Assembly: GCF_001644025.1 (NCBI RefSeq)
Contig: NZ_LUUK01000044.1
Location: 1-49,280, forward strand
Direction: 5' to 3'
Source of the DNA: Methylomonas koyamae
GTDB lineage: Bacteria; Pseudomonadota; Gammaproteobacteria; Methylococcales; Methylomonadaceae
DNA: 49,280 bases
Positions 1 through 49,280 of the stretch are shown here, one piece after another. The translations under genes and the position numbers were made by a program. Position 1 is the first letter of the stretch. Each line of letters starts with the position of its first letter. The notes beneath the pieces were generated by a model. That model did not search any database. It was not told where the DNA came from and was given only the letters and a program-made list of their open reading frames with translations.

Positions 1-1237
1 CCATCATTTCGACCGCGATGATGGCATCGTCCACTAGCAAGCCGAGCGCCAAAATCAACGCGCCCAACGAAATCTTATGCAAACCGACGCCGAACAAATG
101 CATGAGCCAAAAGGTGATCGCCAATACCACCGGTATGCTAATGGCCACGACGATGCCGGTACGTAATCCCAGCGACATCAAGCTAACCGCCAACACGATC
201 ACGACCGCTTCCGCCAGCGATTTGACGAATTCGTTGACCGATCGCTGCACGGCTTTAGGTTGAGACGAAACCGGATGCAGTTCCAGACCGACCGGCAACT
301 GGCTTTGAATTTGGGTGACCGCGGCGTCCAGAGCCTTGCCCAGCCGAATGATGTCGCCGCCGTCACGCATGGCGACACCGAGCAATAAGGATTCTTGACC
401 GTTAAAACGCACCTTGTCCTTGGGCGGATCTTCGTAGCCCCTGCCGACTGTCGCGACATCGCCGAGGCGAAATTCTTGATTGTTAACCCGGAGTCTCACA
501 TCCCGCAAGGCCTCCAACTGGTCGTAGCGACCGGATACGGCGATCCGGACATGCTCGTCGGGCGAGTCGAAACTGCCGCTGCCGGTGACCAGATTTTGGG
601 CCTGTAGGGTCTGCAGCATGCTGACCACATCGATACCCATCGTCGCCAACTTGGCATTCGACAAATCGACGTAGATACGCTGTTTTTGCTCGCCGAAAAA
701 ATCCACCTTGACGACGTCCGGCACCCGCAACAATTCGGCGCGTACCGTTTCGGCGTGCCGTTTCAATTCGGCGTAATCGTAACCCGGCCCGGTCAAGGCA
801 TATAAATTGCCGTAGACATCGCCGAATTCGTCGTTAAAGGTTGGCCCTTCGACGCCGTCGGGCAGGGTATAGCGAATATCGCCGACTTTTTTCCGCGCCT
901 GATAAAAAATATTGGGGACTTCGCTGGGCGGCGTCGAATCAAGGGCCGACAGAAATATCAACGATTCGCCGGCTCGCGAGTAGCTGCGCAAGGTATCCAG
1001 CCACGGCACTTCCTGGAGTTTTTTCTCGAGTTTATCGGTGACCTGCCGCTCGACCTCTTCCGCGCTAGCTCCAGGCCAACCGGTTCTTATCACCATGATC
1101 TTGAACGTAAACGGCGGGTCCTCGGATTGCCCCAGCTTGGTATAAGACGCCATCCCGACCAACGTCATTACCAGCATCGCGTACAGTACCAGCGCCGGGT
1201 GGCGCAAGGCCCACTCGGACAGGTTGAATCCCTTCAT
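1..1237 (-). CDS. RND efflux transporter permease subunit (HAE1/AcrB-like), N-terminal part
   Basis: Inner-membrane proton-driven pump subunit, probably exporting amphiphilic compounds through a tripartite complex. The visible 412 residues begin MKGFNLSEWALRHP, followed by a first membrane helix, the porter motif SEDPPFTFKIMVIRTGWPGA and a long periplasmic porter region. A membrane block then contains GLLVDDAIIAVEMM, which holds the paired aspartates (DD) typical of hydrophobe/amphiphile RND pumps rather than metal pumps. The gene runs off the left edge, so the C-terminal ~60 percent is missing. The ATG overlaps the stop of the upstream adaptor gene by ATGA, so the two are translationally coupled. 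Family assignment is firm; the substrate is unknown. No outer-membrane channel gene is visible upstream, so the pump may use a TolC-type channel encoded elsewhere. Confidence 0.9.
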   Translation of the reverse strand, partial: MKGFNLSEWALRHPALVLYAMLVMTLVGMASYTKLGQSEDPPFTFKIMVIRTGWPGASAEEVERQVTDKLEKKLQEVPWLDTLRSYSRAGESLIFLSALDSTPPSEVPNIFYQARKKVGDIRYTLPDGVEGPTFNDEFGDVYGNLYALTGPGYDYAELKRHAETVRAELLRVPDVVKVDFFGEQKQRIYVDLSNAKLATMGIDVVSMLQTLQAQNLVTGSGSFDSPDEHVRIAVSGRYDQLEALRDVRLRVNNQEFRLGDVATVGRGYEDPPKDKVRFNGQESLLLGVAMRDGGDIIRLGKALDAAVTQIQSQLPVGLELHPVSSQPKAVQRSVNEFVKSLAEAVVIVLAVSLMSLGLRTGIVVAISIPVVLAITFWLMHLFGVGLHKISLGALILALGLLVDDAIIAVEMM

Positions 1238-2304
1238 GGCCGACTCCGCGACGGCACCGCTCTGACGATCTGGCCCGGCACCAAGGTCTGAACACCCGCC
1301 GCGACGACTTGCTCCCCACTTTGCAAACCCTCTAGGATCAGTACGCCATCCTCGCGGTAATCGCCGGCCCGCACCGGTCTGGGCCGCACTTCGCCATTGG
1401 CTGGATTGACGACCCAAACCACCGTCCGTCCGTCCCGCTCGGTCAACGCCGGCGTCGGCAGCAAATAGGCGGCGGTATCTTGCCGATAAAAGCGCACCCC
1501 GGCCGTCATGCCCAAGCGTACCGCCGCATCGGGATTCTGAAGCGCCACCCGCACCTGGAAGGTGCGGGTGGCGCTATCGGCGGCCGGCGCCACCTCCCTG
1601 ACCCGGCCCTGATACGTCACCCCCGGATACGCCCATAAGCGGACTTCAGCCGGCGTATCGACCGCAATTCCAGCCATCCGCGACTCGGGTACCGCGATCG
1701 CTACCTCCTTGGCTTCGGCCACCGCGATCCGAACGATGGGTTCGCCAGCCGCGACAACCTGCCCCGGCTCGGCGCGGATCTCGGTCACCACGCCGTCGCG
1801 TTCGGCCAATAGATGAGTATAGCGCGACTGATTGCCGGTCACGGCGGCCTGAGCGCGTGCCTGCTTGGCGCGGGCGGCGGCGGCCTTGTACTGGGCTTCC
1901 TGAATATCCAGGGCCTGATTGGAGATAAACTTGCGGGCGTACAATTGCCGCTGCCGGTCCAATTCGGCCTGCGCCAGCGCCAGATCGGCTTCGGCGGCCC
2001 GCACTTCGGCCTGGGCGGCCTGAGTGGACAAGCCGGTATCGACCGCATCCAACTTCGCCAACATCTGACCGGCCACGACCACGGCGCCGACGTCGACGTT
2101 GCGTTCGATAATCTTGCCGGCGATCCTGAAACCCTGCACACTTTCGTATCGCGAACGAACCTCGCCGACCAGCGTGGTCGGCGCTTCGGCAGTGCGTTCC
2201 CCCACCGTCGTCACCAATGCCGGCCTGGGCGGCGGCGGCGGCGGCACCGGTTGCTCGCAGCCGATCAACATCAGCAGCGGCAACATCGCAAACAAAAACT
2301 TCAT
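1234..2304 (-). CDS. RND efflux periplasmic adaptor lipoprotein (membrane fusion protein)
   Basis: Links the inner-membrane pump encoded directly downstream to an outer-membrane channel. The 356-residue product starts MKFLFAMLPLLMLIGC, a lipoprotein signal whose lipobox LIGC puts the lipidated cysteine at residue 16. A proline-rich linker (PVPPPPPPRP) follows. The lipoyl half-motifs are near residues 55-80 and 150-180, flanking an alpha-helical hairpin rich in A, Q and E (roughly 85-150), and a beta-barrel and membrane-proximal domain ends in VVAAGVQTLVPGQIVRAV. The start is supported by GAGGAA about six bases upstream; longer in-frame extensions lack a signal peptide. It overlaps the permease by ATGA. 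HlyD/AcrA-family membership is clear; substrate not determinable. Confidence 0.9.
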   Translation of the reverse strand: MKFLFAMLPLLMLIGCEQPVPPPPPPRPALVTTVGERTAEAPTTLVGEVRSRYESVQGFRIAGKIIERNVDVGAVVVAGQMLAKLDAVDTGLSTQAAQAEVRAAEADLALAQAELDRQRQLYARKFISNQALDIQEAQYKAAAARAKQARAQAAVTGNQSRYTHLLAERDGVVTEIRAEPGQVVAAGEPIVRIAVAEAKEVAIAVPESRMAGIAVDTPAEVRLWAYPGVTYQGRVREVAPAADSATRTFQVRVALQNPDAAVRLGMTAGVRFYRQDTAAYLLPTPALTERDGRTVVWVVNPANGEVRPRPVRAGDYREDGVLILEGLQSGEQVVAAGVQTLVPGQIVRAVPSRSRP

Positions 2305-2348
2305 TGAATTTCCTCGAGAGGTGAAATGGCGTTGGACGGGATACGGCT

Positions 2349-3275
2349 TCAAGCGGAAGCGGCCATGGCCTGCAAGATGGTTTCCAGCGGCACCAACGAA
2401 ATTTCGGCGCTGAACAACAAGGCGTTGTCCGCGCGAAACAGCCCGTAACATTCGTAATCCAGCGGCGTGGCGCGCAGATCGCCGAAATCGTGTTCGGCGC
2501 AATTGGCGGCCGGTTTGATCAGAATATGTAAAGCGTCGTTACTGCGTAATTCGGCCAACAGCCGCCGGTCGATGCTGATTTTGTGAGAGGTGTACACCAT
2601 CGGATTACGCTCGAAGTCGTGCTGCCATTTCAACGCTTTTTCCAATAAGGCACTGGACAACAGCGCGCAAGGAAACAACTCCGGAAAGCCGACGACATCC
2701 TGAATTTCGTCGATGTATTCCGATTGATCCCGCAATGAGCCGCACAGAAAATTCTTGGCATTGCTGTTCATCATGAACTTGCGTTTCAGGAAATAGCCGT
2801 TCGGCAGAAAGCAGCGATCCGGCTGGATCCGCATCTCGCCGATGCCTAGCAAATCCGGCTTGCCCGTCACCAACGGCCGGGCGGTTTCCTTTTTAAAGCC
2901 CATCAACGCCAGGCCGCCATCGGCCTTGACCGCGATCCGGTTGCTCAGTACCGGCTCGGGTTCGAGTTTGAATTGCGACTGTTTGATCTCGACCGCCACG
3001 TGTTGACCCGGCTTGACCGCGTTGGCGAAGGTAAACTGGTAATTGCTGAAATGCAGACCGTGCTCGGCAATCAACCGCTCTTCACCCAGCTTGCGGCGGA
3101 AATCCGCCACTTTGCCCTCGACCAGCGATTCCAACTGAAACCCCATCACGATCGGACCGGCGAACGGATTCCGATTGATCCGACCCCACTTCTTACTGTC
3201 GTGAAACAGGTTGAAGTCGTCGGTGGAGTTGCGGGCGACGTCGATATGCAGCTTGCTGAAAATTTCCGAATTCAT
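2349..3275 (-). CDS. Double-hotdog protein with MaoC-like hydratase motif
   Basis: A 308-residue cytosolic protein with no signal peptide. Residues about 18-24 read DDFNLFH, which matches the D-x-N-P-x-H catalytic motif of MaoC/R-hydratases except that Pro is Leu, followed by FAGPIVMGFQLESL as in the MaoC N-terminal helix. The first half (to about 155) therefore looks like a hotdog fold keeping the Asp/His pair. The second half (FPELFPCALLSSALLEKAL onward) looks like a second hotdog without the motif. The start ATG has AAGGA six bases upstream. It lies 44 bases upstream of the efflux adaptor on the same strand and 228 bases downstream of the cyclase gene. Acyl-CoA or acyl-ACP hydration is a family-based guess; the substrate and its link to the efflux pump are unknown. 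Confidence 0.6.
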   Translation of the reverse strand: MNSEIFSKLHIDVARNSTDDFNLFHDSKKWGRINRNPFAGPIVMGFQLESLVEGKVADFRRKLGEERLIAEHGLHFSNYQFTFANAVKPGQHVAVEIKQSQFKLEPEPVLSNRIAVKADGGLALMGFKKETARPLVTGKPDLLGIGEMRIQPDRCFLPNGYFLKRKFMMNSNAKNFLCGSLRDQSEYIDEIQDVVGFPELFPCALLSSALLEKALKWQHDFERNPMVYTSHKISIDRRLLAELRSNDALHILIKPAANCAEHDFGDLRATPLDYECYGLFRADNALLFSAEISLVPLETILQAMAASA

Positions 3276-3503
3276 GACATCCTTGGGTTCGAGTTGGCAA
3301 CGATGACTAAGCGCCGACATGCTAGCACCGATCACATCGCCGGAAAATTGGCCGGAATTGTCGCCGATCAAATCGCCGGCACGATTCCGCTAGTCGCGAT
3401 CCATGGCATCGGTACGTGCGAAATCCGCGATAAGGGTACCGACGCAAGTCAAGTCGGACAGGGTAAGTTTAGCGCGAGACGCGACTCTCGTTTGTCGTTG
3501 CCG

Positions 3504-5417
3504 TTATTCCTCGAGGCAGCACACCTTGTTACGCCCGGTTTGCTTGGCTTGGTATAGCGCTTGGTCCGCCAGATTCAGCAAGGTATCGATGTTGACGCTG
3601 GATTCGCGCAACGTAGCGATACCGATGGACACGGTGAACCGTAACGGCAACCCCGACGCCAGCGCAATTTTGCTGGCGACGACGATGACCCGCAAGCGGT
3701 CGGCCACTTCGACCGCTTTTTGCAAACCGGTTTCAGGCAACAACACCGCAAATTCCTCGCCGCCCAAGCGGCCGGGAATGTCGATTTCGCGGAGCGTCTC
3801 GATGAAGATTTGCCCCATTTTCTGCAAAACCCTATCCCCGATCGCGTGGCCGTAAGTATCGTTAATGGCCTTGAAGCGATCGATATCCAGCATCAACACC
3901 GACAAGTGGTTGCCGTAACGCTGTACCCTGGCCAGTTCCAGTTCGGCCTGCTCCATGAAGTACCGCCGATTGGCGATACCGGTCAGATAATCCAGATGAG
4001 CCTGTCGTTCCAATTGTTCCAGCAAATGTCGGCGATCGGTGATGTCCTGTACTTGCGACACGAAGTACAAAATCCGGTCTTCGCCGTCCCGAACCGCCGA
4101 AACGCTCAGCAAAATCCAAATCAGCCGGCCGTCCTTATGAAAATAACGTTTTTCCATCTGATAGCCGGTACCGTCACCGTCCAACAGCGCTTGAACTTGA
4201 CTCAAATCGGTTTGTAAATCGTCGGGATGGGTGATGTCTTGAAAAGTCAGACCCAGCAATTCCGCCTCGCTGTAACCGACGATCTTGCACAACGCGGCGT
4301 TGACTTGCATGAAACGGCCATCCGGTAAAACCAACGCCATGCCGATGGCGGCGGCGTCGAAGGTGGAGCGGAAGCGGGCATCCAGTTCCTGACGCACGGT
4401 TTCGCGCTCGCGAAGTTCGGTCACATCGTCGTAAATAGCCACCAATTCGCCGCTGGGCAATTGGTAAACGTAGTTGTCGCGCCAGCCGTCGACTCGTCCG
4501 TCCCGGTAATGCGCGGACGGAAACGCCTCGGCCCGACCCGTCGCGGCGACCCGGCGCAATACCGCCGCCAAACCGAATTCGGCGGCACCTGGAAACACCT
4601 GACTCAACGGGCGGCCTATCACTTGGTCACGCTGAATCTTGTCAATTGCCTCGGCCGCTTTATTAAAGGCCAGAAACACGAAATCGCTGGCTTCGGCGTC
4701 AATCGGCAAATACACGGCAACACCGCTGCTCATGTTTTCGAATAAGGCCTGCAAGCGCGCCTCGCTATCCGTCAATGCCTGCTTCTCGCGCTGCAACTGA
4801 CTATTGCGTTCGTGCAACTCCAGGGTACGTTCCTCGACTTTTTCAGCCAGCCGCTGACTTAACGTCACTAATTCCTCGGCGGTCTGCCGCTGGCGCAAGC
4901 GATCCAGTCCGTATGCGCCGAGAATTTGCGCCAGATCGGCGTACATGCGGGTGATTTTCTCCAAACGCTCTCGAGGCACCACCGGAATCTTGGCGATGGC
5001 ACGCAAATACGCTTCTTCATCGAATTTCAGATTCTGTGCTCGCTCCCGGAAATAATCGGAGTCGGGCGGCTCGGTAAAACACTGGCCGGTAAAAATATTC
5101 GCGACATGATAACCGTCGACGATAATCGGCATCGCACAGTCCACCAAACCGTTCAGGCAAGCGTAAATCGCAAACGCCTCTCCCTTCAGCAAACTGGCGG
5201 CCAATACCGTATCGCTGTCCAAACAATTGCCGCGAGTGCGGGGATCGACGCGATGATAGAGCGCGCAGGCTTCTTGCCAACCGGAGTGGGTGATAACGAC
5301 GCCGTCGGTATCGATGACGGCGTTGGCGATGCCAATCAGCTCGCATAACCCGTCCATCAATGTCTGCAAACTCGCGACATCGACAAGATCGGCAAATTTT
5401 AGATTGGCAACGGCCAT
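3504..5417 (-). CDS. PocR-PAS-PAS-GGDEF diguanylate cyclase
   Basis: Predicted cytosolic enzyme making cyclic di-GMP from two GTP. The 637 residues show, in order, a PocR ligand-binding domain (about 5-175, with several cysteines including TRGNC and IYACLNGLVDCAMPI), a short coiled coil (about 178-220), a PAS domain (about 220-335), an S-box PAS (about 345-462) and a GGDEF domain (about 475-637). The active-site motif GGEEF is intact at 552-556. An allosteric inhibitory site RxxD (REID, 543-546) sits five residues before it, so product inhibition is expected. No membrane segment is present. PocR domains are known to bind small organic ligands such as 1,2-propanediol, so a metabolite or redox cue is likely; which one is not visible. 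It is a single-gene unit, with a terminator upstream closing the preceding operon. Confidence 0.92.
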   Translation of the reverse strand: MAVANLKFADLVDVASLQTLMDGLCELIGIANAVIDTDGVVITHSGWQEACALYHRVDPRTRGNCLDSDTVLAASLLKGEAFAIYACLNGLVDCAMPIIVDGYHVANIFTGQCFTEPPDSDYFRERAQNLKFDEEAYLRAIAKIPVVPRERLEKITRMYADLAQILGAYGLDRLRQRQTAEELVTLSQRLAEKVEERTLELHERNSQLQREKQALTDSEARLQALFENMSSGVAVYLPIDAEASDFVFLAFNKAAEAIDKIQRDQVIGRPLSQVFPGAAEFGLAAVLRRVAATGRAEAFPSAHYRDGRVDGWRDNYVYQLPSGELVAIYDDVTELRERETVRQELDARFRSTFDAAAIGMALVLPDGRFMQVNAALCKIVGYSEAELLGLTFQDITHPDDLQTDLSQVQALLDGDGTGYQMEKRYFHKDGRLIWILLSVSAVRDGEDRILYFVSQVQDITDRRHLLEQLERQAHLDYLTGIANRRYFMEQAELELARVQRYGNHLSVLMLDIDRFKAINDTYGHAIGDRVLQKMGQIFIETLREIDIPGRLGGEEFAVLLPETGLQKAVEVADRLRVIVVASKIALASGLPLRFTVSIGIATLRESSVNIDTLLNLADQALYQAKQTGRNKVCCLEE

Positions 5418-5507
5418 GGCAAAGCACCAGGAGTCGTGGATTCAGACCGAGACCAATGCTGCGCGCGGTCCGGGGCGGAGTATCTTACTCCCGCGGTGAC
5501 GCCAAAG

Positions 5508-5535
5508 AAAAAAAATCGCCCGGCGGGAACCGGAC
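5508..5535 (-). terminator. Rho-independent terminator of the rph-rdgB-globin operon
   Basis: Read on the minus strand, GTCCGG pairs with CCGGGC across a six-base loop (one G-T pair) and is followed two bases later by eight T residues. It lies between the globin stop and the start of the diguanylate cyclase gene, so it closes the upstream operon. The stem is short. Confidence 0.55.
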
Positions 5536-5574
5536 CGAATCAGGACAGGGCTTTGGCCGCCGCTCAAGCGAATC

Positions 5575-6108
5575 CTAGGCCACTTTACGGTCATAAACGC
5601 GCCGCCCCAACACGGCATCCCTGACGGATTCCGCCAGCATGGTCAGACGGTAGGTGCCGGCTTCGCTAACCTTAAGCTCGCCCAAGACGGCAGCCAAATG
5701 CGCCATCGCTACGTCGTAATGCGCGTCGTCCGGATGGAATTTCATCAAACACCGATGCGCCGGACATAACAAGTTGTTCGCGCGTGCTTCCTCCGCGCGG
5801 ACGACGTCCGGCAAAGGCACGAAATTCTGACCGGCCGACGTCCTGGACTTGGGACTGTCGCGTCCGAAAGCCACCGCGAAATAAGCATCCAACAGCTTGG
5901 ACGCGTCTAAGTCGCTGGATAAGGCTACGTTCAAATAGGCCTTTAGTGCCTTGGCGTGTTCGGCAACCGGGCGATTGTTGAAAAATCGGTTGATCCGATA
6001 ATCGTCGAGCATCTTTTCGCAAACGCGATCGACGATAGCGCCGACAAGCACGGCGTCGGAGAATTCGGAACGGGCGGAAGGCAGTCCGGAAACCACGGTA
6101 GTTGTCAT
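5575..6108 (-). CDS. Truncated hemoglobin, group 1-like
   Basis: Small heme protein of the 2-over-2 globin family, usually involved in oxygen or nitric-oxide handling. The 177-residue product has the B-helix signature YRINRFFNN, then AKALKAYLNVAL, and after a longer-than-usual loop the F-helix region CPAHRCLMKFHPDDAHYDVAMAH, in which the histidine of AHRCL is the likely proximal heme ligand. The typical ending HLAAVLGELKV follows. At 177 residues it is about 50 longer than minimal group 1 globins, with an extra loop (about 90-125) and a C-terminal tail. The chosen ATG has AGGAGA seven bases upstream. It is the last gene of the rph-rdgB-kinase run, 56 bases after the preceding stop, and may have its own promoter. 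Confidence 0.82.
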   Translation of the reverse strand: MTTTVVSGLPSARSEFSDAVLVGAIVDRVCEKMLDDYRINRFFNNRPVAEHAKALKAYLNVALSSDLDASKLLDAYFAVAFGRDSPKSRTSAGQNFVPLPDVVRAEEARANNLLCPAHRCLMKFHPDDAHYDVAMAHLAAVLGELKVSEAGTYRLTMLAESVRDAVLGRRVYDRKVA

Positions 6109-6164
6109 AATCGTCTCCTGGCGGATTGTTGACATAAACCAGTGTTCCCGCGCCTTGCGGATTG

Positions 6165-7226
6165 TCAAACCGTCCCGCGACGCGCTTTCGAAATGCTGCT
6201 TTCCAACGCCGCGCGCTGCTCGGCGATGCTGTCGCACAGCCGAAACTGCGCTAGGGCGCGCCGCAAGTTGTGCAACGGATCGCTCACCTTGAAATAGCGA
6301 CTGCCGTCCAGATAATCGCTGAAAAATCGCAAACCCAGCTCGAACGGAATCAACCAGATGGCCGCATACAGGCTTTCGTCGGCGGCGGCATCGATAAGAT
6401 CGCCGCAGACCGTCAAATAACCGCCGAGAACGCGCCTCGCGGTGGACAGATCGAAACGGTCGCCGTCCGTATGACAACAAGAGCGCAAACAATCGCCGAT
6501 GTCGTAGTGCGGCAGGCCGGGTTTGACGGTATCCAGGTCGATCAGGCCGATAATGCTATCGCTACCGGGCCGGAACAGAAAATTATTGAGCTTGGGATCG
6601 CCGTGGATCACTCGCTCGACCAACTCGCCGCGCTGTTTGGCTTGTTCCAGCACCGGAATAGCGGCGGCGTGGCGCTCGATATAAGCAACGCAATCCCGAA
6701 AGTCGGCGTCGGCGGCCACCCGTAACGGCAGCTCGAGGCGTTGCAGATACGTCTCGTAATAGGTCGGCGTAATGTGAAAGCCGGGCAAGGTATCGTGCAG
6801 CGCCTCGCCCGGCAAATCGGCACACAAGCGGTGAAACCGGGCCAGCGCCTCGCCGACGGCCGTGGCTTCGGCCGGACGGCTGAGCGCCTCTCGGCTTTCC
6901 GACGGGCCAAGATACTCCAGGGCTCGCCAGCTAAATCCCTGATCGTCGATCAAAACGTCGCCGCCGTCCGCGCCGATCAACAAGCCCGGCACACGCAATC
7001 CGCCCGCCTCGGCGCGCTTTGCGGCGTAAGCCGCCAAGCGCCGCCAATTGGCCATCACCCAATCGGGCCGAACGAACACTTCGGAATTCAAGCGTTGCAG
7101 CACGAAGCGCCCGACTGCGGTCGCAACCGAGTAAGTATCGTTGATCAGCCCGTTACCGAGCGGCTCGACGGCCAACACCGGCTGCTCGCCTGCAAAATGC
7201 TCGGCGATGCAGCGCGGACTATTCAC
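6165..7226 (-). CDS. APH-fold phosphotransferase (sugar/amino-alcohol kinase-like)
   Basis: A 353-residue cytosolic kinase of the aminoglycoside-phosphotransferase/choline-kinase fold. The catalytic Brenner motif reads [11 protein letters not shown] and the metal-binding motif reads [17 protein letters not shown], the same arrangement as in N-acetylhexosamine 1-kinases, with the N-lobe motif [10 protein letters not shown]. The substrate is therefore probably a sugar or small alcohol, not an antibiotic. The start is taken as GTG overlapping the rdgB stop in GTGA, because the longer in-frame version would run deep into rdgB. Its place in the rph-rdgB operon suggests a housekeeping role. Fold confidence is high; substrate is uncertain. 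Confidence 0.82.
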
Positions 7227-7810
7227 AAGCCGCCGAGTTGGCGGCGCAGGTCTTGCAGGGCCTGGCCGCGATGGCTGACGGCATTTTTTTGCTCGGGCGC
7301 CAATTGCGCTGAAGAACTTGCGAAGGTCTCCACCCAAAACAACGGATCGTAGCCAAAGCCGTTGCCGCCGAGCGGTTCGCGTAGGATGCGCCCTTCCCAA
7401 ACGCCCTGGGCGATGATAGGCGTCGGATCGTCGGCATGACGCATGAACACCATTACGCAGACAAAGCGGGCCGTGCGCTGGTGGTCGGGCACAGCCGACA
7501 GAGCATCGAGCAACTTGGCGTTGTTGTCGCTATCCGACGCAGCCGCGCCGGCGTAGCGGGCCGACAGCACACCGGGCGCTCCGCCCAGCGCATCGACGAC
7601 CAAGCCGGAGTCATCGGCGATGGCCGGCAACCCGCAATGCCGCGCGGCATTGCGCGCCTTGATGATGGCATTTTCGACGAAGGTCGAACCGGTTTCCTCC
7701 GGCTCGACGACCTGAAATTGCGATTGCGGCAGAATCAAATCGTTTTGCAAAATCGCCTGAATTTCCCGAATCTTGCCGGCATTACCACTGGCCAGCACGA
7801 TGGAACTCAT
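7223..7810 (-). CDS. rdgB: RdgB/HAM1 non-canonical purine NTP pyrophosphatase
   Basis: Hydrolyses ITP, dITP and XTP to monophosphate and pyrophosphate, cleaning the nucleotide pool. The 195 residues match the usual length of about 197. Diagnostic segments are [14 protein letters not shown] at the N-terminus, the metal and substrate loop [24 protein letters not shown], and GFGYDPLFW followed by SHRGQAL near the C-terminus. It overlaps rph by ATGA upstream and the kinase gene by GTGA downstream, so the three are one translationally coupled unit. The rph-rdgB order is common in Gammaproteobacteria. Confidence 0.96.
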
Positions 7811-8544
7811 GCGGCGGCCGGCGTCTTGGCGGCTTGCAATGCCGCTGCTTGCTTGTCCAGTAACTCGCGTATGCCGAGTTCGGCCAGCTCCAGCATCGCA
7901 TTCAGTTCGTCCTTACGGAACGCATGCCCCTCGGCGGTGCCCTGAATTTCAATGAAAGCACCGGCATCGTTCATCACAACGTTCATGTCGGTTTCGGCCT
8001 GACTATCCTCGGCATAATCCAAATCCAGTACCGGCACGCCGCCGTAGATCCCGACCGAAACCGAGGCCACTTGGCCGTGCAGCGGGTTTTTCTTGATTCG
8101 TTGGGTTTTCAGCATATGTTCGATGGCGATGGACAAGGCCACGAAGCCGCCGGTAATCGACGCGGTGCGCGTGCCGCCGTCGGCCTGCAACACATCGCAA
8201 TCGATGGTGATCGTGTTTTCGCCCAAGGCTTTCAGGTCGATAGCGGCACGCAGCGACCGGCCGATCAGGCGTTGAATTTCCAGGGTACGTCCGCCCTGCT
8301 TGCCACGACCGGCTTCGCGCTCCATCCGGCTGTGCGTGGAACGCGGCAACATACCGTATTCGGCGGTGATCCAGCCCTCGCCCTTGCCCTTCAGAAAGCG
8401 CGGCACGCTAGTGTCGACGCTGGCGGTACACAAGACCCGAGTATCCCCGAACTCTACCAACACAGAGCCTTCGGCATGCTTGGTGTAATTGCAGGTAAAG
8501 CGTATTTCTCTCAGTTGCTCGGGGGTGCGTCCGCTGGGTCTCAT
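7807..8544 (-). CDS. rph: Ribonuclease PH
   Basis: Phosphorolytic 3'-exoribonuclease that trims tRNA precursors. The 245 residues begin [16 protein letters not shown] and contain [36 protein letters not shown] and [19 protein letters not shown], all hallmark RNase PH segments including the Asp residues of the active site. Length is slightly above the E. coli full-length form (238). It is the first gene of its operon and divergent from the DUF2069 gene, with a candidate -10 element TATAAT about 30 bases upstream of the ATG. Confidence 0.97.
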
Positions 8545-8573
8545 CTGGATCTGCCTTGTCGTAAAATGGCGGG

Positions 8574-8579
8574 ATTATA
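8574..8579 (-). promoter_or_regulatory. Candidate -10 element for rph operon
   Basis: A perfect TATAAT on the minus strand, about 30 bases upstream of the rph ATG. The hexamer 17 bases further upstream is a poor -35, so only the -10 is supported. Confidence 0.35.
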
Positions 8580-8653
8580 CGCGCTGCTACCGAAGATTTC
8601 TTAGCGCCGCCCGGGCAGCCGAAGGTAGCCGGCCAACATTCCCGAGCCGAGTC

Positions 8654-8662
8654 TGTGATAAT
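8654..8662 (+). promoter_or_regulatory. Candidate extended -10 for DUF2069-hda-panE
   Basis: TGT-GATAAT matches the extended -10 pattern TGn-TATAAT with one mismatch, and would give a transcript start about 30 bases before the DUF2069 ATG. No convincing -35 is present, as expected for an extended -10 promoter. Confidence 0.35.
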
Positions 8663-8699
8663 AGCCGCCTGTCGAATCGCTCAACGCCCTGTCCCGTTC

Positions 8700-9050
8700 A
8701 TGCAACGCATCCATTATTACTACGCCGGCCTGGCCGGATTTTTCGGCCTGTTTTTGTTATTGATGGCCTGGCCCACGCTGCTAGCGCCGCCCAAGCACAT
8801 TCCGACGGCACTGGTATTGTTGGTCAGCGCCGGTCCATTGCTGTTGCCGATGCGCGGCTTGTTAAACCGCGACCTGAAAAGCTGCACCTGGATGAGCTAC
8901 CTGAGTTTGCCGTACTTCGTGCATGGCATTATCGAAGCCTATGTCGATCCGGCTAGCCGGACCTACGCACTGGCCGAGGTCGGCTTCAGCCTGTTACTGT
9001 GTTTCGGCGCGGGGCTTTACGTCTATAAAGCCGAGAAAATCAGAGGCTAG
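8700..9050 (+). CDS. DUF2069 inner-membrane protein
   Basis: A 116-residue protein made almost entirely of four hydrophobic segments: GLAGFFGLFLLLMAWPTLL, ALVLLVSAGPLLLPM, TWMSYLSLPYFVHGII and ALAEVGFSLLLCFGAGLYVY. This is the DUF2069 pattern, a small family of unknown function in Proteobacteria. The start at MQRIHYYYAG places the first helix correctly; longer upstream extensions are not hydrophobic or conserved-looking. It ends five bases before hda, so it is probably co-transcribed with hda and panE. No function can be assigned. Confidence 0.8.
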   Translation: MQRIHYYYAGLAGFFGLFLLLMAWPTLLAPPKHIPTALVLLVSAGPLLLPMRGLLNRDLKSCTWMSYLSLPYFVHGIIEAYVDPASRTYALAEVGFSLLLCFGAGLYVYKAEKIRG

Positions 9051-9055
9051 CCGCG

Positions 9056-9748
9056 ATGCAAGTGCCGCTTCAGTTCGAGTTCCAGAGCCATCAGACCTTC
9101 GCGAGCTATTACGCCGGCCAGAATGCCGAAATCGTCGGCCAGTTGCAAAGCCTGGCGGCACCGAACGGGGAACAGCAATTGTATATCTGGGGCGATACCG
9201 GCAGCGGCAAGAGCCATCTACTGCAGGCCTGCTGCCAACACGCCAAGGCGATCGGCATGGACCCATTTTACCTGTGCCTGACCGCGGCCCGTCTGCCGCC
9301 GCCTGCCGTACTGGAAGGCCTGGATGACATGGCGTTGGTTTGCCTGGATGACCTGCCTGTTTTAGCAGGGCGTGCCGATTGGCAGCAAGCGTTATTCAAT
9401 TTCTACAATCGCCACCGCCAAAACGGACACAAACTGGTATTAGCCGCCGATTGTCCACCTAAATTTCTACCTTTCGAATTACTGGATTTGAAAACCCGAA
9501 TGGGTTGGGGACTGACGTTAAAAATCCAGAGTTTGCGCGACGATCAATTAATCGCGGCCTTAAATCACAAAGCGCATTTTCTGGGTTTCGACATTCCGGC
9601 GTCGGTCGGACGGTTTTTACTGAGCCACTACGTCCACGATTTACCGGCCCTGTGGTTGTTATTGGACAAAATTGACCGAGCAACCTTGGCGGCCAAACGC
9701 AAACTGACCGTGCCGTTCCTGAAACAAATTTTGGCGGGTGAGCTATGA
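9056..9748 (+). CDS. hda: DnaA regulatory inactivator Hda
   Basis: AAA+ DnaA homologue that, bound to the beta sliding clamp, stimulates hydrolysis of DnaA-bound ATP and so prevents re-initiation of replication. The 230-residue protein starts MQVPLQFEF, in which QVPLQF fits the QxxLxF clamp-binding pattern expected at the Hda N-terminus. Walker A is GDTGSGKS (about 43-50), Walker B is LVCLDDL (about 95-101), and the arginine-rich sensor region is near KTRMGWGLTLKIQSL. It lacks the DNA-binding domain IV of DnaA. It overlaps panE by ATGA. Confidence 0.92.
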   Translation: MQVPLQFEFQSHQTFASYYAGQNAEIVGQLQSLAAPNGEQQLYIWGDTGSGKSHLLQACCQHAKAIGMDPFYLCLTAARLPPPAVLEGLDDMALVCLDDLPVLAGRADWQQALFNFYNRHRQNGHKLVLAADCPPKFLPFELLDLKTRMGWGLTLKIQSLRDDQLIAALNHKAHFLGFDIPASVGRFLLSHYVHDLPALWLLLDKIDRATLAAKRKLTVPFLKQILAGEL

Positions 9749-10698
9749 GCAATAAAGTATTGGTAGTGGGCAGCGGCGCGATCGGCGGCTTTTACGGCGC
9801 CTTACTGGCCAAGGCCGGTGCCGACGTGACGATGACCTGCCGTTCGGATTTCGAGACCGTCAAACGGCGAGGCTTCCGAATCGACAGCCGGGAACTGGGC
9901 AGTTGGCGGTTTTTTCCGCGGCGCCTGGTGCAACGCTCCGGCGAATACGGCGGCGAGCCGGATTTCCTGCTGCTGTGTACCAAGGTCAAACCCGATTTGG
10001 ACCGGGCCGAATTGATTCGCGACGCGGTTGGCCCAAATACCGCGATCGTCTTCATTCAAAACGGCATCGACATCGAAGCGGAGTTGCAGGCCGCGTTTCC
10101 CGATAACGAACTGATCAGCGGCCTGGCCTTCGTTTGCTGTAACCGGATCGCACCGGGCGAAATTCAACATCTGGCCTACGGCCGACTGCTGTTAGGCAAT
10201 ATGCCGAGCGGAGTCTCGGACAAAACCCGCCGCCTGGCGGACCTGTACCGGACCAGCGGCATCGAGGCCGAAACTTGCGAAGACATCGTCGGCGGCCGTT
10301 GGCAAAAATGCGTCTGGAACGCGCCGTTCAACCCGCTGTCGGTACTGTCCGGCGGATTGGCGACTCAGACCATCCTGCAGAATCAGGAATCACTGGTCAG
10401 ACGTATCATGACGGAAGTCCAAGCCATCGCCGAAGCCGCCGGCCATCCGCTGCCTGCCGACATTATCGAGCGAAATATCGCGATGACTCGAAGCATGCCG
10501 CCCTACAAAACCAGTATGTTGCTGGATTTCGAAACCGGCCAGAGTATGGAAACCGAGGCGATACTCGGCAATACTGTCCGCGCCGCCGAACGTTTGGGTT
10601 TGGATGTGCCTTGCCTGCAATCCTTATATGCGTTGATGCGCTTACGGGAACAACAGTCGGCGACGGGCCTGGGCGGAAAACACCCGTCACACAATTGA
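9745..10698 (+). CDS. panE: 2-dehydropantoate 2-reductase
   Basis: NADPH-dependent reduction of ketopantoate to pantoate in pantothenate and coenzyme A synthesis. The 317 residues begin with the nucleotide-binding motif VVGSGAIGGFYG (about 6-17). The catalytic lysine is expected in GGRWQKCVWNAPFNPLSVLSG, and the C-terminal domain carries YKTSMLLDFETGQSMETEAILGN, with the conserved substrate-binding Ser/Glu. It follows hda with an ATGA overlap, so it is the last gene of the DUF2069-hda-panE run. Members of this family sometimes act on other 2-oxoacids, but the motifs here are canonical. Confidence 0.88.
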   Translation: MSNKVLVVGSGAIGGFYGALLAKAGADVTMTCRSDFETVKRRGFRIDSRELGSWRFFPRRLVQRSGEYGGEPDFLLLCTKVKPDLDRAELIRDAVGPNTAIVFIQNGIDIEAELQAAFPDNELISGLAFVCCNRIAPGEIQHLAYGRLLLGNMPSGVSDKTRRLADLYRTSGIEAETCEDIVGGRWQKCVWNAPFNPLSVLSGGLATQTILQNQESLVRRIMTEVQAIAEAAGHPLPADIIERNIAMTRSMPPYKTSMLLDFETGQSMETEAILGNTVRAAERLGLDVPCLQSLYALMRLREQQSATGLGGKHPSHN

Positions 10699-10903
10699 CA
10701 TTCCGTTTTTACCGATTTTTCGGTTAGAATGTGAAGATTTTCATTGACCTTGTCTTTGAAGAAGCCGCTCGCTGACTTCCAAGTTGCTTGGAAAGTGGAG
10801 TCCGGCCGCATACTTCGCTAGAACAGCAGCTATGTGACCCACTAAAACCGTGGCAATGGTGCTGGGGTTAAAGAATTTTTATGTCCATTTTTAGAGTATA
10901 ACC
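10699..10903 (+). promoter_or_regulatory. Leader region of the second EF-G gene, with hairpin and mini-ORFs
   Basis: The 205 bases between panE and the EF-G start contain a TAGAAT -10-like hexamer at 10725-10730 (a TTGACA at 10695-10700 is 24 bases away, too far for a normal pair). A perfect seven-base stem with a three-base loop lies at 10777-10793 (TTCCAAG-TTG-CTTGGAA) and has no T-run. Two tiny overlapping reading frames end just before the EF-G ATG: one of 12 codons at 10856-10894 and one of 6 codons at 10881-10901. The EF-G ribosome-binding site is weak (AGAG), so leader-coupled translation is conceivable but unproven. Confidence 0.35.
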
Positions 10904-13015
10904 ATGACTGATCTATCGCTTTATAGAAACATCGGGATCTTCGCTCACGTCGATGCCGGTAAAACCACCACGACCGAGCGGATTCTCAAGCTGACCGGAA
11001 AAATCCATAAAATCGGCGAAGTACACGATGGTGCGGCGACCACAGACTTCATGGTGCAAGAGCAAGAACGCGGTATCACCATCCAATCGGCCGCGACCAC
11101 CTGCATGTGGCCGGGTAGTACCAACCAGTTTCCGGCACACCGTTTCAACATCATCGACACCCCGGGCCACGTCGACTTTACGATCGAAGTGTATCGTTCG
11201 CTGAAAGTGTTGGACGGCGGTATCGGCGTATTCTGCGGCTCCGGTGGCGTTGAACCTCAATCGGAAACTAACTGGCGCTATGCGAACGACTCCAAAGTCG
11301 CTCGCGTTATCTATGTCAACAAACTGGACCGTTTGGGCGCGAACTTCTATCGCGTCGTCAAGCAAGTCGAGGACGTATTGGGTGCCAAACCAGTGGTTAT
11401 GACCCTGCCGATCGGCGAGGAAGAAAACTTTGTCGGTGTGATCGACTTATTGACCCGCAAAGCCTGGATTTGGGATAACTCCGGCGACCCGTTGAAATAT
11501 GAAATCCAAGACGTGCCGGCCGATATGGTCGAGCAAGTCGAAGAATGGCGCGCCAAACTGATCGACCAAGTCGCCGATCAAGACGACGACATCATGGAAA
11601 AATATCTGGAAGGCGAAGAGCCGACCATCGAAGAAATCAAAAAGTGTATCCGCAAGGGCACCATCGCGATGGATTTCTTCCCAACCTTTTGCGGCTCTTC
11701 GTTCAAAAACAAAGGCGTGCAATTGGTATTGGACGGCGTCGTCGAATACCTGCCGAACCCGACCGAAGTCAATCCGCAACCGGAAACCGACATCGAAGGC
11801 GTGCCAACCGGCGAACACGCGATTGTCGACCCCGAGCGCCCATTCCGCGGCCTGGTGTTCAAAATCATGGACGACCGTTTCGGTGCGCTGAACTTCGTAC
11901 GTATTTATTCCGGCAAACTGAAAAAAGGCGACACCGTCTTGAACACCTACACCGGCAAAACCGAGCGGGTAGGCCGGATGGTGGAAATGCACGCCGACGA
12001 CCGTAACGAAATCGAAACCGCGCAAGCCGGTGACATCGTCGCGCTGATCGGTTTGAAAAGCGTGCAAACCGGTCACACCTTGTGCGATCCGGACAAACCG
12101 GCCACATTGGAGCCAATGGTATTCCCTGACCCCGTTATCTCGATTGCGATTTCGCCGAAAGACAAGGGCAGCAACGAGAAAATGGGCATCGCGATCGGCA
12201 AAATGGTCGCCGAAGACCCGTCTTTCCGCGTCGAAACCGACCAGGAATCCGGCGAAACCATCATCAAAGGCATGGGCGAGCTGCACTTAGACATTAAAGT
12301 GGACATCCTGAAACGGACCCACGGTGTCGAAGTGAACGTCGGTAAACCACAGGTGGCTTACCGCGAAACCATCACCAAACGTATCGAAGACGAATACGTC
12401 CACAAAAAACAATCCGGCGGTTCAGGGCAATACGCGAAAATCAACTACATCATCGAACCCGGCGAACCCGGCAGCGGCTTCCAATTCGAATCCTCGGTTG
12501 TCGGCGGTAACGTACCTCGCGAATACTGGCCAGCCGTCGAAAAAGGTTTCAAAGCCAGTATCGAGAAAGGTGTATTGGCGGGCTTCCCTTGCTTGGACTT
12601 CAAAGTCAACCTGACCGACGGTGCGTTCCACGCGGTTGACTCGTCATCCATCGCGTTCGAAATCGCCGCCCGCGCCGCGTATCGTCAATCGATTCCGAAA
12701 GCCGGTCCGCAATTGCTGGAACCGATCATGAAAGTCGACGTGTTCACACCGGAAGCACACGTGGGCGACGTGATCGGCGACTTGAACCGCCGCCGCGGCA
12801 TGATCAAATCCCAAGATCCAGGCGTCACCGGCGTTCGCATCAAAGCGGACGTACCGCTGAGCGACATGTTCGGTTACATCGGCGACTTGCGGACGATGAC
12901 CTCCGGTCGCGGCCAATTCTCGATGGAATTCTCGCATTACATCGCCTGCCCGAAAAACGTGGCCGACGAAGTGATCAAGGAAGTCAACGAACGCAACAAA
13001 AACAAAGACAAGTAA
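10904..13015 (+). CDS. fusA: Elongation factor G, stand-alone second copy type (EF-G2)
   Basis: Ribosomal translocase-type GTPase of 703 residues. G1 is AHVDAGKTT (about 14-22), the switch region is [11 protein letters not shown]3 is DTPGH and G4 is NKLD. Domains II to V follow through [12 protein letters not shown]. The sequence ([13 protein letters not shown] start, [19 protein letters not shown]) fits the EF-G paralogue carried outside the str operon in many Gammaproteobacteria, rather than the copy linked to rpsL-rpsG-tuf, none of which is seen here. It is monocistronic, with a strong terminator directly downstream. Whether it acts in elongation, in recycling or as a back-up under stress cannot be read from the sequence. 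Confidence 0.93.
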
Positions 13016-13022
13016 ACAGTGG

Positions 13023-13062
13023 GGCTGCCCCGAGACCGCAAGGTCTCCGAGCAGCCTTTTTT
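13023..13062 (+). terminator. Rho-independent terminator after EF-G
   Basis: GGCTGC...GAGACC pairs with GGTCTC...GCAGCC around a GCAA loop, with a small internal bulge, and is followed by six T residues. It starts seven bases after the EF-G stop codon. Confidence 0.9.
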
Positions 13063-13157
13063 GCGATTTGGCCGCCTGTCTTTCAGGCGTCTCTTTAACG
13101 ATAAAGCTTGCGCGATGTACGTCAGCTTAATCCCGCACCCCACTTTGGGAGAACACT

Positions 13158-13481
13158 ATGGCATTTGTAATTACCGAAAACTGCATCAAATGCAAATATA
13201 CCGATTGCGTCGACGTATGCCCTGTCGACTGCTTTCACGAAGGACCCAACTTTCTGGTTATCGATCCGGACGAATGCATCGATTGCACGCTGTGCGAACC
13301 GGAATGCCCGGCCGGTGCGATTCACGCCGAAGATGAGCTGCCGGAAGGCCAAGAGCACTTCGCGGCGTTGAACGCCGAATTGGCCAAAACCTGGCCGTTG
13401 ATCACAGAAGTCAAGGACGCGATGCCGGACGCCGACGAATGGAACGGCAAGCCGGACAAATTTAAATTGCTGGAAAAATAA
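13158..13481 (+). CDS. fdxA: 7Fe ferredoxin FdxA ([3Fe-4S][4Fe-4S])
   Basis: Small cytosolic electron carrier of 107 residues. Cysteines fall at 9, 12, 17, 21, 25, 40, 43, 46 and 50. Allowing for the initiator Met, this matches the Azotobacter ferredoxin I pattern: C9, C17 and C50 would hold the [3Fe-4S] cluster and C21, C40, C43 and C46 the [4Fe-4S] cluster, with C25 the extra free cysteine. The C-terminal extension [20 protein letters not shown] is typical of the family. GGGAGAA lies directly upstream of the ATG. It is separated from EF-G by a terminator and so has its own promoter. Confidence 0.96.
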
Positions 13482-13497
13482 TCCGTTACGGGATACA

Positions 13498-13526
13498 GGG
13501 AGCGCCGCGACATCGCTGGCGCTCCC
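13498..13526. terminator. Intergenic hairpin between convergent fdxA and RRM gene
   Basis: A perfect nine-base stem (GGGAGCGCC with GGCGCTCCC) around an eleven-base loop, lying between two convergent genes. It has no T-run on either strand, so it may serve as a transcript 3'-end stabiliser or a weak bidirectional terminator. Confidence 0.45.
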
Positions 13527-13557
13527 CGCCAACAACGTAGGCTAACGCTTTAAAGCA

Positions 13558-14268
13558 TCAAATCTCGCCTTTCTCGACGACCGGCATGATCCAATAATGG
13601 ATACCCGAGCCGGCGAACTCCGCCTTTAAGCGCTCCAAAAGCGCGGAAATCACAATTTTTTCCGAGTAAATCTGAAAACTGGTATTTCTGGGCTCTGCTT
13701 CGTCATGCTCGCTCGGCAGCTTGACGATTTTGTGACTGGCCGCGTCCCCGTTCAAGCGCATGGTTTCGAACTCGTCCAAACACTCCATCACCGCCGCTTC
13801 CATATCGCCGGGCACGACAAACGAAATCGAAAACTGCTGATGCTGTAGCGTGTTGACAAAGTCGTCCTCGCTATTGAATCGATCCGACGCATTTTTGACG
13901 ACTTGCAGAAATTTGCCGCGCCGCCGGTCTCCCTTGCGTTTTTCGACAAATTCGTTATCGGCTCGCTGATGCTGCCGGGGATCGTTATACCAACTGCGAT
14001 GGTAATAAGGTCTAACGACCACCATCCGGCCGTTGAAGCGCCGGTTTTTCAAACCCTTGATGACCCGCTGCACGGTCAACTCCGAATCCAGCGTCACCAA
14101 GCCGTGATACTCCATGGAACCGAAGCGACTGTCTTGCAGTGCCAGAATCTGCACGTCCACTATCCGGCCCGGCTTCAGGAAAAAGCCGCTTTTCAAGGCA
14201 GGACTAATGAATTCGGTAATTTCAGAGTGTCTGGTGTTGGCCGGAATTCTTCTCAGAAATATGTTCAT
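13558..14268 (-). CDS. RRM domain fused to a DUF3240-like domain
   Basis: A 236-residue protein with two recognisable parts. Residues about 1-90 form an RNA-recognition motif: RNP2-like IFLRRIPANT at the start, RNP1-like YHGLVTLDSE near 60, and FNGRMVVVRPYYHRS closing the fold. A basic linker (KRKGDRRRGKF) follows. The last ~95 residues parallel the stand-alone DUF3240 protein encoded directly upstream: its ending FQIYSEKIVISALLERLKAE then FAGSGIHYWIMPVVEKGEI aligns with the neighbour's end with about 22 of 39 identities. The start at MNIFLRRIP is chosen because it begins the RRM; its ribosome-binding site is weak. It is the last gene on the metal-efflux strand, 86 bases after the DUF3240 stop. 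RNA or single-strand binding is inferred from the RRM only. Confidence 0.75.
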   Translation of the reverse strand: MNIFLRRIPANTRHSEITEFISPALKSGFFLKPGRIVDVQILALQDSRFGSMEYHGLVTLDSELTVQRVIKGLKNRRFNGRMVVVRPYYHRSWYNDPRQHQRADNEFVEKRKGDRRRGKFLQVVKNASDRFNSEDDFVNTLQHQQFSISFVVPGDMEAAVMECLDEFETMRLNGDAASHKIVKLPSEHDEAEPRNTSFQIYSEKIVISALLERLKAEFAGSGIHYWIMPVVEKGEI

Positions 14269-14354
14269 CGGTTCGCTTGCAAAGTGACAGGGTCGGTTTT
14301 TTAAACATACGAGACAACTGTAGCATTCCGTACTGAATTCTGCATACCTCGCGG

Positions 14355-14660
14355 TCAGATTTTTCCGCGCTCCAATGCCGGCAACAACCAATACTTTAAG
14401 CCGGCGCCCGCGAAGTCCGCTTTTAGCTTAGTCAATAACCCGGAAATGTTGGTTTTTTCGATAAAAATTTGAAAGCGGACCTTGCGCCGATAACCGCTGA
14501 CCTGCTCGGCCAGCGACAGGCCCTGGTCGTCCGCGTCGTGGATATTCGCCGGCATACAGGAAAAACTTTGCCGCCACGCCAACGCCAATAAAAAGTCCAC
14601 GAATTGCTCCTCCAAATCCGGTGGAACGTCGACCATTAGCAGATAAGCCTCATGATTCAT
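14355..14660 (-). CDS. DUF3240 (PII-like fold) protein linked to metal efflux
   Basis: A 101-residue soluble protein ending KVRFQIFIEKTNISGLL then TKLKADFAGAGLKYWLLPALERGKI, the DUF3240 signature. The family is small and trimeric-PII-like by predicted fold, and is commonly encoded next to CzcA/CusA pumps, as here: its ATG overlaps the stop of the czcA-type gene (ATGA). A role in sensing metal or a nucleotide to modulate the pump is inference. No metal-ligand cluster beyond single His and Cys residues is visible. A second copy of the domain is fused to an RRM in the next gene. Confidence 0.82.
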   Translation of the reverse strand: MNHEAYLLMVDVPPDLEEQFVDFLLALAWRQSFSCMPANIHDADDQGLSLAEQVSGYRRKVRFQIFIEKTNISGLLTKLKADFAGAGLKYWLLPALERGKI

Positions 14661-17600
14661 TCAGCGGTCTCCTCGCCGCACCCGTAAGCACGATATAGTA
14701 TTGGCAACAAAATCAGCGTGAGTAGCGTCGACGACACCAGCCCTCCGGTGACCACGATGGCCAAGGGCCGTTGCACTTCCGAGCCAGGCCCCGAGGCGAA
14801 CAATAGCGGAATCAAGCCGAACGCGGCGATACTAGCCGTCATTAGCACCGGACGCAGCCTACGGCAAGAACCGACAATCACGACGCGCGACAATTCCATA
14901 CCGGTCGCGCATAGCTGATTAAAGTAACTGACCATCACCACGCCATTCAATACCGCGATACCGAGCAGCGCGATAAAACCCACCGAGGCCGGCACCGACA
15001 AATATTCCCCGGATAACCACAGTCCGAACACGCCGCCCACCATCGCCAACGGAATGTTAGACAACACCAGTAAGGCTTGCCGCACCGAACCGAAGGTCGA
15101 AAACAGTAATAGGAAGATCAAGCCAAGCGCCAACGGGATCACCAAACCGAGCCGGGCTGCGGCGCGTTGTTGGTTCTCGAACTGACCGCCGAATTCGACG
15201 TGAAAACCGGTCGGCAGTCGGACACGTTCCGCGACCGTCTTGCGAGCCTCTTCGACGAAACCGACCAGATCGCGCTCTTCGACATTGCAGCGAATCACGA
15301 CAAAACGCTGGCCTTTTTCCCGATCTATCGACACCACGCCTTCTACCGCTTCGATTTTCGCTACCGCCGAAATCGGTATGTGGCTGCCGCTCGGCAGCGT
15401 AATTTGCAAATTATCGAAATTCGCGGTGTTGCTGGCGCCGCGCAGTAACAGAGGTGTGCGCTTGACGCCTTCTTGAACGATGCCGAGCTGCAAACCTTCT
15501 ATCTGCGCTCTGAGCAGATTCTCGATGCCTTCGGCATCCAAACCGTAGCGACCGGCGGCCGACCGGTCGATTTTCAATTGCAGAAATTGCATGCCTTCGT
15601 TCTTGCGAGTGAAGACGTCGCTGGCGCCGGGTATTGTCTTCAATACCGCTTCGATTTCCTCCGCCTTATGATTCAATACATTCAGATCGCTGCCGAACAG
15701 CTTGATCGCCACGTCGCCGCGCGTACCGGTCAACATCTCGGAAACCCGCATTTCGATGGGCTGGGTAAAGCCGAACGCAATACCCGGCGTGTGCGGCATG
15801 ACCTTGCGGATTTCCTCGATCAGCGCTTCCTTGGTATGCATCCGCCATTCGGCTTTCGGTTTCAGAATTAAAAAGGTATCCGTGTCGTTGAGGCTCATCG
15901 GATCCAAACCCAATTCGTCGGTGCCGACCCTGGACACCACGTGAGCCACTTCCGGAACATGCTCGAGAATGTTTTTCTGCACCCGCACATCCAGCGCCAC
16001 CGAATCCGCCAACGTAATCGACGGCAATTTTTCGAGTTGCACGATAATGTCGCCTTCGTCCATCGTCGGTATGAAAGTGCTGCCGATTCGACTGAAAACC
16101 AGTAGCGTTGCCAGCAATAATCCTCCCGCGACGATAAACACCGTTTTGGCGTTCGCCAAACACCACGCCAACACCGGCTGATACAAAGCCAGTAATTTAC
16201 GCGGCAGCCAAGGCTCTTCGTGCGACACATTCTTCAACAGAAACGAGGCCAACACCGGAATCACCGTCAGCGACAACAACAAGGAACCGCTCAGCGCGAA
16301 CACGATCGTCATCGCGACCGGGCCGAACAATTTGCCTTCCAGCCCTTGCAGCGTCAACAACGGCAAAAATACGATGACAATGATCAGGATGCCCGACGTC
16401 ACCGGCGCGGCGACTTCCCGGGTCGCCCGATAAATCAGGTGCAGGCGCGGCAAACGCTCGGCTTTACGATGGTCGGCGAGTTGGGTAATGATGTTTTCGA
16501 CAACCACGACGGCACCGTCCACCAGCATGCCGATCGCAATCGCCAAGCCGCCCAGACTCATTAGATTGGCCGACATGCCGAAGGCCTGCATCAGGATAAA
16601 CGTTATCAGCGCCGCCATCGGCAGTGCCAAGGCCACGGTTACAGCGGCCCGCAAATCGCCCAGAAACACAATCAGCAGAATCACGACCAGGACGATCGCT
16701 TCGAGCAGCGCCTGGGATACGGTCGCGACCGCCTTGCCGACCAACACGCCCCGGTTGTAAAACACATTGATCTTGACGCCTTCAGGCAAACTGGGCTGCA
16801 ATTGCGCCAATTTCTCCTCTAGCAGCGCGATGGTCTGCCGAGCATTGGCGCCGCGTAAGCCCAGCACCACCGCGGTGACCGCCTCGCCGAGTCCATCCTT
16901 ACTGACCGCGCCGTAACGGGTCAGCGCGCCTATCCTGATTTCGGCGACATCTTCTATTTTGACCGGCAGACCGTCGCGCTCGGCGACCACTATCGTCGCG
17001 ATGTCGTGCTCGTCGCGAATCCGGCCTTCCGCACGGACGATCAGTGCCTCCTCGCCCTCGGTCAAGCGCCCCGCGCCATCGTTGGCATTGTTTTTCTTCA
17101 AGGCCGCGCTGAGTTGTGCGATGTCGATATGGCGTGCCGCCATTCGAATGTTGTCCGGCACCACTTCGAAGCTGCGAACCTCGCCGCCCAAGGCGTTGAC
17201 ATCCGCCACGCCCTTAACGGTCCGCAAGGCCGGCCGTATCGTCCAATCGAGCAGCTCGCGGCGCTGCATCAAACTTAAATCGCCGCCTTCGATCGCGAAC
17301 ATGAACATCTCGCCGAGCGGCGTCGTCATTGGCGCGATACCGCCCTGAACCCCTTCCGGCAAGTTGCCCCAAATCCCGTTCAGCCGCTCCGCCACCTGTT
17401 GCCGCGCCCAATAAATATCGGTGCCTTCCTCGAAATCGAGCGTAATATCGGTGATCGCGTACTTGGCTAGCGAGCGCAGCATGACTTGGTGGGGAATGCC
17501 CAGCAACTCGACTTCGACGGGCGCGGTAATTCTGGCTTCGACCTCTTCCGGTGTCATGCCGTTGGCCTTGACGATAATTTTGACCTGAGTTGGCGACACC

Positions 17601-17719
17601 TCCGGAAACGCGTCGATCGGGATATTGGTGAACGCGTAATAGCCGCCGCCGGTCAGCAACGCGACCGCCAGCATGACCAACAGGCGCTGGATCAGCGCAA
17701 AGCGGATCAAGCCGGCCAT
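14657..17719 (-). CDS. czcA: Heavy-metal efflux RND permease (CzcA/CusA family)
   Basis: Inner-membrane proton antiporter of 1020 residues that exports divalent or monovalent metal through a CzcCBA-type tripartite channel. It begins MAGLIRFALIQRLLVMLAVALL with the first helix, then PIDAFPEVSPTQVKI, and carries GMLVDGAVVVVENI in the fourth helix, with the Asp and Glu typical of metal RND pumps, in contrast to the DD motif of the drug-type pump at the left end. The porter segment GTDELGLDPMSLNDTDTF resembles Czc/Cnr-type rather than Cus-type pumps, suggesting Zn/Co/Cd/Ni rather than Cu/Ag; this is inference. Upstream the adaptor gene overlaps by one base (TAATG). Confidence 0.92.
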   Translation of the reverse strand: MAGLIRFALIQRLLVMLAVALLTGGGYYAFTNIPIDAFPEVSPTQVKIIVKANGMTPEEVEARITAPVEVELLGIPHQVMLRSLAKYAITDITLDFEEGTDIYWARQQVAERLNGIWGNLPEGVQGGIAPMTTPLGEMFMFAIEGGDLSLMQRRELLDWTIRPALRTVKGVADVNALGGEVRSFEVVPDNIRMAARHIDIAQLSAALKKNNANDGAGRLTEGEEALIVRAEGRIRDEHDIATIVVAERDGLPVKIEDVAEIRIGALTRYGAVSKDGLGEAVTAVVLGLRGANARQTIALLEEKLAQLQPSLPEGVKINVFYNRGVLVGKAVATVSQALLEAIVLVVILLIVFLGDLRAAVTVALALPMAALITFILMQAFGMSANLMSLGGLAIAIGMLVDGAVVVVENIITQLADHRKAERLPRLHLIYRATREVAAPVTSGILIIVIVFLPLLTLQGLEGKLFGPVAMTIVFALSGSLLLSLTVIPVLASFLLKNVSHEEPWLPRKLLALYQPVLAWCLANAKTVFIVAGGLLLATLLVFSRIGSTFIPTMDEGDIIVQLEKLPSITLADSVALDVRVQKNILEHVPEVAHVVSRVGTDELGLDPMSLNDTDTFLILKPKAEWRMHTKEALIEEIRKVMPHTPGIAFGFTQPIEMRVSEMLTGTRGDVAIKLFGSDLNVLNHKAEEIEAVLKTIPGASDVFTRKNEGMQFLQLKIDRSAAGRYGLDAEGIENLLRAQIEGLQLGIVQEGVKRTPLLLRGASNTANFDNLQITLPSGSHIPISAVAKIEAVEGVVSIDREKGQRFVVIRCNVEERDLVGFVEEARKTVAERVRLPTGFHVEFGGQFENQQRAAARLGLVIPLALGLIFLLLFSTFGSVRQALLVLSNIPLAMVGGVFGLWLSGEYLSVPASVGFIALLGIAVLNGVVMVSYFNQLCATGMELSRVVIVGSCRRLRPVLMTASIAAFGLIPLLFASGPGSEVQRPLAIVVTGGLVSSTLLTLILLPILYRAYGCGEETAE

Positions 17720-18810
17720 TATTCGTCGCCCCCTAAACCCAACCAGTTAGCCTTCAACGCCACCGCGCCCTTGACGGCTATTTGCTCGTTACCGGTCAAC
17801 GGGCCGTTAACCAAAGTCACATCGGCTTGTTTACCAGCCACGCTGACCTCGGTCACCGCGAAGCCTTCGGCATTGCGCACGAATACATAACTATGGCCTT
17901 CGTTTTGCGCCAACGCGGTATTCGGTACCCGGAAACCGGTCTGACCACCGCCCAGCAGTTTGACGTTGACGCTTTGACCGACGCGTAAGCCCTCGGCCTT
18001 GCCATCGAGCACGGCCCGGGCGGCGACGGTTTGGTTATCTCGGTTGACGCTTTGGCCCAGCAAAGCAACGCGGGCGACGATACCGCTATCTTCGACGCCG
18101 ACGCTGTCGCCAATCTTGACCTGCCCCATCCGTTCTTGCGGAATATTGATTTCCAGCCACAATTGCGAGAGATCGGCGACCCGGAACAGCGGCGTCTGCA
18201 TATCCAATCGACTGCCCAACACCACCAGCCGTTCCAATACCACGCCATCCAGCGGAGAGCGGATCGCCAGTTGGTTATTCAAGCGCTTGGTTTTCGCCAG
18301 TTGCTTAATTTCGCCAACCGACATGCCCGCAAGCTCGAGCAATTGTCTGGTTTCATCGGCCTTGGCCGATTTGCTGCCATGCAACACTTCGGTTTCTTGC
18401 AAACGCCGTTCGGCGATCACGCCTTCCTGCAATAACTTTTGGTCGCGCCCTTGCTCGATATCGGCCAAATTATGCTCGCTACCGGCCGTCAAATAAGCCT
18501 GTTGCAAACCAACCAACTCCGGGCTGTTCAACGTGGCCAGCACCTGCCCCTTGACCACCCGATCGCCAATATTGACGTGAATTTTAGTGACCAGACCCGC
18601 CACGCTGCTGGCGACCAGCGCTTCGCGATCGGCCGGCACAGTCACGCGCGCCGGCGCGTAAAACAGCGGGATGTTCGAGCCGGCGGCAAGAGGCGCCACT
18701 CGCACATCCAGATTGTCGATTTGCTGTTGGGACATGCGAATTTGCGAGAGTTCCGCGCTCGCCTGTCCGCAAGACACGATAAAAAAACCGCACAAAAACA
18801 TCGATCTCAC
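17719..18810 (-). CDS. czcB: Heavy-metal efflux periplasmic adaptor (CzcB family)
   Basis: Bridges the CzcA-type pump and the outer-membrane channel. The 363-residue protein has an N-terminal export signal MRSMFLCGFFIVSCGQASA; IVSC is a loose lipobox (Cys14), but cleavage after QASA is equally plausible. The two lipoyl halves (VASSVAGLVTKIHVNIGDRV near 70-90 and IRSPLDGVVLERLVVLGSRL near 185-205) flank a helical hairpin, and beta-barrel and C-terminal domains follow. It overlaps the channel gene by ATGA and czcA by one base, so the three are coupled. Confidence 0.9.
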   Translation of the reverse strand: MRSMFLCGFFIVSCGQASAELSQIRMSQQQIDNLDVRVAPLAAGSNIPLFYAPARVTVPADREALVASSVAGLVTKIHVNIGDRVVKGQVLATLNSPELVGLQQAYLTAGSEHNLADIEQGRDQKLLQEGVIAERRLQETEVLHGSKSAKADETRQLLELAGMSVGEIKQLAKTKRLNNQLAIRSPLDGVVLERLVVLGSRLDMQTPLFRVADLSQLWLEINIPQERMGQVKIGDSVGVEDSGIVARVALLGQSVNRDNQTVAARAVLDGKAEGLRVGQSVNVKLLGGGQTGFRVPNTALAQNEGHSYVFVRNAEGFAVTEVSVAGKQADVTLVNGPLTGNEQIAVKGAVALKANWLGLGGDE

Positions 18811-20111
18811 GGCGCTACTCCTACTGCCTGATTATAAAAGGCGATATTGCGTTCCAACTTGACCTCTTGCAGCTTGGCGTTACGAATCGCCTCCAAGGCT
18901 CTGGCTTGAATTTTTAACAAATCCAGCAGGTTGATCTCGCCGGCCGAGAAACTGATCTCGGTCATCTTCAAATGGGTTTCGGCGATGTCTTTCAGTTCGT
19001 TGGCAATGGCCAGTTCCGCGCGGGTCACTTCCAGCGCATGCTCGGCTTCGTGCAAATTCTTTTCGAGCTGCCGGTACAAATGTTCGCGTTGGGCCATCGC
19101 ATTGTTCAACTCCAGATTAGCCTTGGCGATTTCCGGCGCGTTGTAAGCATCGCCACCAAACAGCATGACGACGTTCACACCCACGCTTTCGACATTCTGC
19201 CCGCCCCGGCCGTCGCGTTGGCTCTTTGCGCCTACGCCTAGTTTCGGCTGGTTGATCGGATCGGTCGTGCGTATCCATTCGACCTCGGCGCGCCGCCGCT
19301 CGATGATGGCGTTGATGGCATCCAACATCGGATGATCGTTGGCGACCGTGGTAATCTCGCTCTGGCGTTCGCGATAGCTACTCGGCACCTTGGTCAGTGT
19401 CGTGAGATTGGTGTAGGCCTTGCGGCTGTGCATGACTTCGGCTTCCGCCTGCGTCACCAGCGCCCGATTTTGCAAATATTCGCCCTTGGCCAAAAGCAAG
19501 TCGGCGCGCGGCAAATCGCCCAGCTCGACCCGGCGCTCGACCTTTTTCATCAATTGCTCGGAGATCGATAGCGCGTTTTGCGCCTGCTGCAAGCCGATGT
19601 TGGCAATTTCCATATTCCACAAGGCATCGCGCACCAGCCGAACGACTTCCAACTTAACCGCTGCCAGTTGTTTTTGCGCGGCCGCGCCGGCGCGATCCGC
19701 CACGACCTGACCTGCTTCGCGCTGCCCCCATTTCCAGGTGGTGATCTCCACTTGGGCCGACGCTTCCCGCGAACCCAGATCGTCGGCGATCCGATCATCC
19801 ATGTAACCCAATTGCAAGGCCGTGGAACCCGCCACCCAGCTGTCGCTACGCTCGGTCAGAGCCTCGGCCTCCTGGCTCAAGGCCTCGCTGATCAAGCGGT
19901 CGGGGTATTTTTCCAAGGTTTGTTCGATCAAGCCCGGTAAACTCAGTTGCGGATCGGTTTCTATCGGATCGAGATGCTCGACGATCATCGGCCCCGCCGA
20001 CATTGCGTGAACGGGCGGCGGTAACTCAGTGGCCGGCGGCTCCGCCCAACACGCGCCAGCTGACAACAACGCGCCGAACAACGCGTTTGGAATATGACGA
20101 AATCCGGTCAT
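18807..20111 (-). CDS. czcC: Outer-membrane efflux channel, TolC/CzcC family
   Basis: Outer-membrane and periplasmic tunnel of the metal efflux complex. The 434-residue product starts MTGFRHIPNALFGALLSAGACWA, a signal peptide ending before EPPATELPPP. It shows the duplicated long-helix pattern of the family, with coiled-coil blocks around 100-260 and 320-430 and the beta-strand motif PKLGVGAKSQRD. The start was chosen for GGAGAAAAAT just before the ATG; an upstream in-frame ATG would bury the signal peptide. It is the first gene of the czcCBA unit, 117 bases downstream of a small secreted-protein gene. Confidence 0.88.
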   Translation of the reverse strand: MTGFRHIPNALFGALLSAGACWAEPPATELPPPVHAMSAGPMIVEHLDPIETDPQLSLPGLIEQTLEKYPDRLISEALSQEAEALTERSDSWVAGSTALQLGYMDDRIADDLGSREASAQVEITTWKWGQREAGQVVADRAGAAAQKQLAAVKLEVVRLVRDALWNMEIANIGLQQAQNALSISEQLMKKVERRVELGDLPRADLLLAKGEYLQNRALVTQAEAEVMHSRKAYTNLTTLTKVPSSYRERQSEITTVANDHPMLDAINAIIERRRAEVEWIRTTDPINQPKLGVGAKSQRDGRGGQNVESVGVNVVMLFGGDAYNAPEIAKANLELNNAMAQREHLYRQLEKNLHEAEHALEVTRAELAIANELKDIAETHLKMTEISFSAGEINLLDLLKIQARALEAIRNAKLQEVKLERNIAFYNQAVGVAP

Positions 20112-20228
20112 ATTTTTCTCCGAAAATGTAGGTATGCAGAAATCCAGAATACCCGATTTGAAACGGGTGAGCGCCAAAATACCGAGCTTGGCCGAAGCAA
20201 GCCGGACGTCAGCGCGACGTTTGACTAA

Positions 20229-20621
20229 TCAACAGGGAGGCGCGCGAGAAGAATGGAGACTAACACCGGGCTGGATGAGTTCCGGAGGGGGATCGAGACG
20301 ACGGAATACCAAAGTCGCAGACGCTAGCGGTGCTGGGCCGAATATCGACGTGTCGAACGCATGGGAAAGGTTATCGGCGTAAAATAACGGTAAATTGAGC
20401 TTAATTGCCGAACCGACTTCAACCACGGCACTTTGCGCATGGAGCTCGTGATGGATATGGGCCAGCACTTCGTCGGCGTTCGCGGCACGCCATTGCTCGA
20501 ATTCATGCAAATGCCAGCCGCCGACACCGACTTCATCGCCGACATGCGCATGCACCAGCGGGGCTACCAATTGCAGCAACACCAAAAACACCACGAGAAA
20601 CCGACGCAAGAATGCAACCAT
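20229..20621 (-). CDS. Small His-rich secreted protein upstream of czcCBA (CzcI-like)
   Basis: A 130-residue predicted periplasmic protein. It begins MVAFLRRFLVVFLVLLQLVAPLVHA, a clean signal peptide. The mature part opens HVGDEVGVGGWHLHEFEQW and continues with VLAHIHHELHAQS, giving a cluster of seven to eight histidines in about 45 residues, compatible with metal binding. Small proteins at this position in czc operons are often called CzcI and are thought to modulate induction; I make this call from position and composition, not from a firm family motif. It is the first gene on this strand, divergent from the Tim44-like gene. The ribosome-binding site is weak, so the start could differ. Confidence 0.6.
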   Translation of the reverse strand: MVAFLRRFLVVFLVLLQLVAPLVHAHVGDEVGVGGWHLHEFEQWRAANADEVLAHIHHELHAQSAVVEVGSAIKLNLPLFYADNLSHAFDTSIFGPAPLASATLVFRRLDPPPELIQPGVSLHSSRAPPC

Positions 20622-20764
20622 TTTAATGTTTAATACTCTGTATGATGGCGGATTCAGGTAAGCTCGGGTTGTTGCCGTTGGCACGAACCGTTATTCTACT
20701 TGAAAAAGACGATCTTACCCCGACTATCGGCATAGACTTCAATCAACACCAGGTAAACCACAAC

Positions 20765-21712
20765 ATGAACAACAAAACGCGTACTTTAGCCGGCTTGCTG
20801 ATCGCAATGGCCTTGGCGTTCGGCGGCATTGACGCGGCCCACGCCAAGCGCATGGGCGGCGGCAAATCGTTCGGCAGTAAACCCAGTTACAGCACGCCGT
20901 ACCAGCGTCCCACACCCAGCGCGCCGACCAGCCAACCTATCCGCTCGCCGGCTCAGCAACAAGCCGCCGCGCAAAATCAGGCCGCCCGGCAAAACTGGGC
21001 CGGACGTGGTGGCCTGATGGGTATGCTGGGCGGATTGGCGTTGGGCGGCTTGCTCGGTTCGATGTTCTTCGGAGGCGCCTTCGAGGGTCTCAATTTGATG
21101 GATATCGCGCTATTCGCCGGCCTCGCCTTCCTCCTGTACCGGCTGTTCGCCGCCAAATCCGCGCGCCAGCCCGCCGTTGAAGGCGCGCATGCCCGCGAAG
21201 CTTACCCGCCCCAAGCAGATCCGGCGGACTACCGACAACCCGCGCAAAGCACGGCCGGTTTCAACACCGATTTATTATTCGGCAAGGGCAAGGCAGTCGG
21301 TAGCGCTCCGGCGCCGCAAGCCTTCGACGCCGGCAACCTGCCGGCCGGTTTCGACGCGAAAGTCTTTCTGAACGGCGCGCAAAACGTCTATCGACATTTG
21401 CAAGCGGCCTGGGACAACCGGGATCTGGCGGAAATCCGCAGCCTCACTACCGATAAAGTGTTCGCCGAGATACAGGAGCAGCTGCGCGCTTCCGGCGAAA
21501 CCCACAGCACCGAAGTGCTGGCGCTGACCGCTGAATTACTGGATGTCCGGGAAGTCGGTAGCGAACTGGAAGCCTCGGTGCTATTCGATGCCACGATCCG
21601 CGAAAACGGCGGTCAAGCGAACCCCGTAAGGGAAGCCTGGCATTTTACCAAACCGAAATTCAGTAATGAGCCGCGCTGGTATCTGGACGGTATCCAGCAA
21701 ATCGAGAATTGA
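20765..21712 (+). CDS. Tim44-like domain protein
   Basis: A 315-residue exported or membrane-anchored protein. It starts MNNKTRTLAGLLIAMALAFG with a signal sequence ending DAAHA. A low-complexity stretch rich in S, P, Q and A follows (KRMGGGKSFGSKPSYSTPYQ and on to about 75). Next come a glycine-rich hydrophobic segment (GLMGMLGGLALGGLLGSMFFGG) and a second helix (LNLMDIALFAGLAFLLYRLF). The C-terminal ~125 residues (FDAKVFLNGAQNVYRHLQAA onward) form the Tim44-like domain, related to the mitochondrial import motor protein and to bacterial lipoproteins of unknown function. It is followed three bases later by a methyltransferase gene. Confidence 0.85.
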   Translation: MNNKTRTLAGLLIAMALAFGGIDAAHAKRMGGGKSFGSKPSYSTPYQRPTPSAPTSQPIRSPAQQQAAAQNQAARQNWAGRGGLMGMLGGLALGGLLGSMFFGGAFEGLNLMDIALFAGLAFLLYRLFAAKSARQPAVEGAHAREAYPPQADPADYRQPAQSTAGFNTDLLFGKGKAVGSAPAPQAFDAGNLPAGFDAKVFLNGAQNVYRHLQAAWDNRDLAEIRSLTTDKVFAEIQEQLRASGETHSTEVLALTAELLDVREVGSELEASVLFDATIRENGGQANPVREAWHFTKPKFSNEPRWYLDGIQQIEN

Positions 21713-21714
21713 GC

Positions 21715-22332
21715 ATGGCGGCCGACAGTCGCGAGATTCGGCGGCGCTACGACCGGCTGGCGCCGTGGTTCGACGGCCTGGAGAGCGTCCTGGAAGGGCT
21801 TTTCTTCCGCCGCTGGCGCAAGCGACTTTGGGCCGAGGTCCAAGGGCAGCACATACTCGAAGTGGGCGTCGGTACCGGCAAGAATTTTCCGTTTTACCCG
21901 GCCGACGCTCGCGTGACCGCGATAGACTTTAGCCCCAACATGTTGACGATCGCCCAACGCAAGCGCGAACGCAAGGGCCTGAGCGCGGAACTGGCGTTGA
22001 TGGACGTGCAGGCTCTGGATTACGCCGATAACTGTTTCGATACCGTGATCGCCAGCTTCGTGTTCTGCTCGGTACCGCGTCCGCGCAAGGGCTTGAAGGA
22101 ACTTTACCGAGTCTGCAAGCCCGGCGGTCAAGTGCTGCTTTTGGAACACGTATTAAGCGCGAACCGGATCATGGCAGCACTGATGCGGCTGTGCAATCCA
22201 TTAACCGTCCGTCTGTTCGGTGCCAACATCAACCGAGAGACCGTCAAAAACGTCCAATCCTGCCCCTTCCGGCATATCTACGTCGATCCGGCCAGCGGCG
22301 ACATGATCAAACTGATCCGCGCGGTCAAGTAG
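21715..22332 (+). CDS. Class I SAM-dependent methyltransferase (UbiE/PmtA-like)
   Basis: A 205-residue Rossmann methyltransferase. Motif I is ILEVGVGTGKNFPFYP (about 46-61), the acidic end of strand 2 is VTAIDFSPNMLTIA, and motifs II and III are FDTVIASFVFCSVPRP and LYRVCKPGGQVLLLEHV. The pattern EHVLSANRIMAALMRLCNPL resembles phosphatidylethanolamine N-methyltransferases and related membrane-associated enzymes, so a lipid or quinone substrate is possible. The start is the ATG three bases after the Tim44-like stop; a TTG six bases earlier (21709) is an alternative that would overlap that stop. Confidence 0.82.
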   Translation: MAADSREIRRRYDRLAPWFDGLESVLEGLFFRRWRKRLWAEVQGQHILEVGVGTGKNFPFYPADARVTAIDFSPNMLTIAQRKRERKGLSAELALMDVQALDYADNCFDTVIASFVFCSVPRPRKGLKELYRVCKPGGQVLLLEHVLSANRIMAALMRLCNPLTVRLFGANINRETVKNVQSCPFRHIYVDPASGDMIKLIRAVK

Positions 22333-22410
22333 GCCAACGGCATCCCGGTTTTACCATTTGCGCCCCCCGGTCTAAAATGGCCGGACGCTAACGCAATCGG
22401 CTTTGGGTTT

Positions 22411-24387
22411 ATGCCACTTTCACATATCATCGCGCGAGCGCGCCTCTTACTGCTGTTGGCGGTCACCGCCGAACCGACCCATGGCGAGGAAGCGATTTCG
22501 GAGCTTAAATCGCTGTCTCTCCAGGCGCTAAGCAGCAGTACCGTGGCGATCGCCGCCAAGCGCAGCCAGGCGGTCGGCGAAACACCCTCCGCGGTATTCG
22601 TGGTCAATCAGGAAGAAATCCGCCGTTCGGGTTTGCAGTCTATCCCGGAGATTCTCCGCCGAGTGCCCGGCCTGGAAGTCGCCCGAGTGGACGGAAATCA
22701 TTGGGCTATCACCAGTCGCGGTTTCAACGGACTTTACGCCAATAAATTGTTGGTGATGGTGGACGGCCGCACCGTCTACGATCCTCTCAACTCCGGCGTG
22801 TTTTGGAACGAACAGGATTATCCGCTCGAGGATATCGACCGTATTGAGGTGATTCGCGGACCCGCCGCTACAATGTGGGGGTCTAATGCCGTTAACGGCG
22901 TGATCAATATGGTCACTCGCTCCGCGCAGGAGACCCAAGGCACGCTGGTCAGTACCGGCACGAGCCAGGAAGAACCCGGCTTCGTCAGTGTCCGCTACGG
23001 CGGAAAACTCGACAACGACTTGCATTATCGCGTATACGGCAAATACAACCACCGCGACCGTTTGCATCTGAACGGCGGCGATCTGGCTTACGACGCATTG
23101 GACATCGGCCGTGCCGGTTTTCGTAGCGATTGGAGTTTGGACGCTCGCCATAGCTTGATCGCCCAAGGCGACTATTACAACGGTAACACCGACCAGACTC
23201 TAAGCAATCCGCTGGACGGTATGAGCATCTCGGCCGATCCCGGTAAATCCTACGGCGGCAACTTACTGCTTCGCTGGCAGCAGGCGCTGGCCGACGACGC
23301 TCGCCTGCAAATTCGCGGCTACTTCGACCATGCCACCCGCGACCAGTCGTTACTCGACTACAGCCGCGACTCCCTCGACTTGGACATGCAGCACGATTTC
23401 CCCTGGAATGACCATCTGTTGACTTGGGGCGCCGGCTATCGTTACGTCGGCGACATGCTCCAACTTAAGTCGCCGTCGTTGACGATATGCCCGACGCATC
23501 GAGACCGGCATTGGTTCAACCTGTTTGCTCAAGACGAGTGGCGCTTACTGGCGGAAGAACTGCGCCTGGTTTTAGGCGGCCGTCTTGAACATAACGATTT
23601 TAGCGGTTACCAGTTGCAACCCTCCGCCCGCCTACTTTGGCAACCGGCACCCCATCACAGTGCTTGGGCCGGCGTTTCGCGGGCCGTCCGCGTTCCGACG
23701 CGCGTCGAACATGACCTGAATACCTTTTTCTCGTTGGGACCGGGCACGACCGCCAACATTCGCGGCAACCCGAACTTAGCTGCCGAAACGGTCGTCAATT
23801 ACGAGATCGGCTATCGCTTCTTTCCCAATTCGGCGTTTAGTCTGGACACCACCTTGTTCTACGGCGACTATAGCCGACTGACCACGACCGAACCGCTCGC
23901 TCCCGTCAACGGGAATCGGACCATAACGATCCCGCTATTGATCGACAATCAGGCTTATGGCGAAACCTACGGCTGGGAATCGGCTGTGAATTGGCGACCC
24001 GCGCAAAGTTGGCGGTTGCAAGCCAGCTACAGCTTGTTCGGCATGGCGCTGCACAAGCGTCCGGCCAGTTTGGATAGCGCCGCAGAAGCCGCCGAGACCG
24101 CTAGCCCCTCCAACCGCTTCAACATCAGCTCGTACTTGAACCTGCCCCACCAACTGGAATTGGACCTACACTGGTACTACACCGGCCGCTTGCGCAGCCA
24201 AATTGACGGATACCACCGCTTCGACGCGAGACTGGGCTGGCAGCCTAATTTACATCTCGAACTAGCACTCGGCGCCCAGAACCTGCTGGACAACCGGCAC
24301 CTGGAATTCGCACCCAGCCCGGACAATGCCCTGGTTGCCAGCGAAATCGAACGCAATTTTTATCTTAAAGCCACGGTGCGCTACTAA
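22411..24387 (+). CDS. TonB-dependent outer-membrane receptor
   Basis: A 658-residue receptor with a short export signal (MPLSHIIARARLLLLLAVTA). The N-terminal segment LKSLSLQALSSSTVAIAAKR precedes the plug domain. The plug (about 55-170) has TPSAVFVVNQEEIRRSGLQS, then the hallmark VVDGR-type loop LVMVDGRTVYDPLNSGVFW and IDRIEVIRGPAATMWGSNAVNGVINMVT. The remaining ~490 residues are the 22-strand barrel, ending in the aromatic residue motif FYLKATVRY. The stop is directly followed by the YfiR-family gene (TAAATG), so receptor, YfiR and kinase form one operon. The ligand is unknown; no metal-uptake genes accompany it, so a signalling role is as likely as uptake. Confidence 0.92.
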   Translation: MPLSHIIARARLLLLLAVTAEPTHGEEAISELKSLSLQALSSSTVAIAAKRSQAVGETPSAVFVVNQEEIRRSGLQSIPEILRRVPGLEVARVDGNHWAITSRGFNGLYANKLLVMVDGRTVYDPLNSGVFWNEQDYPLEDIDRIEVIRGPAATMWGSNAVNGVINMVTRSAQETQGTLVSTGTSQEEPGFVSVRYGGKLDNDLHYRVYGKYNHRDRLHLNGGDLAYDALDIGRAGFRSDWSLDARHSLIAQGDYYNGNTDQTLSNPLDGMSISADPGKSYGGNLLLRWQQALADDARLQIRGYFDHATRDQSLLDYSRDSLDLDMQHDFPWNDHLLTWGAGYRYVGDMLQLKSPSLTICPTHRDRHWFNLFAQDEWRLLAEELRLVLGGRLEHNDFSGYQLQPSARLLWQPAPHHSAWAGVSRAVRVPTRVEHDLNTFFSLGPGTTANIRGNPNLAAETVVNYEIGYRFFPNSAFSLDTTLFYGDYSRLTTTEPLAPVNGNRTITIPLLIDNQAYGETYGWESAVNWRPAQSWRLQASYSLFGMALHKRPASLDSAAEAAETASPSNRFNISSYLNLPHQLELDLHWYYTGRLRSQIDGYHRFDARLGWQPNLHLELALGAQNLLDNRHLEFAPSPDNALVASEIERNFYLKATVRY

Positions 24388-24963
24388 ATGCCGGCGAAGC
24401 AAAGCTTCCGCATCCGCAAGCCCGGACTTCCGGGTCCCGCCAAGGGGCCGCGACGCGGCTGGCTGCTGGGCTGGCTGCTTTCCGGCATCGTTTGCGCCAC
24501 CGAGCAACACCAGTTTAGCGAACACGAACTAAAAGCCGCGTTCTTATACAACTTCGCGTATTTCGCCAGCTGGCCCGATGACGACATCCATGCGAACTTC
24601 AACATTTGCAGCTATTCCGCCTCGCCGGTGACGCCGGTGTTGGCCCGATTGGTTGACGGCGAACGATTGCACAACCGTCCGTTCCGGCTAATTGTCGATC
24701 CGGGTTCCGATCGACTGAGCGAATGCCAGATTTTGTTCATTCCGCTGCAGCAGGAGCGCATAACGGCCGCCGCGCTGGAACAAATCAAGCCATACCCGGT
24801 GTTGACGGTTAGCGACATACCGGATTTCGAACAACGCGGCGGCATGATTCGACTCGCTAGCGAGGGTCGGCGGATAGTACCCGTGATCCAGATGCGCAAT
24901 GTCTCGAACGGCAACCTGCGAATCAGCTCCAAGTTGTTGCGCAGCTCCCATCTGGTCGAGTAG
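24388..24963 (+). CDS. YfiR-family periplasmic protein (DUF4154)
   Basis: In Pseudomonas, YfiR is the periplasmic repressor of the diguanylate cyclase YfiN. This 191-residue homologue has a long basic N-terminus (MPAKQSFRIRK onward), a hydrophobic segment near 24-37 (WLLGWLLSGIVCA) and the family opener ELKAAFLYNFAYFASWP. Only two mature cysteines are present, C74 and C113, spaced exactly 39 residues, like the C71/C110 pair of the Pseudomonas protein; a second disulfide is absent. It begins immediately after the receptor stop and ends eight bases before a kinase gene with a YfiN-like sensor, so the kinase is its probable partner. Confidence 0.87.
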   Translation: MPAKQSFRIRKPGLPGPAKGPRRGWLLGWLLSGIVCATEQHQFSEHELKAAFLYNFAYFASWPDDDIHANFNICSYSASPVTPVLARLVDGERLHNRPFRLIVDPGSDRLSECQILFIPLQQERITAAALEQIKPYPVLTVSDIPDFEQRGGMIRLASEGRRIVPVIQMRNVSNGNLRISSKLLRSSHLVE

Positions 24964-24971
24964 GCGGCATT

Positions 24972-26534
24972 ATGTTCAGCGGCACGCCATCCATCAGACA
25001 AAAAATTCTAGCGATGGCGCTTGCCACTGCCTTGCTGACCGGAATCCTGTCCTTGTCGTTTTTTTTGGTTACCGATTTTCATCAGCAGCGACAAACCCTG
25101 CTGGAGCAAAGCAAATTACTCTCGCGCATCCTAGCCAGTAACGTGGCCGCCGCCGTGATTTACCACGATCCGGCCACCGCGACCGAGGTATTGGCCGCGC
25201 TGAAGGAAAAGTCCGACGTGATCTCGGCCCACGTATTCACACCGGACCGCCAGGTTTTCGCGGAATATCGCAGCCGCTTAAGCCAACACATGGCGTTATT
25301 GGCTGAAATCGACCAAGGGATTTCAGCGGGTTCCCACTCCGTCGACACGCTATCCAGCGACGACGCGACCTACCGCTTTAACGACGATTGTCTGGCCGTC
25401 GTCGTACCGATTCGACTGGACAGCCGATGGGTCGGGTTCATCGACCTGCATCTGTCGCTGGCGGAAACTTCGGAACATTTCAGACGCACGGTCCACGAAG
25501 CCGTTTCCGGCTTAGCGATCGCCATTCTATTTTCGGTATTACTAGCCCGCTGGCTGGGGCGGCGGGTCAGCCGTCCATTGCAACGTCTGACCCGTAGCAT
25601 CGAACAAGTCAGCCGCAATCATAGTTTCAACACGCGCCTAAATGCCGACAGTCGCGACGAAACCGGCGTTTTAATCCACAGTTTCAACAACATGCTAGAC
25701 CGACTCGAACAACAGGAACACAACAAGAATGCCCTGATCGTCAAACTATCTCACGCCAAATGGGAAGCCGAGCGCGCCAGCCGCGCCAAATCCGAGTTTT
25801 TGTCGAGGATGAGCCACGAACTGCGCACACCGCTGCACGCCATTATCGGTTTCGGCCAATTACTGGAATCGGACCCCGAACACCCGTTAAGCGAGGAGCA
25901 ACACGACTCTGTGCGGCATATCCTGAATTCCGGAAATCACTTGCTGGCGCTGATCAGCGAGTTGCTGGACCTCGCTACCGTGGAAAGCGGCAAACTGAAT
26001 CTGGTACCCGGACCGATCGAGTGCCGATCGCTGGTCGAGGAAACCGTCCGACTTGTCACCCCGCAAGTTCATCAAGCGGGACTGCAAATCGGCATCAGCG
26101 GCGGCGAAGCGCTACCGCCAGCGAGCGCCGATCGTTTGCGTTTGAAACAGTGCTTGTTGAATTTGCTGTCGAACGCCGTGAAATACAACCGCGCCGACGG
26201 CACGATCCAGGTATCGATCTTCATGGCCGAGACCAAAGTCGCAATCGCCGTCGAAGATAGCGGCCGCGGCATCGCCGCCGAGAATATGCCCCTGCTGTTT
26301 CAACCCTTCACCCGTTTTCATTTGGAACAGGAAACCATCGAAGGCACCGGGATCGGTCTTTTGATCACCAAACACATGGTGGAGTTGATGAACGGCGAAT
26401 TATTGGTCGACAGTAGGCCCGGCGTGGGCAGTCGCTTCACGATTTTACTGCCGGTCGCCTCCACCGACGCCGACCAGTCGGAGCCCGGGGTTTATACCGG
26501 ATACGGCGTGACCCCTGAGTCCAGTCAAGGGTAG
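24972..26534 (+). CDS. Membrane sensor histidine kinase with CHASE8-type sensor
   Basis: A 520-residue kinase. TM1 is about 12-33. A periplasmic domain (about 35-170) contains ILASNVAAAVIYHDPATATEVLAAL, the pattern of the CHASE8 sensor of YfiN-type proteins. TM2 is about 173-194 and is followed by HAMP (about 195-247). The dimerisation domain carries SHELRTPLHA with the phosphoacceptor His282. The ATPase domain has the N-box LLSNAVKYN, DSGRGIAAENMPLLFQPF and GTGIGL. There is no receiver domain and no response regulator gene nearby. Its operon partners are a YfiR protein and a TonB-dependent receptor, so the input likely comes through YfiR in the periplasm. Confidence 0.9.
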   Translation: MFSGTPSIRQKILAMALATALLTGILSLSFFLVTDFHQQRQTLLEQSKLLSRILASNVAAAVIYHDPATATEVLAALKEKSDVISAHVFTPDRQVFAEYRSRLSQHMALLAEIDQGISAGSHSVDTLSSDDATYRFNDDCLAVVVPIRLDSRWVGFIDLHLSLAETSEHFRRTVHEAVSGLAIAILFSVLLARWLGRRVSRPLQRLTRSIEQVSRNHSFNTRLNADSRDETGVLIHSFNNMLDRLEQQEHNKNALIVKLSHAKWEAERASRAKSEFLSRMSHELRTPLHAIIGFGQLLESDPEHPLSEEQHDSVRHILNSGNHLLALISELLDLATVESGKLNLVPGPIECRSLVEETVRLVTPQVHQAGLQIGISGGEALPPASADRLRLKQCLLNLLSNAVKYNRADGTIQVSIFMAETKVAIAVEDSGRGIAAENMPLLFQPFTRFHLEQETIEGTGIGLLITKHMVELMNGELLVDSRPGVGSRFTILLPVASTDADQSEPGVYTGYGVTPESSQG

Positions 26535-26613
26535 GGCGGGAACTTCCCTTCACCGGTAACCGTAAGGGCGCAAGGCCGGCCCCCTGGCTTGCGGGTTCCG
26601 GCCGAGCTCGGTG

Positions 26614-27333
26614 CTAACGCACGGAATTGATGGTGCGTTCCATTTCCTCGCGGCTGAGATGGCGAACGTCCTTGCCCTTGACCATGTAAATCACATGTTC
26701 GCAGACGTTGCAAGAATGGTCGCCGATCCGCTCCAGGGCGCGGGCGGTCCACAGCATATCCAACGCGCGGGTGATATTGCGCGGATCTTCCATCATCTGG
26801 GTGATCAGCTGGCGGGTGATGCTGTTGTATTCGCGGTCGACCTTGGCGTCTTGCGCGGTGATCGCGATGACTTCCTCGACGTCGTTGCGGGCGTAGGCAT
26901 CCAGCGCGCCGTTCAGCATACCCTTGACCAGATTCAGCAAATGCTCGATTTCGTAGTATTTGTCCTGGTAGTAGTCGGTGCCTTCCAGACGCATCACCAT
27001 CCGCGCGATCCGGGTAGCTTCGTCGCCGATCCGCTCCAGGTCGGTAATGATCTTGATCGTCGCGATCAGCATCCGTAAATCGTAGGCGGCGGGCTGGCGG
27101 CGCGCCATGATATCGGTGCATTCGTGGTCGATTTCCTTTTCCAGCGTATCGACCTGATGATCCTGCAACACCACCTGATCGGCGCTTTCCATGTCGTAAC
27201 TCATGAAGGCCTTGGTGGCGAGATCGACTTGCTCTTCCACCAACCCGCCCATCATCATCACTTTGTTACGCAGCTCCTCCATTTCCTGGTTGAACTGCTG
27301 GGAGATGTGTTGTTTGATTTTGCTGTTATCCAT
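26614..27333 (-). CDS. phoU: Phosphate signalling regulator PhoU
   Basis: Cytosolic negative regulator that couples the Pst transporter to the PhoR kinase. The 239 residues show the duplicated three-helix PhoU repeat; the two metal-binding motifs appear as DLERIGDEATRIAR (about 97-110) and ALERIGDHSCNVCEHVIY (about 198-215). The start has a perfect AGGAGGT, which overlaps the pstB stop codon. It is the last gene of the pst cluster and is convergent with the histidine kinase gene. Confidence 0.97.
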   Translation of the reverse strand: MDNSKIKQHISQQFNQEMEELRNKVMMMGGLVEEQVDLATKAFMSYDMESADQVVLQDHQVDTLEKEIDHECTDIMARRQPAAYDLRMLIATIKIITDLERIGDEATRIARMVMRLEGTDYYQDKYYEIEHLLNLVKGMLNGALDAYARNDVEEVIAITAQDAKVDREYNSITRQLITQMMEDPRNITRALDMLWTARALERIGDHSCNVCEHVIYMVKGKDVRHLSREEMERTINSVR

Positions 27334-27342
27334 GTTTACCTC

Positions 27343-28176
27343 CTAGCCGTACCTGCCGGTAATGTAATCTTCGGTTTGTTTCTTAGCCGGGTTGGTAAAC
27401 AACTCGCTGGTTTCACCGAATTCGATCAGTTCGCCCATGTACATGAACGCGGTGTAGTCCGATACCCGCGCCGCCTGTTGCATGTTATGAGTCACTATGA
27501 CGATGGTGTACTGTTCCTTCAACTCGTTAATCAATTCCTCGATTTTCAACGTCGAAATCGGGTCCAAGGCCGAAGCGGGTTCGTCGAGCAGAATCACTTC
27601 CGGTTCGATTGCGATGGCCCGGGCAATCACCAAGCGCTGCTGTTGGCCGCCGGACATGCCCAAGGCGTTGTCGTTCAAGCGATTTTTCACCTCGTCCCAC
27701 AGCGCCGCGCCGCGTAGCGATTTCTCGACCACTTCATCGAGAACCCGTCGGTCGTTGATGCCTTGGATACGCAAACCGTAAGCGACGTTTTCGTAAATGG
27801 TCTTCGGAAAAGGATTAGGCTTTTGAAACACCATGCCGACCCGGCGCCGCAAGGCCGCGACATTGACCGATTTGTCGTAGACGTCGTCGCCGTCCAGCAA
27901 TATTTTGCCGCGGATGCTGACACCGTCAACCAGATCGTTCATCCGGTTGATGCAACGCAACAGGGTCGATTTGCCGCAACCGCTGGGACCGATATAGGCC
28001 GTGACCTTCTTACGCGGCATTTCCATATTGATGCTATGCAAGGCTTGTTTTTGGCCGTAAAACAATTCCAGATTTTCAACTTTGATGCAGGTTTCGATTT
28101 TGCCGGCATCGGGCTTCTCTTCTCGATTCAGCGCATTAATGTCAATGCCGTGAGTGCGTTTTTGTAGTGTCGTCAT
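27343..28176 (-). CDS. pstB: Phosphate ABC transporter ATPase PstB
   Basis: ATP-hydrolysing subunit of the high-affinity phosphate importer. Walker A is GPSGCGKST, the Q-loop lies in [21 protein letters not shown], the ABC signature is [16 protein letters not shown], Walker B is [14 protein letters not shown] and the switch His lies in [15 protein letters not shown]. The product ends [19 protein letters not shown] as in the family. The start is set at [10 protein letters not shown] because it aligns with other long-form PstB proteins; an ATG six codons earlier (28194) is possible, and neither has a strong ribosome-binding site. Confidence 0.96.
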
Positions 28177-28211
28177 GTTATCGGGTCCGAACATCGGGAT
28201 ATCGATGGCTG

Positions 28212-29867
28212 TTAGTTTTCGAGGGCGCGGTATTTTTCCCGCAAGTTATTGCGTATCGCGATCGCGGTCATGTTCAGACCGACGATGACCATCACCAGCA
28301 GCAGCGATGTCGCGTATACCAGCGGCCGGGCCGCCTCGACGTTGGGGCTTTGAAAACCGACGTCGTAGATATGGAAACCCAAATGCATGAACTTGCGGTC
28401 CAAGTGCAGATAGGGAAAATTGCCGTCCAGCGGCAAGGTCGGCGCCAGCTTGACGACACCCACCAACATCAGCGGCGCCACTTCGCCGGCGGCACGAGCC
28501 ACGGCCAAGATCAAACCGGTCATGATGGCCGGGCTCGCCATCGGCAGCACCGTACGCCACAAGGTTTCGGCCTTGGTCGCGCCGAGCGCCAGACTGCCTT
28601 CGCGGATGGATTTGGGTATCCGCGACAAACCTTCCTCGGTGGCGACGATAACCACCGGCAGGGTCATTAACGCCAAGGTCAACGCCGCCCAGAGCAGACC
28701 CGGCGTACCGAACACCGGCGCGGGCGCCGCCTCCGGATAAAACAGCCGGTCGATATTGCCGCCGATGATGTAAACGAAAAAGCCCAAACCGAACACGCCA
28801 TACACAATGGACGGCACCCCGGCCAAATTGTTAACCGCGATGCGGATCACCCGGGTGATGAAACCTTGCTTGGCATATTCGCGCAAATAAACCGCCGCAA
28901 TCACGCCGAATGGCGTCACGACCACCGCCATCAGCAACACCATCAGCACCGTACCGAAAATGGCCGGGAATATGCCGCCCTCGGTGTTGGCTTCGCGCGG
29001 CTCTTCCTTGATGAAGTCGATAAAGCGCGCTACGTATTCGATCGATTTGTCGAAGGTGCTCATCGCATTGGGCCGCGTCAGTTTGACGACCCGATGCAAC
29101 GGTAGATTGACTTCTCTTCCGCCGGCTTCGGCGACGACCAGATTGACGCGTTTGATCTCCCGGTTGAGCTGTGCGAGTTGTTGTTGAATTTGCTGATATT
29201 GCACCTGATAGGCCTGCTTTTGGGCGGCGAATTCGCGCTCGGTGTCGGCGCTCCAGGTACCTTCCAACTCCAGCTTGCGTTGCCGTAAGCGCAGGCGCTC
29301 CAAATTGTAATTAATCGCGCCGATGTCCTTGTTTTGCAAACGGTCGATCTGTTCATGCAAGGCCAGCGCGTCATTCAGTTTTTGCTGCGCTACCGACCAA
29401 GCGGATCCGCCTTGCGCCAGGACGTTGCCGTCCTCCTTGACCGCGACCAGTCGGCCGTAAAAATTACCCCACTCGCGGCGCTCGATGCACGCCAGATCGT
29501 CCGGATGCGCTATACCGGTAATGTATTGCTGCAATATCCAACGGAAATCGCTACCTAATATATCCCGATTCCCGGTCTTGACCAGATGCTGTTCCAAGTA
29601 TTCGGCATTGTTCAAGACTTCGTGACCGGCGGCCCTGGCTTGCGCGGTCGGCAGCAACGCGGTGGCGACCTGCTCGCCGACGATAACGCTGTCCAAGCCT
29701 TGCTGATCGCGGTAGTGATATTCGACGATGTCGGCCGGCCAAAAATGCCCCAGGCCGCGCACCGCAATCAACAATAGCAAACCGATCACCAGAACCAGGT
29801 TGATACTGACCGCGCCGGCGGTAAACCAAATCCACGGCGTGCCGCTTTTGAACCATTCTTTCATCAT
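28212..29867 (-). CDS. pstA: Phosphate ABC transporter permease PstA, long form
   Basis: Second membrane subunit of the Pst importer, 551 residues against about 300 in E. coli. TM1 is near 12-37. A periplasmic insertion (about 40-290) includes a long charged coiled coil (roughly [20 protein letters not shown] through [20 protein letters not shown]). The conserved permease core starts at [20 protein letters not shown] and contains [10 protein letters not shown] of the inner-membrane EAA-type loop region. The insertion is typical of the long PstA seen in Pseudomonas-type clusters. It overlaps pstC by ATGA and is followed by pstB 35 bases later. Confidence 0.95.
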
Positions 29868-32140
29868 AATGAACTGTATTTTTGTCTCAGATTCTGCCGA
29901 ATCATTTCAGCCAAGGTGTTGACCACGAAGGTAAACATGAACAAGACCAGCGCGGCCAAAAACAAAACCCGATAGTGGGTGCTGTTGACTTCCGACTCGG
30001 GCATTTCCACCGCGATATTCGCGGACAAGGTCCGCAGGCCCTGGAAAATACTCAGGTCCATTACCGGCGTGTTGCCGGTAGCCATCAACACGATCATCGT
30101 CTCGCCGACCGCCCGGCCGAAGCCGATCATGATCGCCGAAAAAATACCGGGGCTGGCCGTCAGTAAAACCACCTTGGTCAAGGTTTGCCAGGGCGTCGCG
30201 CCCAAGGCCAGCGATCCGGTGGTCAAATGCTTGGGAACGCTGAAAATCGCATCCTCGGCGATCGAAAAAATCATAGGAATGACCGCGAATCCCATCGCCA
30301 GACCAACAACCAACGTATTGCGTTGATCGTAAGCGATGCCGAATTCCTCGCGCATCCAGGTACGCAGATCACCGTTAAAGCATAAGGCTTCGATACCGGG
30401 ACTGACTTGAAAGGCCAGCCACGCGGCAAAAACCACGACCGGGATTAATATAATGGCATCCCAGCCGTCCGGAATTTTTTGCCGTTTTTGCTCTGGGAGG
30501 AACTGCCAAGCGTAGGCAAACAGCATTACCGCCAACGGCACGATCATCAGTAGTGCGAAGATTCCCGCCAGATTCGCTTCGACGAACGGCGCCAACCACA
30601 AACCTGCCAGGAAACCCAATATCACGGTCGGCAACGCCCCCATGATTTCGATGCCCGGTTTGACGTATTGGCGAATCCCCGAAGACATGAAGTAGCCGGT
30701 GTAAATCGCGCCGAACAAGGCCAGCGGAATGCCGACCAACATCGCGTAAAACGACGCCTTCAATGTGCCGAACACCAGCGGCGTCAAACTCATTTTCGGT
30801 TCGAAGTCGTTGCTGGCGGACGAGGATTGCCAAATATAATCCGGCTTGGAATAGCTCTCGTACCAAATCTTCCGCCACAACGATTTCATCGAAATTTCCG
30901 GATGTTCGTTGGTCAGCTTCCAGGCCTTGAGGTTGCCGTCGGCGTCCTCGGCCAGCACATGGTCGGCTTTCGGCGACAACGACATTGCCATCGGCGCGCC
31001 GGGCATTACCGGCTGTTTGATCAGTTCGCGCTCGGCGGTGGAATTAAACACGCCTAGCATACCGCTGCTATCGACCACCAGCATGCCGCGCCGGCGCTGC
31101 TCAGGATTGATTTTGACGATGGGGCTGTCGGCGAGCTTGAAACTGCGCAATTTTTGCAAGCTAACGTAATTCTGCTCGTTGCGTACCATCGACCACTGCG
31201 CCAATTCGCCCTTCGAATCGCCGACCAGCAGCGAATTTTCGCCATTCAAAAACTCGACGTCGGTAATTTGCCGGCCGTTATCGACCAGGTTCATTTTGTG
31301 CTTGACAGCCAAGGCCGACGATTCGCCAACATCGACCACCGTCAGGCTCTGTTTGGAGAGCAGGTAAAGGTTGTGCTGTTCCTTATCCACCAACATGAAT
31401 TCGACATCGTCGCCCGGTACATCCAGCGTTGCATCGCTTCTATCCAGCGTGACTTCGTCGTCGAACATCGACTCTTTCTTGCTGAGCCTAACCAGAATCA
31501 AACGATGATCGGCGGTCTTGGCAACCAGCAGGCTATGCTCATCGCCGATCGCGAACGTCAATTGCAGCAAGGACTGACCGGAGTTGTCTATCGTCAACGG
31601 CTGCTCGCCGAGCGGGTAACTGATATTCGGCGTCACCACCCGCTTGCCGTCGGGGTAACTTAATTTGTACTCGTGCTTCATAATTACCGCGCGACCGTCG
31701 GACAGGCCGTAGCCGACGACACCGCTGTCCGGGCTGCCGTGGCTAAAACTGGCAATCTTGGCGGCGTCGGCGCCAAGCAATTCCTGGGCTTTCACTGTCT
31801 GTCCGTCCGCGACCCGAAAAAATACCGCATTACCGGTATCGGTAAAGCGCACGGCCAATTCGTTTTGCTCTTCGGTGGCCAGGAAACGAGTCTTGCCCAA
31901 GGCCGGCTCCGGAACCGGATAACCGCCAGCCGGCTGCAGTGTCGCCGGCAACAGCAACGGAAACACCACATACAGCAAATAGAAGAAAATCAGGACGACG
32001 GCGACAATGATGCTCAGACCACCCGCCACCACGCCGCGCGCGACGATTTTGTCTTTTAACAGCCGCCAACGCTGATGACGTTCGCTCGAGGCGCTCTGCA
32101 GCAACGTAGGTTTCGCCGGAATCGATTGGACTTCAGTCAT
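29864..32140 (-). CDS. pstC: Phosphate ABC transporter permease PstC, long form
   Basis: First membrane subunit of the Pst importer, 758 residues against about 320 in E. coli. After TM1 (about 36-60) comes a ~380-residue periplasmic part with repeated short beta-strand blocks, for example DVEFLNGENSLLVGDSKGEL and LSPKADHVLAEDADGNLKAW, which read like a beta-propeller. The permease core begins at FGTLKASFYAMLVGIPLALF and carries AVGETMIVLMATGN in the cytoplasmic loop. Long PstC paired with long PstA is a known variant. The gene follows a terminator after pstS, so pstCAB-phoU may be expressed less than pstS. Confidence 0.95.
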   Translation of the reverse strand: MTEVQSIPAKPTLLQSASSERHQRWRLLKDKIVARGVVAGGLSIIVAVVLIFFYLLYVVFPLLLPATLQPAGGYPVPEPALGKTRFLATEEQNELAVRFTDTGNAVFFRVADGQTVKAQELLGADAAKIASFSHGSPDSGVVGYGLSDGRAVIMKHEYKLSYPDGKRVVTPNISYPLGEQPLTIDNSGQSLLQLTFAIGDEHSLLVAKTADHRLILVRLSKKESMFDDEVTLDRSDATLDVPGDDVEFMLVDKEQHNLYLLSKQSLTVVDVGESSALAVKHKMNLVDNGRQITDVEFLNGENSLLVGDSKGELAQWSMVRNEQNYVSLQKLRSFKLADSPIVKINPEQRRRGMLVVDSSGMLGVFNSTAERELIKQPVMPGAPMAMSLSPKADHVLAEDADGNLKAWKLTNEHPEISMKSLWRKIWYESYSKPDYIWQSSSASNDFEPKMSLTPLVFGTLKASFYAMLVGIPLALFGAIYTGYFMSSGIRQYVKPGIEIMGALPTVILGFLAGLWLAPFVEANLAGIFALLMIVPLAVMLFAYAWQFLPEQKRQKIPDGWDAIILIPVVVFAAWLAFQVSPGIEALCFNGDLRTWMREEFGIAYDQRNTLVVGLAMGFAVIPMIFSIAEDAIFSVPKHLTTGSLALGATPWQTLTKVVLLTASPGIFSAIMIGFGRAVGETMIVLMATGNTPVMDLSIFQGLRTLSANIAVEMPESEVNSTHYRVLFLAALVLFMFTFVVNTLAEMIRQNLRQKYSSL

Positions 32141-32197
32141 AACAAGGCATGTGTAGTTAACTTGGGTTGCGCCGCTCGGAAACGACGCGGCGCCAAC

Positions 32198-32231
32198 AAA
32201 AAAGCCGATAACCTTTAGGGATTATCGGCTT
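32198..32231 (-). terminator. Terminator between pstS and pstC
   Basis: On the minus strand AAGCCGATAA pairs with TTATCGGCTT around a ten-base loop and runs into six T residues. It lies between the pstS stop and the pstC start and would lower read-through into pstCAB-phoU. Confidence 0.88.
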
Positions 32232-32235
32232 GAGC

Positions 32236-32241
32236 ATTATA
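32236..32241 (-). promoter_or_regulatory. Candidate -10 for pstC, overlapping the pstS terminator
   Basis: A perfect TATAAT on the minus strand four bases before the terminator stem. Transcripts starting about seven bases downstream would begin inside the first arm of the hairpin and so could not form the terminator. No good -35 is visible. Confidence 0.3.
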
Positions 32242-32355
32242 CAAGATCAACGCCCGTAGAAAGGGGGAGTGGGGAATAGGCATTGATGCAAGTCGCCGTT
32301 CCTTGGTTGCATCCCTGCAACGAAATCCATGTATCGTCCATCCCTGAAACTTAGA

Positions 32356-33342
32356 CTACTGTACCAAGGACAGGGCTTTTTCGACCGCTTTGGCCGGCAG
32401 CGGAATATAGCCGTCCTTAATCACGACTTGCTGACCGGCTTTGGACAGCACCATTTTGAAGAACTCTTTTTCCAACGGTGCCAACGGCTCGTTGGGTTTT
32501 TTGTTGACATAAATGTATAGGAAGCGCGACAACGGATAAGCACCGGAGGTGGCGTTTTCGGGAGACGCTTCGACGAAGGCTTCGCCGTCCTTGCGGGCCA
32601 GCGGCACGGCTTTTACGCCGGAAGTCGAATAGCCGATACCGGAATAACCGATGCCGTTATTCGACGTGGTCACCGATTGCACGACCGAAGCCGAGCCGGG
32701 TTGTTCGTTGACGTTACTTTTGAAATCGCCCTTGCACAGTGCTTCATCCTTGAAGAAGCCGTAGGTGCCGGAAACCGAGTTGCGGCCGTATAACTGGATC
32801 GGCTTGCTGGCCCAGCCGCCGGTCAGGCCGGCTTGTCCCCAGGTGCCGATGTCGTTCGCATAGCCGCATTTTCGGGTGGACGACATGATGGCGTCGACCT
32901 GCGGAATGCTCAAACCCTTGATCGGGTTGTCCTTGTTGACGAATACCGCCAACGCATCGATCGCGACCGGGATAGCGGTTGGTTTATAACCGTATTTGCT
33001 TTCGAAATCGTCGATTTCGTTGTCTTTCATCTTCCGGCTCATAGGACCCAGATTCGCGGTTCCCTCGGTCAACGCCGGCGGCGCGGTCGACGAGCCGGCG
33101 GCTTGAATTTGAATATTGACGTTAGGGTAAATCTTGCCGAATTCTTCCGCCCACAGTGTCATCAGGTTGGCTAGGGTATCGGAGCCGACACTGGAAATGT
33201 TACCGGAGACGCCGCTGGCCGGCGCGTATTCGGGCAGAGCGGGATCTAAGGTGGCAGGCGCGGCGGCCGCGACTCCAGTCAGCGTTGCCGATACGAACCC
33301 GAATCCTAATGCCAGTGACTTCAGCGCGAAAGTATTTTTCAT
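32356..33342 (-). CDS. pstS: Periplasmic phosphate-binding protein PstS
   Basis: High-affinity phosphate receptor of the Pst importer. The 328-residue precursor starts [20 protein letters not shown] with cleavage expected after GVAAA. Phosphate-binding motifs include [40 protein letters not shown] and [13 protein letters not shown]. It begins a 35-base-scale AT-rich leader downstream of two tandem PHO boxes, so it is expected to be strongly induced by phosphate starvation through PhoB. It is followed by a terminator before pstC. Confidence 0.96.
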
Positions 33343-33368
33343 AAATGATCTCGAAAAGGTTTGTTTTA

Positions 33369-33388
33369 AAACTTGCAAACAGTTTGCC
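33369..33388. other. Palindrome in the pstS leader
   Basis: GCAAAC-A-GTTTGC is a perfect six-base dyad around one base (33375-33387), with partial extension on both sides. It lies between the PHO boxes and the pstS ATG and could be an operator or an mRNA hairpin. Confidence 0.4.
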
Positions 33389-33396
33389 AAGCAAGC

Positions 33397-33436
33397 GTGA
33401 CAATAGTATGAAGCGAATATGACAGTTTTGTGACAA
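33397..33436 (-). promoter_or_regulatory. Two tandem PHO boxes upstream of pstS
   Basis: Read on the minus strand there are four heptamers at exact 11-base spacing: TTGTCAC (33430-33436), CTGTCAT (33419-33425), GCTTCAT (33408-33414) and TTGTCAC (33397-33403). The consensus PhoB half-site is CTGTCAT with an 11-base repeat. The first pair is near-perfect and the third repeat is degenerate. The array lies 55-94 bases upstream of the pstS ATG. Confidence 0.88.
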
Positions 33437-33472
33437 TTGCCGGCGAATTGTAGGCCTAGCCGGCCGCCGGCG

Positions 33473-33985
33473 TCATTCGCGCCTAACCGCGCTATCGGCT
33501 ACGGAGCGGCGTAACGTCAAAAACCGATAGCCGAAATCGACGGAGGGGTCGTCGTCGACTTCCTCGGATTCGACCTCAAGCCAAGCTTCGGCATCGATTT
33601 CCGGAAAAAACGTGTCGCCGGCGAAATCCCGGTCTATGCAGGTCAAATACAAGCAGTCGGCCCGGTCCAGCAAGGCCCGGTAAAGTTCGGCGCCGCCGAT
33701 CACGAATACCTCGTCATTGTCCCGGCAATGCGCCAGCGCCGCGTCGATGCCGGTAAAGACCAGACAACCCTCGGCCCGGTAATCGCTCGCGCGGCTGACC
33801 ACCAGATTTTCCCGACCCGGCAGCGGCCGGCCGATCGCCTGATGGGTTTTACGCCCCATTAAAACCGGTTTGCCCAGCGTGATGCGTTTGAAGCGCCGCA
33901 AGTCGGCCGACAAATGCCAGGGCATACGGCCGTCCAAGCCGATCGCCCGATTGGACGACATCGCGACGATCAGTGAAATTTTCAT
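33473..33985 (-). CDS. folA: Dihydrofolate reductase
   Basis: Reduces dihydrofolate to tetrahydrofolate with NADPH. The 170 residues begin [29 protein letters not shown]..., with the Met20-loop and active-site segment [31 protein letters not shown] and [14 protein letters not shown] are the NADPH-binding signatures, and the catalytic acid is the Asp of LSADL. Length is close to E. coli FolA (159). It starts only 58 bases from the divergent asparaginase ATG used here. Confidence 0.96.
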
Positions 33986-34043
33986 GGAGTGGGTTAAGAT
34001 GGCTAGCCTTGTTCAAACCGAAGATGATACTAGACATCAGCCC

Positions 34044-35060
34044 ATGAAGAAAAACATACTGGTGGTATTTACCGGCGGCACGATAGGCTCCAAATCGGAG
34101 GCGGGCACGATAAACACCTCGGCCGACGCCGGCTTCGCGTTGTTGCAACGCTACCGGCAAAGCCACCCGGACATTGCCGAAACCGTGACGTTTTCCAGTA
34201 TGCAGCCGTTTGGCATACTATCGGAAAATCTACACCCCAGCCATTGGCGATCCATGGTCTCCGCGATAGAAGCCCTGGATCTGGCAAGTTTCGCCGGCAT
34301 CATCGTGACCCACGGCACCGACACCCTGGCGTTTTCCGCCGCGATGCTGGCGCTGTACTTCAACCGTTTGCCTATACCGCTGGTACTGGTCTCCAGCGAT
34401 AAACCGCTTGCCGATCCGCGGGCTAACGGGCTGGATAATTTCAGTTGCGCGGTGTCCTATATCCGCGACATCGGCACGGCCGGCGTGTTTGCGGCGTATC
34501 GCAATCCGGGCGGTGCGATGCACTTGCATCTAGCCAGTCGCCTAGCCTCCTGTCTGCCGCTAGGTAGCGATTTCATCAGCGCGCAATCCCGGCCCTACGC
34601 GACCTATTCGTTCGACGGTTTCGAATTCCATCATCCCTTACCGGCGCGTAGCCCTTACGCGCTAAAACCTGACTTCTCGAAAAAATTGCTGGTGATCCGC
34701 CCCTATCCCGGCTTGAATTACCGCGACTTCCGTCTGGATGGTTGCGATGCGGTGCTGCACGACCTGTACCACTCCGGTACCGCCTGCGTATCGGCGGAGG
34801 CTGGCGCCCAATACAACCTGATCGAGTTCGCCGCCGCGTGCCGGCAGCGTGGCATTCCGCTGTATCTGGCCCCGGCGCTGTATTCGGACGACGCTTACGC
34901 CTCGACCCGCGCATTGCTGGCGGCTGGCGCCGAAATGATTTGGAATATGTCGCTGGAAGCGGCTTACGCCAAACTCATGCTGGCGCTCGCCAATTTCGGC
35001 TCGCCCCAGGCCATCTCCGCGTTTTTGAGCGCCGACGTCGCCTGGGAACATCTGAGTTAA
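34044..35060 (+). CDS. L-asparaginase, cytoplasmic type
   Basis: Hydrolyses asparagine to aspartate and ammonia. The 338 residues begin MKKNILVVFTGGTIGSKSE, in which the first catalytic Thr lies in TGGTIG. The second catalytic motif is IIVTHGTDTLAFSA (about 90-103, with the Thr-Asp pair). There is no signal peptide, so a cytoplasmic form is likely. The length equals that of E. coli AnsA, which favours this start; an ATG 15 codons earlier (33999) has a better ribosome-binding site (GGAG nine bases upstream) and would add an unconserved-looking leader. Transamidosome or other asparaginase-fold functions cannot be excluded. Confidence 0.85.
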   Translation: MKKNILVVFTGGTIGSKSEAGTINTSADAGFALLQRYRQSHPDIAETVTFSSMQPFGILSENLHPSHWRSMVSAIEALDLASFAGIIVTHGTDTLAFSAAMLALYFNRLPIPLVLVSSDKPLADPRANGLDNFSCAVSYIRDIGTAGVFAAYRNPGGAMHLHLASRLASCLPLGSDFISAQSRPYATYSFDGFEFHHPLPARSPYALKPDFSKKLLVIRPYPGLNYRDFRLDGCDAVLHDLYHSGTACVSAEAGAQYNLIEFAAACRQRGIPLYLAPALYSDDAYASTRALLAAGAEMIWNMSLEAAYAKLMLALANFGSPQAISAFLSADVAWEHLS

Positions 35061-35082
35061 GGCCAGCCCGTCTTCCCGACAA

Positions 35083-35730
35083 TTAACGTGCGAAAAACTT
35101 CGCCAGCGCTTCGGCTCGTCCCGCCGACACCGTTTGCGCATGCGGGCGACTTTCGATCAGCGCGATGTAAGCGGCAATATCGGGCAAATGTTCCGCCACC
35201 AAATCGACGCCGTAAATCTTCTGCGTCACGAAACCCACCAATTGCAAGTGCGGCCAGGCGATCACGTCGGCCAGCGTGAAGTGCTCGCCCAGCGCGTAAG
35301 GGGTCCGGAGCATGATACGGTTCAAGCCCTTCAACCCGTTTTCCACTTTGATTTTTACCTCGTCCTTAACCTCCTGGGACACGGCGGAGCCCAACAACAC
35401 TTCGCCGTAGAGGCGGCGAGCGATCAGTTCGACGTTCAATTCGATGTGCTGAATAAATTCTCGGCATTTCGCGCGTTGATAGGGATCGGCCGGGTACAGC
35501 GGATGTTCCGGGAAGGCGTCTTCCAAATACTCGAGGATGGCTTGCGATTCGGACAGATAACCTTCCGGCGTTTTGATAAACGGAATCTTGCCGAGCGGGG
35601 AGCGCTTCAATACCGTTTCATCCTGACTGGGCCGCACCACTTCTTCATTGAACGGCAGGTTTTTCTCTAAAAGCGCGAATTTGACCTTGTTGTAATAATT
35701 GCTGATCGCAAAACCGTACAGAGTAATCAT
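35083..35730 (-). CDS. Glutathione S-transferase family protein
   Basis: A 215-residue soluble protein with a thioredoxin-like N-terminal domain (MITLYGFAISNYYNKVKFAL, with the conserved cis-Pro region GKIPFIKTPEGYLSESQAIL at about 48-67) and an all-helical C-terminal domain with the folding-box-like PYALGEHFTLADVIAWPHLQ. The conserved Glu-Ser of the glutathione gamma-glutamyl site is in LSESQ. It is divergent from a TetR-family regulator, with two matching operators in between, so it is the likely regulated target. Detoxification of an electrophile is inferred. Confidence 0.9.
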   Translation of the reverse strand: MITLYGFAISNYYNKVKFALLEKNLPFNEEVVRPSQDETVLKRSPLGKIPFIKTPEGYLSESQAILEYLEDAFPEHPLYPADPYQRAKCREFIQHIELNVELIARRLYGEVLLGSAVSQEVKDEVKIKVENGLKGLNRIMLRTPYALGEHFTLADVIAWPHLQLVGFVTQKIYGVDLVAEHLPDIAAYIALIESRPHAQTVSAGRAEALAKFFAR

Positions 35731-35769
35731 GCTGTTGTCTCCCTTGGTTGAAAAACGACCGACCCAAAC

Positions 35770-35783
35770 AGACCGGTCAGTCT
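35770..35783. promoter_or_regulatory. TetR-type operator, site 1
   Basis: AGACCGGTCAGTCT, a pseudo-palindrome of the ACC-N4-GGT class, in the GST/TetR intergenic region. Its centre is 27 bases from that of site 2, which has the same pattern. Confidence 0.65.
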
Positions 35784-35796
35784 ATTGAAATAATAC

Positions 35797-35810
35797 AGAC
35801 CGGTCGGTAT
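35797..35810. promoter_or_regulatory. TetR-type operator, site 2
   Basis: AGACCGGTCGGTAT, sharing ACAGACCGGTC with site 1 and fitting AGACC-N4-GGTxT. It is 30 bases upstream of the tetR ATG, placed to block its promoter. Confidence 0.7.
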
Positions 35811-35839
35811 AGTTGCAACATCGTTTTTCTCTCGCCGCC

Positions 35840-36403
35840 ATGACCCGCAATCTGCAAGAACATATCCTGAATGTCGCCTCGGAGCTGTTTTACAGCCAGG
35901 GCATAAAAACCACCGGTGTCGATGCCGTCGTCAAAGCGGCCGGCACCACCAAAATGAGTTTGTACAAATATTATCCGTCGAAAGACGATCTGGTGTTGGC
36001 GCATTTGAGCAAGAGCCGGGCCAAACTTCAGGCGTACATCCAAGAATATTTGTTCAAGGCCGGTACCGATCCGGGGCGACAACTGCTGGCGGTTTTCGAT
36101 GCTTTCGGGGATTTGCAGGCCAACCCGGCGTTTCGCGGCTGCCCGTTTATCAACGCCGCCGCCGAATTCGCCGACTCCGGCAGTCCGATTCAACAAACCG
36201 CCGCCGAATTTTCGGAAGGCTTTCGCGCGCTGTTATCCGATTTGGCCGCTCGGGCCGGCGTCCGAGATCCGGAGCCGTTATCCAAACAGTTGGCGATGTT
36301 GATCGCCGGCGCGATGGTCGGCGAGCAAATGCGGCGCGGCACCGAAAACATGCGCTTGGCGCGCGAGGCCGCCGAAATCCTGATCGCATCGGCCCGCGAT
36401 TGA
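35840..36403 (+). CDS. TetR-family transcriptional regulator
   Basis: A 187-residue repressor with an N-terminal helix-turn-helix: HILNVASELFYSQGIKTTGV then VVKAAGTTKMSLYKYYPSKDDLVLAHL (about 6-52). The C-terminal half is the ligand-binding domain, with the segment FGDLQANPAFRGCPFINAAAEF, in which a Cys near 100 could sense electrophiles. It is divergent from the GST gene, with twin AGACC-N4-GGT operators between them, so autoregulation and control of GST are expected. The start is chosen at MTRNLQEHIL; an upstream ATG at 35813 would extend into the operator-proximal region. Confidence 0.92.
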   Translation: MTRNLQEHILNVASELFYSQGIKTTGVDAVVKAAGTTKMSLYKYYPSKDDLVLAHLSKSRAKLQAYIQEYLFKAGTDPGRQLLAVFDAFGDLQANPAFRGCPFINAAAEFADSGSPIQQTAAEFSEGFRALLSDLAARAGVRDPEPLSKQLAMLIAGAMVGEQMRRGTENMRLAREAAEILIASARD

Positions 36404-36467
36404 GCCATTTCGCTCGCGCCTGCAACGATTACAATAAGCGCCGCCCTCGTTTCCCCGGTTTCGTCAA

Positions 36468-37937
36468 GTGAATCTCCGCCAACTGGTTTCCCAAACCGCA
36501 ATCTACGGCCTCAGCAGCATTGTCGGCCGCTTCTTGAATTATCTGTTGGTCCCGCTTTACACCTATACCTACAGCGCCGCGGAATACGGCGTGGTCTCCG
36601 AGTTTTACGCCTACGCCGGCTTCTTCGCGGTCGTGTTGGCGTTGGGCCTGGAAACCGGTTACTTTCGGTTTCGGCAAAATCCCGCTTACGCCAGCGACAC
36701 GATTTATGCTAACGCCCTTAGTTTGCTGACCTTGGCCAATACCGGATTCCTCGCCGCCGTCGCTTATTGGCGCCAGGACTTGGCGGATTGGCTGCGCTAT
36801 CCGGATCATCCGGAGTATCTGGTCTGGTTTGCCGCGATTTTAGCGCTGGACGGCATCACCGCGCTGCCGTTCGCCCGACTGCGCGCCGAAAACCACGCCT
36901 GGCGTTTCGCCGGCATCAAATTGAGCGAAATCGCGATGACGATCGCGCTGAATCTATTTTTCCTGTTGCTATGCCCAAAACTGGCGCAACACTGGCCGGA
37001 CGCGGCGTGGTTACGCTTTTACGACCCCACCTTGGGCGTGGGCTACATCTTCATCGCCAATCTGATCGCCAGTCTGACAAAATGGCTGCTGCTGATGCCG
37101 CAATTCCGCCGGATACCGGTCAACCTAAATCCGGCGCTGCTCGGCCCCATGCTGCGCTATTCGCTACCGATGGTGGTGATCGGCTTCGCCGGCATGGTTA
37201 ACGAAATGCTGGACCGGGCCATCCTGAAAATCCTACTGCCTTACGATCTGACCACCAACCTGAAACTGCTGGGCATCTACGGCGCCTGTTACAAACTATC
37301 GATTCTGATGAGTTTGTTCGTGCAGGCCTTCCGCTACGCCGGCGAACCGTTCTTTTTTGCTTACGCCGGCCGCGCCGATGCCAAACGCGCCTACGCGTTG
37401 GTGATGCGCTATTTCGTCATCGCCGGGGTGTTCATCTTTTTGTTGGTGACGCTGTTTATCGACTTTTTCCAATATTTTATCGGCGCCGAATATCGAGCCG
37501 GCCTGGAAGTCGTCCCCATCCTGCTAATGGCGAATTTGCTGCTCGGTATCTATGTGAATTTGGCGATCTGGTACAAACTCGCCGACCGCACCGGCCTCGG
37601 TGCCTGGGTGGCACTGGCCGGTGCCGCGTTGACGGTCGCCTTGAATATCTATTGGATACCGCTTTGGGGTTACGTCGGCTCGGCCTGGGCCACGCTGGCT
37701 TGCTATGCCTTCATGGCGGCGGCTTCCTGGCTGCTGGGACGGCACTATTACCCGGTTCCGTATCCGTTGGCGCGGATTTTCAGCTATTTGCTACTGGGGA
37801 TAGGCTTGTATTTCGCCAATCGCTGGACGCTGCGCGAATACCATTGGAACGCTTGGCTGAGTGGCAGCCTGGGCTTGATGATTTATCTGGCGGTCGTCGC
37901 GGCCTTCGATCTGAAACCCCTAATCCGTCGAAGCTGA
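36468..37937 (+). CDS. Wzx-type polysaccharide / lipid-linked oligosaccharide flippase
   Basis: A 489-residue integral membrane protein with about twelve to fourteen hydrophobic helices, starting NLRQLVSQTAIYGLSSIVGRF then LNYLLVPLYTYTYSAAEYG, a typical opening of the MATE-like polysaccharide exporter family. FYAYAGFFAVVLALGLETGYFRF and GIYGACYKLSILMSLFVQAF are further family-like segments. The start codon is GTG, selected because it begins the conserved opening. It stands alone: no glycosyltransferase or polymerase genes adjoin it, so its polysaccharide is unknown. Confidence 0.87.
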   Translation: MNLRQLVSQTAIYGLSSIVGRFLNYLLVPLYTYTYSAAEYGVVSEFYAYAGFFAVVLALGLETGYFRFRQNPAYASDTIYANALSLLTLANTGFLAAVAYWRQDLADWLRYPDHPEYLVWFAAILALDGITALPFARLRAENHAWRFAGIKLSEIAMTIALNLFFLLLCPKLAQHWPDAAWLRFYDPTLGVGYIFIANLIASLTKWLLLMPQFRRIPVNLNPALLGPMLRYSLPMVVIGFAGMVNEMLDRAILKILLPYDLTTNLKLLGIYGACYKLSILMSLFVQAFRYAGEPFFFAYAGRADAKRAYALVMRYFVIAGVFIFLLVTLFIDFFQYFIGAEYRAGLEVVPILLMANLLLGIYVNLAIWYKLADRTGLGAWVALAGAALTVALNIYWIPLWGYVGSAWATLACYAFMAAASWLLGRHYYPVPYPLARIFSYLLLGIGLYFANRWTLREYHWNAWLSGSLGLMIYLAVVAAFDLKPLIRRS

Positions 37938-37953
37938 GCCGTGGCAACGTAGG

Positions 37954-38811
37954 TTAATCGGCGGCGTTGGCGCCGCCCTGCATCGCCAACGCCGCTTGAT
38001 ACAGCAACTTTTTGCGCTGCCCGGTGATGTCGGCCGCCAACGCGGCGGCGGTTTTCGTCGAGCACTCCTTCAACAACAAGGCCAGAATCCGCCGCTCTTC
38101 GTCACTGATTTCGCCGGCGACTTCCGGCGCTTGATAGCCGGCGACGATAACCACAAACTCGCCCTTGCGCATGTTTTCGTCGGCTCTGACGCGCTCGGCA
38201 ACCTTGTCCAAGCGATCGCCGACGATGGTCTCGTGCAATTTGGTGATTTCCCTGGCCACGACGATGGGATGTTCCGGAGGAAACACCGTCAGCATATCGG
38301 CCAACGCATCCTCTATCCGATGGCTGGACTCGTAGAAGGCCCAGGTCGAAGTATCGCTTAATTTTGTTTCGAAAAAGCCTTTGCGAGCCGAAGCGGTACG
38401 CGGCAAAAACCCTTCGAAACTGAAGCGGCTGGTCGGCAAGCCGGCCGCCGAGAGCGCGGCGATCAGTGCGCAAGGGCCGGGAATGGGCACGACATCAATG
38501 CTTTGGCGTCGTGCCAGTTGTACCAAGGGTAGGCCCGGATCGCTGATCAGCGGCGTGCCGGCATCCGAAACCAGTGCCACCGACTGGCCGTCTTGAATTT
38601 TGGCGATCAAGCCCGCCGAGGCATGCTCTTCGTTGTGCTGGTGCAGCGATTGCAACGGCTTGCCGATGCCGTAGTGCTGCATCAGCAGCTTGGCATGGCG
38701 GGTATCCTCGGCGGCGATCAAATCGACGCACTTCAAAACCTCGACGGCTCGAAAGCTGAGATCGGCCAGATTCCCTATCGGCGTGGCGACCACGTATAAT
38801 TTCCCGGACAT
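37954..38811 (-). CDS. rsmI: 16S rRNA (cytidine1402-2'-O)-methyltransferase
   Basis: Methylates the ribose of C1402 in the 16S decoding centre. The 285-residue protein opens MSGKLYVVATPIGNLADLSF and contains AEDTRHAKLL, ALVSDAGTPLISDPG and IPGPCALIAALSAAGLPTSRFSFEGFLP, the tetrapyrrole-methylase fold signatures of RsmI. The start at MSGKLYV matches the family; longer extensions read into the lpoA start region. It is divergent from lpoA with only 22 bases between the ATGs, the same arrangement as in E. coli. Confidence 0.96.
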   Translation of the reverse strand: MSGKLYVVATPIGNLADLSFRAVEVLKCVDLIAAEDTRHAKLLMQHYGIGKPLQSLHQHNEEHASAGLIAKIQDGQSVALVSDAGTPLISDPGLPLVQLARRQSIDVVPIPGPCALIAALSAAGLPTSRFSFEGFLPRTASARKGFFETKLSDTSTWAFYESSHRIEDALADMLTVFPPEHPIVVAREITKLHETIVGDRLDKVAERVRADENMRKGEFVVIVAGYQAPEVAGEISDEERRILALLLKECSTKTAAALAADITGQRKKLLYQAALAMQGGANAAD

Positions 38812-38833
38812 TTCCGCTGCAGGCCCTCTTGCC

Positions 38834-40656
38834 ATGTCTGATTTTAAATTCGCCGCCATTATGCCCGCTCGCTTGGCCGCCTGCTGGGTTTTCGGGCTGT
38901 TATTGACGGCCTGCGCCGAAGAGCCGGTGAAATCCGTCAAACCTCAGGCCGCGCGGGCCAAGTCGGCGGCGAAACGCGGCAAGCCCAACGAACCGACCCA
39001 AAGCTACCGAATGACGGACAACCAAAACGGCTTGCATTTGCTCGATGCCGATACCCGCATTCAGGCCGGCGACAGCGAAGCCGCGCAAAAAGCCCTGGAC
39101 CGGATCAATCCGGAGCAGCTAACGCCCGAGCAACTGAGCAAGTATAAACTGCTCGACGCGCAAATCTCGTTGAGCGCCGGAGACGCCGAACGAGCGTTGC
39201 ACAAACTGGAAGGCACCCGGCCGGCGGTGTTGGCCGAAGCCGACCGAATTGCTTACTATCAGTCCCTGGCCTTCGTGCATGCCTTGCTCGGCGACGTCCT
39301 GCCCTCGGTACGCGCCCGCTTGAAGCTCGGCCAATTACTGCAAGCCCCGGAACAGCAAAGGCAGAATATCGCGGCAATCCTGGACGCATTAAGCGTACTG
39401 CCGGTGGAAACCTTGAATGCATCTGCGCCAGTGGCCGACGAACTGGGCGGCTGGATGGCGCTGGCCAAGATCCTGAAGCAGCAAGGTTCGCCGGGTTTCG
39501 ATTTGAGCGGGCAAATCGCCGGCTGGCGGCAAGCCTATCCCTACCATCCGGCCAACGCCGAATATCTGCAAACCTACCTGAATGCGCCGGCGGCCGCGGC
39601 CGAACCCGCGCCGAGTGAATCCGCTATTGGCCCGGCCTCGGCGACCTCCGCCGCCGGCGCCAACCTCGCCGTGTTGTTACCCAGTGCCGGCCCTTACGCA
39701 CCCGCCGCGAAAGCCATCAAGGAGGGTTTGTCGGTCGCCCACCGCTTGGCGGCCAGTGCCGCGCCGCAACCGGGATTGAAGTTTTACGACACCAGCCAGG
39801 GCGAACTGGGCGAACTGTACCGCAAGGCCATCGCCGAGGGCGCCGGCTTGGTGGTCGGCCCGTTGGTTAAGGAAGACATTCAAACCTTAGCGCTATCCGG
39901 GGAGCTGCCGATACCGGTGCTGGCGTTGAACCAGGTCGACAATCTCGGCAAGGCCAACCTGTACCAATTCGGTCTAAGTCCGCAAGACGAAGCCGAGCAA
40001 CTGGCGCGAAAAGCCCGCCGCGACGGCCTGCAAAACGCGGTGTTTCTGGTGCCGAATACCCCCCAGGGCCAGCGCGTCGGCCATTTTTTGACCTCGGCCT
40101 GGCAAGCCGGCGGCGGCAGCGTTGTAGGTCTGGAACAATACGACCCCAAGCAGCACGATTTCTCGGGATCGGTCGCCGCTTTGCTGGCGCCCTCGATCAG
40201 TATCGACGGTAAGAAACAACCGTTGGCGGTATTCGTCAGCGCCAGCCCGGAAATCGCCCGCGAATTGGCGCCGCAGCTCAAGTACCCGCAAAGTGCCGAA
40301 TTGTCGATTTACGCGATGCCCAACCTTTACAGCGGCCGGCAAAATCCGGTGCGGGACGTGGACTTGGGCGCCATCCGCTTTTGCGACATGCCATGGTTGT
40401 TCGGCGAATACTATCCCGGCCCGCTGAGCCAGTCGGCGTTGCAAAACATCTGGCAAGGTCTGCCGGACAGCCAAATCAAACTGGTGGCGCTGGGCGTGGA
40501 CGCCTACAATCTGAGCGGGCAATTGAACCAGTTAGCCGGCGGCGCTTATGCCGGCGCCACCGGGCGCTTGTCCTTGACCGGCGAAAACCGGATCGGCCGG
40601 GCGCTGGTCTGCGCGCAATTCAAGGCCGGCGTGCCGATCGCCGACGGATTTTTGAA

Positions 40657-40660
<4 letters not shown>
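38834..40660 (+). CDS. lpoA: Penicillin-binding protein activator LpoA
   Basis: Outer-membrane lipoprotein that stimulates the synthase PBP1a. The 608-residue product carries a lipobox LTAC with the lipidated Cys at 27 (an alternative start at Met10 gives Cys18). The N-terminal domain (about 40-260) is TPR-like helical (AGDSEAAQKALDRINPEQL onward). An Ala/Pro-rich linker (AAAAEPAPSESAIGPASATS) leads to a periplasmic-binding-protein-like C-terminal domain (NLAVLLPSAGPYAPAAKAIK to the end). The neighbours rsmI, yraN and diaA are the conserved context. The stop overlaps the yraN start by TTGA. Confidence 0.93.
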
Positions 40661-41617
<957 letters not shown>

Positions 41618-41648
41618 CCTAAGCGATCGAGCAAGAGTTTGACGGAAC

Positions 41649-41670
41649 GCGGCCGGCGCGCGCCGGCCGC
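41649..41670. terminator. 22-base GC palindrome between convergent diaA and gltA
   Basis: A perfect 22-base inverted repeat composed only of G and C, centred at 41659/41660, lying between two convergent stop codons. No T-run follows on either strand, so it may be a weak bidirectional terminator or an mRNA 3'-end stabiliser. Confidence 0.4.
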
Positions 41671-41685
41671 TGGCGGCCTTAAGAG

Positions 41686-42981
41686 CTAGCGGCCGGAGAT
41701 AAACTTGACATCGCGCTTGCCGACCCCGCGATATAGCTGGCGCGGCCGGCCGATCTTCAGCTCCGGATCCGAAATCATTTCGTCCCACTGCGCGATCCAA
41801 CCCACCGAACGGGCCAGCGCAAAAATCGCGGTAAACATCTCGGTCGGGATGCCCAGCGCCCGCAACACGATACCCGAGTAGAAATCGACATTGGGGTAAA
41901 GTTTTTTCTCGACGAAATACGGATCTTCCAGCGCGATGCGTTCCAATTCCATCGCCAGCTTGAACAGGCGATCGTCGTTTAAATTCAATTCGTCCAACAC
42001 TTCGTGGCAGGTTTGCCGCATCAGTTTGGCGCGCGGGTCGTAATTTTTGTAGACCCGATGCCCAAACCCCATCAAGCGGAACGAGTCGTTTTTGTCCTTG
42101 GCCCGCGCCACGTATTCGCCAATTCGGGAGACATCGCCGATCTGCTCCAACATGTTCAACACCGCTTCATTGGCGCCGCCATGCGCCGCGCCCCACAAGC
42201 AAGCGATGCCCGCCGCGACGCAGGCATAGGGGTTCGCCCCACTGGAACCCGCCAGACGCACCGTCGAGGTCGATGCGTTTTGTTCGTGATCGGCGTGCAG
42301 GATCAGGATGCGATCCAGCGCGCGGGTGAGCACCGGATTGGCGATGTAATCGTCGTACGGATCGCCGTGCATCATCCGCATGAAGTTTTCGGCGTAACCC
42401 AAGCGGCGCTTGGGATATATGAAGGGTAGGCCGATGCTGTACTTGTAACACATCGCCACGATGGTCGGCATTTTCGCGATCAGCCGGATTGCCGACATGT
42501 AACGATCCTCACGACTGTTGATGTCCATGACGTCGTGATAGAAAGCCGACAGCGCGCCGACCACGCCAACCAGCACCGCCATCGGGTGGGCATCGCGGCG
42601 AAAACCGTTGTAGAACTTGGTCAATTGTTCGTGCACCATCACGTGTTGACTGACCGTCGTGACGAAATTCTTCATTTCCGCGCCGTTGGGCAAATCGCCG
42701 TTCAGCAATAGGTAGCAAACCTCCAAAAAGTCGCATTTTTCAGCCAATTGCTCGATCGGATAGCCGCGATACAGCAAGACGCCCTCGTCGCCGTCGATGA
42801 AAGTGATCTTGGACGTACAACTGGCCGTGGAGGTAAAACCAGGGTCGTAAGTAAAATGGCCGGTCTGCGCGTACAGCGAGCGAATGTCGATCACCGAAGG
42901 CCCCAAGGTACCGGGCATCACCGGCAATTCGTAGTGCTGGTCCTGATCGTCCCGTTTTATCGTCACTTTTCTGTCAGTCAT
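41686..42981 (-). CDS. gltA: Citrate synthase (type II, hexameric)
   Basis: Condenses acetyl-CoA and oxaloacetate in the TCA cycle. The 431 residues begin [20 protein letters not shown] and show [18 protein letters not shown], the catalytic His in [29 protein letters not shown] and the catalytic Asp in NVDFYSG. The length matches type II enzymes of Gram-negative bacteria, which are usually NADH-regulated. AGGAG lies 11 bases upstream of the chosen ATG. It is divergent from the DUF2817 gene across 247 bases. Confidence 0.97.
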
Positions 42982-43228
42982 CGGGGAATTCTCCTGAAAG
43001 CTTGCGTTTAATGGCGGTGATGCAGCTATTCTATTGCAAACAGCAAATAAACACAGCCGAAAATCGGGATTGTTCACGAATTGACTATTTACTGATAACC
43101 GATAGTTGCGGACGAATCCATGCAAAAATCCGGCCGGTATTTCTCCAGTCAGCGCTGGACTCGCTAGCCGAGGAAGGCCGATAATCCGTGAACCGCAAAA
43201 CCGGCCTTCGCCCTGCCACCAAAACACC
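42982..43228. promoter_or_regulatory. gltA / DUF2817 divergent intergenic region
   Basis: The 247 bases must contain the promoter of gltA and that of the DUF2817 gene. An AT-richer stretch lies at about 43015-43110, and TAGAAT on the minus strand (near 43030) is a possible gltA -10 without a clear -35. I see no further conserved element. Confidence 0.3.
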
Positions 43229-44323
43229 ATGTCCAGCTCAACCACTTCCAACCCATTAGACCTCGCTTGCTTTCCAAGCAACTACGTCGAAGCGCGCCAG
43301 GGCTGGCTAGCGGCGGCGGAATTAAGCTTGCATTGCGAGAGTTTGGATTTTCCCTGTCCCGGCCAAGGACCGGACGGCGCGGCCTTATTCACGGACAGCA
43401 TTTGGATAGGACCAGCCGATGCCGAACAAGTGGTGGTGATTCTGGCCGGCACCCACGGCATCGAAGGCTACACCGGTTCGGCGGTACAAACCGATTGGTT
43501 GCACCGTTTGAGTGCACAACCCTCGCTGCTGCCCAACGGTGTCGCATTAGTGCTGGTGCATGCATTAACGCCGTGGGGTTATGCCTGGTCGCGTCGCTGC
43601 GATGCCGACGGCGTCGATTTGAACCGCAACGCAATCGACTTCAGCCAACCACCGCCCGACAACCGACATTACCGCGAACTCCGGCCGGCCTTATTCGAAG
43701 CCGATGTTGGCCGACGCCAACAGGCACTCGCCGAATTCGCCACCCGCCACGGCCGAACCGCGCTGGAAATCGCGATCAGCGGCGGGCAATACCTCGATCC
43801 GCTCGGGCCTTTTTACGGCGGCCGCGCGCCGGCTCACGGCCGTAAGGTATGCGAAGCGTTGATTTCTCGCTATCAACTCAATCGGCGCCGGCTGGCGGTC
43901 GTCGACATCCACACAGGACTAGGAGCCTACGGTTACGGAGAAATCATCTGCGACCACGCGCCGAACAGCATCGGCTCGACGCTTGCAAAAACTTGGTACG
44001 GCGACGCGGTGACCTTACCGGCGGCCGGCACCTCGAGTTCGGTACCGAAATGGGGTTTGCTGGATTATTTGTGGCACGCGGCAATCGGCGATGCCGGTTG
44101 CTACGTCACGCTGGAGTTCGGCACCTACTCCACCGATGCGCTGTTCGATGTCTTGCTGCAAGATCATTTGCTTTGGGCGCAAACCGGCAACGACGCGGCT
44201 CACCTGATCCACCGCGACGCGATGCGCCGGCATTTCTGTCCGGACGATCCGGTCTGGCGCGAACAGGTACTGTTTCGCGCCCGTCAGGTCATCGGCCAAG
44301 CACTAGCTGGGCTGGCACGATGA
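43229..44323 (+). CDS. DUF2817 / M14-like zinc carboxypeptidase-fold protein
   Basis: A 364-residue cytosolic protein of the DUF2817 family, distantly related to M14 carboxypeptidases and succinylglutamate desuccinylases. The zinc motif appears as [16 protein letters not shown] (His and Glu, about 70-85), the substrate-binding [13 protein letters not shown] motif as [20 protein letters not shown], and the third zinc ligand as the His of [12 protein letters not shown]. The probable catalytic Glu is in [10 protein letters not shown]. It is translationally coupled (ATGA) to the next gene, a GNAT/C39-peptidase fusion. Hydrolysis of a small peptide or acyl amide is inferred. The start has a poor ribosome-binding site. 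Confidence 0.82.
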
Positions 44324-45444
44324 CGACCGTGATACGCCCGGCGCTGCCGACCGATCTGGAGGCGCTGGTTGCACTGGAAAACGCCAGCTTCGCCACCGAC
44401 AAACTCAGTCGGCGCAGTTTTCGGCATTGGCTGACCAACGAGCATCGCGCCCTGCTGGTCGGCGAATTCGAACATCGGGTGGCGGGCTACATATTGATCA
44501 TTTACCATCCCGGCACCCGATTGGCGCGAATTTACTCGCTGGCCGTGGCGCCGGAGTTGCGCGGCCACGGCATCGCCAAGGCCTTGATGACCGCCGGCGA
44601 ACAAGCCGCTCGCGACGACGGCAGGCTTTATCTGCGCCTGGAAGTCAGCGTCGATAACGCGGCGGCGATCAAGCTCTACGAAGCGCTAGGCTACCAGCGT
44701 TTCGGGGTCTACCGCGATTATTATCAGGATCACAAGGACGCGCTGCGCTATCAAAAACGCATCCGCCGTTACCGCGACAAACCGCAGCACCGCTCGGTGC
44801 ACTGGCTCAGACAAACCACGCCGTTTACCTGCGGGCCGGCCGCGCTGATGATGGCGATGCACGCCTTGAACCGAACCTACCAGCCGTCGGCCGACGAAGA
44901 AATCAATCTTTGGCGCGAGGCCACCACAGTCTTCATGACCTCCGGCCACGGCGGCTGCCACCCGCTCGGTTTGGCGCTGGCGGCGGGCCGGCGCGGTTTT
45001 CACGTGGAAACCTGGATCAACCAAACCTCGACCTTGTTCATCGACAGCGTACGCAGCGACGAGAAAAAACGCGTCATCGAACTCACTGATCAATATTTCA
45101 AACGCGAAGCCGAGCGTCGGCAAATACCGGTACATTACGCCAGCATCAGCCAGGCCGATCTAATCGCCGCGTTCGAGACCGGTGCAATTCCCTTGATTCT
45201 GATCAGCACCTATGCGATGGACCGTAAGAAAGCCCCGCATTGGGTCGTCATGAGCGGCTACGACAACGATTGCTTGTACATGCACGACTCCGACCCCGAC
45301 GATGGCCGGCAAAGCGACCTGGATTGCCAGTTCATCCCGATCGCCCGCGAGGATTTCGAGCGGATGTGCTGTTTCGGCAAATCCAGGCTGCGGACGGCGG
45401 TGATTTTGAAACCCGACTCCGCTCTCGCTCACAAAGCCCAATAA
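44320..45444 (+). CDS. GNAT acetyltransferase fused to C39-like peptidase (DUF3335)
   Basis: A 374-residue two-domain protein. Residues about 1-150 are a RimI-type GNAT domain, with acetyl-CoA motif YSLAVAPELRGHGIAKALM and EVSVDNAAAIKLYEALGYQRFG. Residues about 165-360 are a C39-like papain-fold peptidase with HWLRQTTPFTCGPAALMMAM, in which the Cys of TCGPAAL is the likely nucleophile, and HWVVMSGYDNDCLYMHDSDP, which supplies His and Asp. The same fusion exists in Pseudomonas-type genomes, often beside a RimK-like ATP-grasp ligase; no ATP-grasp gene is present here. It overlaps the DUF2817 gene by ATGA. Role and substrate unknown. Confidence 0.87.
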   Translation: MTTVIRPALPTDLEALVALENASFATDKLSRRSFRHWLTNEHRALLVGEFEHRVAGYILIIYHPGTRLARIYSLAVAPELRGHGIAKALMTAGEQAARDDGRLYLRLEVSVDNAAAIKLYEALGYQRFGVYRDYYQDHKDALRYQKRIRRYRDKPQHRSVHWLRQTTPFTCGPAALMMAMHALNRTYQPSADEEINLWREATTVFMTSGHGGCHPLGLALAAGRRGFHVETWINQTSTLFIDSVRSDEKKRVIELTDQYFKREAERRQIPVHYASISQADLIAAFETGAIPLILISTYAMDRKKAPHWVVMSGYDNDCLYMHDSDPDDGRQSDLDCQFIPIAREDFERMCCFGKSRLRTAVILKPDSALAHKAQ

Positions 45445-45656
45445 ACGCGAGCCGCGCCGAAACCGGCATCGATAAACGCCGCCAGTTTCGACAAATTTCG
45501 AGCTGCATTTTCAATTGGCCCAAGCGCCGGTCTTGCGTGCTTTTTAGGGCGAAGCTCCCTCTCGCGGACAGGCGTGTCGAGCCGTAAGGAGTTAAATCAA
45601 GGCGAACCGCCTCTGTGCGTTTGCCGCCCAGTTAACCCTCCGACCGAGTACGCGAA

Positions 45657-46112
45657 TCAATGACGTTGTTTCCGACAACCGACCAAATACTCGCTCAGAC
45701 TGACCGTCAAGCTGCTGTCTCGATCCATATCCGCGAAGCGGCGCAATACTTCTCCATCACTGTTGCCCAATGCGGTCACGGCGAACTCCTCGCTGCTTAA
45801 CGCACCGCTGGCATCAGCATCGGCCAAATTGAAAACTTCGGTTTCCAAAGTCAGCGCCTTCCCGGTCTTGCCGACGACGAATTCGCTAAGCGAAATGTCG
45901 GCGCTATCATCTGCATCCAGTTCGTCGAAACGAGTGTCGGTCAAACCGGCGATATAGGTCTGGTACTCGGCCAAGGTCAAGTCGTCGGCGGTGTCGGTAT
46001 TGGCAGCCTCGAACTCGGCGGTCCGTAGCGCGGTTTGCGACGATTTGGCGTAAGCCGGCGCACTGCCGACCAACGCGATCAAGAGACTGGAAATCAGCCA
46101 TGCTCTAGTCAT
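45657..46112 (-). CDS. Secreted EF-hand protein
   Basis: A 151-residue exported protein starting MTRAWLISSLLIALVGSAPA with cleavage after AYA. Four calcium-binding-type loops can be read: NTDTADDLTLAE (first position Asn), DADDSADISLSE (fully canonical, Asp at 1, 3 and 7 and Glu at 12), DADASGALSSEE (canonical ends) and DMDRDSSLTVSLSE, whose closing Glu is two residues late, so the fourth loop is irregular. AGGAG lies eight bases upstream of the ATG. Calcium binding outside the cytoplasm is likely; the role is unknown. It stands alone, with a gene-free stretch upstream. Confidence 0.85.
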   Translation of the reverse strand: MTRAWLISSLLIALVGSAPAYAKSSQTALRTAEFEAANTDTADDLTLAEYQTYIAGLTDTRFDELDADDSADISLSEFVVGKTGKALTLETEVFNLADADASGALSSEEFAVTALGNSDGEVLRRFADMDRDSSLTVSLSEYLVGCRKQRH

Positions 46113-47106
46113 GATTAAAACTCCTGGTTTTCGTTGGAATGTGGCGACGGCAACGCCGTCGCCGGTAGCCGGCCAAATCGAATAGAGGGAAGTTGCGACT
46201 TGACCGGCCAACGAAATACTAGAAGACATCGCCTTCAACGGGGCCACCGAAAAGGTAAAAGCAGGTAAAACTTTGTTAACCGCCGTTCCAACGCCAAAGT
46301 CGCGGCAGGCTCGAACCCAAAACTTGGTTCGCATCCATTGTAAGCGAGGATTGCAACGAAATTACTTGCGTGGACAGCCACGCCGACCACACTTGCACGA
46401 CATTCAGCGATACCATCGCTGCTTCGGGCCGTTTCTTCGCGATTGGCTAGCGCACCGTCCAGGCTAGAACGATTGCGTTAAGGACAGTGGAAAATGCCTA
46501 AGGGCGCTGTAGATATGGGGCCGAGACGGTTTGATATCCCTTCGCGGCGCCAGGAAGTCAGTTCAAGTGCTTAAGAAGTCAATTAAAAACGAGTGGCAAC
46601 GCCGACGATCTATTTTTACCGTAACTCACGGCATTCAGCTCCCCTTGTAATCGTGAAAGACAAACCATCGGTGCCAAGCATTTAAAAAGTTAGCGCCAGC
46701 CATCTCCTCCAGTTTGTAACCTGGGTACCACGGCCGATGGCGAGGGATGAATATGCTGATTTCCCTGCGCGTCCGCAGCCGCTATACCTGCGCGTACACT
46801 CAGCCGGGGAAATATAATAACGGCATCTGCGAAGTCCAAAGCACGCCGATAGCATCCGCCACCAGATGCGGGCGACCTTCAGCATTCCGTTTGCGTTCTA
46901 AAATCCAGCTGGCAATAGCTTAGCAGCGCTAGTTTAAATTGATCTCAACAAAGACAATTCCGGAACAACGCTGAAGTTTTCAAATGCCCTGAACCGTTTC
47001 GAGCCAGGGAAGCGGCGTGATCCACGTTGTCAGGCAACCGCCGGTTTTATACTTGAGACTATCGATGACAATTGACAATCACGAGGGATTTTCAATCATT
47101 TTGGAA
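46113..47106. other. 1-kb region with no recognisable gene
   Basis: Between the EF-hand gene and tRNA-Pro I find only short reading frames without recognisable proteins; the longest with any start signal is a 58-codon plus-strand frame at about 46747-46923 that matches nothing I know. Stop codons are frequent in all frames and codon usage is unlike the neighbours, which suggests decayed or non-coding DNA. The promoter of the EF-hand gene must lie at its left end. No structural RNA, inverted terminal repeat or long direct repeat was recognised. Confidence 0.5.
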
Positions 47107-47183
47107 TGGTCGGAGTGAGAGGATTCGAACCTCCGGCCCCTGCCTCCCGAAGGCAGTGCTCTACCAAGCTGAGCTACACTCCG
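47107..47183 (-). tRNA. tRNA-Pro (anticodon CGG)
   Basis: A complete 77-base cloverleaf read on the minus strand. The acceptor stem CGGAGTG pairs with CACTCCG and is followed by A and an encoded CCA. The D-loop contains AGCTTGGTAGAGC, the anticodon stem CTGCC/GGCAG carries loop TTCGGGA (anticodon CGG, reading CCG), and the T-arm is GGTTCGAATCC. Confidence 0.97.
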
Positions 47184-47202
47184 ATGCCGTCTTGGACGGC
47201 TT

Positions 47203-47208
47203 ATTCTA
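47203..47208 (-). promoter_or_regulatory. Candidate -10 for tRNA-Pro
   Basis: TAGAAT on the minus strand about 20 bases upstream of the tRNA 5' end, followed by a GC-rich discriminator and a six-base inverted repeat (GCCGTC/GACGGC, 47186-47200) just before the tRNA. The -35 (TTGCGC, 19-base spacer) is weak. Confidence 0.4.
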
Positions 47209-47329
47209 ACAAAGATGGGTAGCTTCGGCGCAAGCTTTTCGCTAACCAGAACCGAATCGAGTAAGAAGAGGGAGTTTAGCGCCGCCCATCTGGATAGAGA
47301 AGCTGGCACCAAACCGGATGCGGCTCATA

Positions 47330-47357
47330 AAAGGCCGCCGACATCTCGGCGGCCTTT
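47330..47357 (-). terminator. Rho-independent terminator of the cold-shock gene
   Basis: A perfect twelve-base inverted repeat (AAAGGCCGCCGA/TCGGCGGCCTTT) with a four-base loop starts eight bases after the stop of the cold-shock gene on the minus strand, ending in a short T-run. The A-run on the other arm means it could also work on the plus strand. Confidence 0.88.
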
Positions 47358-47364
47358 CTCCGCA

Positions 47365-47583
47365 TTAAATAATGCTAACTTCTTCGGCCTGCGGACCTTT
47401 AGGGCCGCGACCCAATTTAAACTGCACGTGCTGGCCTTCGTCCAAGGTTCTGTAACTGTTGTTCGGATTCAGAATGTTTTTGAAATGAACGAAAACGTCC
47501 GGGCCTTGTTTTTGCTCGATAAAGCCGAAGCCTTTATCCGCGTTAAACCATTTGACGACGCCGGTGGTGAAAGTAGTAGACAT
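47365..47583 (-). CDS. Cold-shock-domain protein (CspA family)
   Basis: A 72-residue single-domain nucleic-acid chaperone. It starts MSTTFTTGVVKWFNADKGFG, with RNP1 as KGFGFIEQ and RNP2 as DVFVHF, then NSYRTLDEGQHVQFKLGRGPKGPQAEEV. AGGA lies eight bases upstream of the ATG. A consensus promoter about 150 bases upstream gives it a long 5' leader, as in cold-induced csp genes. It is a monocistronic unit with a strong terminator. Confidence 0.95.
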   Translation of the reverse strand: MSTTFTTGVVKWFNADKGFGFIEQKQGPDVFVHFKNILNPNNSYRTLDEGQHVQFKLGRGPKGPQAEEVSII

Positions 47584-47736
47584 GATAAGTCCTAGAAAAA
47601 TATTAAAATTTGGCCTGCGATAGGCCGGTAACGCTGGTAAATGCTGGAATTACTAAATGAAGAACAAGGACGAATGTCTAACGTACCGACACCGATTTGA
47701 TAAACAAAGGTAAAAACGTATTTTCTAGCTGACCTT

Positions 47737-47764
47737 ATTCTAGGCTGATTCGCCGGCATGTCAA
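47737..47764 (-). promoter_or_regulatory. Sigma-70 promoter of the cold-shock gene
   Basis: On the minus strand TTGACA (47759-47764) and TAGAAT (47737-47742) are separated by 16 bases. Predicted start near 47730 leaves a leader of about 147 bases before the csp ATG, the size expected for a temperature-responsive csp leader. Confidence 0.75.
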
Positions 47765-47828
47765 TCTAATTCGTGTCTTTAAACAAGAGATGACGTACCC
47801 TGACATTATTTGTTGGAGGATTTTAGCT

Positions 47829-49280
47829 TTGACGACCATTGCGGCCTGGATACGCCCCTTGCTTCGCTTTGGGTACTGCGCGGAAGCCGGTGCCGCTATC
47901 CTGTTTTTCGGCAGCCTGGCCCATTCGCCAGATTTGCACGACGCCGGCGTTGCAGCGTTGGCCGAATTGATCGAACAAGGCTACCGAGTCCCCAGCGAAA
48001 ATGATCCGGTACGAGTGTTTCCGACATTAACGAACGGCCAATTCAGCGCTAGCCATGCGGGCGGCTGGCGACCCGGCGCCATTTACCTGCGCCAGCAACC
48101 GCAAGGCGGTTTGGATGCGGCAGTCTATCTGCGCCACGAGCTGTTTCATGAAGCCAGCCATCGCAGCTGCGGTGGACTTTGGCCGACCTGGATCGAGGAA
48201 GCCGCCGCAATGCGCTTTAGCGGCGAACTATCCAACGTCGATGCCCCGTCTCAACTCAATGCTGCCGAGTTGGAAGCGCTAGCGGCAGACATCCGCTCCG
48301 GCAATCAATTGAGCGCTAAAGCCAGATCGTTACTGGGCCGCCTCGCGGTGACAGCCGATTGGCCGGCGCGTGCCTGTGGCGCGCCGCCACAATGGCAATC
48401 TTGGTTGGGCTCCAATGCGAGCGCGGGAGCAGGCTACTTACTGATGAACTTGATTTCGGGGCGGATTTTGGACCAAGGCGGTGACTCGCAAACCGCTTTG
48501 CCGCCGGGCTCGTTATTGAAGATTCCCTATGCGGCCGCATTGCGAAACGCCAATCCGGAAGTGCTGACCACCGAATTAGCGACCAGCGACACCTACAAAT
48601 TGCTACAACGCCGCGCCCAATTTCAACCCGACCTTTACCGACGATTTTTGCCGGAAGCTTCTCGGCCAGGTCCACCGACAGCCCAGATTGACGACCAAGG
48701 TTGGCGCGTGTTTTTAGGCGAACGCGACACCGACGGCCGCTTCCCGATCGTCGCCGACTTGCCCGAATTGGCGCTGACCATGCGAGCCGCCATGTTAAGC
48801 CAGCCCAGCTATTTTCAAGGCCTAGCCCAAAACGGTAGTCTTCCGGGTTCGACCTTGGCAGCTCGTCCCGACTCCGAGCTAGCGATATTGCGCCGATTAC
48901 AGGCAATGGCAAAAACCGGCACGGTCTCGAGCGCGGACGGCCAAGCCGAGATCGGTCATCTGATGGTGGCCTGGCCGGCCGGACATCCGGTCTATTTAGC
49001 GGTTTTCCGCCAGCGCGGCGTCAACGGCGCCGGCGTCCTAGCCTATGCGTCGCCGCGGCTGCAACGCTGGCAACAACAATATCCCGCCGAATTCGCCGCC
49101 GTCCGGGTACGCTTACTGTCCGCCACCGAACGCAATAGCTGGCAAGCCGACGCAGACTGCCCGGAACTGAACGGGCCGGCCGGACGATTTAGCCGTTGCG
49201 GGTCGTTTACACTGGTATCCAGCGCGCGCGGCAGTCGTTCCGTTCGCTTGATTGCGGGTCTATTGAACGACGTCGGCGAA
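47829..49280 (+). CDS. HExxH-motif protein with DUF2300-like C-terminal region, partial
   Basis: An open reading frame running off the right edge, 484 residues visible. The start is TTG with a strong GGAGGA eight bases upstream. Near residue 107 the sequence RHELFHEASH contains HExxH, and WPTWIEEAAAMRFSG follows about 20 residues later, the spacing of gluzincin metallopeptidases. Downstream, TALPPGSLLKIPYAAALRNANPE and LMVAWPAGHPVYLAVFRQRG resemble DUF2300 proteins such as YfaQ of the alpha-2-macroglobulin locus, though I am not certain. The N-terminal 35 residues are hydrophobic (AGAAILFFGSLAHS) and could be an export signal. Related proteins often neighbour alpha-2-macroglobulin-like genes, which would lie beyond this window. 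Confidence 0.55.
   Translation, partial: MTTIAAWIRPLLRFGYCAEAGAAILFFGSLAHSPDLHDAGVAALAELIEQGYRVPSENDPVRVFPTLTNGQFSASHAGGWRPGAIYLRQQPQGGLDAAVYLRHELFHEASHRSCGGLWPTWIEEAAAMRFSGELSNVDAPSQLNAAELEALAADIRSGNQLSAKARSLLGRLAVTADWPARACGAPPQWQSWLGSNASAGAGYLLMNLISGRILDQGGDSQTALPPGSLLKIPYAAALRNANPEVLTTELATSDTYKLLQRRAQFQPDLYRRFLPEASRPGPPTAQIDDQGWRVFLGERDTDGRFPIVADLPELALTMRAAMLSQPSYFQGLAQNGSLPGSTLAARPDSELAILRRLQAMAKTGTVSSADGQAEIGHLMVAWPAGHPVYLAVFRQRGVNGAGVLAYASPRLQRWQQQYPAEFAAVRVRLLSATERNSWQADADCPELNGPAGRFSRCGSFTLVSSARGSRSVRLIAGLLNDVGE

Follow-up and report, generated by a model that had tools for sequence, protein, structure and literature searches.

What does a predicted RNA-binding domain do beside a metal pump? 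In Methylomonas koyamae, a gene downstream of the czcCBA genes encodes an RNA-recognition motif (RRM) joined to a diverged copy of DUF3240, the same PII-like domain that the neighbouring gene encodes as a separate small protein. The stretch of DNA analysed, referred to here as the window, comprises 49,280 nucleotides of contig NZ_LUUK01000044.1 (assembly GCF_001644025.1). A first-pass annotation made from its letters had placed the open reading frames of both the fusion and the stand-alone DUF3240 correctly. The features of the locus are as follows:

13558..14268, minus strand: fusion gene, 236 aa from ATG; RRM, basic linker and diverged DUF3240 (PII-like) domain
13975..14268, minus strand: RRM domain, fusion residues 1-98, by AlphaFold model, structure comparison and family profile
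13852..13974, minus strand: basic linker, fusion residues 99-139, of low model confidence; family motif R111...R115-R116-R117-G118
13561..13848, minus strand: DUF3240 domain of the fusion, residues 141-236; shorter T-loop with its signature mostly gone; FQ, YW, P and G retained
14321..14343, minus strand: GCA-N15-TGCTA, a bipartite block 75 nt upstream of the fusion start; putative promoter-like element
14355..14660, minus strand: stand-alone DUF3240 (PII-like), 101 aa, overlapping the czcA stop by 4 nt
14484..14546, minus strand: T-loop (strands 2-3) of the stand-alone DUF3240, residues 39-59, with H41, S49, E52-Q53-V54 and G56
14657..17719, minus strand: CzcA, RND pump subunit (Pfam)
17719..18810, minus strand: CzcB, membrane-fusion subunit (Pfam)
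18807..20177, minus strand: CzcC, outer-membrane efflux subunit (Pfam)

The fusion gene starts 86 nt after the stand-alone DUF3240 gene. An alternative upstream TTG start would give a protein of 277 aa; the ATG start fits the alignment of most relatives. The AlphaFold model of the fusion, made as a single chain, consists of two babbab halves, the first of which aligns mostly with RRMs in structure comparison and the second with DUF3240 and other PII-like chains, including PstA, SbtB and CPII. Together with the family profiles described below, this confirms that an RRM and a DUF3240 domain share one protein.

Known targets of PII-superfamily proteins include enzymes, transporters and transcription factors. 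The reading of the locus tentatively favoured here is that the fusion assembles via its PII-like half and acts as an RNA-binding adaptor of the czc module. The fused PII-like domain would retain its fold and serve assembly, most likely in mixed trimers with the stand-alone DUF3240. The stand-alone protein, whose T-loop is intact, would do the sensing, dock on CzcA, or both. Several RNA-binding domains could in this way be gathered at the pump or at its nascent transcript, and an RNA, with the czc mRNA as the first candidate, would have its translation or its stability coupled to the state of the pump. Post-transcriptional control is plausible from the sequences, and the architecture suggests that Methylomonas cells link metal export to RNA. 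If so, the fusion would extend PII-superfamily action to RNA, and the unexplained DUF3240 gene, found after czcA in 73 of the 76 stand-alone copies examined, would gain a partner for testing its role.

The fusion is a property of one genus. Full-length copies occur in 28 of 37 Methylomonas genomes, the window's own counted, and in none of the 274 other genomes of the order among the matches listed (311 genomes searched), which extend below the score expected of a full-length fusion; in a sample of 274 genomes from the class, the window's own alone carries it. Nine Methylomonas genomes have no fusion: five of them have a stand-alone DUF3240 match (G129, G141, G143, G146 and G147) and four give no match at all (G125, G137, G145 and G148; 2.0-2.5 Mb, completeness 81-99%). 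The fused RRMs group together (SH-aLRT 97; 86 in a larger set), as do the fused DUF3240 domains (support 100/99), so that a single fusion event is the simplest account. The suggestion that a DUF3240 domain was duplicated and then joined to an RRM is supported by both domain trees and by BLASTP against the neighbouring protein. In seven of the 28 fusion loci the fusion is followed by another RRM gene. This order, D-[RD]-R, is compatible with tandem duplication of a DUF3240-RRM pair, by which D-R-D-R became D-[RD]-R.

The association with the pump, proposed from the window alone, is upheld across the genus: in 27 of 28 cases the fusion gene comes immediately after czcA-DUF3240, shares its strand and is separated from the stand-alone DUF3240 by 86-314 nt. 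The exception is G136, in which the fusion and czcABC-DUF3240 are on different contigs. Outside Methylomonas the same RRM family is encoded as a separate gene. Among the RRM matches listed, 82 such loci were surveyed, of which 81 gave 82 RRM genes. Seven of these genes, from four genera, lie 4-238 bp downstream of DUF3240-czcA and are co-oriented with it (G043 and G111 of g16; G029, G053 and G090 of g29; G505 of g15; G541 of g20). Within the DNA fetched for the 82 loci, no other arrangement of an RRM gene near DUF3240 was found. It is likely that the fusion arose from this neighbourhood of a free RRM gene and czcA-DUF3240.

The same survey gives substance to the alternative that survives best, though it is rather unlikely: that the fusion is a general RNA-binding protein for many RNAs, like the cyanobacterial Rbp proteins, in which DUF3240 merely oligomerises and the position by the czc genes is an inherited neighbourhood. 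Outside the genus, 75 of the 82 RRM genes are not next to DUF3240 (five of the 75 had less than 500 bp of upstream DNA and are not judgeable), and 16 of the 82, among the matches listed, adjoin gmk, all on the opposite strand. In two loci, L035 and L036 (genomes G029 and G053), gmk, RRM, DUF3240 and czc genes occur together, as expected of an ancestral neighbourhood. The two RRM paralogues of the window genome lie away from DUF3240-czc, and the Methylomonas paralogues looked at occupy varied places. The basic job of the RRM family therefore need not concern metals. Against a general role for the fusion itself, the domain that was joined to the RRM is the pump's own small protein, nearly every copy has remained beside the pump, and wherever a free RRM gene lies near DUF3240 it is downstream and co-oriented. 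The tree, which is weak, does not separate shared descent of the neighbourhood from repeated association. A single clade of the czc-linked free RRMs was not recovered: they are scattered over the tree (five changes), and its strong branches force only one change. Besides L035 and L036, the gmk-adjoining loci are L044, L045, L046, L047, L049, L195, L196, L206, L214, L244, L245, L247, L249 and L250.

An RRM match had been predicted for residues 1-95, and this held for the family but not for the single sequence. Pfam finds no RRM in the window fusion on its own up to E 1, and an NCBIfam scan is likewise negative for RRM; the domain names OrtA, BRCA2_TR2 and FokI_D1 appeared with weak E-values and were set aside as chance. 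In an alignment of 39 members that includes the window fusion, RRM_1 is found at E<=0.1 in 20 (best 6.1e-4), and among 22 isolated RRM parts it is found at E<=0.01 in eight (best 7.9e-5). A profile built from the 22 parts retrieves 36 PDB sequences at E<=0.1, all of them RNA-binding or ribosomal by name, with a best E of 3.2e-8 for several domains summed and of 5.7e-5 for an entry with one significant stretch.

Among RRMs whose RNP motifs are poor, some bind proteins and not RNA. The RRM fold of the fusion might be a protein-binding module, and the fusion an adaptor that docks other proteins on CzcA or DUF3240 with no RNA involved. This is unlikely. In its favour, alignment to RBMX places H55, L57 and L60 at positions 3, 5 and 8 of RNP1, so that aliphatic residues occupy positions 5 and 8, where aromatics are usual, and the failure of Pfam to recognise the window sequence as an RRM points the same way. 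On the other side, the RNP2 aromatic F4 and the RNP1 residue H55 persist in the fusions: H55 in all 39 aligned rows, and F4 in 37, the remaining two being gapped at that column. In the wider family (121 RRM rows) the H55 position carries His in 102 rows and Tyr in 16 (118 of 121 together), and the F4 position is Phe in just 69 and Ile in 38. Residues R91, N95, D96, R98, R111 and R116 are each retained in 117-121 of the 121 rows, among them two arginines of the tail (R111 in 119, R116 in 121). The RRM half is also strongly basic, with a computed pI of 10.6, as against 4.8 for the DUF3240 half. RNA binding by the RRM half is plausible on these residues and charges.

The second half is related to the neighbouring protein. 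The 22 identities reported for the last 39 residues are exact when counted on the two translations, and BLASTP extends the homology over the whole DUF3240 domain (35/102 identities, residues 141-236 against 1-101, E 2e-17). Pfam DUF3240 (PF11582) scores 20.4 bits on the window fusion (E 5.7e-4), 0.6 below the 21-bit cut-off, and it is found at E<=0.1 in all 39 aligned members (best 8.5e-6). A DUF3240/PII match to the C-terminal part is thus obtained by Pfam in the family, by BLASTP to the neighbour and by fold comparison. The fused domain is a diverged derivative and not an ordinary member of DUF3240. The T-loop of PII proteins, which lies between strands 2 and 3, contacts targets and ligands. 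A loop signature, H...S..EQV.G, was defined in this analysis from 38 distinct stand-alone copies (and, for EQV.G, PDB 3ce8, which retains EQV.GYR) and compared with 23 distinct fused copies; duplicate sequences were collapsed to one, and DUF3240 matches shorter than about 230 nt were dropped. In the stand-alone copies H41, S49, E52, V54 and G56 are each present in 38/38 and Q53 in 37/38. The fused copies fail this signature, with H41, S49 and V54 in 0/23, Q53 and G56 in 1/23 and E52 in 20/23, in an alignment that is uncertain across the loop. The C-terminal core is intact (Q64, F83, Y90, W91, P94 and G99 in 23/23).

Since the T-loop is where PII proteins meet targets and ligands, the fused copy has probably lost that role and kept assembly. 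This weakens the earlier suggestion of control by a metal or nucleotide sensed in the fused domain. Direct binding of a metal or nucleotide by the fused PII-like domain, which would then switch the RRM, is doubtful, even though the fold of that domain matches DUF3240, PstA, SbtB and CPII, several of which bind nucleotides by the titles of their entries. A changed T-loop need not abolish binding either (the title of entry 8zor names SbtB with a truncated T-loop in complex with SbtA), and the uncertain loop alignment also leaves this reading some room. The loss of the signature counts against it, as does the length of the loop between strands 2 and 3, which is 10 residues in the fused model and 21 in the stand-alone model, in a region where model confidence is low (the stand-alone model has a mean pLDDT of 82.9, and about 60-65 in the loop). 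A fused domain without the signature is less likely to be a metal or nucleotide sensor; assembly or docking is likelier. If there is any sensing, the stand-alone DUF3240 is the likelier site. Helix 1 of the fused domain is altered as well (the stand-alone V21 is found in 0/23 and D22 in 1/23 fused copies), so even trimer formation, on which the adaptor reading draws, may be changed.

The gap upstream of the fusion gene holds a conserved element. The bipartite block GCA-N15-TGCTA occurs within 400 nt upstream of 25 of the 28 fusion genes, in 24 of these at 75-91 nt from the start, and is missing from the 400 nt upstream in L054, L068 and the unlinked L073. A looser pattern is found in 22 of the 24 distinct gaps (shuffles give 0.4 on average) and in 20 of 23 distinct fusions as against 2 of 98 other RRM upstream regions (200 nt each). 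The rest of the gap is little conserved across the genus. The block looks like a promoter, and shared ancestry contributes to its conservation. A scan for promoter and terminator consensus sequences over 13000-21500 found no more sites than in shuffles, so it is conservation that makes the block promoter-like. Transcription of the fusion gene probably starts at a promoter of its own, in which case the dose of the fusion could be set apart from that of the pump. No conserved RNA structure was detected in the gap (RNAalifold energy -0.35, over 22 of the 24 distinct gaps, the two longest omitted), and Rfam families in the window amount to one tRNA, with none in this gap.

Selection on the two halves was assessed as dN of the domain over dS of the gene for 351 pairs among 27 fusion loci (all but L011, of the window's own species); the pairs share branches and are non-independent. 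Purifying selection acts on both halves and is strongest among close relatives. In 31 close pairs from nine genomes (the window's own excluded), the median is 0.037 for the RRM and 0.041 for the fused DUF3240, with 0.061 for the neighbouring stand-alone DUF3240 on its own dS. A wider set of 80 pairs, from 24 loci, has medians of 0.044, 0.070 and 0.066, respectively, and its largest values are 0.15 for the RRM and 0.29 for the fused DUF3240. The window copy compared with L064 gives 0.10 for the RRM and 0.21 for DUF3240, at a nearly saturated dS of 1.47. Once the comparison goes past the closest relatives, the fused DUF3240 changes faster than the RRM, which is the more constrained half at distance. 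A chance fusion of neighbouring genes with no selected function could start from the free RRM genes that adjoin DUF3240 in some related genera, but these ratios, all well below 1 on both halves, speak strongly against it, as does its presence in most Methylomonas genomes, and it is highly improbable.

Each half of the fusion has known counterparts. Stand-alone DUF3240 proteins such as PDB 3ce8 from Shewanella baltica match the C-terminal half in fold and sequence; the fused copy differs in being joined to an RRM, in having mostly lost the T-loop signature and in forming a separate clade. SbtB, CPII and PstA/DarA have the PII-like fold in common with the C-terminal half and with the stand-alone DUF3240, and they are absent from PDB sequence searches with both window proteins up to E 10. 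A likeness in genomic setting is seen in PII-NG (PF00543), for example GSU2134, a small PII-superfamily protein encoded with CzcABC, for which metal sensing has been proposed; the passages of that paper at hand mention no RNA-binding part (PMC7726332). Neither window protein has a PF00543 match up to E 1 in Pfam, which places them in a family other than PII-NG. On the RNA side, Synechocystis Rbp1-3 (PMC9333190) and Acinetobacter AB-Elavl (PMC9313427) are bacterial proteins with a single RRM, like that of the fusion. Passages on the latter describe prokaryotic RRM proteins as mainly of one domain of about 90 residues, with partly divergent RNP1 and RNP2 (PMC9313427); the RRM studied here differs in being joined to a signalling-type domain. 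Among open-licence papers, judged by titles and the beginnings of abstracts, no account of an RRM-DUF3240 fusion was found, and the word DUF3240 was found solely in an unrelated computational study of Helicobacter pylori islands (PMC8935386).

A second fusion of the same RRM family occurs in genus g22, where a protein of about 455-460 aa ends in the RRM:

L095:7955-9319: putative cyclase-RRM gene, RRM C-terminal
L096:7581-8945: cyclase-RRM gene, RRM C-terminal; Pfam
L097:7114-8646: cyclase-RRM gene, RRM C-terminal; Pfam

The partner is a class III nucleotide cyclase domain (Pfam E 9.8e-22 in L096 and 3.7e-23 in L097). L095 resembles these two at its start, and G581 is known from its RRM match alone. 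The protein database holds 14 cyclase-RRM matches, all with PF00211. As in the RRM-DUF3240 protein, an RRM of this family is joined to a signalling domain; unlike it, the partner is a nucleotide cyclase and lies on the N-terminal side, and L095, L096 and L097 have no czc gene labels. A bolder version of the adaptor reading would have the stand-alone DUF3240 sense metal or the state of the pump, with mixed trimers switching RNA binding and so setting czc expression post-transcriptionally, and would make the cyclase-RRM protein a second, cyclic-nucleotide branch of one RNA-level signalling family in the Methylococcales; taken whole, it is unlikely. If the adaptor reading is true, this Methylococcales RRM family, which has been little described and is joined to a different signalling-type domain in each of two lineages, gains a function to seek.

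Two minor observations concern neighbouring genes. At L002:1498-1926 (G000:C229) and L107:7339-7794, a free RRM paralogue lies directly behind a SulP-like transporter gene (family assigned by eye), and in L002 the RRM ATG is 11 nt past the stop of that gene. The notion that RRM paralogues follow transporters was dropped: one follows the SulP-like gene and the others have varied neighbours. In the window, a small His-rich, secreted-looking open reading frame (20229-20684, minus strand) lies upstream of czcC, and similar short frames were seen by eye ahead of czcC in at least 10 related loci.
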